Source of the DNA: Nitrospirota bacterium
GTDB taxonomy: Bacteria; Nitrospirota; Nitrospiria; Nitrospirales; UBA8639
Direction of reading: 5' to 3'
Assembly (NCBI GenBank): GCA_011088105.1
Contig: JAALKI010000009.1
Location: forward strand, 1-64,000
DNA: 64,000 bases
Part shown: in pieces, positions 1 through 64,000 of the stretch
How positions within the stretch are numbered: position 1 is the stretch's first letter
Layout of the letters: each line of letters opens with the position of its first letter
The notes under the pieces: generated by a model
Databases searched by the model: none
Told to the model about the DNA's origin: nothing
The model's input: only the letters and a program-made list of their open reading frames with translations
Made by a program: the position numbers and the translations under genes

Positions 1-31
1 CACACCTCCGCCATGCTCCACCACACCCTCG

Positions 32-51
32 CCGCCGCAAGGCGGGTTTTT
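32..51 (+). terminator. Intrinsic terminator at left edge
   Basis: A five-base-pair GC stem (CCGCC/GGCGG) closes a GCAA tetraloop and is followed by G and five T. It would end transcription of a plus-strand gene lying left of the window. Positions 52-264, between this hairpin and the 3' end of the minus-strand dehydrogenase gene, hold nothing that I recognise. Confidence 0.6.
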
Positions 52-264
52 AAGACCTTATAGTTCTCTTCTGTAAGAAAAGCCTGCCTTTTTCCTAAGA
101 GATCATGGCTCATGTCTTAAGGTCCTGAAGTTCAGCATGTTGTCATACTGAATATTAGGCTGGAATGTCTGGAGCGAATGGTGCGTGTGAAGATCGTCAC
201 AAAAAATGACAGATAGGCTATTGTTTCTTAATCCCTTTCAGGTTGCGTGTTCATTGTCTTGTGG

Positions 265-999
265 TTAGGAGGTAGGGATTCGCATAAGCATTCGATAGAG
301 CCAGCGTGGCATGGTGGCCAACACGTAAATGATCGCTTGCATTCTTTTGGGAAACAGATATAAGGTTTTTCGCTTTTCTATTGCGCGTTTGATTCGTTGA
401 GCGGCAGGCGCGGCACTCATTAAAAACGGCATGGGGTGTTCATTCTGTTGAGTCAGGGGCGTATCAATAAACCCTGGGCAAATAGCAGTGACAGCGATGC
501 CATTCCGTTTCAAATCAATTGCTAATGATTCGCATAGCGTGATCACCCCCGCTTTTGAGGCGCAATAGGCTCCGGCGCCGGGAAGTCCGAGGAAGCCGGC
601 AACCGAGGCAATCGCGACAAGATGTCCATGCTTTTGCGGCAGCATTGATTCGAGCGCGGCTTCAAATGCATACAGGACACCCAACATATTGACCTTGATG
701 ATATCGGCTGAGACGCCGAAATCGGGAATGGAGGTTTTCGTTCCATGAGAACGTCCTGCATTGGCAATCATGACATCTAGCCCATTATTCAGGGTAAACT
801 CCTGAACGGCCCGTTTCACGGCTTCCCTTTCTGTGATATCCACTTCATAGCAACGCAGTTGCTGAAAGTTTTTGGTTATCCCATCGGGAAGTTTGGTCAA
901 GTTTCTTCCACAGATCCCTACATGATGTCCATCTTGCAGGTAGAGGGTGGCTAAGGCGAGTCCAAGACCCGATGTCCCTCCAGTAATGAAAATTTTCAT
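265..999 (-). CDS. Short-chain dehydrogenase/reductase (SDR family)
   Basis: The product is a cytoplasmic NAD(P)-dependent oxidoreductase of the classical SDR type, about 244 residues. The N-terminus carries the Rossmann dinucleotide motif TGGTSGLG. It is followed by the NAG motif (IANAG), the catalytic Ser in the segment VAIASVAG and the catalytic YxxxK pair in YCASK. The substrate cannot be read from sequence. I chose the ATG at 999, which begins MKIFITGG, over a TTG two codons upstream at 1005; neither has a strong ribosome-binding site. It is the last gene of a minus-strand run with hflK, hflC and the pentapeptide gene. The family assignment is firm and the function is open. Confidence 0.85.
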   Translation of the reverse strand: MKIFITGGTSGLGLALATLYLQDGHHVGICGRNLTKLPDGITKNFQQLRCYEVDITEREAVKRAVQEFTLNNGLDVMIANAGRSHGTKTSIPDFGVSADIIKVNMLGVLYAFEAALESMLPQKHGHLVAIASVAGFLGLPGAGAYCASKAGVITLCESLAIDLKRNGIAVTAICPGFIDTPLTQQNEHPMPFLMSAAPAAQRIKRAIEKRKTLYLFPKRMQAIIYVLATMPRWLYRMLMRIPTS

Positions 1000-1095
1000 T
1001 AGCAATTCTGTTTAGCGATATTGTGGGTTTGGCTCCTTGATGTGGGAGGCATGGTCTCTTTCCTTATTCGGAAAGGCCCGTGTTTTTCATCTATT

Positions 1096-1773
1096 TCAAG
1101 ACGATGGGCTTGGATCTGTTGGTGGCACCAGCAGATGAGGAAACTCTTTTTCCACTTGTCCCCTGAGCACAGGATCCATTTCCGCTTGATAGAGGCTTTT
1201 TGCTTTGCTTAGCAGATCAAGTCTTAGGTGTTTGGTGTCTTGGAGACTGGTCTCCTGCATTTCGGCTCCAGTGAGTGAGGTATCTTGGAGGTCCGCTTCA
1301 CGCAGGTTAGCCTCATGCAGAATGGCGTTTCGCAGGTCAGCCATATAAAGTTTGGCTCCTGAAAGATTGCTTTTGGTGAGATTGGCCCAGGGGAGCGAGG
1401 CTCGGGTCAGGTTTGCGCTCGATAAGTTCGCTTCCTCCAAGTTCGCTCGGATCAAGCCGGTTCCCGTTAAGTCAACTTGCACCATCATGGCGTGAGACAG
1501 GTTCGCGTTGATCAAGTTGCCTTCGATAAAGTCAGCTTCCGTGAGATTGGCTTTGGTGAGGTTGGCTTCCGTGAAGTTTGCTCGGAATAAATACGAATCG
1601 GAGAGATCGGCTTCAGAAAGATTGGTCTGGCTGCAATCAATACCGGTAAAGTCATATCCGGAAAGATCAGCGCCTTGCAGGTCTGGTTGGACAGTGGTAT
1701 TTGTCCTGCGGAACTTGTTCCATGCTTCAACTCCCCCGTTAAGGAGGAGTCGAAGATGTTCGTCATTGGCCAT
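1096..1773 (-). CDS. Pentapeptide-repeat protein
   Basis: This 225-residue protein is built almost entirely of tandem pentapeptide repeats of the A(D/N)LXX type, about 30 copies from residue 30 to 185. Such repeats fold as a right-handed quadrilateral beta-helix. A non-repeat N-terminal segment of about 30 residues and a charged C-terminal tail flank the helix. I see no signal peptide, so a cytoplasmic location is likely. Some family members mimic DNA and protect gyrase (Qnr, MfpA), but nothing here specifically supports that role. The gene begins 43 bases downstream of the hflC stop on the same strand and is probably cotranscribed. The repeats also appear as short degenerate DNA repeats. Confidence 0.85.
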   Translation of the reverse strand: MANDEHLRLLLNGGVEAWNKFRRTNTTVQPDLQGADLSGYDFTGIDCSQTNLSEADLSDSYLFRANFTEANLTKANLTEADFIEGNLINANLSHAMMVQVDLTGTGLIRANLEEANLSSANLTRASLPWANLTKSNLSGAKLYMADLRNAILHEANLREADLQDTSLTGAEMQETSLQDTKHLRLDLLSKAKSLYQAEMDPVLRGQVEKEFPHLLVPPTDPSPSS

Positions 1774-1816
1774 GAATACGAAACTGTCAGAGGGATCGGT
1801 TCATGATGAGCAAGGC

Positions 1817-2677
1817 TTACCGTTTATTGAGATGTTTAAGGAATCCCGAATCAGGACTGAGGATAATCCGGTCCTCAGGAGAGAAGGTTTTTTTATAGGC
1901 TTCCATGGATCGGGTAAATTCAAAAAACTGAGGCCCTTTTTGATAGGCTGAGGCATAGGTGTTAAAGGCTTTGGCATCACCGGCCCCGCGCAATTCTTGG
2001 GCAGTCTTGTAAGCTTCAGCTAAGAGGATTTCCTTATCTTTTTCTGCTTCAGATCGAATTTTCTGGGCTTCCTCTGCCCCTTCCGCGCGATATTGCTTGG
2101 CTTGTCGTTCCCGCTCGGCGTGCATACGTGCAAAGATGGCCTTTTCGTTTTGCTCAGGAAGGTCGGCCCGTTTGATCCGCACGTCCAAGACTTCTAATCC
2201 AAAAGCTGAGGATATCTCATTGGCCCGTTTCGCGACCTCGGACATAATGATGAGCCGATTCGCGGAAACGATTTCGTTCAAGTCATGGCGTCCCAATTCA
2301 ACTCGAAGTTCCGAGTAAATGATATCATCCAGCCGTTGCAAGGCACCTCGTTGGGTTTGGAAGGCTTGGTAGACTTTCAAGGGATCGACGATGCGCCATT
2401 TCGCAAAATTATCGATCAAGATCGTCTTTTTGTCTTGTGTAATGACATCTCGGGCGGGTGCATCGTAATCAATGAGGCGCTTGTCAAAATAGGTCACCTC
2501 TTGAATAAAGGGAATTTTAAATTTGAGCCCAGGCTCGGTCACGGTGGCCACGGGTTTTCCCAATTGCACAACAATGGCTGTTTCGGTGAGATCCACAACA
2601 TAAAACGGAGAAATCCCGAGTGCGAACAACAGAAGAATCACTCCGGCAATCCCAAGAATAAGATGTTGTTTGGTCAT
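1817..2677 (-). CDS. hflC: HflC, SPFH-domain modulator of FtsH protease
   Basis: HflC pairs with HflK in a membrane cage that surrounds the FtsH protease and limits its access to membrane proteins. The 286-residue product has one N-terminal transmembrane segment (about residues 7-27), then the SPFH/band-7 domain and a long charged helix rich in Ala, Glu and Lys (about residues 185-235), as in the family. The ATG overlaps the hflK stop codon by four bases (ATGA), which indicates translational coupling. The length fits the usual HflC size. The assignment to HflC rather than HflK rests on gene order and the short N-terminus. Confidence 0.9.
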   Translation of the reverse strand: MTKQHLILGIAGVILLLFALGISPFYVVDLTETAIVVQLGKPVATVTEPGLKFKIPFIQEVTYFDKRLIDYDAPARDVITQDKKTILIDNFAKWRIVDPLKVYQAFQTQRGALQRLDDIIYSELRVELGRHDLNEIVSANRLIIMSEVAKRANEISSAFGLEVLDVRIKRADLPEQNEKAIFARMHAERERQAKQYRAEGAEEAQKIRSEAEKDKEILLAEAYKTAQELRGAGDAKAFNTYASAYQKGPQFFEFTRSMEAYKKTFSPEDRIILSPDSGFLKHLNKR

Positions 2678-3690
2678 TGTGTGGCCCTCCCGGAGATTCG
2701 ATCAAGCGGAAGGTAAGGCAACACATTGCTCCCAGCTTTAGGGTCGATAATCACCTTTTCTACTTTAGAAAGGACTTCCTCCATGGTTTCAATATAGATT
2801 CGTTTACTAATGACATTTTTGGCTTGTTTATATTCCTTAAAGGTCTGAAGGAAATGGTTGGCTTCCCCTTCAGCTCTGGTGATCCGTGCTTGGGCATAGC
2901 CTTTGGCTTGGTTCACGTTTTGTGCGGCTTCACCCTTGGCCTTGGGAATAATGTCGTTACGATACCCATGAGCCTGGTTGATGAGTTTTTCTCGATCTTC
3001 TTTGGCACTGGCTACATCTTTAAATGCTGAGGCGACTTGCTCGGGAGGATTCACGTCCTGCAGTTGAATCGTGGAGATTTGTACGCCACCTTGATATTCG
3101 TCCAAGATACTTTGCAAGAGGCTTTGCGTATCTTGTTGAATTTGAGACTTGCCGACAGTCAGGGCTTCATCGATTTTGCTCTTCCCAATAATTTCTCGCA
3201 TGGCGGCTTCAGCTGACTTATGAATAGTGGCTTCAATGCCAGCCACATTGTAGAGGTAGGCGGTCGCGTCGCTGATTTTAAATTGCACAATAAACTCTAC
3301 CGAGAGGATGTTCATATCGCCGGTGAGCATGAGGGCCTCTCTCGGAACGGGACGGGTCCGGCCTCGTGGATCGGTGCGGAACCCAACCTCGACACGATGC
3401 AGCTTTTCGACTTTAGGCATGGTAACGGTCTCAAGCAGAGGAATTTTGAAATGTGGTCCTGGCCCAACGGTGCGAACGATCGTTCCAAAGCGTTTGACTA
3501 ACCCTTCTTCATCGGGTTCAACTTTGAAGAAGGCTTGGGAAAAAACAACAGTTAGTATAATGACCCATATAACGAGCTTTATCCCTCGGGTGGGCTTCAT
3601 GCGTTGCCATTGTTCTTGGGCTTTTTTAAGGACGTCGTCTAGAGGATCTTGGTTGCCCCGGCCCCAAGGATCGTTTGGTTCCCATGCCAT
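2674..3690 (-). CDS. hflK: HflK, SPFH-domain modulator of FtsH protease
   Basis: The 338-residue product starts with the Gly/Asp/Pro-rich cytoplasmic leader typical of HflK (MAWEPNDPWGRG). A single transmembrane helix follows at about residues 38-58, then the SPFH/band-7 domain and a coiled C-terminal helix. It forms the HflKC complex with the downstream hflC product at the inner membrane. An AGGAG ribosome-binding site lies six bases before the ATG. This is the first gene of the minus-strand unit; its promoter must lie in the divergent region 3691-3917 shared with hppA, but I could not pick out a convincing one on the minus strand. Confidence 0.92.
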   Translation of the reverse strand: MAWEPNDPWGRGNQDPLDDVLKKAQEQWQRMKPTRGIKLVIWVIILTVVFSQAFFKVEPDEEGLVKRFGTIVRTVGPGPHFKIPLLETVTMPKVEKLHRVEVGFRTDPRGRTRPVPREALMLTGDMNILSVEFIVQFKISDATAYLYNVAGIEATIHKSAEAAMREIIGKSKIDEALTVGKSQIQQDTQSLLQSILDEYQGGVQISTIQLQDVNPPEQVASAFKDVASAKEDREKLINQAHGYRNDIIPKAKGEAAQNVNQAKGYAQARITRAEGEANHFLQTFKEYKQAKNVISKRIYIETMEEVLSKVEKVIIDPKAGSNVLPYLPLDRISGRATQ

Positions 3691-3831
3691 GAAAGACTCC
3701 TATTACAGATTGGTGACGATGGAACGTCAGTGCTTCACGTTAACAAAATTACCTGGACTGGGCAACTATGATCGTCACGAGTGCGATGAGGCAATCCTCC
3801 ATTCACGAGATGACGTGGGTGGCTTTTTGTC

Positions 3832-3860
3832 TTGATCGCCAGGACTACAGCAGATACAAT
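3832..3860 (+). promoter_or_regulatory. Candidate sigma-70 promoter for hppA
   Basis: A TTGATC -35 box at 3832-3837 and a TACAAT -10 box at 3855-3860 are separated by 17 bases. Transcription would begin near 3867, giving a leader of about 50 bases before the GTG start of hppA. Read from sequence only. Confidence 0.5.
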
Positions 3861-3917
3861 GATCCGCTTTTTAGACATAAATTAATTAGCTGTGGATTTG
3901 TAGAGGAGGGTAGTTCT

Positions 3918-5972
3918 GTGGATTTTTCGAGTATGGTCATTCTGTTTTCTTTGGTCTCTGGCGTTGCCGGGATCGCATATGGGCTCTATCTGACCTTTTG
4001 GGTGCTTCGGCTGGACTCGGGAAACGAGACCATGCAAAACATTGCGTTGGCGATTCAGGAAGGCGCCTCTGCTTATTTGAACCGACAATATCGAACCGTT
4101 GGTATGGTGGCCGCTGGGATGTTCTTGGTTTTGTGGGCTGCTGGCCTCTTTTCTGAAAACTTTGGGTTGTTGACGGCCATAGGATTTCTGGTGGGAGCAA
4201 CAGCCTCGGCTACTGCCGGCTATGTTGGAATGATTATTGCTGTTCGGGCAAATGTGCGAACGGCGCATGCGGCATCGATGGGGTTGAACCCTGCCTTGAA
4301 TGTGGCTTTTAAGGGCGGTGCGGTTACGGGGCTCTTGTTGATCGGGTTGGGCCTGGTGGCACTCGCCGGTTTCTATGCCGTGGGAGTCTGGGTCGCTGGC
4401 CCAGAAAAAGCCGTGCATGCCCTGATTAGTTTAGGGTTTGGAGGAAGTCTCATCTCCGTTTTTGCTCGTGTGGGCGGAGGGATTTTCACCAAAGCCGCTG
4501 ATGTTGGCGCCGATCTTGTCGGGAAAATAGAGGCGGGTATTCCAGAGGATGATCCAAGAAATCCCGCGGTGATTGCAGATAATGTAGGGGATAATGTTGG
4601 CGACTGCGCCGGTATGGCCGCGGATTTGTTTGAAACCTATGTTGTGACCATCGTGGCGGCTATGGTGTTGGCCATGAGCATGTTCCCAGGACAAACCGGA
4701 CCGGTGTTATATCCACTGATCCTTGGAGGGTTAACGGTTTTTGCAACGATTGTCGGGACGTTTTTTGTGAAGGTCACCGAAGGTGGCACGATCATGTCAG
4801 CCTTGTATAAAGGGCTTTTTGTGAGCGGGGGCATTGCAGCTGTGGCCTTTTTCCCCGTGACCGTGAGCGTAATGGATGGCGTGGGTGAGGTGTCAGGCAT
4901 CAGTTATTTTCTGGCGGCACTCCTTGGGCTTGTAGTGACGATTGCCATGGTGTTCATTACGGATTATTACACCTCAACCTCCTATGCTCCCGTCAAAGAC
5001 ATTGCGCAATCAAGTGAAACGGGCGATGCCACGAATATTATTGCCGGTCTCGCAGTTGGGATGCAGTCCACGACTCTTCCTGTCGTGGTGATTGCTGCGG
5101 CGATTATGGCAAGTTTCTATGTGTGCGGCGGAGCTGACGCAGGAGGGCTCTATGGCGTCGCGGTTGCGGCCGTGTCTATGTTATCCATGGCAGGGATTGT
5201 GGTGGCGATTGATGCCTTTGGTCCAATTACGGACAATGCTGGTGGGATTGCCGAGATGTCGCATTTGGGCGTGGATGTTCGAGAAATTACCGATGCCTTA
5301 GATGCCGTGGGTAATACGACAAAAGCCGTGACGAAGGGCTACGCCATTGGCTCAGCGGGCTTGGCTGCTGTTGTGTTGTTTGCTGAATATGCGCGTGCAG
5401 CTAAAGCAGGATCGGCTACGATTACCTTCGATCTTTCGAATCCTGATATTCTCGTCGGATTGTTTTTGGGTGGGATGCTCCCGTTCATTTTTGGGGCATT
5501 GTGTATGAAGGCTGTTGGACAGGCTGGTGGGCTTGTGGTTGAAGAAGTACGCCGACAGTTTCGTGATATCAAAGGAATTATGGAAGGGACCGGAAAACCT
5601 GAGCATGGAACCTGTGTGGATATTGTTACCCAGGCTGCCCTTCAAAAGATGTTAGTGCCTGGTATTATTCCTGTACTGGCGCCTATCCTTGTTGGGGTTG
5701 TGTTGGGGCCCACGGCGCTGGGAGGTATGCTGGTAGGGAGCATTGTTACGGGGTTATTTTTAGCGATTACGATGACGAGTGGTGGCGGTGCCTGGGACAA
5801 TGCCAAAAAGCTTATTGAAGAGCAGGGGAAGAAAGGGACGGTTGCCCATAAAGCCGCTGTGACCGGTGACACGGTTGGTGATCCCTTTAAAGATACTGCT
5901 GGTCCAGCGATTAATCCGATGATCAAGGTCATTAATATTGTTGCGCTTTTGATTATACCGTTTCTGGTATAA
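3918..5972 (+). CDS. hppA: Membrane-bound proton-translocating pyrophosphatase, K+-independent type
   Basis: The enzyme hydrolyses pyrophosphate and pumps H+ across the inner membrane. The 684-residue product has about 16 hydrophobic segments and the substrate-binding signatures of the family, including [11 protein letters not shown] and the [19 protein letters not shown] region. The GNTTKAVT segment has Lys and Thr at the two positions that are Ala and Gly in K+-dependent enzymes, so it should not need K+. The GTG start at 3918 is preceded by a strong GAGGAGGG ribosome-binding site seven bases away. The reading frame stays open upstream to 3768, but that extension has no family counterpart and would cover the promoter. 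Pyrophosphate-driven pumping suits an energy-limited lifestyle, which is inference. Confidence 0.95.
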
Positions 5973-6093
5973 TACGAGACCTGAGCTTGACCTTCAAAAA
6001 AAACCGTTCAGTGTTCTGAATGTAGAGAGGATACTGTCGATGTCTCATGAATGAGACCCATCGTTCTTTTCCTGTTACAGGGGAGGTGCTCAG

Positions 6094-6297
6094 GTGGAAA
6101 AACAAGAGCAAACATCAGAACCCAATGCGTCTACCTCAACCAAGGAAGATGAGGCGGTCCATCCCAACCCCACGGTGGTGGAAAGCGGAAAAAAGTTACA
6201 AGAAGCTACTGATGATTTGATGGACGAAATTGACGAAGTCCTCGAAGAGAATGCTGCGGAATTTGTCAAAAATTATGTACAAAAAGGAGGGCAGTAA
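6094..6297 (+). CDS. pup: Prokaryotic ubiquitin-like protein Pup
   Basis: Pup is a small disordered tag that PafA ligates to lysines of target proteins for delivery to the Mpa/proteasome complex. The 67-residue product is very acidic. It has the helix-forming core typical of Pup (TDDLMDEIDEVLEENA) and ends in YVQKGGQ, the exact family C-terminus, whose Gln must be deamidated by Dop before ligation. The GTG start follows a GGGGAGG ribosome-binding site. The gene stands between hppA and recJ with no dop, pafA, mpa, prcA or prcB in the window, which is unusual because pup normally sits in that cluster. Identification is strong because the C-terminus is diagnostic. Confidence 0.93.
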   Translation: MEKQEQTSEPNASTSTKEDEAVHPNPTVVESGKKLQEATDDLMDEIDEVLEENAAEFVKNYVQKGGQ

Positions 6298-6314
6298 TCG
6301 GTGCCCTCCCTTTT
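6283..6314 (+). terminator. Intrinsic terminator overlapping the pup 3' end
   Basis: A perfect eight-base-pair stem (GGAGGGCA at 6286-6293 with TGCCCTCC at 6302-6309) encloses the stop codon and is followed by C and four T. The 5' arm is formed by the codons for the essential Gly-Gly-Gln end of Pup. Confidence 0.65.
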
Positions 6315-6770
6315 GCACTCCTTCCTAAACATTCTGTCATAAACATTTCGTGAGCTCTTCACGTCCCTTGTCCCATCTATGGGGCCTTTATTCGGGGACA
6401 ATATCTTGAGCGTGGCGGTACTATCCTCGCCAAGCCATTGCTGGGTGTTACCGGTTTGTCCGCAGAGCTAGTTAGTTGATTCATGGCTTACACATCACCG
6501 TCGTGAGGATGGCTGCATTGTGCTTTCCCCATATCTGCGAAAATCTTATCCTTTTGCATCAATGGGTTTGCTTGGTGATGAGAAAGTGTTGTTTCGAGAT
6601 GATCTAGCCTATCAAAATTTCTTGATGGCTACTGAGGGTTGATAGGCGTTGTCATTGTTTGACAAGGGTTTTGAGGCATCCTATGATCTGAGTGTCTGCC
6701 ATACGCGAGTGAGTATTTTATGGACGTTCACACGGACGCCTATGCCTATTGTTCTGAATAGAGCTGACAA
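6315..6770. other. 456-base non-coding stretch upstream of recJ
   Basis: This stretch holds the recJ promoter near its right end (separate entry). The rest shows no gene I can recognise. One short plus-strand reading frame (about 6520-6639, GTG start, 40 codons) has neither a ribosome-binding site nor a recognisable motif. I could not tell whether it is a decayed gene. Confidence 0.4.
6659..6687 (+). promoter_or_regulatory. Sigma-70 promoter for recJ-rel
   Basis: A perfect TTGACA -35 box at 6659-6664 and a TATGAT -10 box at 6682-6687 are separated by exactly 17 bases. The start point would fall near 6694, about 77 bases before the recJ ATG. This is one of the best promoter matches in the window. 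Confidence 0.7.
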
Positions 6771-8507
6771 ATGGCAAGGATTCAAAAACAGTGGCTATTA
6801 CGAGACGTGGATGCCTCCCTTACGGGTGGGTTGGCTGAGGCGCTGTCTATTTCTCCGATTACGGCAGCCGTGCTCTATGGGCGAGGAGTCGTGAATCCTG
6901 AGCAGGCACGATCTTGGTTATCTCCTGACACAGCCGTGAGTCATGATCCGTTTCTTTTGCCGGACATGACGCATGTGGTGGATCGGCTGCATGACGCGAT
7001 TGTTGCCCGTGAACAGATCTGTTTTTATGGTGATTATGATGTAGATGGGATGACGGCGATCAGTCTCCACTTGTTGTTTTTTCGGAGTGCTGGCGCGCGT
7101 GCCGTCTTTTATATCCCTGATCGTAAAACGGAAGGCTATGGGTTAAATGCACAGGCCATTCAGCAATTGGCCCGAGACGGGGTGTCGGTTTTAGTGACGG
7201 CTGATTGTGGCACAACGTCACATGAAGAAGTTGCCCTGGCCAAGCAGTTAGGGCTGGATGTGATTGTCACTGACCATCACCAAATCCAAGATCGATTCCC
7301 AGATGTCTTGGCTTTCTTGAACCCGCAACGGGCAGACTCTCTCTATCCCTTTACTGGATTATGTTCAGGGGGTCTTGCCTATAAGGTGGCTGAGGCCTAT
7401 GCCAGCAGATACGGTAATGACGGGCCTCCCGTCGAATCATATCGGGATTTAGTGGCATTGGCGACGGTTGCCGATATCGTGCCGCTTCGTGATGAGAATC
7501 GTTACCTCGTTGCTGGTGGCTTAGCGCAAATGACAACGAATCCCAGACCTGGGGTGCAGGCACTCAAACAACGTATGGGTGTGGAGAAGGCCTGCACTAC
7601 GGGAACCGTTGCGTTTCGGCTCGCGCCTATTCTTAACGCGGCTGGCCGCTTGGCGCATGCCCAAATGGGGGTTCGTCTTCTTCTCGCCGATTCTGAGCAG
7701 GAGGCCTCCGTGCTTGCCGGGACCTTAGAGCAACTCAACCGTCAGCGACGCGAAATTGAACAGGCTATTTTTGAAGAAGCCAGGTTGCAGGTTGATGAGG
7801 AGAATCCGCCTCCGGCGATTGTCGTGGGTTCACGAGAATGGCATGGCGGCGTTGTAGGTATTGTGGCTGCCCGGCTGGTTGAACGATTCCATTGTCCTGC
7901 TGTGGTCATTGCATTTGATGCGTATGGTGTGGGTCGAGGGTCTGTTCGGAGCATTCCGGGGTTTGATGTGTGTCGTGCCTTGCAAGAGAGTCGCGAATGG
8001 TTGGAGTCGTTTGGTGGTCATCCAGCTGCAGCGGGTCTAACGCTGCAAGAAGAAGCTTTACCCGCGTTTTGTCAACAATTTCAGCAGGCGGTGGAAACAT
8101 CTCTTGATGAATCAAGTCAATCGCCGGTCTTGCGTGTTGATGCTGCCGTGCATTTATCGGATATTCATCCGGGCCTTCTTCACGAGTTTGATCGATTACA
8201 TCCATTTGGTATGGGAAACCCCGAACCGGTGTTGGTGGCCACGGCTCTGACCGTGCTTGAGAAGCGGGTCGTTGGCGATAATCACTTAAAATTGATGGTC
8301 CGTCATGAAGGCGCTGCCCCTATTGAAGGCATTGGTTTTCGGATGGGGCATTTCGCTCAACTGGGGACTTGTTTGCAGTCACCCATTGATCTGGCATTTA
8401 TTCCTGAAATCAATCATTGGAAGGGTCTGGATCGAGTCCAATTACGCATTAAAGATCTCAGACGCAGTCAACCATTGAGGCACGTGCCATGTCAGTTGCC
8501 ACATTGA
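6771..8507 (+). CDS. recJ: Single-stranded-DNA-specific exonuclease RecJ
   Basis: RecJ degrades single-stranded DNA 5' to 3' in recombination and mismatch repair. The 578-residue product shows the DHH-family metal motifs in order: FYGDYDVDGMTA (about residue 84), TADCGT, VTDHHQ, and the C-terminal DHHA1 glycine-rich motif GGHPAAAGLT. A C-terminal OB-like region follows. The length matches the family. The gene has a strong promoter upstream and overlaps the start of rel by 19 bases, so the two are probably cotranscribed. Confidence 0.95.
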   Translation: MARIQKQWLLRDVDASLTGGLAEALSISPITAAVLYGRGVVNPEQARSWLSPDTAVSHDPFLLPDMTHVVDRLHDAIVAREQICFYGDYDVDGMTAISLHLLFFRSAGARAVFYIPDRKTEGYGLNAQAIQQLARDGVSVLVTADCGTTSHEEVALAKQLGLDVIVTDHHQIQDRFPDVLAFLNPQRADSLYPFTGLCSGGLAYKVAEAYASRYGNDGPPVESYRDLVALATVADIVPLRDENRYLVAGGLAQMTTNPRPGVQALKQRMGVEKACTTGTVAFRLAPILNAAGRLAHAQMGVRLLLADSEQEASVLAGTLEQLNRQRREIEQAIFEEARLQVDEENPPPAIVVGSREWHGGVVGIVAARLVERFHCPAVVIAFDAYGVGRGSVRSIPGFDVCRALQESREWLESFGGHPAAAGLTLQEEALPAFCQQFQQAVETSLDESSQSPVLRVDAAVHLSDIHPGLLHEFDRLHPFGMGNPEPVLVATALTVLEKRVVGDNHLKLMVRHEGAAPIEGIGFRMGHFAQLGTCLQSPIDLAFIPEINHWKGLDRVQLRIKDLRRSQPLRHVPCQLPH

Positions 8508-10690
8508 CTGAAATTGAACAACTGATTCAAGATGTTCAGAGCTTCTCTCCTGATGCCGATGCAAGTCTGATTCGCCTTGCCTATGACTTTTCTGCGACTG
8601 CGCATGCTGGACAGATTCGCCGTTCTGGTGAACCCTATCTTCAACATCCCCTTGCCGTAGCAGGCATTCTCTCATTTCTTAAACTCGATGTGACAGCAAT
8701 TGTTGCTGGGTTATTGCACGATACCGTTGAAGACACGGTTGCCACACAGGAAGAGCTCGAGAAAAAATTTGGAAAGGATGTGGCTCGGCTGGTCGATGGT
8801 GTTACGAAGATTGGGAAAATCCCGTTTAAATCTTATGAGGAAAAACAGGCTGAAAACTTTCGGAAAATGGTGTTGTCCATGGCGGATGATATCCGTGTAG
8901 TGTTTATTAAGTTGGCTGACCGTCTTCATAACATGAGAACGTTGGAGCACTTAGAAGAAACCAAGCAAAAACAAATTGCGCAAGAAACGATAGAGATCTA
9001 TGCGCCGCTGGCGAATCGCTTGGGCATGAGCTGGATGAAGCAGGAGTTAGAAGACCTCTGTCTACAATACTTAAATCCTGATGCATATGCCATGTTAAAA
9101 CTCCGTGTCGCCAAACGAGATGAGGAACGCTATCAATATATTGAATCGGTCATTGCGATTGCGTGTGAAACATTACAGAAAGCTGGTCTGTCAGGGGAGG
9201 TGAAGGGGCGTCCCAAGCATTTATTTGGGGTTCATCAAAAAATGGAACGCCAAGGCATTTCTTTTGAGGAGGTGTACGACCTTACAGCAATTCGGATTAT
9301 CACGGATACAAAATTAAATTGCTATGCCATTCTTGGGTTGATCCATTCAATTTGGCCTCCGGTCCCCGGACGGTTTAAAGATTATATCGCGACGCCACGG
9401 TCTAATTTATATCAGTCCTTGCATACGACGGTTCTAGGTCCTCAAGGAGAGCATGTGGAATTTCAAATTCGGACAGCGCAAATGCATCGGATTGCCGAAT
9501 ATGGTGTGGCAGCCCATTGGCGATATAAAGAAGACGGGGCTATTACGGATCGAGATGAAAAAGTATTTAGCTGGCTTCGTCAATTTGTGGAGTGGCATAA
9601 GGATTTGTCGGATAACCGGCAGTTTATGGACTCCGTGAAATTAGACTTGTTTCACTTGGATCTGTTTCATGATGTGGTGTTTGCTTTTACTCCTAAAGGT
9701 GAAGTGAAAGAATTGCCTGCTGGCTCGACCCCAGTGGATTTTGCCTACGCGATTCATACAGAAGTGGGCCATCATTGTTTAGGAGCCAAAGTCAATGGGA
9801 AGATTGTCTCGCTTCGCTATCACTTGAATAGTGGCGATACCGTAGAAGTGATTTCCTCGGCCAATCAAGTTCCCCATAAAGGGTGGCTCAAATTTGTCCG
9901 AACAACGCGCGCCAAGGCTAGGATCAAACATTGGTTAAAAGGGGAAGAGCAAAAGCAAGGGCTTGAATTGGGCCGTCGTTTGTTGGAACAAGAATTCCGG
10001 CGACACCATCTTTCTTCCGCGCAACTTTTTAAATCCAATGAGTTGGCTCGGGTCGCACAGGAATTTGGAGTGGAGACTGTTGAAGAATTAATCCGAATGG
10101 TGGGGTATGGTCGTCTCCCGGCTATGCAAGTTGTGACAAAATTGCTTCCTGCTCAGCATTCTGAGCCAGGGAAAGATGAAAGTATCAGCGAGGTGCTCTT
10201 GCTCAAACCTCAGCCCGCGTTATTAGAAGCCAAGGCTGTGAAAGTTAAAGGAAGTGGCGATGTGCTGATGCAAATTTCAAAATGCTGCCATCCGATTCCC
10301 GGTGATCGGATCATGGGGTATATCACGCGAGGTCGTGGGCTAACCATTCATTCTGTCACATGTCCGAATTGGGAAGCATTGGACTATGAAAAAGAACGGT
10401 TAGTTGAGGTTGAGTGGGAGACGGATATCCAAGGCACACATGCCGTCAGAATTTCGGTCGTGGCCATGAATCAAACTGGGGTGTTGGCTAAGGTGTCTTC
10501 GGCAATTTCGAGCTGCCAGGCGAATATTAGTCGTGCCGAAATCACAACTCGAGATGATGGGAAAGCAGTACTGGACTTCGTCGTTGACATTGCCAACACG
10601 CTTCATCTAGATCGAATGCTTCAGGCGATTGAGCGTGTGGATGGTGTCACCACCGCGACTCGACGTCGTGGATGGCAGGGTTCTCGATAA
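8489..10690 (+). CDS. rel: Bifunctional (p)ppGpp synthetase/hydrolase, Rel/SpoT type
   Basis: The enzyme makes and degrades the stringent-response alarmone. The 733-residue product has, in order, an HD hydrolase domain with intact LLHDTVEDT and DRLHNMRT motifs (residues about 45-160), a synthetase domain with YQSLHTTV and EFQIRT (about 240-360), a TGS domain (about 395-460), a zinc-finger-like region with CCHPIPGD, and a C-terminal ACT domain. The intact HD motif argues for a bifunctional enzyme, not a synthetase-only RelA. It is translated from a start inside the last codons of recJ. As the only long Rel seen here it is probably the main one, which is inference. Confidence 0.94.
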   Translation: MSVATLTEIEQLIQDVQSFSPDADASLIRLAYDFSATAHAGQIRRSGEPYLQHPLAVAGILSFLKLDVTAIVAGLLHDTVEDTVATQEELEKKFGKDVARLVDGVTKIGKIPFKSYEEKQAENFRKMVLSMADDIRVVFIKLADRLHNMRTLEHLEETKQKQIAQETIEIYAPLANRLGMSWMKQELEDLCLQYLNPDAYAMLKLRVAKRDEERYQYIESVIAIACETLQKAGLSGEVKGRPKHLFGVHQKMERQGISFEEVYDLTAIRIITDTKLNCYAILGLIHSIWPPVPGRFKDYIATPRSNLYQSLHTTVLGPQGEHVEFQIRTAQMHRIAEYGVAAHWRYKEDGAITDRDEKVFSWLRQFVEWHKDLSDNRQFMDSVKLDLFHLDLFHDVVFAFTPKGEVKELPAGSTPVDFAYAIHTEVGHHCLGAKVNGKIVSLRYHLNSGDTVEVISSANQVPHKGWLKFVRTTRAKARIKHWLKGEEQKQGLELGRRLLEQEFRRHHLSSAQLFKSNELARVAQEFGVETVEELIRMVGYGRLPAMQVVTKLLPAQHSEPGKDESISEVLLLKPQPALLEAKAVKVKGSGDVLMQISKCCHPIPGDRIMGYITRGRGLTIHSVTCPNWEALDYEKERLVEVEWETDIQGTHAVRISVVAMNQTGVLAKVSSAISSCQANISRAEITTRDDGKAVLDFVVDIANTLHLDRMLQAIERVDGVTTATRRRGWQGSR

Positions 10691-10714
10691 TCAACAAGAT
10701 GGGGTGCCTGCCGT

Positions 10715-11245
10715 TCAGGGCAGAGTGATGGTGAGCGTTGCTCCCCGCTTTAACTCAAGTGTACTCGCCATGCCTTCGCGAAGTTCAAGCACAAACAACG
10801 CCTTGGCTCGAGGCGTGTATCGGGGGCAAAAATCATCGACTCTCTCACAGATTGGAGCCTTATGGTGAATATCGACAATCTTTCCCTTTTTGTCGATCCA
10901 AATGATGTCTAATGCCATTTTCGTGTTTTTCATCCAAAAGGTCCATCTTGCTGAATCTTGAAAGATGAACAGCATACCATGATCTGGTGCGAGGGAATGA
11001 CGAAACATCAGTCCCTTTCGCCTTTGTTGGGGAGTATTGGCAATCTCAGCATAGAGTGTGACTCCCTTGGAAGTCTGAACCGTTGCCAAGCCTGTGTGGA
11101 GGTCTAACGGTTCGACAGGTAAGCCCTGTGCTGAAGACACCCAAAGGGAAAAGGACAGAATAAGAACGAGGAGAAGGGTAAAAAAAGACCAGCTGGCAGA
11201 ACGATGCCAACAGGCACACATTTCATGTGCTTGCATGACTTCCAT
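10715..11245 (-). CDS. Secreted DUF192 (UPF0127) family protein
   Basis: The 176-residue product has a hydrophobic N-terminal segment (about residues 19-40, ending near SSAQG) that looks like a signal peptide or anchor. A complete DUF192 domain follows, with the family-typical segments RRKGLMFR, GMLFIF, WTFWMKNT and LDIIWID. The domain's biochemical role is not established. The start is uncertain because several Met codons lie in the first nine residues. The gene is convergent with rel, with a 24-base gap and no clear terminator between them. Confidence 0.85.
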   Translation of the reverse strand: MEVMQAHEMCACWHRSASWSFFTLLLVLILSFSLWVSSAQGLPVEPLDLHTGLATVQTSKGVTLYAEIANTPQQRRKGLMFRHSLAPDHGMLFIFQDSARWTFWMKNTKMALDIIWIDKKGKIVDIHHKAPICERVDDFCPRYTPRAKALFVLELREGMASTLELKRGATLTITLP

Positions 11246-11348
11246 GGTAGAAGTCCCTTTTCACTAAAGTCAAATCGGGGATTGGGCAGCTAAAATACGT
11301 ACACATTGTCATTAAAATGTGGCTGTGATCACGTCAATAAATGGTGAG

Positions 11349-11377
11349 TTGACGTTATTAACACTTCTCATTATAAT
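11349..11377 (+). promoter_or_regulatory. Sigma-70 promoter for the tRNA-tuf operon
   Basis: A TTGACG -35 box at 11349-11354 and a consensus TATAAT -10 box at 11372-11377 are separated by 17 bases. The start would lie near 11384, about 140 bases before tRNA-Tyr. The promoter probably drives tRNA-Tyr, tRNA-Gly, tRNA-Thr and tuf, and possibly further. Confidence 0.65.
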
Positions 11378-11522
11378 GCATGGTTTGTGGGTTAGCCGGT
11401 TAAACTAAGGTGTATTGCCTAACTTAATGGTTGGGGTAGGCTACGATTGTCCCACCGTAATCAGCGATCTTTCCTGCTAACTTTGACTACTTGAGGAAGA
11501 TTTTCAAGTCAGTAATGTACAG

Positions 11523-11607
11523 GGGCAGGTACCCAAGTGGTCAACGGGGGCAGACTGTAAATCTGCTGCCATCGGCTTCCAAGGTTCGAACCCTTGCCTG
11601 CCCACCA
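11523..11607 (+). tRNA. tRNA-Tyr (GTA)
   Basis: This is an 85-base type II tRNA with a long variable arm. The acceptor stem GGGCAGG/CCTGCCC is perfect, the T arm is CAAGG-TTCGAAC-CCTTG, and the anticodon GTA is at 11557-11559. The discriminator A is followed by an encoded CCA. It is first in a tRNA-Tyr, tRNA-Gly, tRNA-Thr, tuf array, an arrangement also known in enterobacteria. Confidence 0.96.
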
Positions 11608-11781
11608 TAACTATAGTATGTGAGTAATTTGTGTTGTTGGATGGTGCTGTGGGGTGGAAGTCGTAAAATTGTTGATGGATTAAAGTGGGTTCCGGATTTG
11701 TGGCTACTCCAAAATAGTCAGGCAGCTTTCTTTTTCTCAATGTAAAAGGACTGTAATACAGGTATATACTCAGTGTAGTGG

Positions 11782-11856
11782 GCGGGCGTAGCTCAGTGGT
11801 AGAGTTCCAGCCTTCCAAGCTGGCTGTCACGGGTTCAAATCCCGTCGCCCGCTCCA
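11782..11856 (+). tRNA. tRNA-Gly (TCC)
   Basis: A 75-base tRNA with acceptor stem GCGGGCG/CGCCCGC, anticodon stem CCAGC/GCTGG with TCC at 11814-11816, a T arm with GGTTCAAATCC, discriminator T and an encoded CCA. It lies 174 bases after tRNA-Tyr. Confidence 0.96.
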
Positions 11857-11921
11857 TACCTTCTTATGGAAGCATGAACTTTGATATGTGCTTTGGGCAT
11901 GGGATGTTTGAAGAATGACAA

Positions 11922-11997
11922 GCCCACGTAGCTCAGTTGGTAGAGCACGTCCTTGGTAAGGACGAGGTCACGCGTTCAATCCGCGTCGTGGGCTCCA
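11922..11997 (+). tRNA. tRNA-Thr (GGT)
   Basis: A 76-base tRNA with acceptor stem GCCCACG/CGTGGGC, anticodon stem CGTCC/GGACG with GGT at 11955-11957, discriminator T and an encoded CCA. It is the last tRNA before the first tuf gene. Confidence 0.96.
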
Positions 11998-12115
11998 TGC
12001 ATGTCTCACAAATGCCAAGCTCGGATTGATTAAGGTTGGTAAGTGTGTCGGGCCTCTACATTAGTTGTTCACGTAGTGGAGTAATGGTCGAGTTAAACGG
12101 GTTTTCTTGAGTCAT

Positions 12116-13354
12116 TAGGAGGAGAGGGCATGGCGAAGTCGAAATATGAGCGGCGGAAGCCGCATTTAAATGTGGGAACGATTGGGCACGTGGACCATGG
12201 GAAGACAACCCTAACGTCTGCCTTGACGAAAGTGATGGGCGAAGAAGGGATGGCGAAATTTGTGCCCTATGATGAAGTCGCAAAAGCCAGTGAATCACAA
12301 GGCCGGCGAGACCCCACCAAAATCTTGACCATTGCCATTTCCCATGTGGAATACGAAACCAAAGAGCGACATTATGCACACGTCGATTGTCCTGGTCATG
12401 CGGACTACGTGAAGAACATGATTACAGGCGCAGCCCAAATGGATGGCGCCATTCTCGTCGTGTCTGCCGCGGATGGGCCGATGCCTCAAACCCGTGAGCA
12501 TATTCTTCTGGCGCGGCAAGTAGGTGTGCCCTACATCGTCGTGTTCCTCAACAAAGCTGACAAAGTGGAAGATGCAGAGCTGTTGGAGTTGGTCGAATTA
12601 GAAGTGCGTGAACTCCTGACCAAGTACGGATTCCCTGGTGATCAAGTGCCCATTGTTGTGGGCTCAGCTATCAAGGCCATTGAGGGGGATCAGAGCGATA
12701 TTGGTGTGCCATCTATCATGAAATTGTTGGAGGCGGTGGATAGCTACGTGCCTACACCAGAGCGGGCAATTGATAAGCCCTTTCTGATGCCGATTGAAGA
12801 CGTGTTTACCATCAGTGGGCGTGGGACTGTCGTGACGGGGCGTGTGGAGCGCGGACAAGTTAAGGTGGGCGATGAAATAGAGATTGTGGGATTGCGGGAT
12901 ACCGCGACCACCATCGTGACCGGCGTTGAAATGTTTCGCAAGGTGCTCGATGAAGGGCAAGCGGGGGATAACATTGGCGCGTTGTTGCGGGGGACCAAAA
13001 AAGAAGACGTGGAGCGCGGCATGGTCTTGGCGAAGCCGAAGACGATCACCCCGCACACAAAGTTTCGCGCGGAGGTATATGTGTTAGCGAAAGAAGAGGG
13101 GGGGCGGCATACCCCGTTTTTCAACGGCTATCGTCCGCAGTTCTACTTTCGGACGACGGATGTCACCGGCGTGGTGCACTTAGATGCCGGGGTGGAGATG
13201 GTTATGCCGGGTGATAATGTGTCCTTCACGGGCGAGTTGATCGCGCCAATTGCGATGGAGCAAGGGTTGCGGTTTGCGGTGCGGGAAGGGGGACGGACGG
13301 TCGGCGCAGGCGTGGTGACGGAAATCGTTACGTGATGTATCTTTATTGTTGAGG
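12116..13354 (+). repeat. 1239-bp perfect direct repeat, copy 1 (tuf)
   Basis: The block runs from the ribosome-binding site (TAGGAGGAGAGGGC) through the whole tuf gene to 19 bases past its stop codon. It matches 28309-29547 without any difference that I can see, while the bases just outside differ at once. This sharp-edged identity is the pattern left by gene conversion. Confidence 0.93.
12130..13335 (+). CDS. tuf: Elongation factor Tu (copy 1, beside the tRNA array)
   Basis: EF-Tu delivers aminoacyl-tRNA to the ribosome. The 401-residue protein has the G1 motif GHVDHGKT (residues 19-26), G3 DCPGH (86-90), G4 NKAD, and intact beta-barrel domains 2 and 3. The effector (switch I) segment is unusual: the near-universal RGITI is replaced by [10 protein letters not shown] at residues 59-68, with a few residues inserted, although a Thr (T67) remains where Mg2+ is normally bound. 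The protein is identical to the second copy at 28323. A good ribosome-binding site, AGGAGGAGAGG, precedes the ATG. Confidence 0.97.
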
Positions 13355-13363
13355 GACTAGGTC

Positions 13364-13513
13364 ATGAGGGTAATTATTTCATTGGCATGTGGAGAATGTA
13401 AGCGTCGCAATTACTCTACGATGAAAAACAAGAAAAATGATCCGGATAGATTAGAGCGAAGAAAATATTGCCGGTTTTGTCGAAAGCATGTCTCTCATAA
13501 AGAGACAAAGTAA
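13364..13513 (+). CDS. rpmG: 50S ribosomal protein L33, zinc-binding form
   Basis: A 49-residue basic protein, too short for most gene finders, translated from the ATG at 13364 just after tuf. It has two CxxC pairs (residues 9/12 and 36/39), marking the zinc-containing (C+) form of L33. It lies between tuf and tRNA-Trp, the standard place for rpmG upstream of secE-nusG. The ribosome-binding site GAGGG falls at the end of the tuf repeat. Confidence 0.93.
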
Positions 13514-13579
13514 GCTGGTGTTTGGATCTTTAGCTCATTGGACGTAGGAAAGTGGAATTTAATCGATCATGAACAGCGG

Positions 13580-13655
13580 AGGGGCATGGTGTCAACGGCT
13601 AGCATGTCGGTCTCCAAAACCGAAGGTCCGGGTTCGATTCCTGGTGCCCCTGCCA
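13580..13655 (+). tRNA. tRNA-Trp (CCA)
   Basis: A 76-base tRNA with acceptor stem AGGGGCA/TGCCCCT, anticodon stem TCGGT/ACCGA with CCA at 13614-13616, the discriminator G expected for tRNA-Trp, and an encoded CCA end. It lies between rpmG and secE. Confidence 0.96.
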
Positions 13656-13696
13656 TCATCGATGGTGTGTGACGGATTGATGTATGGGAGAGGTCT

Positions 13697-13891
13697 GTGA
13701 TTAAGCGACTCTGGGGGACCGTCGTAGAGTTCTTGGCCGATGTGCGGGCCGAGTTGAAAAAAGTCTCCTTTCCTACGCGGTCTGAGACGATGGGCTCTAC
13801 CTCCGTCGTGCTAGTTTTTTGTGTCATTATGTCTTTGTATCTGTCGCTCGTGGACTCTCTTCTGGTTTGGCTTATCAGCGTCATGCTGTAA
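13697..13891 (+). CDS. secE: Preprotein translocase subunit SecE
   Basis: SecE clamps the SecY channel in the inner membrane. The 64-residue product is the short single-spanning form: an amphipathic N-terminal helix with the conserved ELKKVSFPT motif (about residues 19-27) and one transmembrane helix (about residues 36-60). The start is GTG at 13697. It precedes nusG by 27 bases, as in most bacteria. Confidence 0.94.
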   Translation: MIKRLWGTVVEFLADVRAELKKVSFPTRSETMGSTSVVLVFCVIMSLYLSLVDSLLVWLISVML

Positions 13892-13918
13892 ACGATTTGA
13901 GTAAGTAGAGGAGATTGA

Positions 13919-14455
13919 ATGGGAAAACATTGGTATGTTCTTCATACCTATGCAGGGTATGAGGGGCGTGTGAAAGCCACGTTGGCTGAGCGGGCGACCC
14001 AAATGAAGTTGGAGGATCAGCTTGGGCAGGTCTTGGTTCCGACGGAAGATGTTATTGAGATTCGGGAGGGTAAGCGCCGTTTGTCCAAGAAAAAATTTTT
14101 CCCAGGGTATGTTCTTGTTGAGTTAGAGGATCCGCTTCGTGATGAAACGCTGATTATGATTAAAGATACCCCCAAAGTAACCGGGTTTGTTGGAGGGGGA
14201 CTTCACCCTATCCCACTGACAGATGAAGAAGTGGACTCATTGCTTAAGCAGTTGGAATCTGGGGCTGTTGCCACGACGGAACGGGTCATATTTTCGAAGG
14301 GTGACAATGTCAGAATTATTGATGGGCCTTTTATGGGGTTTAATGGGTTGATTGATGAGGTCGACCCTGATCATAACCGAGTAAAGGCGCTCGTGAGCAT
14401 TTTTGGGCGTTCAACTCCTGTTGAGCTGACGTTCTCGCAAATTGAGCGTGGGTGA
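13919..14455 (+). CDS. nusG: Transcription termination/antitermination protein NusG
   Basis: NusG binds the RNA polymerase clamp and links it to Rho or to ribosomal protein S10. The 178-residue product has the N-terminal NGN domain (HWYVLHTYAGYE at the start, KKFFPGYVLVE near residue 58) and a C-terminal KOW domain (about residues 122-178, with GPFMGFNGLIDEVD). It is of the usual length and placed between secE and rplK. Confidence 0.96.
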   Translation: MGKHWYVLHTYAGYEGRVKATLAERATQMKLEDQLGQVLVPTEDVIEIREGKRRLSKKKFFPGYVLVELEDPLRDETLIMIKDTPKVTGFVGGGLHPIPLTDEEVDSLLKQLESGAVATTERVIFSKGDNVRIIDGPFMGFNGLIDEVDPDHNRVKALVSIFGRSTPVELTFSQIERG

Positions 14456-14545
14456 ATGTCGGGGGGTCTGCGTGTGGAAGGAGGGGCTCCATCAATGACA
14501 TCGTGCATATTTATACTATCTATTTAACTGAGAGAGCTTTCAGCG

Positions 14546-14971
14546 ATGGCCAAAGAAATTGTTTCACAGATTAAATTGCAAATTCCTGCAGGTAAAGCGA
14601 ATCCAGCTCCTCCGGTCGGTCCTTCATTGGGTCAGCATGGTGTGAATATCATGGAGTTTTGCAAACAGTTTAATGCCAAAACTCAAAAGGAGGAAGGGAG
14701 TATTATCCCTGTTGTTATCTCCGTCTATAAGGATCGTTCCTTTACCTTTATTACCAAGACACCTCCAGCCACCGATCTTCTCAAGAAAGCTGCTGGGATC
14801 ATCAAGGGTTCGGGCGTGCCTCATAAAGATAAAGTTGGACAAATTTCCCAGGTCCAGTTGCAAGAGATCGCAAAGCAAAAGCAAGTGGATTTAAATGCAT
14901 TAGACGTTGAGGGCGCCATGAAGATTATTGAAGGAACTGCTCGTAGTATGGGCATTACGGTTAGTGAATAA
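14546..14971 (+). CDS. rplK: 50S ribosomal protein L11
   Basis: L11 forms the base of the ribosomal stalk with 23S rRNA and is needed for factor binding and for Rel activation. The 141-residue product has the family N-terminus with the Pro-rich segment [14 protein letters not shown] and the C-terminal rRNA-binding domain with [10 protein letters not shown]. It opens the rplK-rplA-rplJ-rplL run, 90 bases after nusG. Confidence 0.97.
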
Positions 14972-15000
14972 CATCGCGATTCAACAAAGAGAGGTTCATT

Positions 15001-15693
15001 TTGGGTAAGAACTTAAGAGCAGCATCTGCCAAAGTTGAGGTAGGGGGATATAGCCTTCAGCAGGCAGGTGAACTGATCAAGGATGTCGCCTTTGCGAAGT
15101 TTGATGAAACGGTCGAGCTTGCCATACGTCTAGGTATTGATCCTAGGCGGGCCGATCAGATGGTTCGCGGAACCACGGTGCTTCCGCATGGCAGCGGGAA
15201 AACCGTTCGGATTTTGGTATTTGCTAAAGGGGAAAAAGAACGTGAAGCCCGAGAGGCAGGTGCGGACTATGTCGGTGCAGACGAGCTGATGGAGAAGATT
15301 AAAGAAGGGTGGTTGGATTTCGATCAGGCTATTTCGACGCCTGATCTTATGGCTTCAGTAGGGAAACTGGGGAAGGTGCTTGGTCCCAGAGGGTTGATGC
15401 CGAATCCTAAGACAGGGACGGTCACCTTCGAGGTGGCGAAGGCTATTCAAGAAATTCGAAGGGGGCGTGTCGAGTACAAGGTAGACAAGGCGGGGATTGT
15501 GCATGTTCCTGTTGCGAAAGCGTCTTTTTCTGCTAGTCAAATTAGTGAAAATGCGCAAGCTGTTTTTAGTTCCATTATGAAAGCGAAGCCTTCCTCTAGT
15601 AAGGGAAGGTATCTCAAAAATGCGACGCTTTCTTGTACCCAAGGTCCTGGGATCCCCCTTGATAGCTTGACGATTGCTCGACATTTTGATTGA
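15001..15693 (+). CDS. rplA: 50S ribosomal protein L1
   Basis: L1 forms the mobile stalk near the E site and in many bacteria represses its own operon. The 230-residue product has the family signature [19 protein letters not shown] (about residues 123-141). Translation starts at TTG 15001 after an AGAGAGG ribosome-binding site. It lies 29 bases after rplK. Confidence 0.96.
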
Positions 15694-15726
15694 GGCCTGA
15701 ATGCGTGAGGGAGAAGGGGTTGTGAT

Positions 15727-16659
15727 ATGAAAAAAGCGGAAAAGGCAGTTATCGCTAGTGAGTTGCACGAACAATTTTCACGTGCACGATTGGCGATTGT
15801 TGCAGAGTGTGGGGGAATTCCGGTGAATCAGTTCACCTTGCTGCGTCGACAGTTGCGAGCTGCTCAGGCGGAGGTCAGGGTTGTGAAGAACACCATCGCG
15901 CAACGGGCTGTGGAGGGCACGACGCTTTTGCCCGTTAAGCTGTTGTTTAAAGGGCAAGTTGCGCTGATTATCGGATATGATGACCCCATCTTGCCGGCAA
16001 AGATTTTGCGAGATTTTATTCGAAGTGAAAAATGTGAAGAAAAGATTCGATATCGAGGCGGAGTACTTGAAGGGAATCCCGTCGAGCCTGTTCAGTTATT
16101 GGCTGCTGCTGATTTGCCGTCTCGAAACGAACTGTTATCCATGCTGTTATCTGTCTTGCAGGGCCCAATGCGGGGTCTTGCGGGTGCGTTGAGTGGCTTG
16201 TGCCGTGGTCTTGTTGCGGTCTTAGTTGCGATTCAAGAAAAAAGGAAAGGAGAGGGCCAAATGGCAACTGCAGAATCGAAGTTATCAAAAGATGAATTTA
16301 TTAGTGCTGTCGAGAGTATGAGTGTCCTGGAGTTATCCGAATTGGTTAAAGGTCTTGAGGATCGGTTTGGTGTCACAGCGGCAGCGCCTGTTGCGGTTGC
16401 GGCCGCTCCTGGCGGAGCGGCGGCAGCGCCTGCTGAGGAAGAGAAAGATGCTTTTGATGTCGTGCTTGCCACCGTCCCAGGTGATAAAAAGATTCAAGTG
16501 ATTAAGGTGGTTCGAGAGATCACAGGGCTTGGCTTGAAAGAAGCAAAGGATTTAGTTGAGTCCGCGCCCAAGGCTGTGAAAGAAGGTGCGTCAAAAGAAG
16601 AAGCTGAAACCATCAAGAAAAAGCTTGAAGAAGTTGGATCGACTGTAGAAGTGAAATGA
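15727..16659 (+). CDS. rplJ: Ribosomal protein L10 reading in frame into L7/L12 (rplJ-rplL fusion)
   Basis: L10 anchors L7/L12 dimers to the ribosome. Residues 1-178 are a normal L10, beginning [17 protein letters not shown] and ending in the helix that binds L7/L12. No stop codon follows: the frame continues directly into the L7/L12 initiator Met at residue 179 and ends at the L7/L12 stop, giving 310 residues. L10 and L7/L12 are normally separate genes with a short gap. An internal ribosome-binding site (AAGGAGAGG) before the L7/L12 ATG means free L7/L12 can still be made. Either this is a real fusion or the L10 stop was lost through a sequencing error; I cannot tell which. Confidence 0.85.
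16261..16659 (+). CDS. rplL: 50S ribosomal protein L7/L12
   Basis: L7/L12 recruits translation GTPases as the multi-copy stalk protein. From the internal ATG at 16261 the product is 132 residues: an N-terminal dimerisation domain ([18 protein letters not shown]), an Ala/Pro-rich hinge (about residues 40-65) and the C-terminal factor-binding domain with [21 protein letters not shown] ribosome-binding site lies six bases before this ATG. The same frame is open upstream into rplJ with no stop codon. Confidence 0.93.
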
Positions 16660-16737
16660 GTATCTGGTGCACTGCGGGTGAGAGGCTCCCTGTTCTACGG
16701 GAAGACTTTGGCTTGACTGCAGAGGGAAGGAGAGTAC

Positions 16738-19700
16738 ATGGCGCAACGGGTTCTTCCGGGAATCATTCATCGCAAAGATTTCTCTAAGATCAAATCGACT
16801 GTTCATATTCCGGACCTTGTCGCGGTTCAAAAGCTATCCTACGAAGATTTTCTTCAGCAGGAAGTAGACTCAGACTACCGTCAGGAAAAGGGATTGCAGT
16901 CTGCTCTCATGAGTGTCTTCCCTATCGGGGATTATAACAACACCGCGACCTTAGAGTTTTCTAATTACTCTCTTGGTGTTCCGAAATACGACTTGCGTGA
17001 ATGTCTTGAGCAGGGCATGACCTATGCCGCGCCACTCAAGATTCGCATTCGACTTGTGGTGTTTGATAGCCAAGAAAAAGGTGTGAAGAGTAAAGTGCTA
17101 GATGTTCGGGAGCAAGAGGTGTATGTGGGTGAGCTTCCGCTGATGACGGACCGAGGGACGTTTATTATCAACGGGACAGAGCGTGTCGTTGTCAGTCAAT
17201 TGCATCGTTCGCCTGGAGCCTCGTTTAGTCATGACAAGGGGCGGACGCATTCGAGTGGGAAAGTATTATTTTCTGCTCGTATCATTCCCTATCGAGGGTC
17301 TTGGCTCGACTTTGAATTCGATGCTCGGGATATTTTATATGTACGCATTGACCGTCGACGAAAAATGCCGGCGACGATCTTGTTGAAAGCGATTGGGTTT
17401 TCTGCCGATGAACTCTTAAAAATCTATTACCCTATTGAGGACATTCGTGTCGCTCAAGGCAAGTTCTTCCGAAAACTTGACTCTGAATTGCACATGGGTC
17501 TTCGCTTGTCGATGGATGTCCCGGACAAAGAAGGCAAAGAGTTTGTGGCTCGTGAAGGCGTGAGGGTGACAAAGGGTGTCTTGTCTAAACTTCGATCAGC
17601 GGGGCTCAAAGAGGTCCCGCTTAAGGCGGAAGAGCTTGTGGGTCGAGCTATTCTCACGGAGTTGGTTGATCCTTCCAGTGGGGAATTACTTGTTGAAAAA
17701 AATCAGAAGCTGACATTAGCTACTCTTGAGAAAATTGCCGATTGCGGTATAGACAAATTCAAGGTGATCTACCTGGATGCTTCAACCACGACGCCCGTTA
17801 TTCTGGATACGCTTGAAGCTGAGAGGACGAATTCTCGTGAAGAAGCCTGGGTGGAAATCTATAAGCGTCTTCGGCCTGGAGAAATGCCCTCGGTTGAATC
17901 AGCCAAAACACTATTTGAAAATCTCTTTTTGAATCCGAAACGCTATGATCTTTCGCCTGTTGGCCGGCTCAAAATGAACAGTCGCTTTGCCCTAGATTTG
18001 CCTTTAGAGCAGCGGACACTTACAGCACAAGATGTCGTGGAAGTGGTGCGGTGTCTTGTTGATCTTAAAATGGGAAAAGGTGAAGTCGACGATATTGATC
18101 ATCTGGGAAATCGTCGTGTTCGTTCGGTGGGCGAGCTGTTAGAGAATCAAATTCGCTTAGGCTTGGCTCGCATGGAGCGAAGTATAAAGGAGCGAATGAA
18201 TTTGCTCGATATGGAAACAGTGTTACCTCATGATCTTATTAACGCTAAGCCCATTGTCGCAGCGATCAAAGAATTTTTTGCTGGAAGCCAACTCTCTCAG
18301 TTTATGGATCAAACCAATCCTTTGGCAGAGATTACGCATAAGCGTCGATTGTCTGCTCTTGGGCCTGGCGGGTTGACCCGAGAACGTGCGGGATTTGAGG
18401 TGCGCGACGTTCATCCTTCTCATTACAGCCGGATTTGTCCTATTGAAACACCTGAAGGACCTAACATTGGCTTGATTACCTCTCTTGCGACATATGCCAG
18501 GATTAATGAGTTTGGGTTTATTGAGGCGCCGTTTAGGAAGGTTCGAAAGGGTCGCGTGTTCAATGAGGTGGAATTTCTTTCGCCATTAGAAGGCGCGCAA
18601 AGTGTTATTGCTCAGGCCAATTCTAAGGTGGATAGTTCAGGCCGATTAATGTCGGAATCCTTGACCGCTCGAAAAGCTGGCGAGTTTATGACCATTTCTC
18701 CCGATGAGGTTGACTATCTGGATGTTTCCCCAAAGCAAGTGGTGAGTGTTGCCACAGCCCTGATCCCGTTTCTTGAGCATGACGATGCGAACCGTGCGCT
18801 CATGGGGTCAAACATGCAACGACAGGCTGTGCCATTGATTCAAAGTGAGACCCCGATTGTAGGGACTGGCATGGAGGCCGTTGTTGCACGTGATTCTGGG
18901 TATGTGGAGCAAGCCAGGCGAGAGGGTGTGGTTGAGAGTGTGGATGCCTGTCGCGTTGTCGTCAGGGCGGAGGCTTCGCAGCCTGACAGTAAGCGTAAGG
19001 GAAGTCGCATGTTGGATGCTTACGACCTTGTGAAGTTCCAGCGGACTAATCAAAACACTTGTGTAAATCAAACGCCTGTTGTGCAAGTGGGGCAACCGGT
19101 TCGTCAGGGCCAGGTTCTTGCCGATGGCCCGTCTATTGATCGAGGGGAGTTGGCGCTTGGGAAAAATGTCTTGGTTGGGTTCATGCCTTGGGGAGGCTAT
19201 AACTTCGAAGATGCGATCTTGCTGAGTGAAAAGTTAGTGAAAGATGATACGTTTACGTCTATCCATATTGAGGAATTTGAGGTCGAGGCGAGGGATACGA
19301 AACTTGGGAAAGAAGAGATCACGAGGGATATTCCCAACTTAGGTGAAGAGGTCTTACGCAACCTTGACGAAAGCGGCATTGTGCGAATTGGTGCGGAAGT
19401 CAAGGCTGGGGATATTTTGGTCGGCAAAATCACGCCCAAGGGGGAAACCCAGCTGACACCTGAAGAAAAACTGCTTCGTGCTATTTTTGGTGAGAAAGCT
19501 GGAGACGTCAAGGATACATCTCTTCAGGTGCCTCCTGGTATTGAAGGCATTGTCGTTGACGTGAAGATTTTTTCAAGGAAGGGCGTTGATAAGGATGAGC
19601 GGTCAAAGCATATTGAATCAGAGGACAGGGGTGTCCTGGAGCGGAATTATCAGGATGAATTGCGCATTATTGAAGTTGAAAGAAATAAGAAGATCCGCAA

Positions 19701-20703
19701 GCTTCTCTTAGGGCAGGTGGTTGGGCGTGATTTGATGGATCCCGAGAGCGGCGAGGTTATTTTAAAGAAAAAAGGGAAAATTACAGCCGATGTCCTCAGA
19801 AAGTTATCTGATGATGACGCCAGGCGGGTTATCCTTGGAGACATGGATGAGCAAAAGAAGCTGGAGGAGATCGAGCGCGCTGTCAAAGATCAAATTGATA
19901 TTCTCCAAACCTTTTATGATGAGAGGGTTGGCCGGTTGCGACGTGGTGATGAGTTGCCGCCGGGTGTAATCAAACTGGTCAAGGTCTATCTGGCGATTAA
20001 GAGAAAAGTTTCCGTTGGTGACAAAATGGCCGGGCGACATGGTAATAAGGGTGTGGTGTCTCGGATTCTTCCCGAAGAAGATATGCCGTATTTGCCGGAT
20101 GGGACGCCTTTGGAAATTGCCTTGAATCCGTTAGGGGTGCCTTCTCGAATGAATGTGGGGCAAATCCTTGAAACGCATTTGGGATGGGCTGCAAAAGCAT
20201 TAGGTCTTCATGTGGCCAGTCCTGTCTTCGATGGTGCAACGGAGCAAGAGATTAAAGAGCTCTTGCGGAAAGCTGGCTTGCCTGAGAGCGGACAGTCAGT
20301 TGTCTATGATGGGAAGACGGGTGAGGCTTTTAAGAGCCCCGTCACGGTTGGGTATGTTTATATGATGAAGCTGCATCATTTGGTTGATGATAAAATTCAT
20401 GCTCGTTCTATTGGCCCATATTCTTTAGTGACCCAGCAGCCGCTAGGGGGGAAAGCTCAATTTGGTGGGCAACGCCTTGGAGAGATGGAAGTCTGGGCGC
20501 TTCAGGCCTATGGCGCGGCATCTATGCTGCAGGAGTTCTTAACGGTGAAGTCCGACGATGTTCCTGGTCGGTCTCGTATGTATGAGGCCATTGTGAAGGG
20601 AGAAAACTTCCTTGAACCTGGCCTACCTGAATCCTTCAATGTGTTAGTGAAGGAATTGCAAAGTCTTGGGCTTGATGTGGAATTGATGAAATCTACGGAC
20701 TAA
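16738..20703 (+). CDS. rpoB: DNA-directed RNA polymerase subunit beta
   Basis: The catalytic beta subunit of RNA polymerase, 1321 residues. The rifampicin-binding cluster is intact and of sensitive type ([20 protein letters not shown], then RLSALGPGG). Also visible are the active-site segment YNFEDAI (19199-19219), [12 protein letters not shown] and the C-terminal clamp segment [18 protein letters not shown]. An AAGGAGAG ribosome-binding site precedes the ATG. It lies 78 bases after rplL. Confidence 0.98.
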
Positions 20704-20860
20704 GGGGTTCTAGCTGTGAGTTGTTAAATCAGGATTATTTTCCTGACAAGCACAGTCTTTCATTGTAGAAGACAGGTATTTATTTGAAGATGGGCGTTCT
20801 GCATGTATTCAATACGCTCTCTAGAGATTTCATGAAGGCTTAAGTGAGGAGGAGATAACT

Positions 20861-23800
20861 TTGAATAGCATCTATGCGTTATTTGAAAAGCCTCGTGATG
20901 CCGTCTCGTTTGATGCGATGCGCATTCGCATTGCTTCGCCTGAAAAAATTCGGTCGTGGTCATATGGGGAAGTCAAAAAGCCTGAGACCATCAATTATCG
21001 GTCGTTCAAGCCTGAAAAAGATGGATTGTTCTGCTCAAGAATTTTTGGGCCAACGAAGGATTGGGAATGTAATTGCGGAAAATATAAACGGATGAAGCAC
21101 CGTGGGATTGTGTGTGATAAGTGCGGTGTTGAGGTCATTCAGTCCAAAGTCCGTCGTGAGCGAATGGGGCACATTGAGCTTGCGGCGTCAGTCGCGCACA
21201 TTTGGTTTCTCAAGGGGGTCCCCAGCCGAATTGGTATTTTGTTGGACATGAGCCTCAAGCAATTAGAAAAGATCTTATATTTTGAAGCCTATGTGGTATT
21301 AGATCCAGGGTCAACGTCTCTTCGAGAAAAAGATCTGCTTACAGAAGAGCAATATCGTGAGCAAGTTGACCAACATGGTTCGCAAGCTTTTAAAGTTGGT
21401 ATTGGGGCAGAGGCGATTCGGGAGTTATTACAGCGTATTAATATTGAAGAACTGTGGAATTCTCGTCATGAAAAAGTGAAAGCCACCACGTCGGTTGCCT
21501 TGAGCAAAAAACTCACCAAACGGTTGAAGGTCATCGAAGCGTTCTATGTCTCTGGGAATAAGCCTGAATGGATGATTATGGATGCCATTCCAGTTTTGCC
21601 TCCTGAGTTGCGCCCTCTGGTGCCGTTAGATGGAGGGCGCTTTGCGACTTCAGACCTGAATGATCTGTATCGACGAGTGATTAATCGAAATAATCGTTTG
21701 AAACGATTAGTGGAATTAAAAGCGCCAGGGGTCATTATTCGGAATGAAATGCGCATGCTGCAGGAAGCGGTGGATGCGTTGTTTGATAATGGTCGGCGAG
21801 GTCGAACCATTCGTGGCGCCAACAAAAGGCCGTTGAAATCTTTGAGCGATATGCTGAAAGGTAAGCAAGGCCGATTCCGACAGAATTTGTTGGGGAAGCG
21901 TGTGGATTATTCAGGCCGTTCTGTTATTGTTGTGGGGCCCGAACTCAAGCTTCACCAATGTGGATTGCCTAAAAAAATGGCGCTGGAGCTGTTTAAACCG
22001 TTTATCTTTTATAAATTAGAAGAACGAGGAGCTGCCACAACCATTAAGAGCGCTAAGCGTTTGGTTGAAAAGGAGCGGCCTGAAGTATGGGATGTCTTAG
22101 ATGAAGTTATCCGAGAACATCCAGTGGTGTTAAATCGGGCCCCGACTCTTCACCGATTGGGTATGCAAGCTTTCGAGCCTGTGTTAGTTGAAGGAAAGGC
22201 GATTCGTCTTCACCCGTTAGTCTGTGCTGCGTTTAATGCCGACTTTGATGGCGACCAAATGGCCGTCCATGTGCCACTATCCGTTGAGGCACAAATTGAG
22301 GCCAGGGTTCTCATGATGGCCAATAATAATGTGCTCTCCCCTGCCAATGGGCGGCCGCTGACCGTGCCTTCTCAGGATATGGTCTTGGGGTGTTACTGGC
22401 TAACCCAGGAACGGGATGGTGCCAAGGGGGAAGGGAAAATACTCTCTGCCCCAGAAGAGGTCCGTATTGCGTATGATGCGCAAGAGGTAGAAGAGCAAGC
22501 AAGAATCCGTGTGCGCATTCAAGATAGCTTGGTTGACACCACAGTGGGTAGGGTGTTGTTTTCTGAGATTCTTCCTGCTGGCATTGACTTTTCTTTGGTC
22601 AATCAGGTCATGACGAAAAAAGAAATGACCAAGATGATTGATGCCGTGTATCGACAGACCAACCTGAGCGAAACCGTCGTGATGTTAGACAAGCTCAAGG
22701 AGTTAGGGTTTACGTATGCGACGAAAGCTGGCATGTCTATTTGTATTGACAATATGCACATCCCGACTCAAAAAGAAGGGTTAGTGCAACAGGCTCAACA
22801 GGACGTCGAAGAAGTTGGACGGCAGTACAGCGAAGGTCTTATCACCAATGGCGAGCGGTACAACAAAGTCATTGATATTTGGGCGCATGTGAGTGAGCAG
22901 GTTGCGAATGAAATGATGAAAGAGATCAAGTCTGGAGGTGGGCAAAAACCGCAAGATGCCCTGAATCCGATTTTCATGATGGCTGACTCTGGAGCTAGGG
23001 GGAGCTCACAGCAAATCCGGCAGCTTGGTGGAATGCGAGGGTTGATGGCCAAGCCATCTGGTGAAATTATTGAAACTCCGATTATCGCCAATTTCCGTGA
23101 AGGTCTCTCAGTGTTGCAATATTTCATTTCAACGCATGGAGCCAGAAAAGGGTTGGCTGATACCGCTTTGAAAACCGCAAATTCTGGATACCTCACCCGT
23201 CGGTTGGTTGATATTTCTCAGGATGTGATCATTTGTGAAGAAGATTGCCAAACTACTGATGGCATCACCGTCTCAGCTCTTGTGGAGGGGGGAGAGGTTA
23301 TTGAGCCATTAGCGGAACGTATCCTGGGTCGGCTGGCGGCTGAAGATGTGCATGATCCATTGACTGGTGAGATTATTGTGAGAGCCAATGAGGAATTGGA
23401 TGAAACGCGAGTTAAGACCGTTGTGGAGGCAGGAGCCGACAGCGTGAAAATTCGATCTGTTCTTTCCTGTCAAGCTCGATGGGGTGTCTGCGTGAAATGT
23501 TATGGGCGTGATCTTGCGCGAGGGCACTTGATTGAAAAGGGTGAGCCTGTCGGAGTCATTGCCGCGCAGTCCATTGGTGAGCCGGGAACGCAGTTGACCA
23601 TGCGAACCTTCCATATTGGAGGGACGGCGAGTAAGGTCGTTGAACAAACGGTATTGGAGTCATCTCATGGCGGGATGATGAAGTACCTTAGCTTTGATGC
23701 CAAAAAGAATGTGGATTATCATAATAAAAATATGGCCGTTCAAAATAAAGAAGGTGATTGGGTGGTGATGAGCCGGAATGCCAAAATCGCCATCTGTGAT

Positions 23801-25009
23801 GAATCTGGTCGTGAACGGGAAAAATACTCCGTTGTGTACGGAGCCAAAATTAAAGTGAAAAATGGCGGCAAGGTTGAGATTGGGCATAAGCTTGTCGAGT
23901 GGGATCCGTATTCGCTCACCATTTTGACGGAAGTGGGTGGAAAAATCGCATATGGTGATATTTCCGAAGGGGTGACGATGAAGGAAGAAGTCGATGAAGT
24001 GACTGGGCTTTCGCGCAAAGTCATCATCGAACAAGCGGGTACAAATCTCAGGCCAAGAATTTCCCTTAAAGATGAAGGTGGTAAAACCGCCAAACTGCCT
24101 GATAGTGGGGCGCCTGCCCGCTACCTCTTGCCAGTCGGGGCGCATTTGTTCGTCGAAAAAGGCCAGTTGGTTCACCCTGGTGATGTGTTGGCGAAGATCC
24201 CAAGGGAAACTACCAAGACCAAAGACATTACGGGTGGGTTGCCAAGGGTGGCTGAGTTGTTTGAGGCAAGAAAGCCAAGAGAGCAGGCGGTGATCAGTGA
24301 GATTGACGGGGAAGTGTCGTTTGGTGGATTCGTGAAGGGCATGCGGAAAATTACAGTCGATAATAAGCGAGGGGATGTGAAGGAATATTTCATCCCTCGT
24401 GGAAAGCATGTCAATGTGCATGAAGGGGACTGGGTTCGAACTGGAGAGCCGTTGATGGATGGCTCTGCTAATCCGCACGATATTTTGAGTGTGTTAGGGC
24501 CTAGGGAGTTGCAGCGATACCTTGTGAATCAAGTGCAAGAAGTTTATCGGCTGCAGGGTGTGTCTATCAACGATAAGCACATTGAGATTATTGCAAGACA
24601 AATGTTGCGAAAGATTCGGATTGAGGATCCTGGTGATACGGATTTTCTTCCAGGCACACAGGTTGGAAGGTTTGTGTTTATGGACGAAAACGAGCGTGTG
24701 ATTGCGCAAGGTGGAAAACCAGCGATTGGAAAGCCTGTTCTCCTTGGCATTACGAAGGCATCCTTGAGCACCGATAGTTTCATCTCAGGGGCTTCGTTCC
24801 AGGAGACAACCAGGGTGCTGACTGAAGCGGCGATTAACGGTCGCGTTGATGATCTGCGAGGGTTGAAGGAAAATGTCATTGTGGGGCGGCTGATTCCTGC
24901 GGGAACTGGGTTTGGGTATTATCGAGAAACATTTGTGCCAAAGCCTGTTGAAGCGGCTCCGCTTGAGTCACCTGAAGAAGAGGGCACCGCGTTAGTGGGT
25001 GAGCCTTAA
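20861..25009 (+). CDS. rpoC: DNA-directed RNA polymerase subunit beta prime
   Basis: The 1382-residue beta-prime subunit. It carries the N-terminal zinc ribbon ([20 protein letters not shown], about residues 70-90), the catalytic [12 protein letters not shown] motif at about residue 460, the bridge-helix and trigger-loop region ([10 protein letters not shown]) and a C-terminal second zinc site ([13 protein letters not shown]). Translation starts at TTG 20861 after GAGGAGGAG. The 157-base gap after rpoB holds only a small hairpin without a T-run, so the two genes are probably cotranscribed. Confidence 0.98.
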
Positions 25010-25115
25010 CTAGCCTAATGCGACTTGCTGGAAATAATTATGTGGTTGCAATCCACTATTTGGTGTTTATGATGGGTTTAATAGCTTTGAATGTGAAAAG
25101 AGTGGGTTATGTCTA

Positions 25116-25144
25116 TTGACACCTCTGATGGGGAGCAATATAAT
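25116..25144 (+). promoter_or_regulatory. Consensus sigma-70 promoter of the str operon
   Basis: TTGACA at 25116-25121 and TATAAT at 25139-25144 are both perfect consensus hexamers with a 17-base spacer. The start would lie near 25151, about 58 bases before rpsL. It drives rpsL-rpsG-fusA-tuf and probably the S10 genes beyond. Confidence 0.8.
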
Positions 25145-25208
25145 CGGACGGTTGTCCAGTGCCATTAAAATGAATGTAATGTTAGACGATTGGAGTCAAT
25201 GTAACGAG

Positions 25209-25580
25209 ATGCCAACAGTCAACCAATTAGTGCGTAAGGGAAGAAAAACCTTAACTGTTAAGAGCAAAAGTCCTGCACTGAATCGCTGTCCGCAGCGTCG
25301 TGGGGTCTGTCTTCGTGTTTATACGACCACTCCCAAAAAACCTAACTCTGCCCTTCGGAAGGTGGCTCGTGTTCGTCTGACAACTGGCGTGGAAATTACG
25401 ACCTACATACCGGGGATGGGGCATAACCTGCAAGAGCATTCTATTGTGCTTGTTCGGGGCGGGAGAGTTAAGGACTTGCCTGGTGTTCGCTACCATATGG
25501 TTCGAGGGGCCTTGGATGCCGTTGGCGTTGCTAATAGAAAGCAAGGGCGTTCCAAGTATGGTGCGAAGCGTCCTAAATAG
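25209..25580 (+). CDS. rpsL: 30S ribosomal protein S12
   Basis: S12 guards decoding accuracy at the A site. From the ATG at 25209 the product has 123 residues, the standard length, starting [12 protein letters not shown]. The streptomycin-related loops are wild type: [13 protein letters not shown] with the usual Lys pair, and [12 protein letters not shown]. The open frame extends upstream to 25116, but that extension would begin inside the promoter and matches nothing in the family. Confidence 0.97.
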
Positions 25581-25625
25581 GTTTTCATAAAATTTCTGTC
25601 TATGTATTTAAAATAATGGATTGAT

Positions 25626-26096
25626 ATGTCAAGAGGAACAAGCGCTACTCAAAGGAAGATTGTTGTTGATCCGCGTTTCCACGATTTGCTCGTTGGGAAG
25701 TTTATTAATGTTCTGATGGGCAAGGGGAAGAAGAGTACTGCGAGAAGGGTGTGTTACGAGGCCTTTGAGATTGTACAGGGAAAAACTGGCGATGATCCGC
25801 TCAAGGTGTTTCATGCTGCCCTTGGAAATGTGAAGCCTATTGTTGAGGTTAAGTCTCGTCGTGTCGGTGGGGCTTCCTATCAGGTTCCAATTGAAATTCG
25901 CAATGTTCGCCAGGTTGCGCTGGCATTTCGTTGGATTAAAAAGAGTGCTCAGTCTCGGTCAGGTCGGAGCATGCAAGAGAAATTGGCTGCAGAGTTATTG
26001 GATGCGTCAAATAGTACTGGTGCGTCTGTCAAGAAACGTGATGAAGTGCATCGAATGGCTGAGGCAAATCGAGCGTTTGCCCATTACCGTTGGTGA
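25626..26096 (+). CDS. rpsG: 30S ribosomal protein S7
   Basis: S7 nucleates assembly of the 30S head and contacts the E-site tRNA. The 156-residue product has the family hallmarks VEVKSRRVGGASYQVPIEI (about residues 75-93) and the C-terminal KKRDEVHRMAEANRAFAHYRW. It lies 45 bases after rpsL in the standard str order. Confidence 0.97.
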   Translation: MSRGTSATQRKIVVDPRFHDLLVGKFINVLMGKGKKSTARRVCYEAFEIVQGKTGDDPLKVFHAALGNVKPIVEVKSRRVGGASYQVPIEIRNVRQVALAFRWIKKSAQSRSGRSMQEKLAAELLDASNSTGASVKKRDEVHRMAEANRAFAHYRW

Positions 26097-26142
26097 GTAT
26101 CATTAGTTTGGTTTAGATCTTTTTCTGTTTGAGGTTGTAGTT

Positions 26143-28224
26143 GTGGGCCGAGAATATCCATTAGAGCGGACTCGAAACATCGGTATTATGGCTCATATTG
26201 ATGCGGGTAAAACCACGACGACTGAGCGGGTTTTATATTATACCGGGGTCTCGCATCGTATTGGAGAGGTTCATGAGGGGGCTGCGCAGATGGATTGGAT
26301 GGAACAGGAGCGTGAGCGGGGGATTACGATTACCTCTGCGGCGACAACCTGCTTCTGGGGTGATCACCGAATTAATATTATTGATACCCCGGGCCATGTT
26401 GATTTTACGGTAGAGGTTGAGCGTTCGCTTCGTGTACTTGATGGTGCAGTTGCCGTGTTTGACTCTGTTCAGGGGGTAGAGCCTCAATCTGAGACGGTTT
26501 GGCGTCAGGCTGATAAATATCAGGTTCCGCGCATTGCTTTTTTAAATAAAATGGATCGGTTGGGTGCTGACTTTTGGTCGAGCCTAAATTCGCTTGTTGA
26601 GCGATTGGGTGCTAACCCGGTTCCGGTCCAGTTGCCATACGGGAAAGAGGCTGAATTCCGAGGCGTCATTGACCTCTTGTCTATGAAGGCCTATGTGTAT
26701 GACGATGAAAGTCTTGGCGCCAGTTATGCGGAAGAAGACATTCCTGCTAGTCTCTTGGATCAGGCTAATGAATATCGGGAAAAGTTGCTTGATTCTGTGG
26801 CTGAGTTTGATGAGCAAGTGATGGAGCGATATTTGGCAGGAGAGTCTTTGGGAGTTGATGAGGTGAAGCGGGCAATTCGTGTTGGGACCAATACCTTAAA
26901 GATTACTCCAGTTTTATGTGGGTCTGCCTTCAAGAATAAGGGTGTTCAGCCACTTTTGGATGCGGTTGTTGATTTTCTTCCTTCGCCGCTTGACGTCCCG
27001 GAAGTTTCTGGGGTTGATCCTGCTTCGGGTGGTGAGGTTCAGCGGGGCACAAGTGATGAAGAACCCTTCTCTGCGTTAGCCTTTAAAATCATGACGGATG
27101 TCTTTGCTGGGCAGTTGACATATTTTCGTGTGTATTCTGGGAAATTGGAAACAGGGTCGTATGTGTTTAATGTTTCTCAGGGGAAGAGGGAGCGGATTGG
27201 TCGGTTGTTGAAGATGCATGCGAATAAGCGTGAAGAAATTTCTGTTGTGTATGCCGGAGATATTGCGGCGGCGGTTGGTCTGAAGGGTTCTCGCACTGGG
27301 GATACGCTCTCTGATGAAAAGCACCCAATCTTATTGGAAGTCATTAAGTTTCCTGAGCCTGTTATTTCTATGGCTGTGGAGCCAAAGACTAAGCAAGACC
27401 TTGAGAAGCTTGGGTTTTCATTGGAGAAATTGTCTCAAGAGGATCCTTCCTTTCATGTTCGGACTGATGAAGAGACCGGCCAGACCATTATTTCCGGTAT
27501 GGGCGAGTTGCATCTTGAAATAATTGTTGACAGATTGCTTCGGGAGTTCAAGGTTCAAGCCAACGTGGGGAAGCCTGAGGTTGCTTATCGAGAAACGATT
27601 AGGGGAAATGGTGAAGCTGAAGGGAAATATATTAAGCAGTCAGGTGGTCGTGGGCAGTATGGGCATGTGTTTCTTAAGGTTGAACCGTCGGATCCCGGCC
27701 TTGGCTTAAACTTTGTCAATAAAATTGTTGGTGGCATTATTCCTAGAGAATATATTCCGGCCATTGAAAAGGGCGTGAGGGAGCGTATGGAATCCGGTGT
27801 CTTGGCTGGATATGCTATGAGGGATATTCAAGTCACTGTTTTCGATGGTTCTTTTCATGAGGTGGATTCAAGTGAAATGGCTTTCAAGATTGCAGGTTCC
27901 ATGGCTTTTGAGTCTGCCTGTAAAAAGGCGAATCCTGCCATTTTGGAGCCCATTATGAAGGTTGAGGTTCTTGTTCCTCAGGAATATATGGGAGATGTCA
28001 TTGGTGATCTGAATTCTCGCCGTGGAAAGGTTCAGGGCATTAAGGCGAGGGCTGGGTCGCAAGCCGTTGATGCAATGGTGCCTCTTAGTGAGATGTTTGG
28101 ATATGCAACGGGGTTGCGTTCACGCACTCAAGGCAGAGCCACCTATAGTATGGAATTTGAGCAATACGAGGTTGTGCCGAAGCAAATTGCTCAGCAAATC
28201 ATTGGAAAGCAGGCGGGAGAATAA
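26143..28224 (+). CDS. fusA: Elongation factor G
   Basis: EF-G drives ribosomal translocation. The 693-residue product has G1 AHIDAGKT, the canonical switch I motif [10 protein letters not shown] (unlike the EF-Tu of this genome), G3 DTPGH and G4 NKMD, followed by domains II to V. Translation starts at GTG 26143 after a GAGG ribosome-binding site. It is the third gene of the str operon. Confidence 0.97.
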
Positions 28225-28308
28225 GAGTCGTTGGGTTTTTGTCTCAAGATGTGTCTTGTTGTTCTTGTGGGAATTTTTGAAGGTTCTTTCGTAGGGGCAC
28301 GGGCTGTC

Positions 28309-29547
28309 TAGGAGGAGAGGGCATGGCGAAGTCGAAATATGAGCGGCGGAAGCCGCATTTAAATGTGGGAACGATTGGGCACGTGGACCATGGGAAGACA
28401 ACCCTAACGTCTGCCTTGACGAAAGTGATGGGCGAAGAAGGGATGGCGAAATTTGTGCCCTATGATGAAGTCGCAAAAGCCAGTGAATCACAAGGCCGGC
28501 GAGACCCCACCAAAATCTTGACCATTGCCATTTCCCATGTGGAATACGAAACCAAAGAGCGACATTATGCACACGTCGATTGTCCTGGTCATGCGGACTA
28601 CGTGAAGAACATGATTACAGGCGCAGCCCAAATGGATGGCGCCATTCTCGTCGTGTCTGCCGCGGATGGGCCGATGCCTCAAACCCGTGAGCATATTCTT
28701 CTGGCGCGGCAAGTAGGTGTGCCCTACATCGTCGTGTTCCTCAACAAAGCTGACAAAGTGGAAGATGCAGAGCTGTTGGAGTTGGTCGAATTAGAAGTGC
28801 GTGAACTCCTGACCAAGTACGGATTCCCTGGTGATCAAGTGCCCATTGTTGTGGGCTCAGCTATCAAGGCCATTGAGGGGGATCAGAGCGATATTGGTGT
28901 GCCATCTATCATGAAATTGTTGGAGGCGGTGGATAGCTACGTGCCTACACCAGAGCGGGCAATTGATAAGCCCTTTCTGATGCCGATTGAAGACGTGTTT
29001 ACCATCAGTGGGCGTGGGACTGTCGTGACGGGGCGTGTGGAGCGCGGACAAGTTAAGGTGGGCGATGAAATAGAGATTGTGGGATTGCGGGATACCGCGA
29101 CCACCATCGTGACCGGCGTTGAAATGTTTCGCAAGGTGCTCGATGAAGGGCAAGCGGGGGATAACATTGGCGCGTTGTTGCGGGGGACCAAAAAAGAAGA
29201 CGTGGAGCGCGGCATGGTCTTGGCGAAGCCGAAGACGATCACCCCGCACACAAAGTTTCGCGCGGAGGTATATGTGTTAGCGAAAGAAGAGGGGGGGCGG
29301 CATACCCCGTTTTTCAACGGCTATCGTCCGCAGTTCTACTTTCGGACGACGGATGTCACCGGCGTGGTGCACTTAGATGCCGGGGTGGAGATGGTTATGC
29401 CGGGTGATAATGTGTCCTTCACGGGCGAGTTGATCGCGCCAATTGCGATGGAGCAAGGGTTGCGGTTTGCGGTGCGGGAAGGGGGACGGACGGTCGGCGC
29501 AGGCGTGGTGACGGAAATCGTTACGTGATGTATCTTTATTGTTGAGG
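28309..29547 (+). repeat. 1239-bp perfect direct repeat, copy 2 (tuf)
   Basis: This is the second copy of the block at 12116-13354, offset by exactly 16193 bases. Its right edge lies eleven bases before the rpsJ GTG, so the shared tail contributes the GAGG start of the rpsJ ribosome-binding region. Confidence 0.93.
28323..29528 (+). CDS. tuf: Elongation factor Tu (copy 2, str operon)
   Basis: This gene encodes the same 401-residue protein as the copy at 12130, including the atypical switch I. It follows fusA in the usual str-operon position and is followed by rpsJ 29 bases later. The codon choice of both tuf copies looks richer in G/C-ending codons than in the flanking fusA and rpsJ genes; this is an impression by eye. 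Confidence 0.97.
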
Positions 29548-29557
29548 AGAGCGCAGG

Positions 29558-29869
29558 GTGAATGTGGATCAGCGGATTCGAATTAGGTTAAAAGGTTTTG
29601 ACTACCGTGTATTGGATCAGTCTGCGCGTGATATTGTTGATACGGTAAGGCAGACTGGGGCTATGGTGTCTGGTCCGGTTCCGTTGCCCACACGAATTGA
29701 AAAATTTACTGTGCAGCGCTCGACTCATGCAGATAAGAAGTCGAGAGAACAGTTTGAGATTCGAACGCATAAGCGGTTGCTCGATATTCTTGAGCCAACT
29801 CCTGATACGATGGACGCGTTGATGAAGTTGAGTCTTCCTGCTGGCATTGATGTTGAGATTAAATTGTAA
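29558..29869 (+). CDS. rpsJ: 30S ribosomal protein S10
   Basis: S10 is a 30S head protein that also partners NusG and NusB in antitermination. The 103-residue product has the family segments [16 protein letters not shown] and [14 protein letters not shown]. The start is GTG 29558. It is the first gene of the S10 operon, with no separate leader: only 29 bases separate it from tuf. Confidence 0.96.
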
Positions 29870-29922
29870 ATTTCTTTGGATAGAGTGTTTTAGATATTTT
29901 TATTTGATACTGAGGGAAATGT

Positions 29923-30549
29923 ATGGATCCTCGAGGGCTCATGGGGAAAAAGTTGGGTATGATTCAGGTTTATAATGAAAGCCGCCAGCTTGTTCCTGTC
30001 ACGGTTATTGAGGCCGGTCCTTGTGGTATTTCGGCTATTAAAACCGTAGTTCGGGATGGTTATGATGCTGTTCAGCTTGGGTTTCATGTGGTAGTCGAGC
30101 GTAAGCTAAATAAACCTGAATTGGGACATCTCCGGTCAAGCCAGGGTCGCTTGTGGAAGTATTTGCGGGAGTTTAGAGGGTCAGTTTCTGGCCAGCTTGG
30201 CGATATTGTGACTGTAGGTATTTTTGGTAAGGGTGAGTACATTAATGTTTCTGGTGTGTCGAAGGGTAAGGGGTTTCAAGGGGTTATGAAGCGTCATAAC
30301 TATGCGGGTGGTCCTGCTTCTCATGGTTCGATGTTTCATAGGGCGCCTGGTTCGATTGGGAACAGCTCCTATCCTTCGAGGGTTTGGAAGAATAAGGCCA
30401 TGCCAGGTCATATGGGGTCCGGGCAAGTTACCGTCAAGGGGTTGCAGGTTGTCGATGTAAGGCCTGATGAAAATCTGCTGTTGGTGCGTGGCGCGGTTCC
30501 TGGTCCTATTGGTGGCATGCTCGTTATTCGGAAATCATCAGGGAAGTAA
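29923..30549 (+). CDS. rplC: 50S ribosomal protein L3
   Basis: L3 is an early assembly protein whose loop reaches towards the peptidyl transferase centre. The 208-residue product has the central VSKGKGFQGVMKRH and the GSMFHRAPGSIG segment of the family. It is second in the S10 operon, three bases before rplD. Confidence 0.96.
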   Translation: MDPRGLMGKKLGMIQVYNESRQLVPVTVIEAGPCGISAIKTVVRDGYDAVQLGFHVVVERKLNKPELGHLRSSQGRLWKYLREFRGSVSGQLGDIVTVGIFGKGEYINVSGVSKGKGFQGVMKRHNYAGGPASHGSMFHRAPGSIGNSSYPSRVWKNKAMPGHMGSGQVTVKGLQVVDVRPDENLLLVRGAVPGPIGGMLVIRKSSGK

Positions 30550-30552
30550 TAT

Positions 30553-31173
30553 ATGCCGAATGTGAATGTTGTTGATAATTTAGGCGAGAAGGTGCGTTCA
30601 GTTGAATTGAATGGCGTCTTTGGTGTGAAGGCAAGCCGATCGCTTGTTCACGCTGCTGTTGTCATGCAGCGAGCTTCTTTGAGGCAGGGGAGCGCATCCA
30701 CTAAAGGTCGCGGGGAAGTGAGTGGTTCTGGCCGAAAGCCATGGAAGCAAAAGCATACGGGTCGTGCTCGTGCGGGGTCGAACCGGTCTCCTATTTGGCG
30801 TCATGGCGGTACTGTTTTTGGGCCAAAGCAAAGACAGTATGGCTTTCACATGCCCAAAAAAATGTACAGGGCTGCATTGAGAAGCGTCTTGTCTGCGAAG
30901 TGTGCAGATGGTGAAGTTATTGTTTATGCTGGTGGCGATCTTCCTGAACCTAAGTCCAAATGGTTAGTCAAGGTTTTAGGTCAACTCCAGTTGACGAAAA
31001 AAACGATGATTGTCGTGGGAGAGCAATCGCTAGCATGGGATAGGGCTGGGTCAAATCTTCAGGACGTGAAGGTGGTTCACCCTCAAGGTCTTAATGTCTA
31101 TGATCTTTTGCTCTATGACGTGCTTTTGGTTCTTGAGGATCAAGTTGAAGTTATCCAGGGGTTATGGGCATGA
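30553..31173 (+). CDS. rplD: 50S ribosomal protein L4
   Basis: L4 lines the exit tunnel and in some bacteria represses its operon. The 206-residue product has the tunnel loop region with KPWKQKHTGRARAGSNRSPIW (about residues 58-78). It follows rplC after three bases and overlaps the start of rplW. Confidence 0.96.
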   Translation: MPNVNVVDNLGEKVRSVELNGVFGVKASRSLVHAAVVMQRASLRQGSASTKGRGEVSGSGRKPWKQKHTGRARAGSNRSPIWRHGGTVFGPKQRQYGFHMPKKMYRAALRSVLSAKCADGEVIVYAGGDLPEPKSKWLVKVLGQLQLTKKTMIVVGEQSLAWDRAGSNLQDVKVVHPQGLNVYDLLLYDVLLVLEDQVEVIQGLWA

Positions 31174-31463
31174 ATCGAGACCCTTTTGATATTTTAATTA
31201 AGCCACTCTTGAGTGAGAAAATCACAAACCTCAGGGATCGGTCTAATTGTGTGGCCTTTAAGGTCAGTCTTGATGCCAATCGAATTGAAATTCGTCGGGC
31301 TGTTGAGTCTGCGCTTAAGGTGAAGGTCGAGTCTGTTAATGTCATGAATGTGCTGGGAAAACGAAAACGACAGGGTCGATTTCTTGGAAGAAGGGCGAGC
31401 TGGAAAAAAGCGATTATCACTCTCAAGGAGGGTGAAAAGCTAGATCTGTATGAGAGTGCATAG
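31170..31463 (+). CDS. rplW: 50S ribosomal protein L23
   Basis: L23 sits at the tunnel exit and docks trigger factor and SRP. The product is 97 residues from the ATG at 31170, which overlaps the rplD stop as ATGA and lies eight bases from AGGGG. An ATG two codons upstream (31164) sits too close to that site. The N-terminus with IKPLLSEK is typical of the family. Confidence 0.94.
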   Translation: MNRDPFDILIKPLLSEKITNLRDRSNCVAFKVSLDANRIEIRRAVESALKVKVESVNVMNVLGKRKRQGRFLGRRASWKKAIITLKEGEKLDLYESA

Positions 31464-31523
31464 AGTTTGAGCTGCTTATGAAAACTGTTTGTGGGCGAAT
31501 CAATGCATTTGTAAGGGTGTGGC

Positions 31524-32354
31524 ATGGGTATAAAAGACTATAGGCCAACATCGCCGGGGCGGCGAGGCATGACTGGCCTCACTGGCGAGCAGTTGGATGT
31601 GGCCAGGCCGGAAAAGAGTTTGACGGAGTCGCTCCCTCATTCTGGGGGAAGAAACAATGCTGGTCGAATCACGAGTCGGTTTCGTGGTGGTGGCCATAAA
31701 CGTCTCTATCGACGAATTGACTTTAAGCGTAATAAGACTGATGTGTTTGCTAAAGTTGCTCGTATAGAATATGACCCTAATCGTTCGGCTAGAATTGCTC
31801 TCTTGCATTACACCGATGGGGAAAAGCGATATATCTTGGCTCCCCATGGTCTCAAGAAAGGCGAAATGCTTCAGTCTGGTTTGCAGGCTGATGTGAAGCC
31901 AGGGAATGCGCTTCCTCTTTCGGCTATGCCTTTGGGGACAACCATTCATAACATTGAGCTGAGGCCTGGTAAGGGTGGCCAATTAGCTCGTAGCGCCGGA
32001 ACTTCGGCGCAAGTGATGGGCCGTGATGGGCAGTATGTGCAGATTCGTTTGAGGTCTGGCGAGATGCGAAGAATTCTTGGTGCCTGTATGGCTACTGTAG
32101 GTCAGGTTGGGAATCTTGATCATGCGAAAGTCAAGATCGGCAAGGCAGGTCGTTCGGTTTGGATGGGGCGTCGTCCACATGTTCGGGGTGTGGCGATGAA
32201 TCCTGTTGATCATCCTCACGGTGGTGGTGAAGGGAAAGCTGGGCAGGGTAATCCGCATCCTGTTTCTCCGTGGGGGGTTCCCACGAAAGGCTATAAGACG
32301 AGAAAGCGAAAAAAATCTTCCTCTCAGTTTATTATTTCTCGTAGGAAAAAATAA
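31524..32354 (+). CDS. rplB: 50S ribosomal protein L2
   Basis: L2 is needed for subunit joining and peptidyl transfer. The 276-residue product has the conserved [13 protein letters not shown] near residue 50, [13 protein letters not shown], and the C-terminal [11 protein letters not shown] with the His essential in other bacteria. It is followed by rpsS after 12 bases. Confidence 0.97.
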
Positions 32355-32366
32355 AGGGTTAGTTGT

Positions 32367-32654
32367 ATGCCAAGGTCGATCAAAAAAGGTCCGTTTGTGG
32401 ATGATTCGGTTTTGAAGAAAGTTGAAAGAGCGAATCAAGTAAAAGATGGAAAAATGATTAAAACTTGGTCTCGACGGTCTACAATTATGCCTGAGATGAT
32501 TGGTTGTACATTTGCAGTTCATAATGGGAAAAAGTTTATTCCAGTGTATGTGACAGAAAATATGGTGGGGCATAAGTTGGGTGAGTTTTCACCAACTCGT
32601 CTGTTTAAAGGGCATGGGGCAGCAAGAACGGAAAAAGCTGTTGCCTTGAAATAG
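32367..32654 (+). CDS. rpsS: 30S ribosomal protein S19
   Basis: S19 binds 16S rRNA in the 30S head with S13. The 95-residue product has the family N-terminus [13 protein letters not shown] and the C-terminal [17 protein letters not shown]. Standard S10-operon position. Confidence 0.96.
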
Positions 32655-32708
32655 TGATGATGTCGGTATCTAGTACGCCAGAAACATTTATGTTAGTGGG
32701 GCATCGCT

Positions 32709-33041
32709 ATGTCTGAAGCTAAAGCTGTTCTGCGATTTGTCAGAATGACTCCAAGGAAATGTCGTCTGATCGTCAATCTTATTCGAGGTCGTGGGGTTCC
32801 AGATGCCTTGAGTGTCTTACGGTACATGCCACGAGCGGCTTCTGGAGTCGTGGAAAAGCTGCTTCGATCTGCAGTTGCCAATGCAGGGCATCATGATGTC
32901 GGTAGTGAAGAGGAGCTAACGGTTGTGCGTGCTTTTGTCGATGTTGGTCCAACGCTGAAACGATTTCGGTCTCGGTCTATGGGAAGAGCCAATCCAATCC
33001 ATAAACGAACAAGCCACATCACAATTGTTGTAGGGTCTTAA
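32709..33041 (+). CDS. rplV: 50S ribosomal protein L22
   Basis: L22 lines the exit tunnel with L4. The 110-residue product contains [18 protein letters not shown] (about residues 11-28) and the C-terminal hairpin with [13 protein letters not shown]. It lies 54 bases after rpsS. Confidence 0.96.
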
Positions 33042-33093
33042 TTTGTCTGTTACTGGTCAATTTAGGTATGGCGTAAAGGGGTAGTGGGCGACT

Positions 33094-33759
33094 ATGGGTC
33101 AAAAAACGCATCCTTTTGGTTTTAGGCTGGGGTATACGAGAACATGGAATTCTCGTTGGTATTCCAAGAAGGACTTTGTCAAGCTTCTTCATGAAGATAT
33201 TGCTATCCGAGAGCTTGTAAAGTCTCGTCTCTATCATGCCGGTATCTCCCGCGTAGAATTAGAGCGGTCTGGCAACCAGGTGAAGATTATTATTCACACA
33301 GCCAGGCCCGGTATTATCATCGGTCGAAAAGGGGCTGAGGTTGATAAGCTAAAGGCTTCTTTTGAGCAGCAATATAATCGTGAAGTCTATGTGACCGTGA
33401 AGGAGATCAAAAAACCTGAGCTGGATGCACAGCTTGTCGCAGAAAATATTGCCTTACAATTACAAAAACGTGTGTCGTTTCGGAGAGCGATGAAGCGAAG
33501 TGTTGCGTCGGCACTTCGATTGGGCGCACAGGGTGTTCGTGTCTCTTGTGCTGGACGATTAGGTGGCAATGAGATTGCCAGAACGGAATGGTATCGAGAG
33601 GGACGCGTGCCGTTGCATACTCTTCGGGCCAACGTTGAATATGGGTTCGCGGAAGCGCACACGACTATGGGGCAAATTGGCGTAAAAGCTTGGATTTATA
33701 AAGGTGAAGTTGACATCCAGGAAGTTGGGAAATCTGAAACGCAGCTAGGCTTTCTGTAA
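33094..33759 (+). CDS. rpsC: 30S ribosomal protein S3
   Basis: S3 helps form the mRNA entry channel. The 221-residue product begins [13 protein letters not shown], has a KH domain with [13 protein letters not shown] (about residues 70-85) and ends in the C-terminal domain with [17 protein letters not shown]. It lies 52 bases after rplV. Confidence 0.96.
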
Positions 33760-33810
33760 ATAGCCCTATTTGTAATGAGAATGAAATTTTAACCAGTCAA
33801 GGTTTTTGGA

Positions 33811-34233
33811 ATGCTTTCGCCGAAAAAAGTTAAGTTTAGAAAAGTTCAAAAAGGAAGAATGAGGGGGAAGGCCTATCGAGGTGGAGATGTTTCCTTTGGC
33901 CAATATGGTCTCAAGGTCTTGGAGCCTGGAAGAATTACTGCGAGGCAGATTGAGGCTGCAAGAATTGCCATGACCCGGTATGTCAAGCGGGGTGGTCGAA
34001 TTTGGACACGAATATTCCCTGACAAGCCTGTCACGAAAAAGCCTGCTGAAGTTCGAATGGGAAAAGGGAAGGGAAATCCAGAGTTGTGGGTGGCGGTTGT
34101 GAAGTCTGGCCGTATCCTCTATGAAATGGATGATGTCTCCAGGGATGTCGCGAAAGAGGCTTTTCGCCTGGCAGGTCATAAACTTCCGCTGGCAACAAGA
34201 TTTGTCGTTCGGGGTGAATTGCCCATTTCTTGA
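33811..34233 (+). CDS. rplP: 50S ribosomal protein L16
   Basis: L16 organises the A-site tRNA binding region of the 50S subunit. The 140-residue product starts [16 protein letters not shown] and contains [21 protein letters not shown], cut short here as [14 protein letters not shown], plus the KGKGNPE loop. It lies 10 bases before rpmC. Confidence 0.96.
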
Positions 34234-34243
34234 GGATGTGTCT

Positions 34244-34438
34244 ATGGATGTTCAGGGTCTTAGGGGAATGGAAAAAGAGGAATTGACAGAAAAAGTTCAT
34301 CAGTTGAAGCAGGAATTATTTCATCTGCGCTGTCAGTTAGCGATGGGAAGAATCGAAAATCCGATGCAGATTCGTCGGGCTCGTAGGGATGTGGCTCGGG
34401 TGAAGACGTTATTGCGCGAAAAAGAGCTGTCTGCTTAA
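34244..34438 (+). CDS. rpmC: 50S ribosomal protein L29
   Basis: L29 is a small helical protein by the tunnel exit. From the ATG at 34244 the product has 64 residues (MDVQGLRGMEKEEL...), the usual length, with GAGGA upstream. The frame is open further upstream inside rplP, but that extension is not part of the family. Confidence 0.94.
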   Translation: MDVQGLRGMEKEELTEKVHQLKQELFHLRCQLAMGRIENPMQIRRARRDVARVKTLLREKELSA

Positions 34439-34513
34439 TGGGCGAGATGCGTGGATTATTTTTGGATTCCTCTACGGTTGTTTGGCGTTTAAGTCGTTAG
34501 GAATGGGTATAGG

Positions 34514-34792
34514 ATGAAGAGCGAGCAAAGTAAGCAGCGAGTTGTCTATGGAATGGTCGTGAGCGACAAAATGGAAAAAACCGTTGTTGTGGCGGTGACG
34601 CGTATTGTGTCTCATCCTTTCTATGGAAAGGTCATGCGCCGAATATCAAAGTTTAAGGCCCATGATGAAACAAACCGTGTGCGGATAGGTGATCGAGTGA
34701 AAATTGTCCACACACGTCCATTATCAAAAGAGAAGCATTGGCGTGTTGCAGAAGTCGTGGAGCAAGGCGAGTATGCAAAGTCGCTCTCCTGA
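34514..34792 (+). CDS. rpsQ: 30S ribosomal protein S17
   Basis: S17 is an OB-fold primary 16S rRNA binder. The 92-residue product contains VVSDKMEKTVVVAV and the C-terminal GDRVKIVHTRPLSKEKHWRV. It lies 75 bases after rpmC. Confidence 0.95.
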   Translation: MKSEQSKQRVVYGMVVSDKMEKTVVVAVTRIVSHPFYGKVMRRISKFKAHDETNRVRIGDRVKIVHTRPLSKEKHWRVAEVVEQGEYAKSLS

Positions 34793-34888
34793 TTCGGGTA
34801 GGTTGCTTTTTAATAAATTCTGACGATTGAAACGTCTGGTGCAAAAAGTATTGGGGGCTGGCAAGGTAATCCCCTGGAGTGTTAAGCC

Positions 34889-35257
34889 ATGATCCAAAAT
34901 TATACTTATTTAGAAGTTGCAGATAATTCTGGGGCTAAGAGTGTCAGATGTTTTCATGTGCTGGGTGGAACCAGAAGGCGATATGGAGGACTTGGTGATA
35001 TTATCGTTGTCTCGGTTCGGGAGGCCATTCCTAAGGCCTCAGTCAAAAAAGGTCAAGTTGTAAAAGCTGTCATTGTTCGAACAAAAAAAACCCGTCGTCG
35101 TGAAGATGGTTCATATATTCGGTTTGATCAAAATGCCTGTGTGTTAGTGAATAATCAGGGCGATCCCATTGGCACAAGAATTTTTGGCCCTGTTGCGAGA
35201 GAGCTCAGGAAGAAAAAATATATGAAAATTGTTTCTCTGGCTCCAGAAGTAATTTAG
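34889..35257 (+). CDS. rplN: 50S ribosomal protein L14
   Basis: L14 forms an intersubunit bridge. The 122-residue product has the standard N-terminus ([17 protein letters not shown]) and the C-terminal [13 protein letters not shown]. First gene of the spc operon segment; a 96-base gap separates it from rpsQ, but I saw no clear promoter there. Confidence 0.96.
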
Positions 35258-35280
35258 GCCGTTCATCAAAAGGTAATGTT

Positions 35281-35649
35281 ATGAGACGAACTGGTCGTTC
35301 AATAGCCTCATCCATGAGGTCAAAGAAATCGAAATTGAAAAAAGGTGATACCGTTATGGTTATTGCAGGGCGGGAGCGTGGGAAGACCGGGAATATTCTA
35401 TCAGTCAATACAGAAAAGGGTGTTGTGACTGTAGAACGGTTGAACATGATAAAGCGCCATACGAAGCCCACTCAAAAGAATCGTCAAGGTGGAGTGATTG
35501 ATCGTGAAGGGCCGTTGGCCATTTCCAATGTCATGCTCTATTCTGAGTCAGTGCAAAAGCCATCGAGGGTTGGCATAAGGGTCCTGGATGGTGGGAGAAA
35601 AGTCAGGTTTTTCAAGAAAAGCGAAGATGAAATCTTGGATGAAAAGTGA
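35281..35649 (+). CDS. rplX: 50S ribosomal protein L24
   Basis: L24 initiates 50S assembly. The 122-residue product has the KOW motif in KLKKGDTVMVIAGRERGKTG (about residues 18-37) and the segment HTKPTQKNRQGG. The first 11 residues, before MRSKKSK, are longer than usual, but the AAGG ribosome-binding site supports 35281 as the start. Confidence 0.94.
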   Translation: MRRTGRSIASSMRSKKSKLKKGDTVMVIAGRERGKTGNILSVNTEKGVVTVERLNMIKRHTKPTQKNRQGGVIDREGPLAISNVMLYSESVQKPSRVGIRVLDGGRKVRFFKKSEDEILDEK

Positions 35650-35686
35650 GTGACATGCTCTGTTACATGCTAAAAAGGATACAATA

Positions 35687-36253
35687 ATGAGTGCCCAGTC
35701 ACAAGCGGTTTCTTCTCCTCGGCTCAAGGTGAAGTTTCAAGAAGAAGTTGTTCCAAAAATGTTGAAGGAGTTTTCCTATAAAAACCCCATGCAGATTCCT
35801 CGGCTTGAGCGCATTGTCATCAATGTTGGCATGGGAGAGGCGGTGCAAAATGTGAAGCTCTTGGATGGTGTGGTGTCAGAGCTTGCACTGATTACTGGGC
35901 AAAAACCCATTGTGACAAGAGCCAAAAAAGCCATTGCCGGTTTTAAACTACGACAAGGAATGCCTGTTGGGGCTAAAGTGACATTGCGGGGCGGACGCAT
36001 GTATGAATTTCTTGATCGCTTTCTCAATGTTGGTTTGCCAAGGATTCGTGATTTTCGTGGTGTTTCTCCAAAAGGTTTTGATGGTCGAGGGAACTATTCA
36101 ATGGGTCTCAAGGAGCAGTTAACGTTTCCTGAAATTAAATATGATGACGTTGCCTCGATTCATGGGATGGATATTACGATGGTAACAAGTGCAAAAAGAA
36201 ATGATGAAGCCAAAGCTTTATTGGGATATTTGGGAATACCTTTTTCGTCTTAA
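35687..36253 (+). CDS. rplE: 50S ribosomal protein L5
   Basis: L5 binds 5S rRNA and contacts the P-site tRNA. The 188-residue product has the family segments [20 protein letters not shown] and the C-terminal region with [21 protein letters not shown] short N-terminal extension precedes the conserved core. Confidence 0.96.
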
Positions 36254-36284
36254 TCGTGCGGAACCAACACGTTAGGGGAGCGTT

Positions 36285-36470
36285 GTGGCCAGAAAAGCGT
36301 TAAAGATTAAAGCGGCCAGCCAGCCGAAGTTTTCAGTTCAACGATATAATCGATGTGCTTTGTGTGGAAGAGTGCGCAGCTTTTTGCGACGATTTGCTAT
36401 GTGTAGGATTTGTTTCCGGTTTCATAGTCTTCGTGGTGATATCCCTGGTATGAGGAAGTCGAGTTGGTGA
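36285..36470 (+). CDS. rpsN: 30S ribosomal protein S14, zinc-binding short form
   Basis: The 61-residue product is the type Z (C+) S14: two CxxC pairs (CALC at residues 24-27, CRIC at 40-43) bind zinc, and the C-terminus GMRKSSW matches the family. Translation starts at GTG 36285 after AGGGGAG. With zinc-type L33, L36 and S4, the genes here point to a zinc-replete ribosome set. Confidence 0.94.
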
Positions 36471-36564
36471 GCATCTGTGCTATGCCAACATTTTGAGAAA
36501 TGAAGATTGTTAAAGGGGTGAGTTTCTTTGTTTGTAGTTTGTGATTGAAGGATTAGGTGTAGAG

Positions 36565-36972
36565 ATGTCAATGACGGATCCACTAGCCGATTTATTTACC
36601 CGCATTCAAAATGCTGGGAAGCGAGGTCATGAAACGGTGACCCTCCCTGCCTCGAATATGAAGTCAGCGGTCCTGAAAATTTTTAAATCTGAAGGGTTTA
36701 TTCAGGACTATGAGCGGACTGTGGCGGATAGTAAACATGCCGTCATAAAAATCGAACTGCGGTATCTCCCGGGTAGGAAGAAAAAACCTATGATTACGGG
36801 TATTCGACGGATCAGCAAGCCTGGTTGTCGTGCTTATGTTGGGAAAAATGATATTCCTCGTGTCATGGGTGGTCTTGGTGTCACTTTTCTCTCGACTTCG
36901 AGAGGTGTGATGACAGATCAACAATGCCGAGAGCATGGTGTGGGTGGTGAGGTCCTCGGATGTATTTGGTGA
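36565..36972 (+). CDS. rpsH: 30S ribosomal protein S8
   Basis: S8 is a primary 16S rRNA binder and the usual repressor of the spc operon. From the ATG at 36565 the product has 135 residues starting MSMTDPLADLFTRI. It ends GEVLGCIW as in the family and has the conserved STSRGVMTD. The open frame starts eight codons earlier, at 36541, without family support. Confidence 0.94.
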   Translation: MSMTDPLADLFTRIQNAGKRGHETVTLPASNMKSAVLKIFKSEGFIQDYERTVADSKHAVIKIELRYLPGRKKKPMITGIRRISKPGCRAYVGKNDIPRVMGGLGVTFLSTSRGVMTDQQCREHGVGGEVLGCIW

Positions 36973-37032
36973 GATAGAATTGACTGGTCTAATAATTATG
37001 AGATGCCGCGTTATGATTGATCAGAGGATGTT

Positions 37033-37572
37033 ATGTCACGGATAGGGAAAAAGCCTATTCCTATTGGCTCAGAGATTGAGGTGAAAATTGAGGATCGCGA
37101 TGTGTCTGTGAAGGGGCCACGCGGTCGGTTGAGTTGGGCCTTGGCTCAAGGGGTGGATATTGCGGTGGAGAATGAGTCCATTCATGTTCGTCGGTCTGGG
37201 GACTCACCGGCTCTTCGTGCATTGCATGGATTGACACGGGCTGAGTTGCAAAATATTGTGAATGGCGTGACAAAAGGTTATGAAAAAACATTGGAGTTAA
37301 CCGGTGTTGGATATCGAGCGCAATTGCAAGGCCAAGTCTTAACATTGAACGTGGGCTTTGCTCATCCTATCTTACTCGATATTCCTTCTGGCGTGGAGGC
37401 CAGCATAGAGAAACAGGTTGCTATCACAATTCGTGGGATCGATAAACGACTTGTGACTCAAGTCGCCGCGGATATCCGTCAAGTTCGACCACCAGATGTC
37501 TATAAGCAAAAAGGCATTAAATATGCTGGTGAAGCGTTAAGAAAAAAAGCTGGAAAAACCGGGAAAAAGTAA
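37033..37572 (+). CDS. rplF: 50S ribosomal protein L6
   Basis: L6 lies near the sarcin-ricin loop. The 179-residue product begins [11 protein letters not shown], holds the central [16 protein letters not shown] and ends with the signature [15 protein letters not shown]. It is followed by rplR after 13 bases. Confidence 0.96.
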
Positions 37573-37585
37573 AAGGCAGGGGAGT

Positions 37586-37951
37586 ATGTCCCAATTAAAC
37601 AAGGTCAGAAGGTTCTATCGTCGGAAGGCACGAGTTCGAAAACGTATCTTTGGTACATCTCAGCGCCCACGATTAAGTGTTGCGCGTACCAATTCTCATA
37701 TTTATGCCCAAATTATTGACGATACGGTTGGGCGAACGTTGGTCACAGCATCATCCAGGGACGCTGATATTCGTGGAAATCCTGCTGTAGGAGGAAATGT
37801 GCAGACTGCCAAGCTTGTTGGGGAATTATTAGCAAAACGAGCGCAGACGGCCAATATTTCAGCGGTGGTTTTTGATCGAGGGGGGTGTTTGTATCATGGC
37901 CGTGTTAAGGCTTTAGCTGATGCCTCTCGGTCGCATGGCCTGAATTTATAA
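37586..37951 (+). CDS. rplR: 50S ribosomal protein L18
   Basis: L18 binds 5S rRNA. The 121-residue product has the N-terminal basic arm, [20 protein letters not shown] and the C-terminal [18 protein letters not shown]. It is in standard spc order. Confidence 0.96.
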
Positions 37952-37985
37952 TGAGACAGTTTATTATTGTAAGGAGTATCTCTTA

Positions 37986-38477
37986 GTGCGAATTAATCCT
38001 GAAGAGTTAAGTCTTAAGGATAAGTTAGTCTCTGTCAACCGTGTTGCCAAAGTCGTCAAAGGCGGAAAGCGCTTTTCCTTTTGTGCGTTGGTGGTTGTCG
38101 GAGATGGGAATGGATGGGTCGGCATTGGAAAAGGCAAGGCCACGGAAGTGCCCCCAGCTATTGCAAAGGCCGTAGGACAAGCAAAGAAAAATCTTATTAA
38201 AGTGCCTTTGAAAAATGGCAGTATTCCCCATGATGTGCATGGGCATTTTGGGGCAGAACATGTTCTGCTCAAGCCAGCAAGAGAAGGTGCCGGTATCATT
38301 GCCGGGGGGGCGGTTCGTGCAATCTTAGAGGTTGTAGGCGTCCATAATATCATTGCCAAAACATTAGGCCGTGGTAATCCATTCAATGTTGTGCGGGCAG
38401 CACTCGAAGGGTTGTCTCAATTGAAAGATCCTGCGGAAACTCGACGCCTTCGACATCGCACGCAAGAGATTGAATAG
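37986..38477 (+). CDS. rpsE: 30S ribosomal protein S5
   Basis: S5 contributes to decoding fidelity. The 163-residue product has the double-stranded-RNA-binding N-terminal half ([19 protein letters not shown]) and the [12 protein letters not shown] loop. The start is GTG 37986 after AAGGAG. Confidence 0.95.
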
Positions 38478-38500
38478 CCTCAGCCAAGACACAGGTTTGT

Positions 38501-38704
38501 ATGAAATTACAGATTCCCAGCAACCATTCAACGCTTGTCATTACGCAAGTTCGTAGCTCAATTGGAAGACAGGCTCATCAGCAGCTTATTCTGCGGGGAT
38601 TGGGCCTTCGTGGGATCCGTAAAACAGTCCAACGTCCTAATACTCCTCAGGTTAGGGGACTGATTGAAAAAATTCAGCATCTCGTTGAAGTGAATTCATT
38701 ATGA
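38501..38704 (+). CDS. rpmD: 50S ribosomal protein L30
   Basis: A 67-residue protein with the L30 ferredoxin-like core ([12 protein letters not shown], then [20 protein letters not shown]). It overlaps rplO by four bases (ATGA), which implies translational coupling. Confidence 0.93.
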
Positions 38705-39150
38705 AATTACATGATTTACGCCCTGCGCTTGGGTCAAAAAAGAAAAAAAAGCGAATTGGAAGAGGCCCTGGCTCAGGTTCTGGAAAAACTTCTGGAAAAG
38801 GGCATAAAGGTATGTTGGCACGATCTGGGCGTGCCAATGTTCAAGGTTTTGAAGGTGGCCAAATGCCATTGGCGCGTCGTCTTCCTAAGCGAGGCTTTCA
38901 TAATGTCTTTCAAGTCAAATATGCAGTTGTGAATGTGAAAGACTTGGCATTGCTAGAGGACATATCGGAAATTACGCCAAAGATTTTGATAGAAAAAGGT
39001 CTTGTCAAACGCCGAACGTGGCCTGTGAAGATTTTAGGCAAGGGTGAGCTGACTCGATCCCTCGTGGTCGAAGCTCATAAATTTAGCCAGTCAGCACTTC
39101 AGAAGATCGAGCAAGCAGGCGGACAGGTCAGGGTCACAGGTCGTGCTTGA
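38701..39150 (+). CDS. rplO: 50S ribosomal protein L15
   Basis: The 149-residue product has the Gly-rich basic N-terminus ([19 protein letters not shown]) and the segment [17 protein letters not shown]. It overlaps secY by eight bases. Confidence 0.96.
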
Positions 39151-40456
39151 ACGGCTCATCACGAGCTTCCAAAATATCCTAAAAATTCCCGAGTTACGTG
39201 GCCGAGTACTTTTTACCTTGGCCATGTTAGCTGTTTACCGAGTGGGCGCTCATGTGCCGACACCTGGTATTAACAATGAAGAATTAGCCTCGTTTCTCCA
39301 TGATCGTGGCGGAGCGCTTCTGGGGTTTTTAGATATATTCTCGGGAGGCGCTCTTTCTCGTCTGACCATCTTCGCGCTTGGAATCATGCCCTATATTAGC
39401 GCGTCGATTATTCTACAGCTTCTGACTGTTGTCATTCCTCATTTATCAAAGCTGGCTAAGGAAGGTGAGCGCGGCAGAAAAACCATTATCCAATATACCA
39501 GGTATGGTACGATTGGCATTGCCTTAGTCCAGGGTTTTGGTATTGCCATTGGGCTTGAGGGGATGAATCAAGGAGCTTTTGTGCTCGAACCTGGTTGGCC
39601 GTTTCGGTTAATGACCATTATTACCCTGACGGCTGGGACCGCATTTCTCATGTGGTTAGGGGAGCAAATTACGGAACGAGGCGTCGGCAATGGCATTTCG
39701 TTAATTATTTTTGCGGGAATTGTTGCGAGACTACCGAGCGCAGTTGCTCAGACATTTGAGCTCTATCAGATTGGACAATTAAGTCTAATTCTTTTAGTGT
39801 TGCTTGTGGTGGTGATGCTTGGGGTTGTTGCGGCGATAGTTTTTCTTGAGAGCGGTCGTCGAAAAATTCCGGTCCAATATGCCAAACGGGTAATGGGCCG
39901 ACGGGTATTTGGTGGGCAAAGCACACACATCCCCCTGAAGATCAACACGGCAGGCGTGATTCCGCCAATCTTTGCGTCTTCGATTATTGCCTTTCCTGCA
40001 ACGATTACAAGTTTTATTCAGGTTCCTTGGGTCCAAGCCATTGGCGCACAACTTGCTCCAGGTTCGTTTTTATACACTCTGTTATATGTGTCGATGATTT
40101 TGTTTTTTTGCTTTTTTTATACAGCGGTGGTGCTTAATCCCGTAGATATGTCTGATAATATGAAAAAGTATGGTGGGTTTATTCCCGGTATTCGGCCAGG
40201 GCAACGAACCTCAGATTATATTTATAAAGTGTTGACACGGATCACCTTTGCCGGTGCTATTTACTTGGCCATTGTCTGTGTGATTCCAGAATTGTTGATT
40301 TATCGTCTCAATGTACCATTTTACTTTGGCGGAACTTCGTTGTTGATTGTGATTGGTGTGGGACTTGATACGGCTCAGCAAATTGAGTCCCATATGTTAA
40401 TGCGTAACTATGAAGGATTCTTAGCCAAGGGTCGTCTAAAAGGACGGAGTGGATAA
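39143..40456 (+). CDS. secY: Preprotein translocase subunit SecY
   Basis: SecY forms the protein-conducting channel of the inner membrane. The 437-residue product has ten hydrophobic segments, the plug region with [14 protein letters not shown] (about residues 60-74) and the cytoplasmic loop with [11 protein letters not shown] (about 241-251). Translation begins at GTG 39143 inside the end of rplO. Confidence 0.96.
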
Positions 40457-40460
40457 TCGC

Positions 40461-41108
40461 ATGCGACTGGTGTTACTTGGTGCTCCGGGTGTTGGAAAAG
40501 GCACGCAAGCGGAACTCGTATCTTCTCAATTCAAGATTCCGAAAATTTCAACGGGGGATCTTCTCCGGGAGGCAGTGAGGCAAAAGACGACATTGGGGAT
40601 TCAAGCTAAAGACTATATGGATCGTGGAGAACTTGTGGCCGACGAAGTCGTTATTGGACTGGTTCAAGAAAAACTCTCTCTTCCTGAAGCAGCCAAGGGG
40701 TTTGTTCTTGATGGATTTCCTCGAACCGTGACACAAGCCGATATCTTAGGGCGGTGGTTGGAGTCAGAGCATATCGCACTTGATCATGTATTATATGTTG
40801 TGATTCCCTCTGAACATATTGTTGATCGATTGAGTGGGCGAAGAAGTTGTCCTGCTTGTCAATCAGTTTTTCATATAACAAGCTGTCCGCCTAAGCTGGA
40901 AGGAATATGTGATCGTTGTGGAGCGGAACTCATTCAGCGCAATGATGATCGACGAGAAACAGTCGAGTCTCGAATGCTCGTTTATACGAATCAAACGGCA
41001 CCGTTAATTGAGTATTACAAGGAGAAAAACATTTTAACTGAGCTTGATGGATTTGGGGCGGTTGATTCGGTCCATGCGCGGCTAGTCAATGTGCTGACTC
41101 AAGTGTAA
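40461..41108 (+). CDS. adk: Adenylate kinase, zinc-binding LID type
   Basis: Interconverts ATP + AMP and 2 ADP. The product from ATG 40461 is 215 residues beginning MRLVLLGAPGVGKGTQ with the P-loop. It has the DGFPRT motif and a LID domain with four Cys (CPAC and CDRC) that bind zinc. A GTG at 40449, inside secY and with its own AAGGA site, would add four residues; the family N-terminus favours the ATG. Confidence 0.95.
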   Translation: MRLVLLGAPGVGKGTQAELVSSQFKIPKISTGDLLREAVRQKTTLGIQAKDYMDRGELVADEVVIGLVQEKLSLPEAAKGFVLDGFPRTVTQADILGRWLESEHIALDHVLYVVIPSEHIVDRLSGRRSCPACQSVFHITSCPPKLEGICDRCGAELIQRNDDRRETVESRMLVYTNQTAPLIEYYKEKNILTELDGFGAVDSVHARLVNVLTQV

Positions 41109-41867
41109 GTGCCTATGATCATTTTGAAAACGCAAGAGGAAATTGAGCTTATGGCTCAGGCTTCAAAAATTGTGGCCGAAACCCACCAGGTTCTTTTAGA
41201 GTTACTCAAACCTGGGATAACGACCTTGGAATTAGATAAAGTAGCCGAGGAATGTATTCGGGACAAGGGTGCTATTCCAGCTTTTAAAGGATATCGTAAT
41301 TATCCAAAAACACTCTGTGCATCGATCAATGATCAAGTCGTGCATGGCATTCCTTCCAAGCGTGAGGTACGGGACGGGGATATTCTAGGGTTGGATTTAG
41401 GGGCGATCGTCCATGGATTTTACGGGGACGGGGCTATTACCGTTCCTGTTGGTGCTGTTTCTGATCGAGTAGGAACCTTGTTGCAGGTGACGAAAGATTC
41501 CTTGGCCAAAGGGGTGGCTTCTGCTGTGGTTGGGAATCGGTTGTCCGATATTTCTCATGCTATTCAGTCTCATGCCGAAGCCTTTGGTTTTTCGGTTGTT
41601 CGAGACTTTGTTGGACACGGGATTGGTCGGCAATTGCATGAAGAACCGCAAGTGCCAAACTATGGACGGGCTGGGCAAGGGCCTCGTTTGCAAATGGGGA
41701 TGGTATTAGCCATCGAACCAATGGTAAATATGGGGGGAGCGAAGGTTCGAGTCTTGGAAGATCAATGGACGGCAGTCACACAAGATGGCAGCTGGTCAGC
41801 ACATTTTGAGCATACGGTTGCTCTTCAGCCAGATGGTCCTCCACGAGTGTTGACTGCGTTATCATGA
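41109..41867 (+). CDS. map: Methionine aminopeptidase, type I
   Basis: Removes the initiator Met from nascent proteins. The 252-residue product shows the metal ligands in order: the Asp residues in GLDLGAIVHGFYGDGAIT, His in GHGIGRQLHEEP, Glu in AIEPMV and Glu in FEHTVAL. GTG 41109 directly follows the adk stop; ATG 41115 is an equally possible start, and neither has a clear ribosome-binding site. Confidence 0.95.
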   Translation: MPMIILKTQEEIELMAQASKIVAETHQVLLELLKPGITTLELDKVAEECIRDKGAIPAFKGYRNYPKTLCASINDQVVHGIPSKREVRDGDILGLDLGAIVHGFYGDGAITVPVGAVSDRVGTLLQVTKDSLAKGVASAVVGNRLSDISHAIQSHAEAFGFSVVRDFVGHGIGRQLHEEPQVPNYGRAGQGPRLQMGMVLAIEPMVNMGGAKVRVLEDQWTAVTQDGSWSAHFEHTVALQPDGPPRVLTALS

Positions 41868-41915
41868 ACACTCTTCTTGTTCTTTGTCTTGTATTATTGT
41901 AGGTGTGTGGACGGT

Positions 41916-42134
41916 ATGCCAAAAGAAGATGTCATAGAGGTTCAGGGCGTTGTCTTAGAAATGTTGCCGAATGCGATGTTTCGAGTCAAACTAGAGAGCG
42001 GACATAAAATTCTGGCTCATATATCAGGAAAAATGCGTATGCACTTTATACGGATTCTTCCTGGAGATCGAGTAACCGTCGAAATGTCGTCATATGATTT
42101 GACACGAGGTCGGATTACTTATCGTTTTAAGTGA
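41916..42134 (+). CDS. infA: Translation initiation factor IF-1
   Basis: From ATG 41916 the product has exactly 72 residues, the standard IF-1 length, with the S1-like OB fold ([20 protein letters not shown], then [17 protein letters not shown]). The frame is open 13 codons upstream, but that extension is not part of the family. Confidence 0.95.
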
Positions 42135-42161
42135 AAAGTTTAGTGTGAGGAGGAGTGGAAG

Positions 42162-42275
42162 ATGAAGGTGAAATCCTCAGTGAAACCAATTTGTTCAAAA
42201 TGTACTGTCTTCCGACGGCGAGGGGTGGTCCGGGTTCGCTGTACAAACCCCAGGCACAAACAACGACAAGGATGA
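42162..42275 (+). CDS. rpmJ: 50S ribosomal protein L36, zinc-binding form
   Basis: A 37-residue basic protein starting [14 protein letters not shown], with the zinc ligands Cys11, Cys14, Cys27 and His32 of the C+ L36 form. It was found by direct reading between infA and rpsM, the expected place. A GGAGG site (42149-42153) lies eight bases before the ATG. The following 125 bases to rpsM hold nothing recognisable. Confidence 0.93.
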
Positions 42276-42400
42276 GTATGAGTCACGCAAAGTTCCAGAG
42301 AGTTTGTTGTGTTCTTGCCAGGTCCTTTCACTGGTGTCGGGTGCAAGTTCAATTGTCCGGTTGTCGAAAAATGGCGTTGTTGAAGAGTGAGGAGTAGCTC

Positions 42401-42769
42401 ATGGCACGTATCGCAGGTGTAGATCTCCCAATGGCTAAACGTGTTGACAGAGGGTTAACGTATATTTTTGGTATCGGACCGTGGAATGCGCGAGCCATAC
42501 TGAAAAAAGCCGGTGTGGATGGTTCTGTCCGAGTCAAGGATCTTAATGAAGATGAAGTTATCAAACTTCGTGACGTTATTGAGAAAAACCTTCGTGTTGA
42601 AGGTGATCTTCGTAAAGAGATCACCTTAGGGATTAAACGACTAATGGATATTGGGTCTTATCGAGGCATTCGGCATCGACGTGGATTACCGGTGCGAGGC
42701 CAACGGACAAAAACCAATGCTCGGACTCGTAAGGGAAAACGAGCGGCCATTGGAGGAAGAAAAAAATAA
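42401..42769 (+). CDS. rpsM: 30S ribosomal protein S13
   Basis: S13 contacts the P-site tRNA and the 50S subunit. The 122-residue product begins [14 protein letters not shown] and has the [21 protein letters not shown]-terminal tail. First gene of the alpha operon segment. Confidence 0.96.
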
Positions 42770-42826
42770 ATTTCTAGGGTATCTTTGCCGACGTTTTTGG
42801 GCAATATCGAGAAAAGGATTGAAACA

Positions 42827-43210
42827 ATGAGTGTCAAGAAAGGGAAGAAAAAGGAAAAAAAGCTTGTGCAAGCTGGTGTTGCTCACGTCCAGGCCTCATT
42901 TAATAATACCCTGGTTACGATTACAGACTTGAGTGGGAATGCCGTTGTTTGGTCGAGTGCGGGAAGCCTGGGATTTAAAGGATCCAGAAAAAGTACACCC
43001 TTTGCGGCTACGCGTGCTGGCGAAGCGGCTGGGCGAAAGGCCATGGAACAGGGTATGCGGCAAATCGATGTGTATGTCAATGGACCGGGCTCTGGTCGAG
43101 AGTCGGCCGTGCGTGCTTTGCAGTCTGTGGGACTTCGCGTGAATTTGATTCGAGATGTGACGCCGATCCCTCACAATGGATGCCGTCCGCCTAAGCGGCG
43201 GCGTGTGTGA
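42827..43210 (+). CDS. rpsK: 30S ribosomal protein S11
   Basis: S11 lies on the 30S platform by the mRNA exit. From ATG 42827 the product has 127 residues ([12 protein letters not shown]...), with [16 protein letters not shown] and the C-terminal [16 protein letters not shown]. The 14-codon upstream extension of the frame has no family counterpart. Confidence 0.95.
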
Positions 43211-43257
43211 TCGTTGTAATAAAGAAGGTCATGAGAAGCTAAGGAGGAACTGATAAC

Positions 43258-43887
43258 GTGGCAAATATTTCAGGGCCTGTGTGTCGAAATTGTCGGAGAG
43301 AAGGCGTGAAGCTTTTTCTCAAGGGAACTCGGTGTATGACTGAAAAATGTGCGATTGAACGTCGGAGTTATCCGCCGGGTCAGCATGGTCAATCTCGCCG
43401 GTCTCGTGTCACCGAATACAACACGCAGTTGCGTGAAAAACAAAAATTACGAAGGATGTATGGCGTTCTCGAAAGACAATTTCGTGGAATGTTTAAACGG
43501 GCTGAGCGACAATCTGGGGTCACAGGTGAAAACCTGTTGAGCTTATTGGAGCGACGATTAGATAATGTTGTCTATCGGTTAGGATTTGCCTTCTCACGAA
43601 AGCAGGCCCGTCAGGTCGTCAATCATGGCCATATTCTGGTCAATGGGAGAAAGACAGATATTCCTTCCTATACAGTCTTAGAAGATGATGTTATTGAAGT
43701 CAGACCACGAAGCCGAGAATTGGTGGCGATTCAATCGTCTCTTGCAACGGCAGATGGAAAAGATGTGGTGAATTGGCTTGATATTGACCGTAATGCGTTC
43801 AAAGGGCAAGTGCGGGCACTTCCATCCAAGGAAGACATTGAAGTGCCGGTCCATGAGCAAATTGTCGTCGAATTATATTCTCGATAA
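43258..43887 (+). CDS. rpsD: 30S ribosomal protein S4, zinc-binding form
   Basis: S4 nucleates 30S assembly. The 209-residue product has four N-terminal Cys (residues 9, 12, 26 and 31) that form the zinc site of the C+ form, then an S4 RNA-binding domain ([20 protein letters not shown]). The start is GTG 43258 after AAGGAGG. Confidence 0.95.
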
Positions 43888-43966
43888 AATAAGGTCTCTT
43901 CTGGTTCAGCGGAAATACGAGCATACAAGACTCCGGCTAATCGTTGGATGAGGCGAAGGGGGAAGC

Positions 43967-44941
43967 ATGATTAATATGATGAAAGACTTTCAGTTGCCTA
44001 TGCGACTTGAGTTAGATAAGGAATCCGCATCATCAACATTTGGCAAGTTTACGGCCGAGCCTTTTGAAAGAGGGTTTGGGACGACCCTAGGCAATTCTTT
44101 GCGTCGCGTGCTTCTGTCTTCCCTTCCAGGTGCTGCGGCAACTTCTGTAAAAATTGAAGGGGTCTTTCATGAGTTTTCTACTCTCCCTGGCGTCACAGAA
44201 GATGTCACCATCATTATTCTTAATGTCAAAAACCTTCGGTTTAAATTACACACGGATAAACCCAAAGCCTTGAGATTGAAAAAGAAAGGCCCAGGGGAAG
44301 TGAGGGCTTCCGATATTCAAGGTGATGCAGAAGTCACGGTGTTAAACCCTGATCTTCATATTGCGACATTGGATAAAGATGGGGATTTTGACATGGAATT
44401 GATCGTGAAGCCAGGACGTGGATATGTTCCAGCTGAACGAAACAAAGAGGAAGGATTGCCAATTGGCGTGATTCCTTTGGATTCAATTTTTTCACCGGTC
44501 AAGCGAGTCAACTTTCATGTTGAAAATGCCCGTGTAGGGCGTATGACTGATTATGATCGGCTTAATCTTGAAGTGTGGACTGATGGCAGTACGTCTGCAC
44601 GAGATGCCGTTGCGACGGCGGCGATGATTTTACGTGGACACCTTGATATCTGTATCCCCAGTCAGGAATTCCCTGAAGCAAAACAGGAAGTACTAGATAG
44701 GGCAGGGCAAAGCGAGCTGGATAAAAATCTTTCGCGGAATGTCAATGAGCTTGAGCTTTCGGTTCGAGCAGCCAATTGCCTGAAAAATGCTAATATCAAG
44801 ACCATAGAAGATCTGGTGCAAAAGACAGAAATGGAAATGTTAAAGACCAAAAACTTCGGAAAAAAATCCCTAAACGAAATTAAAGACGTGTTAACTGAAA
44901 TGGGGCTAGGGTTAGGGGTAAAGATTGCTTCAAAAGGGTAA
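43967..44941 (+). CDS. rpoA: DNA-directed RNA polymerase subunit alpha
   Basis: The 324-residue alpha subunit has the N-terminal assembly domain ([20 protein letters not shown], about residues 29-48) and the C-terminal DNA- and activator-binding domain ([28 protein letters not shown]). A strong GAAGGGGGAA ribosome-binding site precedes the ATG. Standard position before rplQ. Confidence 0.97.
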
Positions 44942-44986
44942 TGATGTGTGAACTTACCGCAGACTGTTTGAATCAAGAGGATTATC

Positions 44987-45400
44987 GTGAGACATCGTAA
45001 AACAGGCAGGCAATTAGGTCGGAATACTAAACATCGACGTGCGCTCTTCTGCAACCTTGTCACGGCATTGTTGGAGCATGAACGGATTGAAACCACCGAA
45101 GCCAAGGCCAAAGAAGTCCGTGGCATAGCGGAAAAGGTCATTACACTTGGCAAAGAAGGGACGTTACATGCCCGACGTCGTGCGCTGACAATGCTGAAAA
45201 AGAAGGACGTTGTCGCAAAGCTTTTTCGGGACTTGGCAGGACGATTCAGTGCCAGGCAAGGTGGCTATACACGGATTATTCATACCCGTACACGCCCAGG
45301 GGATGCAGCACAGCTTGTTGCCTTGGAATTAGTTGAACGTGGGGGGGAGGGAACATCTACAAGCCCTTCGTCCATAGCACCTTCCCCATCTGAGGCTTGA
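44987..45400 (+). CDS. rplQ: 50S ribosomal protein L17
   Basis: The 137-residue product starts at GTG 44987 (MRHRKTGRQLGRNTKHR) and carries the L17 fold to about residue 117. A Ser/Pro-rich low-complexity tail of about 20 residues, absent from most L17 proteins, follows. It is the last gene of the ribosomal superoperon. Confidence 0.95.
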   Translation: MRHRKTGRQLGRNTKHRRALFCNLVTALLEHERIETTEAKAKEVRGIAEKVITLGKEGTLHARRRALTMLKKKDVVAKLFRDLAGRFSARQGGYTRIIHTRTRPGDAAQLVALELVERGGEGTSTSPSSIAPSPSEA

Positions 45401-45426
45401 TAGGTTCTCTGTTTTTGTCTGGGTGC

Positions 45427-45444
45427 CGTGGGGCAAATCCCACG
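45427..45444 (+). terminator. Weak hairpin after rplQ
   Basis: CGTGGG and CCCACG pair around a six-base loop, 27 bases after the rplQ stop. No clean T-run follows, so this may be a poor or Rho-assisted terminator of the ribosomal operon. The stretch 45401-45604 otherwise shows nothing that I recognise. Confidence 0.3.
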
Positions 45445-45604
45445 ACATCTTCTCAGCCTATGCTTTTCGTGCTCCAACGTTTCTCATCAATTTTCATCTC
45501 CTTTACCTATGTGTGCAATTAGATAGCGTTCTTAGGGATGAGTTTACTTGGATTAGGGCCTATGGTATTCTGTGTTTTTAAGCGCTGGTGCGTAGATTGG
45601 GTCG

Positions 45605-46183
45605 ATGTCTTTCATGGGTGTGCGATGGATTCGCAGTGCTTTAACAGGAGCCGTGTTGTGCTCAATTCTCTTTTTTGCATACCTTCTCGTCGTTCAATGG
45701 CGGGCTTTGCAATCGTCTCCAGCCACTGTCTCCCATTCTGTTCTTGAATCGGCCGATGCCGGCATTCAAGGGTTTACCTATCGACAAACCCAATCTGGTG
45801 CCATTCAGTGGGAAGTTGAGGCCAGGCTGGCACGGGTTTTCGAATCAGAACACCAGACATTTCTGGAAGATGTCCAGATCCATTGGTATCGTCCCAGTGG
45901 ATGGGGTATGACCATTGACGCGGAAAATGGGACAATTGATACCGAGACCAATGATCTTCAATTGGAAAATCAGCATGATCCAATTGTTGTCTCCTTGGCG
46001 AATGGTTATACCATTTTCACGCAACATCTGGGATGGAAGAATGCTAACCAGGAATTCCACACGGATGATCCGGTGCATATTACAGGGAATGGATTAACCC
46101 TCACTGGTACGGGCCTTGTCGGAAATCCGGAATCTGGAGAGTTTACCATTTTAAAGGATGTTCAGCTTGAGCTTACCTCCTAA
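45605..46183 (+). CDS. lptC: LPS export ABC transporter periplasmic protein LptC
   Basis: LptC is the bitopic inner-membrane link between the LptB2FG extractor and LptA. The 192-residue product has one N-terminal transmembrane helix (about residues 9-30) and a periplasmic beta-jellyroll domain with the family pattern, including IQGFTYRQTQSGAIQWEVEA. It overlaps lptA by 26 bases. The three lpt genes show a Gram-negative envelope with lipopolysaccharide. Confidence 0.85.
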   Translation: MSFMGVRWIRSALTGAVLCSILFFAYLLVVQWRALQSSPATVSHSVLESADAGIQGFTYRQTQSGAIQWEVEARLARVFESEHQTFLEDVQIHWYRPSGWGMTIDAENGTIDTETNDLQLENQHDPIVVSLANGYTIFTQHLGWKNANQEFHTDDPVHITGNGLTLTGTGLVGNPESGEFTILKDVQLELTS

Positions 46184-46682
46184 GATCTGGTGTCTGTTCA
46201 TCGTTTGGGGAATGTCTGCCTGTCTCTGGGGCGTGCTTGTGAACACCACATTGGCCGAAACGGTAGTGCCAACCACCATTACATCACAATCCATGGTTTC
46301 CAAAAACAAGGAAGGCAAAGCAACGTTTGAAGGCGCTGTTGTTTTTACGCAAGGAGATTTGGTGATTCATTCTGATGTCATGATTGTGTTTTTTAAACAA
46401 GAAGCAGTTCCAGACGAATCCAATACGTCTTCACAACGAAAGATCGAAATCGTTGAAGCGAAAGGCCAGGTCCGCATTAAGAAGGGTGAAGGGAAAGCGA
46501 CGTGTCAACATGCCGTGTATTATAAAGACGAAGAAAAAGCCGTCCTAACTGGGTCTCCAGTGGCTTGGCAAAAGGGAACTCGGGTAAGTGGTCCACGTAT
46601 GACGCTCTATTTAGAGGAAGATCGTAGTGTGGTGGAAGGTGGATCTCGTGTGTCCATTATCAATGAGGAAGGCGAAGAATAA
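46158..46682 (+). CDS. lptA: LPS transport periplasmic protein LptA (OstA-like)
   Basis: LptA forms the periplasmic bridge for lipopolysaccharide. The 174-residue product has a signal-peptide-like N-terminus (hydrophobic stretch at about residues 10-30, ending near TLAET) and an OstA-type beta-jellyroll with the family segments ITSQSMVSKNKEGKATFEGAV and VEAKGQVRIKKGEGKATCQ. It lies between lptC and lptB. Confidence 0.88.
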   Translation: MFSLSLPPKIWCLFIVWGMSACLWGVLVNTTLAETVVPTTITSQSMVSKNKEGKATFEGAVVFTQGDLVIHSDVMIVFFKQEAVPDESNTSSQRKIEIVEAKGQVRIKKGEGKATCQHAVYYKDEEKAVLTGSPVAWQKGTRVSGPRMTLYLEEDRSVVEGGSRVSIINEEGEE

Positions 46683-46708
46683 TACGCGTTTGCACGGGGC
46701 TTTCTGGT

Positions 46709-47458
46709 ATGCCGATAGATGACCCACCAAAGATTCATCATCGAGTTATTGCTAAAGGACTCAAAAAAAGTTTCAAAGGGCGGCTTGTCGTTCGAGGGGT
46801 GAGTCTTGAGGTCAAGGCTGGGGAAGTCGTAGGCCTGCTGGGCCCGAATGGGGCAGGAAAGACCACAATCTTTGATATGGTGGTGGGCTTATGCCAGCCA
46901 GATCAAGGCTCTATTGCCCTGGATGGTGAACGCATTACTCATCTTCCCATGTACCAGCGGGCACGGAGAGGCATTGGATACCTTCCCCAAGAAGCGTCCA
47001 CCTTTCGGCGTCTCTCGGTTCAAGATAATGTCATGGCCGTCCTGGAAACATTGGACTATACCCGCTCGGAACGAGAGGAACGGTTGACCCAGCTCTTGAA
47101 CGAACTAGATTTGACGCCCTTACGAAAGAATCAAGCCTGTACCCTTTCTGGAGGTGAACGGCGGCGATTGGAAATTACTCGTGCATTAGCGGCGAGACCG
47201 CGGTTTTTGTTTCTAGATGAACCATTTGCAGGGATTGATCCCATTGCTGTTGGGGATCTTCAAAAAATCATTAAATCGCTGAATGCCAAAAATATTGGCA
47301 TTCTCATCACGGATCACAATGTCCAGGATACGTTGTCTATTACAGATCGAGCCTATATCATCAATGAAGGAAAGATCTTAGAGTCCGGTTCTCCTGAAGT
47401 CATTGTGAATAGTCCGCAAGCAAGGGCGGTCTATTTAGGTGAGCGCTTTCAACTATAA
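46709..47458 (+). CDS. lptB: LPS export ABC transporter ATP-binding protein LptB
   Basis: LptB is the ATPase that powers LPS extraction. The 249-residue product has Walker A GPNGAGKTT (about residue 45), a Q-loop PQEAS, the signature LSGGERRR, Walker B FLFLDEPFAGIDP and the H-switch TDHNV. All are intact. It follows lptA directly and precedes rpoN, the common order. Confidence 0.95.
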   Translation: MPIDDPPKIHHRVIAKGLKKSFKGRLVVRGVSLEVKAGEVVGLLGPNGAGKTTIFDMVVGLCQPDQGSIALDGERITHLPMYQRARRGIGYLPQEASTFRRLSVQDNVMAVLETLDYTRSEREERLTQLLNELDLTPLRKNQACTLSGGERRRLEITRALAARPRFLFLDEPFAGIDPIAVGDLQKIIKSLNAKNIGILITDHNVQDTLSITDRAYIINEGKILESGSPEVIVNSPQARAVYLGERFQL

Positions 47459-47596
47459 CTATGACTTTTCCCTTCTTCTCCACTCTTGCCGCATGGTGGT
47501 GGAGGGAGTGGTTTCCCGTATGAGTAGGTTTGAGGCTAGATGCCTTATTCACATGCAATATTAAGGAACATCGAATCGTTTTCAGAGTATTGACCT

Positions 47597-49105
47597 ATGG
47601 ACTTACGTCTTGATCTTCGTCTGACCCAAAAATTGGTCATGACTCCTCAGCTTCAGCAAGCCATTAAATTGCTGCAATTGTCGCGGCTTGAACTTCAACA
47701 AGTGCTTTCAGAACAGCTAGTCGAAAATCCTCTTCTCGAAGAAGAATTGGCTCATGTTGATGATGGTGAAAGTAGTGGGGAGGATGATCCGGCGCAAGAA
47801 AAAAAAGAGGAGTCCGAAGAGCTCGTTTCATTGGAAGGAGGAGAAGGCACGCCTCAAGAATTTTCTGAGCCCCTTTCCTCGGAAGAATGGGACACCTACT
47901 ATGAAAATGATTGGCGAACAGGAGCAATGGAATATACTTCATCTTCCGATGAAGAGTTTCCTTCCTATGAGCACACCCTGACAAAACCAACGTCGCTTGA
48001 AGAGCATTTATTATGGCAACTACGACTTTCTACACTGGAAGGCCGTCAATGGTCTATTGGTCGGATGGTAATTGGGAACCTTGATGAAGACGGATACTTC
48101 CGTGTTCCTCTTTCAGAAATAGCCGAGGATGCGCATGTGCCCGTGGATGATGTGGAGTCCGTTTTAACGCACATACAAATGTTTGACCCTCCAGGGATTG
48201 CTGCCCGGGATCTTCAGGAATGTTTGCTAATTCAGCTGAATCACTTAGAGGGAGATCCCATCGGTAACCAGGCTCAGTTCCCTGCCTCGGCTTCGGAGGA
48301 ATTAGCAAAGCGCATTGTCATCAATCATCTTCAGGCATTACAGAAGAAACGGTATGAGAGCATTGCCAAAGCGTTGAGGGTCCCTTTCGAACATGTTTGT
48401 CATGCGGTTCATATTATTGAAGGATTAGAACCCAAGCCCGGTCGTCCGTATTCCGCCGATCATAATCATGTCATCATTCCTGATGTCTTTGTGGGAAAAG
48501 AGGAAGGGGAATGGGTTATTATGTTGAATGAAGAGGGATTTCCTCGAATCCGCATCAATCCGTATTACAAACGGATGATGGCCAACCGTGTGGATGATGG
48601 AGGCGTCACCAAAGCCTACCTGGAAGAAAAACTGCGTGGAGCGCAGTGGATCATTCGCAGTATTGACCAACGAAATAAAACGATTGTCAAGGTGGTCAAA
48701 AGTTTAGTGCAATTCCAAGAGCCTTTTTTGGAAAAAGGGATTCAATATCTCAAACCCTTGGTGTTGAAACAGGTCGCGGAAGATGTGGGAATGCATGAAT
48801 CAACCATCAGCCGTGTCACAACAAACAAATACATGGACTGTCCTCAAGGGATATTGGAATTGAAATTCTTTTTTAATGCCGCTATTCAATGTATGACTCC
48901 TGGGGCAGAAGATCTCTCCTCGACAACGGTTCGAGAATTTGTTCGGGAAATCGTGGCCAATGAAGATCCTCGCCATCCCCTCAAGGACCAAGAGATCATG
49001 GCAAGGCTGAGGAAACGAGATATTATCATTGCCCGCCGTACTGTCGCGAAATATCGGGTTGAGTTGAATATTGCTCCGGTGAGTCAACGCAAACGAATCC
49101 TCTGA
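47597..49105 (+). CDS. rpoN: RNA polymerase sigma-54 factor
   Basis: Sigma-54 needs enhancer-binding ATPases to open promoters, often for nitrogen and motility genes. The 502-residue product has the Gln/Leu-rich activator region I (residues 1-50), an acidic region II (about 50-110), the core-binding domain and the C-terminal RpoN box ARRTVAKYR (about residues 479-487). All expected parts are present. The 138-base gap after lptB holds no clear terminator. Confidence 0.96.
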   Translation: MDLRLDLRLTQKLVMTPQLQQAIKLLQLSRLELQQVLSEQLVENPLLEEELAHVDDGESSGEDDPAQEKKEESEELVSLEGGEGTPQEFSEPLSSEEWDTYYENDWRTGAMEYTSSSDEEFPSYEHTLTKPTSLEEHLLWQLRLSTLEGRQWSIGRMVIGNLDEDGYFRVPLSEIAEDAHVPVDDVESVLTHIQMFDPPGIAARDLQECLLIQLNHLEGDPIGNQAQFPASASEELAKRIVINHLQALQKKRYESIAKALRVPFEHVCHAVHIIEGLEPKPGRPYSADHNHVIIPDVFVGKEEGEWVIMLNEEGFPRIRINPYYKRMMANRVDDGGVTKAYLEEKLRGAQWIIRSIDQRNKTIVKVVKSLVQFQEPFLEKGIQYLKPLVLKQVAEDVGMHESTISRVTTNKYMDCPQGILELKFFFNAAIQCMTPGAEDLSSTTVREFVREIVANEDPRHPLKDQEIMARLRKRDIIIARRTVAKYRVELNIAPVSQRKRIL

Positions 49106-49140
49106 GAAAACAGGTCATCCCAGCTCCATGGCGCTCTGTA

Positions 49141-50043
49141 ATGAAAGAAGCCAAAATGCATGCTAAGGTGCCGGATACGCTTCGTTTAGTCATTGTCAGC
49201 GGATCATCAGGGTCTGGTTGCAGTCAGGCCTTAAAGTGCCTTGAAGATCTGGGGTTCTTTTGTGTTGATAATCTTCCACCGGCGTTGTTCGAAAAGTTTA
49301 CTGATCTCTGTGGAAAAAGTGGGCGTGAAGTTCATGATGTGGCATTAGGGATTGATGTTCGAGAGCGAGGGTTTTTTGCCGATATCTTTGCCAATCTTGA
49401 TCGTCTGAAGTCCAGCGGACATGCCGTGAGTCTCCTGTTTTTGGAAGCGTCAGATGTCGTATTAGTGCGCCGGTTTTCAGAGTCCCGTCGCCCTCACCCT
49501 TTCCTTCCACAACGACCTGCGCTAGAAGGGATTCAACTTGAGCGTAAGTACCTTCACGAAATTCGTGATCGAGCTGATCACATTTTGGATACCTCGGAGT
49601 TAACAGTTCACGATCTTAGAGATTGGATGATTCGGCATTTTAGTGCGGGTGATCATAAGCAAAGTCTCAAGGTCTCACTGTTGACCTTTGGGTACAAATA
49701 TGGAGTTCCTTTTGACAGCGACTTGGTCTTTGACGTCCGATTTTTAAAGAATCCAAATTTCGTCCCGACGCTTAAGTCTTTCACCGGCGAGAATGAGGCG
49801 ATTCAACAATTTGTCCTTGAGACCCATGACGCGCAGGTTTTTTTACAGCATATGCGTGAATTTTTTATCTTTCTGTTTCCACGTTATCAACGAGAACGGC
49901 GAAGTCATCTCACAATTGCCATCGGTTGTACGGGGGGGCATCATCGATCAGTGGCTGTTGGCATTCAAATACAACAAATCTGTCAAGAACTCGGCTATGA
50001 CGTGTCCATTCGCCATCGGGATATTCATCAAGCTTTCTCATGA
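49141..50043 (+). CDS. rapZ: RapZ family P-loop protein with altered Walker A
   Basis: RapZ (YhbJ/YvcJ) is a nucleotide-binding RNase adaptor that in enterobacteria controls glmS through small RNAs. The 300-residue product keeps the family landmarks: CLEDLGFFCVDNLP, RRFSESRRPHPF, DVRFLKNPNF and the C-terminal GCTGGHHRSVAVG. The Walker A motif, however, reads GSSGSGCS: Cys27 replaces the Lys needed to bind nucleotide phosphates. The codon is TGC (49219-49221), at least two changes from any Lys codon, so one base error cannot explain it. The gene follows rpoN without the hpf and ptsN genes that often lie between them. Start 49141; ATG 49156 is possible. Confidence 0.9.
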   Translation: MKEAKMHAKVPDTLRLVIVSGSSGSGCSQALKCLEDLGFFCVDNLPPALFEKFTDLCGKSGREVHDVALGIDVRERGFFADIFANLDRLKSSGHAVSLLFLEASDVVLVRRFSESRRPHPFLPQRPALEGIQLERKYLHEIRDRADHILDTSELTVHDLRDWMIRHFSAGDHKQSLKVSLLTFGYKYGVPFDSDLVFDVRFLKNPNFVPTLKSFTGENEAIQQFVLETHDAQVFLQHMREFFIFLFPRYQRERRSHLTIAIGCTGGHHRSVAVGIQIQQICQELGYDVSIRHRDIHQAFS

Positions 50044-50199
50044 TGCCGATGCCCTGTCTTGTGTGTTCTCCATCGTGAACATGGGAGGGCAAGGGACAGG
50101 TCCGGTCTCCTCAGCATCTGCATCCTCGGTATGGAATGGTGCCATATGTCAACAGGGTGCACCGTATTCATGACTGGATTGGCGCAAGGCTTCACCCGT

Positions 50200-51288
50200 A
50201 TGTTTCGTCCCATTCGTAAGCGGGTTGTCTCGGCCTTGAGTGCCTCACATCACATTATGGGATTAGACATCGGGTCCCGTGCTATCAAACTTGTGCAAAT
50301 GCAGTGGCAGAAGAATGCGTATCGGTTGGTACGGTGTGGGATCACAAGCCTGGAGAGAGGAGTCATGGCGGGAGGCATCATTTTGGATCAGGCGAAGATG
50401 TGTGCAGCTCTTCACACCTTGCTAGAAGACTATGACATCGCAAATACACGGCTCGCGATCTCTCTTGCCGGTGCCTCCGTGATGGTACGGCACGTCTCGG
50501 TTCCTATCATGCCTCTCCAGGAGCTGGAGCGCTATATGCTCTGGGAAGGAGAGCAATATATTCCTGGCAGCATCGATGATGTCTATATTGATTACTGGCC
50601 TCTGTTTTTCGATGATGCCGTAAATCGTTTGGATCCATCGACCATGTCTCTTCTGCTCATTGTTGCGAAAAAGGAAATCGTAGAAGAGCGGATGACGTTG
50701 TTGCAGCAATCTGGATGTATTCCATCGGTTCTTGATGTGGAGGGCTTTGCGCTGGCCAACATGTATGCGATGAATGTGGATATGGCGGATTCAGACTATG
50801 TGATGATCCTAAACATTGGAAGTAGCATGATGAATATGGTCATGCTTCGAGGGCAAGCTCCAGTGTTGATACGCGATGCTTCATGTGGGAGTGATGACTA
50901 TATAGAGAAAATTTACCTCTCGCTAGACTGTGACCGAGCCGAAGCTGAGGCCGTCTTCTTTTGTGACGTGGATAAAGAATCGGTAATCATGGAGCGGAAT
51001 GGCTTCTGTCAAGATATAATCGGTGAGGTAAGAAAGACGCTGGATCATTTTGGCGAGACTGTGCCCAATGGCGGTGTTCGTCGGCTTGTTGTGTGTGGAG
51101 GGTATGCAAGGGTTGTTGGTTTATTGGAAGCGTTACAGGAAGGGGTTGGGATCCCGGTAGAACAGGCAGATCCATTTCATGCCGTGGATACAAGCGACGC
51201 CGGAGTCGATCACGCATTCCTGAAACAGTATGCCCATATGTTTGGCGTCGGAGTTGGTTTGGCGAGACGAACCGTAGGAGACCGATGA
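50200..51288 (+). CDS. pilM: Type IV pilus assembly protein PilM
   Basis: PilM is an actin-like cytoplasmic ATPase that binds the N-terminus of PilN. The product, about 362 residues from ATG 50200, has the phosphate-1 motif GLDIGSRAIKLVQM, an internal LNIGSS segment and the adenosine motif VVCGGYARVVGL. The start is uncertain: the frame is open from 50059, with ATGs at 50146, 50170 and 50200. I chose the last because the actin fold normally begins shortly after the start and an AAGG lies ten bases upstream. It overlaps pilN as ATGA. Confidence 0.88.
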   Translation: MFRPIRKRVVSALSASHHIMGLDIGSRAIKLVQMQWQKNAYRLVRCGITSLERGVMAGGIILDQAKMCAALHTLLEDYDIANTRLAISLAGASVMVRHVSVPIMPLQELERYMLWEGEQYIPGSIDDVYIDYWPLFFDDAVNRLDPSTMSLLLIVAKKEIVEERMTLLQQSGCIPSVLDVEGFALANMYAMNVDMADSDYVMILNIGSSMMNMVMLRGQAPVLIRDASCGSDDYIEKIYLSLDCDRAEAEAVFFCDVDKESVIMERNGFCQDIIGEVRKTLDHFGETVPNGGVRRLVVCGGYARVVGLLEALQEGVGIPVEQADPFHAVDTSDAGVDHAFLKQYAHMFGVGVGLARRTVGDR

Positions 51289-51863
51289 CGCGTATTAATT
51301 TGTTCCCGAGCCAGCGAGCCGCCGAGCTTGAAAAGCGGCGGCGTCTTCGGATTGAAATGCAAGTTGGTCTGGGCGCCATCGCCGTGATACTTGTGGTGTG
51401 CGTTATCGTGACATTCCTATTCGATCGAGCCACGAATGAGGTCGATGAGGTCCTTCAAGTCCAACAAGCCCATCTGCGGTTCCTAGAGAATCGAGTCAAA
51501 GACATCAAACAATTTGAAATCCATCAAAAAAACCTCCAAGACTATCAACAAGTCATCCAGCAACAATTATCCCGCCAACGAGAACCCATTCGTTTGTTGG
51601 ATACGATCAGTCACAATGTGGATTCTTTGGCTCTTTGGCTCGTTCGACTACAAGTTGACCAACAGGTTGTACATCTTGATGGATTTGCTGTTTCTAGGAA
51701 GGACGTGGCTCGATTTGCGAAACGTCTTAAGCAAACCCCATTTTTTCAATCGATCAAGGTTTTTGAAACACGGGCTGAACGAAATGCCAACCGTGTTACC
51801 TATGCCTTTACCATTGTGGTACGTCTCAAAGATGCTTCCTATACTGTCGCAACGTCTCTTTGA
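51285..51863 (+). CDS. pilN: Type IV pilus assembly protein PilN
   Basis: PilN is a bitopic inner-membrane protein of the pilus alignment complex. The 192-residue product starts with the PilM-binding motif MTRINLFP, has one transmembrane helix (about residues 27-48), a coiled-coil (about 50-100) and a periplasmic ferredoxin-like domain. GGAG lies just before the ATG. It overlaps the next gene by 32 bases. Confidence 0.9.
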   Translation: MTRINLFPSQRAAELEKRRRLRIEMQVGLGAIAVILVVCVIVTFLFDRATNEVDEVLQVQQAHLRFLENRVKDIKQFEIHQKNLQDYQQVIQQQLSRQREPIRLLDTISHNVDSLALWLVRLQVDQQVVHLDGFAVSRKDVARFAKRLKQTPFFQSIKVFETRAERNANRVTYAFTIVVRLKDASYTVATSL

Positions 51864-52827
51864 TTGGGTAGAAGACATCACGCCTTTTCAGCGGAGGGGG
51901 CTTTATGTAGGCATAAATTGTCTGATTCTAGTGTTGTGCTATACCGTGATTGTTATGCCGAAAAGTCGTGAGTTTGAGGCAATGAGGCAGGAACGTCTGG
52001 CATTGGCTCAACAAGTGCTCGTTACGGAAGCATTGAGTACTCGTTGGGAAACACTCATGGTTGATACACGGAGATTAGAAGCAGAGGTTCTACAGGAAGA
52101 ACAGCGACTGGGTTTAGCGGTTGCGTTTGAACAGGTATTTCATGACATTTCAGCGGCAGCCCAACAGTTTCATGTGGTGGTCACACTTTGGGAACCCAGG
52201 GAGCGCGTTCACGATTCTTCCAGTCCTTTGAGGCGACTGTCAGTCAAGTTGGAAATAGAAGGTGCCTACCATCAGTTGGCCCTATTTGTTGATCACATTC
52301 GGAAATTGCCAAAAATCCTCACTGTTCAAGGGCTCATCATGCAGGTGGTGTCGGATTCCAATGGACGGCTTCCGGTTAACGCGTCATTTGAACTCATTGC
52401 TTATGAGCCGGGTTCCATTTCCTTGAAGAGAAGTGACCCGACTGCGTGGCCTACTGCCACATCGGGTGCCCTGACGAGGGTTGATTCTTTTCACTACATT
52501 CCTGGGACCCAACGCGATCCCTTTGCCCCTTTCTCATTGCCTGTTACGCAGGGCCATGAGCAAGTTGATGGGAAACAAGTGCCAAGCAGAAATCTGATAC
52601 TACTTGGTGTCACCTCTGGGACCGCAGGCTTTCGTGCGCTTCTCTCAACCAGCGATGGGCACAGGCAATTTGTTCACGTTGGTAGTATTCTTGAGCATGA
52701 TCAAGGCGTGGTGACGGAGATTACAAATGCGTCTATTGTGGTCCAAACGCGAAAGCCTCTGCAAGATGGTCCTGTTCAATTCGTTGAACGCATCATAGGC
52801 TTTGCTCACATGGTCACATCACCGTAA
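51832..52827 (+). CDS. pilO: PilO-PilP fusion protein
   Basis: The 331-residue product joins two pilus-complex proteins that are normally separate. Residues 1-205 look like PilO: a transmembrane helix at 23-42, a coiled-coil and a periplasmic ferredoxin-like domain. Residues 215-331 look like PilP: a linker, the RDPF motif and the beta-sandwich core (NLILLGVTSGTAGFRALL; VGSILEHDQGVVTEI). Classical PilP is a lipoprotein; here the PilO helix supplies the anchor instead. The ATG at 51832 lies inside the end of pilN and has only a weak ribosome-binding site, so coupling is likely. The PilP call rests on the RDPF motif, domain position and gene order. Confidence 0.8.
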   Translation: MLPILSQRLFDWVEDITPFQRRGLYVGINCLILVLCYTVIVMPKSREFEAMRQERLALAQQVLVTEALSTRWETLMVDTRRLEAEVLQEEQRLGLAVAFEQVFHDISAAAQQFHVVVTLWEPRERVHDSSSPLRRLSVKLEIEGAYHQLALFVDHIRKLPKILTVQGLIMQVVSDSNGRLPVNASFELIAYEPGSISLKRSDPTAWPTATSGALTRVDSFHYIPGTQRDPFAPFSLPVTQGHEQVDGKQVPSRNLILLGVTSGTAGFRALLSTSDGHRQFVHVGSILEHDQGVVTEITNASIVVQTRKPLQDGPVQFVERIIGFAHMVTSP

Positions 52828-52863
52828 TGCCGATTTTCAAATCCCCGTTGTTTTCAATATGTC

Positions 52864-53202
52864 ATGGCAACAAGCAGGAATTCCACCACATATCCTATTC
52901 GACAGCTTACCCGTATTGCTGTTCAGCGGGGCCATGATGAAGTCACGGTAGTCATTTATGGTGATGGCATGTTACCCTACCGAGTGGTTGCAGTCGGGGG
53001 TAATCGATTAGGTGTGGATTTGCCGTATGTGGTGACATCGCTGAGTTTTCAAGTTCTTCCGGTCGTTCATCAATTATTGCAAGAGATACAGATTAGTCCC
53101 CATGCCGAGAAATTGCGATTGGTCTTTGTTGTGAAAAGGCCTGTGAGGTATGCCATCAAGACACGCGAGAATATATTGGCTATTCGATTAAAAGGTAGGT
53201 AG
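52864..53202 (+). CDS. Stand-alone AMIN-domain protein (PilQ N-terminal-like)
   Basis: The 112-residue product resembles a single AMIN domain, the peptidoglycan- or pilus-targeting module found at the N-terminus of PilQ secretins and of AmiC amidases. Typical pieces are VVIYGDGMLPYRV, NRLGVDLPYVV and the closing ENILAIRLKG. It has no signal peptide, no secretin domain and no ribosome-binding site. It lies in the same reading frame as the preceding pilO-pilP gene, 12 codons after that gene's TAA stop. It sits exactly where pilQ would normally follow pilP, and aroC begins eight bases later. It may be a remnant or a readthrough domain. Confidence 0.6.
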   Translation: MATSRNSTTYPIRQLTRIAVQRGHDEVTVVIYGDGMLPYRVVAVGGNRLGVDLPYVVTSLSFQVLPVVHQLLQEIQISPHAEKLRLVFVVKRPVRYAIKTRENILAIRLKGR

Positions 53203-53210
53203 AAGAAACA

Positions 53211-54374
53211 ATGTTGCGATATCTCAATGCCGGAGAGTCACATGGGCGATGTTTAATGGCTGTATTAGAAGGGGTTCCGGCGGGGTTGCCGTTAACGGCT
53301 GAGATGGTGAATGCAGATTTGACCCGTCGTCAGGGAGGGTACGGTCGGGGCGGCCGTATGAGGATTGAAAAAGATCAAATTGAGTTTTCTTGTGGGGTGC
53401 GAAAAGGGGTGACATTGGGAAACCCTTTAGGGCTGCTTATTCAAAACAAAGACTGGGAAAATTGGAAGGAGACGATGGCGGCGGAGCCGGGGCCACCGCC
53501 TCCTGAAAAGAAAGTGGTGACTCGCCCTCGACCTGGGCATGCCGATTTAGTGGGGGCCATTAAATATGGGCATCGGGATATGCGAAACGTGTTGGAAAAA
53601 GCAAGCGCACGGGAAACAGCCATTCGTGTGGCCATTGGAGCGGTGGCGAAAGCCTTACTCGCTCAATTTTCCATGCAGGTGGTCAGCTATACAACCGAAA
53701 TTGGGAAGGTTGTGGCGTCAAATGTCACCGACCCCCTAAATGCTTATGCATTGGCAGAAGACTCGGAAGTGCGGTGTCATGACTCTGTGGCTGGGGGAAA
53801 AATGATCGAGACGATCAGAGGAGCCAAACACAAAGGCGATTCGCTCGGAGGAGTTTTTGAGGTCGTGGTGACCAATGCGCCGATTGGCCTAGGAACTTAT
53901 ACCCAATGGGATCGTCGATTGAACGCACGCCTTGCCATGGCCGCGATGAGTATTCAAGCCATGAAAGGTGTGGAGATCGGTATGGGGTTTGAATCAGCTC
54001 GACGGTTTGGGTCTGAGGTCCATGACGATATTTATCATGATGCGCAGGAAAACGCATTCGTTCGAAAAACCAACAATGCTGGTGGCCTGGAAGGTGGAAT
54101 TACCAATGGAGAGCCCATTGTCATTCGAGTGGCCATGAAGCCCATCGCAACTTTGTATAGCCCTAAACAAAGTGTTGATATCCAGACGAAGGAGCCGTTT
54201 GAAGCCACTGTTGAGCGTTCAGATATTTGCACTGTACCGGCAGCCGGGGTTGTTGGCGAAGCCGTCATTGCGTTTGAGATGGCCAATGCCATGATTGAGA
54301 AATTCGGTGGAGATAGTCTGATGGAAATGAAGCGAAATTATGAATCCTATCAGGCATATGTCAAAGATTTTTAA
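53211..54374 (+). CDS. aroC: Chorismate synthase
   Basis: Catalyses the last step of the shikimate pathway, EPSP to chorismate, with reduced FMN. The 387-residue product has the signatures GESHGRCL (about residue 8), RHGYGRGGRMRIEKD-type FMN loop here as RQGGYGRGGRMRIE, RPGHADLVGAIKYGHRD and the ASARETA motif. It is followed by aroB after 131 bases that hold no recognisable feature. Confidence 0.96.
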   Translation: MLRYLNAGESHGRCLMAVLEGVPAGLPLTAEMVNADLTRRQGGYGRGGRMRIEKDQIEFSCGVRKGVTLGNPLGLLIQNKDWENWKETMAAEPGPPPPEKKVVTRPRPGHADLVGAIKYGHRDMRNVLEKASARETAIRVAIGAVAKALLAQFSMQVVSYTTEIGKVVASNVTDPLNAYALAEDSEVRCHDSVAGGKMIETIRGAKHKGDSLGGVFEVVVTNAPIGLGTYTQWDRRLNARLAMAAMSIQAMKGVEIGMGFESARRFGSEVHDDIYHDAQENAFVRKTNNAGGLEGGITNGEPIVIRVAMKPIATLYSPKQSVDIQTKEPFEATVERSDICTVPAAGVVGEAVIAFEMANAMIEKFGGDSLMEMKRNYESYQAYVKDF

Positions 54375-54505
54375 ATCTTCTCTTGGTGCTCCACATGGGT
54401 GTGTCGTGATTCGAATGTAATTCCTATCGAGTCTTATCTCAACTCCAGCCTGGATAATGCGTACCTCATGGCTCTTTTCGCTCCTCTCTCATTTGGAATA
54501 GTGTA

Positions 54506-55615
54506 ATGACGAATCAACCATCCTCTGTGCGGGTGTCACTAGGCAAGCGAAGCTATGACATCCTGATTCAAGAAGACCTCATCGCGAACGTGGCCCAATA
54601 TCTTGCGCCTCTTAAATTGTCACGACAAGTCGGCATCATATCGAATGCCCGACTTCATCGTCTCTATGGAACAGTGCTGGTTCGACATCTACGAAAACAT
54701 GGCTATGAGCCGCACGTGATAATCCTTCCCGATGGAGAACAAGCAAAGACATTGAGGTGGGCCTCAAAGATTCTTGATGAATTAGTGGCTCAACGATTTG
54801 AACGACGGTCGGTGCTCTTGGCTCTAGGAGGAGGCGTCATTGGTGATATTACAGGGTTTGTGGCATCGATGTATCTTCGAGGCATTCCCTTTATTCAAAT
54901 CGCGACCTCCTTGGTTGCACAGGTAGATTCCAGTGTTGGTGGAAAAACTGGGGTGAATCATGCACGTGGAAAAAACTTGATTGGTGCCTTTTATCAACCA
55001 GCGCTTGTCCTCATAGACACTGCCGTTCTACTTACCTTGCCTAAGCGAGAATGGTTGGCTGGCTTGGCAGAGGTTATCAAGTATGGTGTCATCGCAGACG
55101 CCAAGTTTTTTGCCTATTTAGAACAACAGACACATGATATTTTGACAATGCAGCCCGAGGCCGTGCGGTATCTCGTCAAACGGTGTTGTGAGATTAAAGC
55201 CTCTGTGGTGCGCAAGGATGAGCGCGAGTCAGGGCTACGACAGATTTTAAATTATGGCCATACGGTTGGGCATGCCTTGGAGGCATTGGGAAAGTATCGC
55301 AAATGGATCCATGGCGAAGCCGTAGCCATGGGTATGGTACTCGAGGCGGAGATCAGCCATGCTCTTGGCTATTGTTCGGCAGAGATCGTAGAACGACAAC
55401 AACATCTGGTGCAGCGCGTGGGACTGCCTACCGGTCTGCCGTCTGTGACCACCTTCTCACAATTGTGGTCAGCGATGCTTCATGATAAAAAAGTCGTGTG
55501 TGGAGCCATCCATTGTGTGTTGCCCAGTCAGATAGGCAAGGTGACTGTTCAGCCATTGGAGCGAAGAGTGGTCAAACAATGGTTCCAAAAACGAGGACGG
55601 CAGCAGGCGACATGA
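54506..55615 (+). CDS. aroB: 3-dehydroquinate synthase
   Basis: Second enzyme of the shikimate pathway, converting DAHP to 3-dehydroquinate with NAD+ and a divalent metal. The 369-residue product has the nucleotide motif GGGVIGDITGFVAS, the segment QVDSSVGGKTGVNH and the metal-binding ILNYGHTVGHALE and IHGEAVAMG. All key residues are present. Its stop overlaps the ATG of the next gene (ATGA). Confidence 0.96.
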   Translation: MTNQPSSVRVSLGKRSYDILIQEDLIANVAQYLAPLKLSRQVGIISNARLHRLYGTVLVRHLRKHGYEPHVIILPDGEQAKTLRWASKILDELVAQRFERRSVLLALGGGVIGDITGFVASMYLRGIPFIQIATSLVAQVDSSVGGKTGVNHARGKNLIGAFYQPALVLIDTAVLLTLPKREWLAGLAEVIKYGVIADAKFFAYLEQQTHDILTMQPEAVRYLVKRCCEIKASVVRKDERESGLRQILNYGHTVGHALEALGKYRKWIHGEAVAMGMVLEAEISHALGYCSAEIVERQQHLVQRVGLPTGLPSVTTFSQLWSAMLHDKKVVCGAIHCVLPSQIGKVTVQPLERRVVKQWFQKRGRQQAT

Positions 55616-56898
55616 TGGCCAAGGAATCAAAAGAACACAAGGCAAATAAGAATAGCACAGCACTGCTGCGTGAACGAACGAGAGAAGTGGAAGTATTACA
55701 TCGCATTAGCGATTCCATTAGTAGCACATTGGATTTGGATGTGGTGCTCAAACAGATCGTTGAAGTGGTGGTTGAAGTGATGAAAGCAGATGCCTGCCTG
55801 TTATATTTGCTTTCCAACGACAAAGATGAATTAATTCTTCGGGCATCAAAAAACCCTCATCCCCGATTGATCGGTTGGATTTCCGTCACGCTTGGAGAAG
55901 GCATCACGGGGTGGGTGGCGAGAGAGCAGGTGCGTGTGGTCATTCCTCGTAAGGCGCATGACGATCCACGGTTTAAGTTCTTCCATAATTTGCCTGAAGA
56001 CCGATACGAGGCTTTTATTTCAGTGCCCATTGTGACCAAAGGAGAAGTCATCGGTGTCATCAATGTGCAACATAAGCGGTCAAAGCGTTATCAGGAGGCT
56101 GAACTGGCGCTCCTCTCCACCATTGGGAAACAGGTTGGTGGCGCTATCGAAAATGCGCGGTTGTACGAAGAAATGCGGCATCAGGCAATACAACTCGATA
56201 CGTTATCGCAAGTATCGGAGACGGTGTCATCCAATCGATTAATTGAGGAAGTGCTACAGCTGATCGTCACGATGACGGCTCAGATGATGAACTCTAAAAT
56301 TTTGTCGATTATGTTAGTGGATGAATCCAAAGGAGAGCTGAAGATTGCAGCGACGCAAAGTTTGAGCCAAGCCTATCGCCGGAAACCATCGCTGCAAATT
56401 GGGAAAAGCATCAGTGGCCGAGCCGTGAAGGAGCAAACCCCGCTCATGGTTTTGGACGTCACGAAGGAACGAGGATACTACTATCAAGACTTAGCCAAAT
56501 CTGAAGGGCTCGTGTCTATGCTTTCGGTTCCGATGGTGAGCAAAGAAAAGGCCATCGGGGTCATCAATACCTATACGTCGACGAGACATACCTATACGCC
56601 GGAAGAAATAAAAATCATGCAAGCCATTGCGAATCAGGCTGCGGTCGCGATTGAACATACGCGGCTCCTGGACAAGTCTTTTGAAATGCAGGAAGCGTTG
56701 ATGGTTCGAAAGCTGGTTGAGCGGGCCAAAGGCTATTTAATGAAATCGCGAGGTCTTTCAGAACACGAAGCTTTTCGGCTAATGCAACGTCAAAGTATGA
56801 ACATGCGCAAATCTATGCGTGAAATCGCGGAAGCCATTATTCTGGCGGAAGAATTGGAAGGACACCCGGGCGTATCATTGCTTGACAGGCGGTCTTGA
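55612..56898 (+). CDS. GAF-GAF-ANTAR transcription antitermination regulator
   Basis: The product, 428 residues from ATG 55612, has a short basic leader and a helix (residues about 20-45), a first GAF domain (about 40-190), a second GAF domain (about 205-360) and a C-terminal ANTAR domain (about 365-420). The ANTAR part shows the family pattern, with VERAKGYLMKSRGLSEHEAF and LMQRQSMNMRKSMREIAEAI. ANTAR domains bind paired RNA hairpins and block terminators, as in NasR, AmiR and EutV; GAF domains usually sense small molecules. The sensed signal here is unknown. It is coupled to aroB upstream, while the leader between it and nadE looks like an ANTAR target. Confidence 0.88.
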   Translation: MMAKESKEHKANKNSTALLRERTREVEVLHRISDSISSTLDLDVVLKQIVEVVVEVMKADACLLYLLSNDKDELILRASKNPHPRLIGWISVTLGEGITGWVAREQVRVVIPRKAHDDPRFKFFHNLPEDRYEAFISVPIVTKGEVIGVINVQHKRSKRYQEAELALLSTIGKQVGGAIENARLYEEMRHQAIQLDTLSQVSETVSSNRLIEEVLQLIVTMTAQMMNSKILSIMLVDESKGELKIAATQSLSQAYRRKPSLQIGKSISGRAVKEQTPLMVLDVTKERGYYYQDLAKSEGLVSMLSVPMVSKEKAIGVINTYTSTRHTYTPEEIKIMQAIANQAAVAIEHTRLLDKSFEMQEALMVRKLVERAKGYLMKSRGLSEHEAFRLMQRQSMNMRKSMREIAEAIILAEELEGHPGVSLLDRRS

Positions 56899-56945
56899 CG
56901 ATTGTTACAAGCGTGAACCGAAGACCTCTGACGTAGTATGGACGT

Positions 56946-56995
56946 CTGGCAGACAGCCAGGTGTTGAAAGATACACTCCAGGACAATGGCGTCCT
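56946..56995 (+). promoter_or_regulatory. Candidate ANTAR-binding RNA hairpins upstream of nadE
   Basis: Three small hairpins occur in series. One is CTGGC/GCCAG with a pentaloop (56946-56960). A second is GTGT/ACAC (56961-56976), whose loop is GAAAGA bounded by a U-U mismatch. The third is AGGAC/GTCCT (56980-56995), whose hexaloop AATGGC has A at position 1 and G at position 4, the ANTAR recognition pattern. The 3' arm of the third hairpin is also part of the terminator's 5' arm, so the two structures exclude each other. The upstream loop does not fit the A1/G4 rule, so the match is partial. Confidence 0.5.
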
Positions 56996-57027
56996 CAATC
57001 TCCGCTGGAGGTGAGGACGTTTTTTTT
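56990..57027 (+). terminator. Intrinsic terminator/attenuator abutting the nadE start
   Basis: CGTCCTCA (56990-56997) pairs perfectly with TGAGGACG (57012-57019), with an inner CTCC/GGAG stem (57000-57010), and is followed by eight T (57020-57027). The nadE ATG comes at 57028. The 3' arm contains the GAGGA ribosome-binding site, so the hairpin could block both transcription and translation of nadE. Confidence 0.75.
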
Positions 57028-58821
57028 ATGGGAATACTTCGACTCGCTATGGCACAGATGAACCCCACCGTTGGGGACGTGGAAGGGAATGTCCGAGCCA
57101 TCACGACATGGATCAGGAAAGCTCGTCAAGCCAAAGCCGATGTCGTGGTGTTTCCGGAATTAGCCATTACTGGATATCCACCAGAAGATTTGGTGCTCAG
57201 ACGTAGTTTTCTTCGAGAAAACAGAAAAGGGTTGGATATTGTTACACAGCGTTGTCAGGAAATTGTAGCCATTATTGGGTTTATTGATGAAGACACAGCT
57301 TGCCAGTCGCCAATTGTCAAGCCAAAGGTGCTTCCGTCCGGTCCTTGTAAAATTTTCAATGCGGCGGCTCTTGTGGCCAACCAAAGATGGGTCGGGACCT
57401 ATAGGAAGATGATTCTCCCGAATTATGGCGTCTTTGATGAAAGCCGATATTTTTACCCAGGTGAGCGACCTCTCGTCTGTATGGTCAATGGTGTCATGCT
57501 GGGGATCACGATCTGTGAGGATATGTGGTATGCCAATGGGCCGATTCGAACGGAGGTGATAGCGGGAGGCGCGGATGTGATTGTGAATATCAATGCGTCT
57601 CCGTTTCAAATAGGCAAACGGCAGACTCGAGAACAGATGTTGGTCACGCAGGCCCGGGAATATGGTGTCGTTGTCAGTTATACCAATATGGTTGGCGGGC
57701 AAGATGAATTGATCTTTGATGGAAATAGTCTGTTAGTGGATCACCATGGAGACGTTCTGGCCCATGGAAAAGCATTTGATGAAGATCTGTTGATTGTCGA
57801 TGTGACGGTGGAAGGTAAAGGCAAACAGGCTGACACAAAGATAAGCAAGAAGATCATAAGCAAAAACGCTCAGGGCAAGATGGAGCGAATTATCGTCTCA
57901 AAAACTGCTGCGCCCCTAAAACCAAGGCGGCGGTCTGCTCGACGATCAGTCAGACATGAACCATTGGCAGATGTGTATCAGGCCTTGGTCTTGGGAGTGC
58001 GGGATTATGTCAAAAAGAACATGTTTCAGCAGGTTGTGATTGGGCTAAGTGGGGGAATTGATTCGGCGTTGACACTGATCATTGCGGCAGATGCCTTAGG
58101 TCCTTCTCAGGTGTTGAGTGTCTGTATGCCGTCACCTTTTACCTCAAAGGAAAGTCGTGAGGATGCTGGGCGTATAGCAAAGCAGTTGGATGTTCCCTTG
58201 CTTCGTATTCCTATTACAAAAGTGTTGAACAATTATCTTGGGCTGTTGTCGCCAGCGTTTCAGGGACGAGCGGTTGACACAACAGAAGAAAACCTCCAGG
58301 CAAGAATTCGTGGAAACATCCTCATGGCGCTGTCGAATAAATTTGGATATTTGGTCTTGACCACCGGCAATAAAAGCGAAATGAGTGTGGGATATGCCAC
58401 GCTGTATGGCGATATGGCTGGCGGGTTTGCCGTGATTAAAGATGTATCCAAAACACTAGTGTATGAGTTGGCTCAGTGGCGCAATCACCAATCGAGCCAG
58501 ATGTACCCTGAGGGGGTCATTCCCAAACGAATTCTTGAACGAGAGCCGTCCGCAGAATTACGGGCGAATCAAATTGATCAGGATACGTTACCACCGTATG
58601 ATATTTTGGATCCTATCTTAGAGGCCTACGTAGAGGAAGATCGATCCGTTGAGGACATTGTCGCCATGGGATTCACACGTGCCACGGTTACACGCGTTTT
58701 GGCCCTGGTTGATCGAAGTGAATACAAACGTCGGCAAGCGCCATTAGGGATCAAGATCACACAACGGGCTTTAGGCAAAGATCGTCGTGTGCCAGTGACG
58801 AATCGCTATACGAAGTATTAG
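57028..58821 (+). CDS. nadE: Glutamine-dependent NAD+ synthetase
   Basis: Makes NAD+ from nicotinic acid adenine dinucleotide, with ammonia drawn from glutamine. The 597-residue product has an N-terminal nitrilase-like glutaminase domain with its Glu-Lys-Cys triad (FPELAITGYPPEDL; RKMILPNYGVFDE; TICEDMWY) and a C-terminal synthetase domain with the P-loop GLSGGIDSALT. A basic linker of about 40 residues (rich in Lys and Arg) joins them. ATG 57028 fits the family N-terminus; an in-frame ATG at 56986 would start inside the attenuator. The terminator-like leader suggests regulation by the preceding ANTAR protein. glnD follows after 53 bases. Confidence 0.95.
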   Translation: MGILRLAMAQMNPTVGDVEGNVRAITTWIRKARQAKADVVVFPELAITGYPPEDLVLRRSFLRENRKGLDIVTQRCQEIVAIIGFIDEDTACQSPIVKPKVLPSGPCKIFNAAALVANQRWVGTYRKMILPNYGVFDESRYFYPGERPLVCMVNGVMLGITICEDMWYANGPIRTEVIAGGADVIVNINASPFQIGKRQTREQMLVTQAREYGVVVSYTNMVGGQDELIFDGNSLLVDHHGDVLAHGKAFDEDLLIVDVTVEGKGKQADTKISKKIISKNAQGKMERIIVSKTAAPLKPRRRSARRSVRHEPLADVYQALVLGVRDYVKKNMFQQVVIGLSGGIDSALTLIIAADALGPSQVLSVCMPSPFTSKESREDAGRIAKQLDVPLLRIPITKVLNNYLGLLSPAFQGRAVDTTEENLQARIRGNILMALSNKFGYLVLTTGNKSEMSVGYATLYGDMAGGFAVIKDVSKTLVYELAQWRNHQSSQMYPEGVIPKRILEREPSAELRANQIDQDTLPPYDILDPILEAYVEEDRSVEDIVAMGFTRATVTRVLALVDRSEYKRRQAPLGIKITQRALGKDRRVPVTNRYTKY

Positions 58822-58874
58822 GGAGATTGGGGCTGTATGGCACGGTGGCAATTGACTGAATACCCGTAAGATCA

Positions 58875-61625
58875 ATGAGGGACGTCGCTCATATGAATGC
58901 AGAGATCACGTTTGCCAGACAACAGACGCAACGCATTGATGGCGAGACGCTCTCGGCACAAACCGTGCTTCAAGCGCGGCGAGACGAGTTGCATCATCGC
59001 TTGTTGCAGGGAGCATCTGGCTCAGAAATGATCACCGTGTTTACGGATTTGGTCGATGCGGTGTTAATCAGCCGCTATGAAAAAGTCATTCGTCAAGAAA
59101 CAGCGGAGGTTCTCTTAGGGTTGCAGCATTGTTGTCTGGTGGCTGTTGGAGGATATGGCCGTCGTGAATTGGCACCGTATTCAGATATTGATGTCATGGT
59201 ATTGTTTCAAACAGGCGGAGGCAACGTTGTTTCATCGTTGTCATCGCAGGTCTTCTACCATCTTTGGGATTTGGGATTTCAGGTCGGACATAGTGTGCGA
59301 ACGATTCAAGAGGGCCTGGCTATTGCTGAAGGTGACCTTTCGACCAGAACGGCCTTGATGGAATCACGTTTCTTGGCCGGGAACAGGCAAGTGTTTCAGA
59401 ATTTCACGCGTCGGTTCCAACGGAAGATTCTAGGACGTCGTCCTGATGGATTTATCAATGGCAAACGGGAAGAGCGTCGTCGAGAATATGCCAAATTTGG
59501 TGAAACGGTGTATTTGCTTGAACCGAATATCAAAAAAACGAAAGGTGGATTGCGTGACCTGCACCTCCTGCAATGGGTGGGGATGGCCAAATATCAAGCT
59601 TCGACGCTTCGAGAACTGGCTGACCGAGGGGTCCTCGCAAACCAGGATTATCTGGCGCTCGTTGAAGCAAGAGAGTTTCTCTGGCGGGTGAGAGCCTTTC
59701 TCCATTTCTATGCCGGAAGGGCTCAGGACATTCTGACGTTTGATGAACAAGTTCGAGTCGCCGCGCACTTTGGGTTTTCCGATCGCCCTCACCTGTTGGC
59801 GGTTGAGCAGTTCATGCAACGGTATTATCGTCATACCACTGGCATTCATGATCGATGTCAGCGCTTTCTTGATCGTGCTCAGGAGAGAAGGTGGTGGAAG
59901 AAGATTCGTCAGATAATGCCGATCTCACTCGTTGCCGAATGTTTCCAGATCTCAGGGGCACGGGTCACCGTTCCTTCTGAGAAAGTGCGATATATTTTAG
60001 ATCACCCAGACGTGCTCCTTGAGTTATTTCAATTAGCTCAAAAGCAGTCGCTGACTGTTGATAGTGTGGTGTTGGATGAACTGTCTCGTCAACTAGAAGG
60101 CAGTCAAGATGATGCCTATCGGATACCGTTAGTGAGTCAACGCTTTCGGCAAATCCTTTCGGGCCCCAAGCGAATTGCTGATACGTTAGAAGCGATGCAT
60201 CGTGCTCGTCTCTTAGAAAAAATCATCCCGGCTTTTGGTCGGGTTCGGGGCTTGATGCAGTTTAATCAGTATCATAAATACACTGTGGACGAGCATAGTG
60301 TGTTAGCTGTGCGTCAGGCGGAAGGGCTCGCCGATGACCAGGGACTGCTTGGAGATGTCTATCGGGATATGCGTAATAAAGATTTGCTGCACTTGGCCTT
60401 GTTGCTGCATGATCTTGGCAAAGGATTACCAGGGGATCATAGCGAGGTTGGTAAAGAGATTGCGCAAGATACAGCGAGCCGCCTGGGGTTCAACCCGCAA
60501 GAAACAAGAACCTTAGAGTTTTTAGTGCATCAGCATTTGCTAATGGCGCATACCGCTTTTCGCCGCGATCCTTATGACGAAAAGGTGTTGTTGACCTTTG
60601 CCAAAGCCGTGGGGACACCTGACATCCTGCGTAAACTGTATGTCCTGACGATCGCCGATATTGCGGCGGTTGGGCCACAGACTTTGACAAAGTGGAAAGA
60701 ATCTCTCTTAGCTGAACTGTTTTGTCGAACATTGCCGGAAGTGTCGGGTGGACGTGAAGGTATCACCGCACCGGTCGATATTGCACGCTTGGCTGAAGAG
60801 GTGTGTCAGGCATTGCCTGAATCTGTTGCATCCCATCAAATGGGCAAGGCAGATGTCATCGACGCCGAGTGGGTACAATCGCAACTCACACAGTTTCCTA
60901 TTCGATACGTCTCGGGGACTCCACCTGATCGTATTGCCGCGCATCTTATGGCAATTAATCAGCTTACCCCAGAAGATCCTATTGTCACTTCTGCCTATCA
61001 TCCATCCCTCAATATTTGTGAATATACATTAGTGGTGTATGACAGGATGATACCAGGAATCTTTATGCATGTATCGGGAGGTTTAGCGGCAAAAGGCTTG
61101 GAAGTGTTAGACGCTCAGATTATCACTCGAGAGGACGGTATCGTCATCGATTCATTTTTTGCCACTGACCCTGATTTCCAAGGAGCACCATCAGCGCAAC
61201 GGTTGGACAACGTCGGCCAGACCATTACAAGGATTTTGAAGGGCAACGATTCCGTTGCACAGTTGATGGGCCGGAATCATCGTCTCGCCTTGAGCCAACC
61301 CTTTCCGCATGATCAATTTCAGACAGAGGTGCATATCGATAATGAGACGTCGGCTACATTTACCCTTATCGACGTGTTTGCAGAAAATCGGCAGGGGCTC
61401 TTGTATGTAATGGCTTGTTCTATTTTTAACCTTGGACTAGTCCTGCATGCAGCCAGAATTTCTACGAGGTTAGATCAAGTGGTGGATGTATTTTATGTGA
61501 CTAATGACGCTGGCATGAAGGTCGACGATACGAATGTTCGTGAATCAGTCCGGAAGACAGTGCGACAAGATGTTGACCAATTCTTAGAGAAAAGCAAAAA
61601 AAACACGACCTCTCCTTCCCATTGA
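58875..61625 (+). CDS. glnD: PII uridylyltransferase / uridylyl-removing enzyme GlnD
   Basis: GlnD senses glutamine and modifies PII proteins, setting the nitrogen response. The 916-residue product has the nucleotidyltransferase motif GGYGRRELAPYSDIDVMV (about residue 94), a helical linker, an HD domain (LLLHDLGKG; DEHSVLAV) for de-uridylylation, and two C-terminal ACT domains (about residues 725-800 and 830-905). All domains look intact. The gene lies directly after nadE, another glutamine-using enzyme, and both may share the leader upstream of nadE. The start ATG 58875 is preferred; ATG 58893 is possible. Confidence 0.95.
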   Translation: MRDVAHMNAEITFARQQTQRIDGETLSAQTVLQARRDELHHRLLQGASGSEMITVFTDLVDAVLISRYEKVIRQETAEVLLGLQHCCLVAVGGYGRRELAPYSDIDVMVLFQTGGGNVVSSLSSQVFYHLWDLGFQVGHSVRTIQEGLAIAEGDLSTRTALMESRFLAGNRQVFQNFTRRFQRKILGRRPDGFINGKREERRREYAKFGETVYLLEPNIKKTKGGLRDLHLLQWVGMAKYQASTLRELADRGVLANQDYLALVEAREFLWRVRAFLHFYAGRAQDILTFDEQVRVAAHFGFSDRPHLLAVEQFMQRYYRHTTGIHDRCQRFLDRAQERRWWKKIRQIMPISLVAECFQISGARVTVPSEKVRYILDHPDVLLELFQLAQKQSLTVDSVVLDELSRQLEGSQDDAYRIPLVSQRFRQILSGPKRIADTLEAMHRARLLEKIIPAFGRVRGLMQFNQYHKYTVDEHSVLAVRQAEGLADDQGLLGDVYRDMRNKDLLHLALLLHDLGKGLPGDHSEVGKEIAQDTASRLGFNPQETRTLEFLVHQHLLMAHTAFRRDPYDEKVLLTFAKAVGTPDILRKLYVLTIADIAAVGPQTLTKWKESLLAELFCRTLPEVSGGREGITAPVDIARLAEEVCQALPESVASHQMGKADVIDAEWVQSQLTQFPIRYVSGTPPDRIAAHLMAINQLTPEDPIVTSAYHPSLNICEYTLVVYDRMIPGIFMHVSGGLAAKGLEVLDAQIITREDGIVIDSFFATDPDFQGAPSAQRLDNVGQTITRILKGNDSVAQLMGRNHRLALSQPFPHDQFQTEVHIDNETSATFTLIDVFAENRQGLLYVMACSIFNLGLVLHAARISTRLDQVVDVFYVTNDAGMKVDDTNVRESVRKTVRQDVDQFLEKSKKNTTSPSH

Positions 61626-61696
61626 TCAGCCTATCCATTCTGTAGGCCTTCTTACATGGAGAAAGCCGAGCGTAGTCTATGACCACAGCCTGAGTC

Positions 61697-61885
61697 TTAC
61701 TTCCCCATTTTGTCCGATGGGGTTCGGAGATGGGGCAGTGGCATTGGTGTAGAATCTTGCCATTCATCGGTCATAGGAAAAACGGCTTTGGCTTTATTGC
61801 GCCGGTGAATTTGGGTCGAAATACGAGATTTCGACTTTGAATTGACAAGTGGTTTGGTGTGTGGAGAAGGTTTTGGGGTATCCAT
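61697..61885 (-). CDS. Small hypothetical protein
   Basis: A 62-residue basic frame (rich in Lys, Pro and Ser) beginning nine bases after the stop of the upstream minus-strand gene. It has no recognisable domain and no good ribosome-binding site. The close spacing suggests an operon, but it may be chance. Confidence 0.3.
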   Translation of the reverse strand: MDTPKPSPHTKPLVNSKSKSRISTQIHRRNKAKAVFPMTDEWQDSTPMPLPHLRTPSDKMGK

Positions 61886-61894
61886 AGTCTGACT

Positions 61895-62398
61895 CTATGA
61901 CGGTTGTGGTGCTGACCACAAGGGCATGTGCGTTGAGGGTGTTTGAAGATCGCTGCTGTCATAGAGCCGTTCATTACCTGTGACGCCGTCTTCCAGAGGA
62001 TCTGACCACATTTCTCCTTGATCTTGCTCAAACTCTCCATTTCCATTGCGATCGATCCAATAGAATAATGGGTCTGCATTTGTAATGACCACAGGGGTGC
62101 CAAAATCGTCAAGCCAGACTTTATAGGTTCGTCTGGCGGTCATGTAATTGACGGTTCCAGATCCGGTAATATCGAAGAGGCGAAAAAACATATCATTGCG
62201 CCAATCATAGTAGGCTTTGATTTCTTGTGGATCGAATTCATCTGGCTCTTGAGGAAGCACAGACGTCTGTTCCGAGTGGAGCGTGTGAGGTGGTATCATC
62301 TGGGCTGTAGCAAGCGAAAACAACAAGCCCAAGAACATGAGGAGCCCTAGAGCCATCATGCGCAGAAGTTGGATGATCATCATGGTATACCCTACCAC
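61895..62398 (-). CDS. Hypothetical exported protein with EF-hand-like loops
   Basis: The 167-residue product has a hydrophobic N-terminus (about residues 7-32, ending near LATAQ) that looks like a signal peptide. The mature part is acidic and contains two calcium-loop-like stretches: DITGSGTVNYMTARR and DRNGNGEFEQDQGE, with Asp/Asn/Gly spacing reminiscent of EF-hand loops. I do not recognise the family. It is divergent from priA, with an 89-base shared upstream region, and lies convergent to glnD. Confidence 0.65.
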   Translation of the reverse strand: MVGYTMMIIQLLRMMALGLLMFLGLLFSLATAQMIPPHTLHSEQTSVLPQEPDEFDPQEIKAYYDWRNDMFFRLFDITGSGTVNYMTARRTYKVWLDDFGTPVVITNADPLFYWIDRNGNGEFEQDQGEMWSDPLEDGVTGNERLYDSSDLQTPSTHMPLWSAPQPS

Positions 62399-62487
62399 CT
62401 CATCAGATGCTCAAACAAGAAGAGACAGTAGTAGGGGCATCGTCGATCGAAGCTATCGGCAAGTCTCCTTCATGAACGGCACGCTCT

Positions 62488-64000
62488 ATGCTTGCTGACG
62501 TCGTTCTTGTGAGAAACCTCAGTCGATCGTTTACGTATCGCGTGCCCCCCCATCTCCAGCAAATCCTCCAAGTAGGCAGTCATGTGCTCATTCCCTTAGG
62601 GCGGACGACGGTTCAGGGGATGGTGATTGAAGTAGGAACCACGACCACCGCATCCTTTCGCAGGCAGCCTATCTCAGCAATCTATCTCAAGGACATTGTG
62701 GAGCTCATCCCTTCTTGTGGCGAACCAAGCTTGGATCTGTCGCTCATTACTGTTGCCAAGCATATCTCAGATTACTATATCGCACCATTAGGCCTATGCT
62801 TGCGTTTGGTTGGACCCTCTCAGGCCGTTGCGCGTGTTCCAGTGACACGCCGATTGAGATTAACGGAAAAAGGCAAGGCGTTTAGAGAAATGAGCCGGCT
62901 GGCACCTCCGCTGATCGAGATTCTTTCACGTCTCGAACATGCGGCAAAGGGATTAACCGTGACGACCTTAAAGCGACAGATCAAGGCGGTGGAGCAATAT
63001 CTGCCACAACTTAGTCGTCGAGGATTGATCCAGGAAGAGCGCAGTATCAAAACTCGTGACAAGGTCGACTCCGCTACTATTCCTCGTATCCATCATGAAA
63101 CAGTGGAAGCGAGAGAGCCATCCACAGAACAACAGCCTTTAACGGAGTTGCGCGCGTCGGCAGAATCTCTCCCTTTGCTTCATGAGCTGAAACAAGCTTT
63201 AGAAAAGAAGCAGCATCGAGAGATACTATACTATGCATCGGATCAGCTTTCGTGTTCATTCTTGTTGTCTGCGGTTCACACAACCTATGAAGCTCAACGA
63301 ACAAGCATGCTTATTACGGATGATATTGAGCATGCCACCAGTTTGGCGGAGTGGGCCAATCGGTATTGGCCGAACCAAGTTGAGGTGATCCATCGTGGGC
63401 TCTCGGAATCGATTCATCGTCAAAGAACTCTCCGTGTTGCGGCAGGAACCGCCCGTATTCTGATTGGTACGCGGTCTGCCGTCTTTGCCCAAGTCCCGAA
63501 TCTAGGCCTTATTGCGATTGTTCACGAAGAAAGCGCTTCCTTGAAAGATGATCAATGTCCTTATTATCACGCTCGTGAAGTCGCCCGAATACGGGCGAAA
63601 TCGCATTCGACGGTGTTGCTTCTGACCACAGCTAGTCCCACAGTCGAAACATTCCATGCGTTTTCCCATTCAGCCCATTCGAATGCACGTGAGCCAGCGC
63701 TGTGTTTCCCACATATTGATCTGATTGATTTGAAAGAAACGGCATTTGGGAGTGTCCTGTCTCAGCCTCTGGTCACGGGGATCCAGCAAGCCGTAGCGCA
63801 TGGCGGGCAGGCAGTAATTTTTCTCAATCGGAAAGGTTTTTCTCGAGCACTCAGCTGCCATGCGTGCGGAGCCACGCCACAGTGCCTGCAATGTCATATT
63901 CCATTGACGATGTACAAAACGCCGCCTCAATTGGCCTGTGCTTATTGCCATCATACTCAACCACTGCCTCTGACGTGCCCGTCTTGTTTCATGCCACAAC
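62488..64000 (+). CDS. priA: Primosomal protein N' (PriA-like), 5' part, degenerate helicase motifs
   Basis: PriA restarts stalled replication forks. The first 504 codons are in the window and the gene runs off the right end. The N-terminal DNA-binding domain is recognisable, including DYYIAPLG near residue 95. So are the conserved IGTRSAVFAQVPNLGLI, YYHAREVARIRAK and NRKGFSRAL segments and the zinc region with CxxC pairs (CHAC, CLQC, CAYC, CPSC). The ATPase motifs are lost: the Walker A position (about residues 249-258) reads ASDQLSCSF instead of a GxxGxGKT motif, and the DEEH box is HEES at residues 346-349. It should bind DNA and partners but not hydrolyse ATP, as has been noted for actinobacterial PriA. 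Confidence 0.88.
   Translation, partial: MLADVVLVRNLSRSFTYRVPPHLQQILQVGSHVLIPLGRTTVQGMVIEVGTTTTASFRRQPISAIYLKDIVELIPSCGEPSLDLSLITVAKHISDYYIAPLGLCLRLVGPSQAVARVPVTRRLRLTEKGKAFREMSRLAPPLIEILSRLEHAAKGLTVTTLKRQIKAVEQYLPQLSRRGLIQEERSIKTRDKVDSATIPRIHHETVEAREPSTEQQPLTELRASAESLPLLHELKQALEKKQHREILYYASDQLSCSFLLSAVHTTYEAQRTSMLITDDIEHATSLAEWANRYWPNQVEVIHRGLSESIHRQRTLRVAAGTARILIGTRSAVFAQVPNLGLIAIVHEESASLKDDQCPYYHAREVARIRAKSHSTVLLLTTASPTVETFHAFSHSAHSNAREPALCFPHIDLIDLKETAFGSVLSQPLVTGIQQAVAHGGQAVIFLNRKGFSRALSCHACGATPQCLQCHIPLTMYKTPPQLACAYCHHTQPLPLTCPSCFMPQ

Follow-up and report, generated by a model that had tools for sequence, protein, structure and literature searches.

A putative ANTAR-controlled transcription attenuator ahead of nadE-glnD and a predicted nitrogen regulon in Nitrospirales

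In this study, we propose that the leader of nadE in a bacterium of the order Nitrospirales is a protein-controlled transcription attenuator, worked by a GAF-GAF-ANTAR protein in response to a nitrogen signal, and we put the probability of this reading at roughly 0.83. Moreover, the sequence comparisons point to nadE being one member of a nitrogen regulon, and it seems that one RNA-binding protein runs the nitrogen supply of these Nitrospirales bacteria.

Anatomy of the nadE leader and its neighbouring ANTAR protein

The window, that is the whole stretch of DNA that was analysed (64,000 nt; Nitrospirota bacterium, assembly GCA_011088105.1, contig JAALKI010000009.1, positions 1-64,000, plus strand), contains the following features.

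55612-56898, plus strand: gene of the GAF-GAF-ANTAR protein (428 aa), the proposed antiterminator; identified by Pfam
56882-56911, plus strand: putative leader promoter, TTGACA (56882-56887), 18-nt spacer and TACAAG (56906-56911); from sequence and conservation, without transcript mapping
56941-56965, plus strand: P1-equivalent (recruitment) hairpin, GACGTCTGGC-AGACA-GCCAGGTGTT; from folding, covariance model R2 and position
56980-56995, plus strand: P2 (antitermination) hairpin, AGGAC-AATGGC-GTCCT; from sequence, folding and conservation
56990-57027, plus strand: intrinsic terminator, stem 56990-57019 and T8 tract 57020-57027; from sequence, folding and covariation
57028-58821, plus strand: nadE, glutamine-dependent NAD+ synthase (597 aa), first proposed regulated gene; identified by Pfam and NCBIfam
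58875-61625, plus strand: glnD, PII uridylyltransferase, second gene of the proposed operon; identified by Pfam

The identities that the earlier note had given to the three genes were upheld by Pfam. The regulator gene, whose start codon overlaps the stop of aroB, encodes two GAF domains and an ANTAR domain scoring 70.7 bits (cut-off 27.3), and its product is the sole ANTAR protein of the genome. NadE carries the Pfam NAD_synthase and glutaminase domains and matches NCBIfam PRK13981 at 730 bits; the nadE-glnD order is also present in the closest relative (L137). In sequence, the first GAF domain is near that of PtsP/EI-Ntr (E 6e-22 among solved structures, a match ranked behind the conserved-domain protein 3e0y), and it is also near the NifA-like Nlh1. 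GAF domains of these types are linked to the sensing of glutamine or 2-oxoglutarate. The ANTAR domain can be aligned to EutV and NasR, and seven of the 11 residues with which EutV contacts RNA are identical in it (R142, K143, K149, E160, M172, N173 and R175; residue list from PMC8934654), two are conservatively changed (K147 to R, Y164 to F) and two differ (R168 to Q, R177 to S). Some 50 genomes of the order have orthologues with 60-81% identity, and none of the order's ANTAR-positive genomes encodes more than one ANTAR protein. Endomicrobiales genomes (L187, L188) also have a GAF-GAF-ANTAR protein, with 50-51% identity, to which nadE is not adjacent; neither nadE nor a comparable leader was found behind these homologous genes.

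The hairpin at 56980-56995, which the earlier note had described together with its A1/G4 loop AATGGC, was recovered by direct reading and by script. Its hexaloop with A1 and G4 and its C-G closing pair satisfy the P2 criterion of a dual-hexaloop ANTAR target (at least 3 bp), and the 18-nt hexaloop hairpin folds at -6.2 kcal/mol (z -3.1 against shuffles). The terminator, with arms CGTCCTCA...TGAGGACG at 56990-57019, folds at -21.1 kcal/mol (shuffle mean -9.2, z -5.0), and its T8 tract does run up to the nadE ATG (57028-57030), as had been claimed. The sharing of GTCCT between the 3' arm of P2 and the 5' arm of the terminator was likewise verified; since the one arm is the other, the two structures are mutually exclusive, and the exclusion criterion for an ANTAR target is met (-21.1 for the terminator vs -6.2 kcal/mol for P2). 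Upstream of the start codon by 11 nt, GGAGGTGAGG is likely the ribosome-binding site; because it lies inside the terminator 3' arm, we infer that translation may be masked too. The promoter-like element overlaps the 3' end of the ANTAR gene.

The partner hairpin first suggested for P2, with a GAAAGA loop at 56961-56976, was rejected: the stronger hairpin at 56941-56965 competes with it and is the one taken as P1 by model R2. This P1 has 10 bp, a C-G closing pair and the pentaloop AGACA, in which A1 is present and G4 absent; it folds at -11.3 kcal/mol (z -2.6 against shuffles) and occupies the same position as the canonical P1 of relatives. Under the strict dual-hexaloop definition (PMC3369931), P2 of the window passes and P1 fails. 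The P1 hexaloop criterion is met in many relatives, with A or G allowed at position 1.

When the 64-kb window was searched on both strands for C-[AG]NNGNN-G hairpins feeding a terminator through their 3' arm, no second site came up. The terminator at 56990-57027 was missed by the generic terminator scan, probably owing to an unpaired A in its stem. A start at the in-frame ATG at 56986, within the P2 loop, was rejected on the grounds that this ATG is lacking in many relatives (AAAGGC, AAGGGC); the start codon behind the T-tract is kept in relatives. A possible 9-codon reading frame in the leader, from the ATG at 56938, was noticed by eye only and set aside.

Conservation and paired changes in Nitrospirales

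We show that the unit of P2 and terminator is present in 38 of the 40 Nitrospirales loci in which 60 nt or more separate nadE from the ANTAR gene upstream of it; one exception has the terminator half only (L008) and the other neither part (L032). Among 34 distinct nadE leaders, A at loop position 2 and G at loop position 4 are invariant, and the stem GGAC/GTCC is fixed save for one GGGC. The TTGACA-18-TACAAG form of the promoter is kept in several related genera. The closest relative (L002) has a canonical P1, ggagacGACGAAgtctcc, in its nadE leader, and a C-G closed [A/G]NNGNN hairpin of this kind occurs in many further nadE leaders, including 12 of the 13 found in a scan of named genomes that partly overlaps the first set. 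Several nadE leaders of the family are without canonical P1.

Two covariance models were used. R1 consists of P2 and the terminator of nadE leaders alone, with structure taken from RNAalifold and only three bases upstream of P2; R2 comprises P1, the P2 sequence and the terminator. Under R2, the window leader obtains 47.8 bits (E 4e-7 for the genome), compared with 50.6 bits for the urt leader of the same genome. In an alignment of 32 leaders, 5/6 pairs of P1 and 8/12 pairs of the terminator change on both sides yet stay paired, well in excess of what shuffled and slid controls give. Because P1 rows had been selected by pairing, the terminator offers the cleaner evidence; among its pairs, loop position 6 co-varies with the first base of the tail (C-G in 21, A-U in 11). 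The earlier note had set absence of P2 conservation or covariation in relatives as one of two refutation tests, and the sequences decide this test in the note's favour. P2 is conserved across the order together with its overlap with the terminator. Its stem (GGAC/GTCC) hardly varies across leaders (alignment A7), so that P2 is supported by invariance and not by covariation. The site list itself demanded GG[AG]C and GTCC. An R2 match in an ANTAR-less genome (G048) was set aside as an ordinary terminator with no hexaloops.

Other arrangements were seen ahead of nadE. In family f2 (L043-L050) there are two tandem attenuators about 200 nt upstream: the first unit, a canonical pair of hairpins, reads TAGCAC-GAAGAT-GTGCTA followed by GAC-GACGGC-GTC, which overlaps the first terminator, and after that terminator comes a second hexaloop-terminator unit. 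The leader is missing from five nadE genes that follow ANTAR (L017, L019, L032, L039, L040), and a sixth has lost the P2 half; the leaderless gaps are mostly 7-52 nt, and 108 nt in L032. Such nadE genes probably depend on the aroB-ANTAR transcript. The same leaderless arrangement is found at L178 and L182-L184.

Leaders of a predicted nitrogen regulon and competing explanations

When R1 was run over 60 genomes it recovered the nadE leaders plus additional sites, and 40 of these additional loci were retrieved for gene content. The genes behind them encode BBP2 porins (13), FNT nitrite transporters (10), sigma-54 activators (7), ExtI-like porins (4), NrtA-like binding proteins (2) and others (4). 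In longer stretches, NirA comes after FNT, in some cases with cyanase in between, and NrtA is followed by NrtB and NrtC/D. A canonical P1 (at least 4 bp, within 58 nt before P2) is found at 33 of these 40 sites (dinucleotide shuffles: mean 0.85, maximum 4) and at 15 of 44 nadE sites (1.3 in shuffles); as R1 contained no P1, the former count is an independent test. In the genome of the window the sole other site (L083/L136; G000:C61:16508-16561, minus strand; leader 16508-16604) precedes an ExtI-like porin, UrtA, UrtB, UrtC, a further ABC ATPase, UrtE and urease. The reading of the nadE leader as an ANTAR switch, proposed in the earlier note, gains support from conservation, from its R2 score and from the paired changes in P1 and terminator. 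The note had seen a single target only; the evidence points to a regulon of nitrogen genes.

Variants of the leader occur as well. At eight loci (L085, L090, L092, L097, L102, L105, L106, L107) the P2 loop has 7 nt (e.g. AATGAAC) and is closed by GGAC/GTCC, in FNT and sigma-54 leaders. Outside the order, at class level, a dual-hexaloop leader with terminator lies before glutamine synthetase (L144, G199, about 2180-2230, minus strand), and P2-hexaloop leaders lie before sigma-54 activators (L140, L142).

The pentaloop of the window P1, without G4, is counter-evidence to our reading, the work on EutV having found G4 to be needed (PMC8934654). The nadE leaders that lack a canonical P1, and the nadE genes behind ANTAR without an intact leader, also count against it. 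It is possible that in this genome and in some related genera the nadE leader has decayed to a single hexaloop, P1 no longer recruiting the protein and the attenuator being weak, constitutive or P2-only; we consider this unlikely, yet it is the alternative that survives best. A single hexaloop is the minimal binding motif in the EutV studies (PMC8934654), and the nadE leaders of genus g3 have P2 but no canonical P1, though other leaders in the same genomes retain P1. Against decay, P2, the terminator, the T-tract at the ATG and the promoter are all intact in these genomes, and both P1 hairpins of the window's genome have 5-nt loops (AGACA at nadE, AGTGT at urt), so that the change may be tolerated. 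EutV contacts hexaloops one at a time (PMC8934654), for which reason a switch centred on P2 is still plausible, but the response of the window leader may be weaker than in relatives.

The leaders and the protein go together across genomes. Of the 56 genomes of the order in a phylum sample, 54 show agreement between protein and R2 leaders (40 with both, 14 with neither, one with the protein only, G235, and one with a leader only, G209; Fisher p 4e-11, uncorrected for shared ancestry). As the ANTAR-less genomes belong mostly to one genus and one family, this co-occurrence rests on few evolutionary events. No such leader was seen at nadE in the ANTAR-less genomes examined (in G052 the start was not located by script). 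The leader found without a detected ANTAR protein (L152, G209:C17:157078-157171) is a canonical dual-hexaloop leader with terminator and has no clear gene just downstream; it may be a remnant or, alternatively, a small RNA.

This tracking of the ANTAR gene by the hexaloop hairpins speaks against a metabolite riboswitch, a leader-peptide attenuator or a translational switch in which the ANTAR protein takes no part. Such a switch would fit the covering of the likely ribosome-binding site by the terminator 3' arm, through which translation may be affected; it remains very improbable, given that no Rfam family matches the leader, at gathering score or up to E 1, and that the conserved parts are small hexaloop hairpins obeying the known sequence rules of ANTAR targets. 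Scarcely any credence can be given to the notion, suggested by the position of the terminator directly behind the ANTAR gene, that it only ends the aroB-ANTAR transcript while nadE has its own constitutive promoter and the hexaloop is there by chance: the T-tract reaches the nadE ATG and leaves no space for a downstream promoter, the conserved promoter sits upstream of the terminator, the hexaloop recurs ahead of unrelated nitrogen operons, and three nadE genes on contigs other than that of the ANTAR gene (L063, L064, L067) keep promoter, hexaloop and terminator, which is therefore not merely the end of the ANTAR transcript.

Proposed mechanism and comparison with known systems

We return to the attenuator worked by the GAF-GAF-ANTAR protein, the mechanism of which is inferred by analogy with EutV and NasR; there are no expression or binding data, and promoter use, RNA binding, antitermination and ligand are all inferred, while the sequences themselves show the anatomy, its conservation, the paired changes, the regulon and the co-occurrence. 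Transcription would start at the promoter at 56882-56911, for a leader some 110 nt long. The final 38 nt would by default fold as the intrinsic terminator and also mask the likely ribosome-binding site, and nadE-glnD would be off or low. When the GAF domains are in their signalling state, the ANTAR domains are presumed to bind P1 and then the P2 hexaloop; P2, held closed, would block the terminator and allow the polymerase to enter nadE-glnD, the direction of control (antitermination) being itself an inference. The same protein would act on the like leaders of the urea, nitrite, nitrate, cyanate and porin operons, and because leaders precede these operons nitrogen status is the most likely signal. 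A nitrogen link for nadE is sensible, since PII is known to control the activity of the NadE enzyme (PMC7196632) and glnD follows nadE.

As a tentative extension, to which we give slightly less than even odds, a single GAF-GAF-ANTAR protein might be the main regulator of nitrogen supply in Nitrospirales, acting on RNA and not on DNA, and opening the attenuators that govern uptake of urea, nitrite, nitrate and cyanate, as well as those ahead of a sigma-54 activator and nadE-glnD, with some nadE leaders being natural single-hexaloop antiterminators. If the proposed control is true, NAD synthesis and PII signalling would be coupled to nitrogen status through nadE and glnD, which would extend ANTAR attenuation to both. 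One GAF-ANTAR protein gains a defined, testable set of RNA targets. The Nitrospirales include nitrite oxidisers and complete ammonia oxidisers, and the regulon offers a possible mechanism for nitrogen-source switching in Nitrospira-type nitrifiers. Moreover, the natural variants of P1 (hexaloop, pentaloop or absent) allow a test of one versus two hexaloops, which the work on EutV left open.

The remark in the earlier note, which knew of no described ANTAR control of NAD synthesis, is consistent with our literature search, in which, supplementary tables excluded, no published description of it and no paper linking ANTAR to Nitrospira or nadE was found. ANTAR is absent from the main text of a 2025 comparison of Nitrospirales genomes. 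GAF-ANTAR proteins are part of the large one-component ANTAR subclass, of which only NasR (NIT-ANTAR) and PAL (PAS and LOV) were named as characterised in 2020 (PMC7496416).

Among known systems, EutV and the eutP/G/S/A leaders of Enterococcus faecalis share with the present one the A1 and G4 hexaloops, the overlap of P2 with the terminator and, at seven of 11 positions, identical RNA-contact residues in the ANTAR domain. They differ in having a two-component receiver domain and control by ethanolamine. Linkers between P1 and P2 have 5-12 nt in E. faecalis eut, against a median of 23 nt (range 10-41) across our 48 scored leaders. The window has 14 nt (56966-56979), a length within the known-target range; in ANTAR targets of actinobacteria the range is 2-25 nt. 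NasR and the nasF leader of Klebsiella oxytoca are alike in that a one-component ANTAR antiterminator serves nitrogen assimilation through C-G closed A1/G4 loops; in contrast, a NIT domain senses nitrate there and one locus is described, whereas here there are two GAF domains, several operons and an NAD synthase target. In the available portion of PMC3369931, ANTAR regulons predicted by covariance (nitrogenase in Pelobacter, glutamate synthase in Desulfotomaculum) similarly place targets ahead of several nitrogen operons per genome, in other phyla and with other genes; that portion, supplementary tables not covered, names no nadE, urea, nitrite or cyanate operon. Control of NadE by PII (PMC7196632) also couples glutamine-dependent NAD synthesis to nitrogen status, but by protein contact on the enzyme and not on the transcript. 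ANTAR attenuation is a known mechanism, and what we rate as new are the GAF-GAF sensor, the nadE-glnD target, the long linkers, the frequent G at loop position 1 and a P1 that is non-canonical or lacking.
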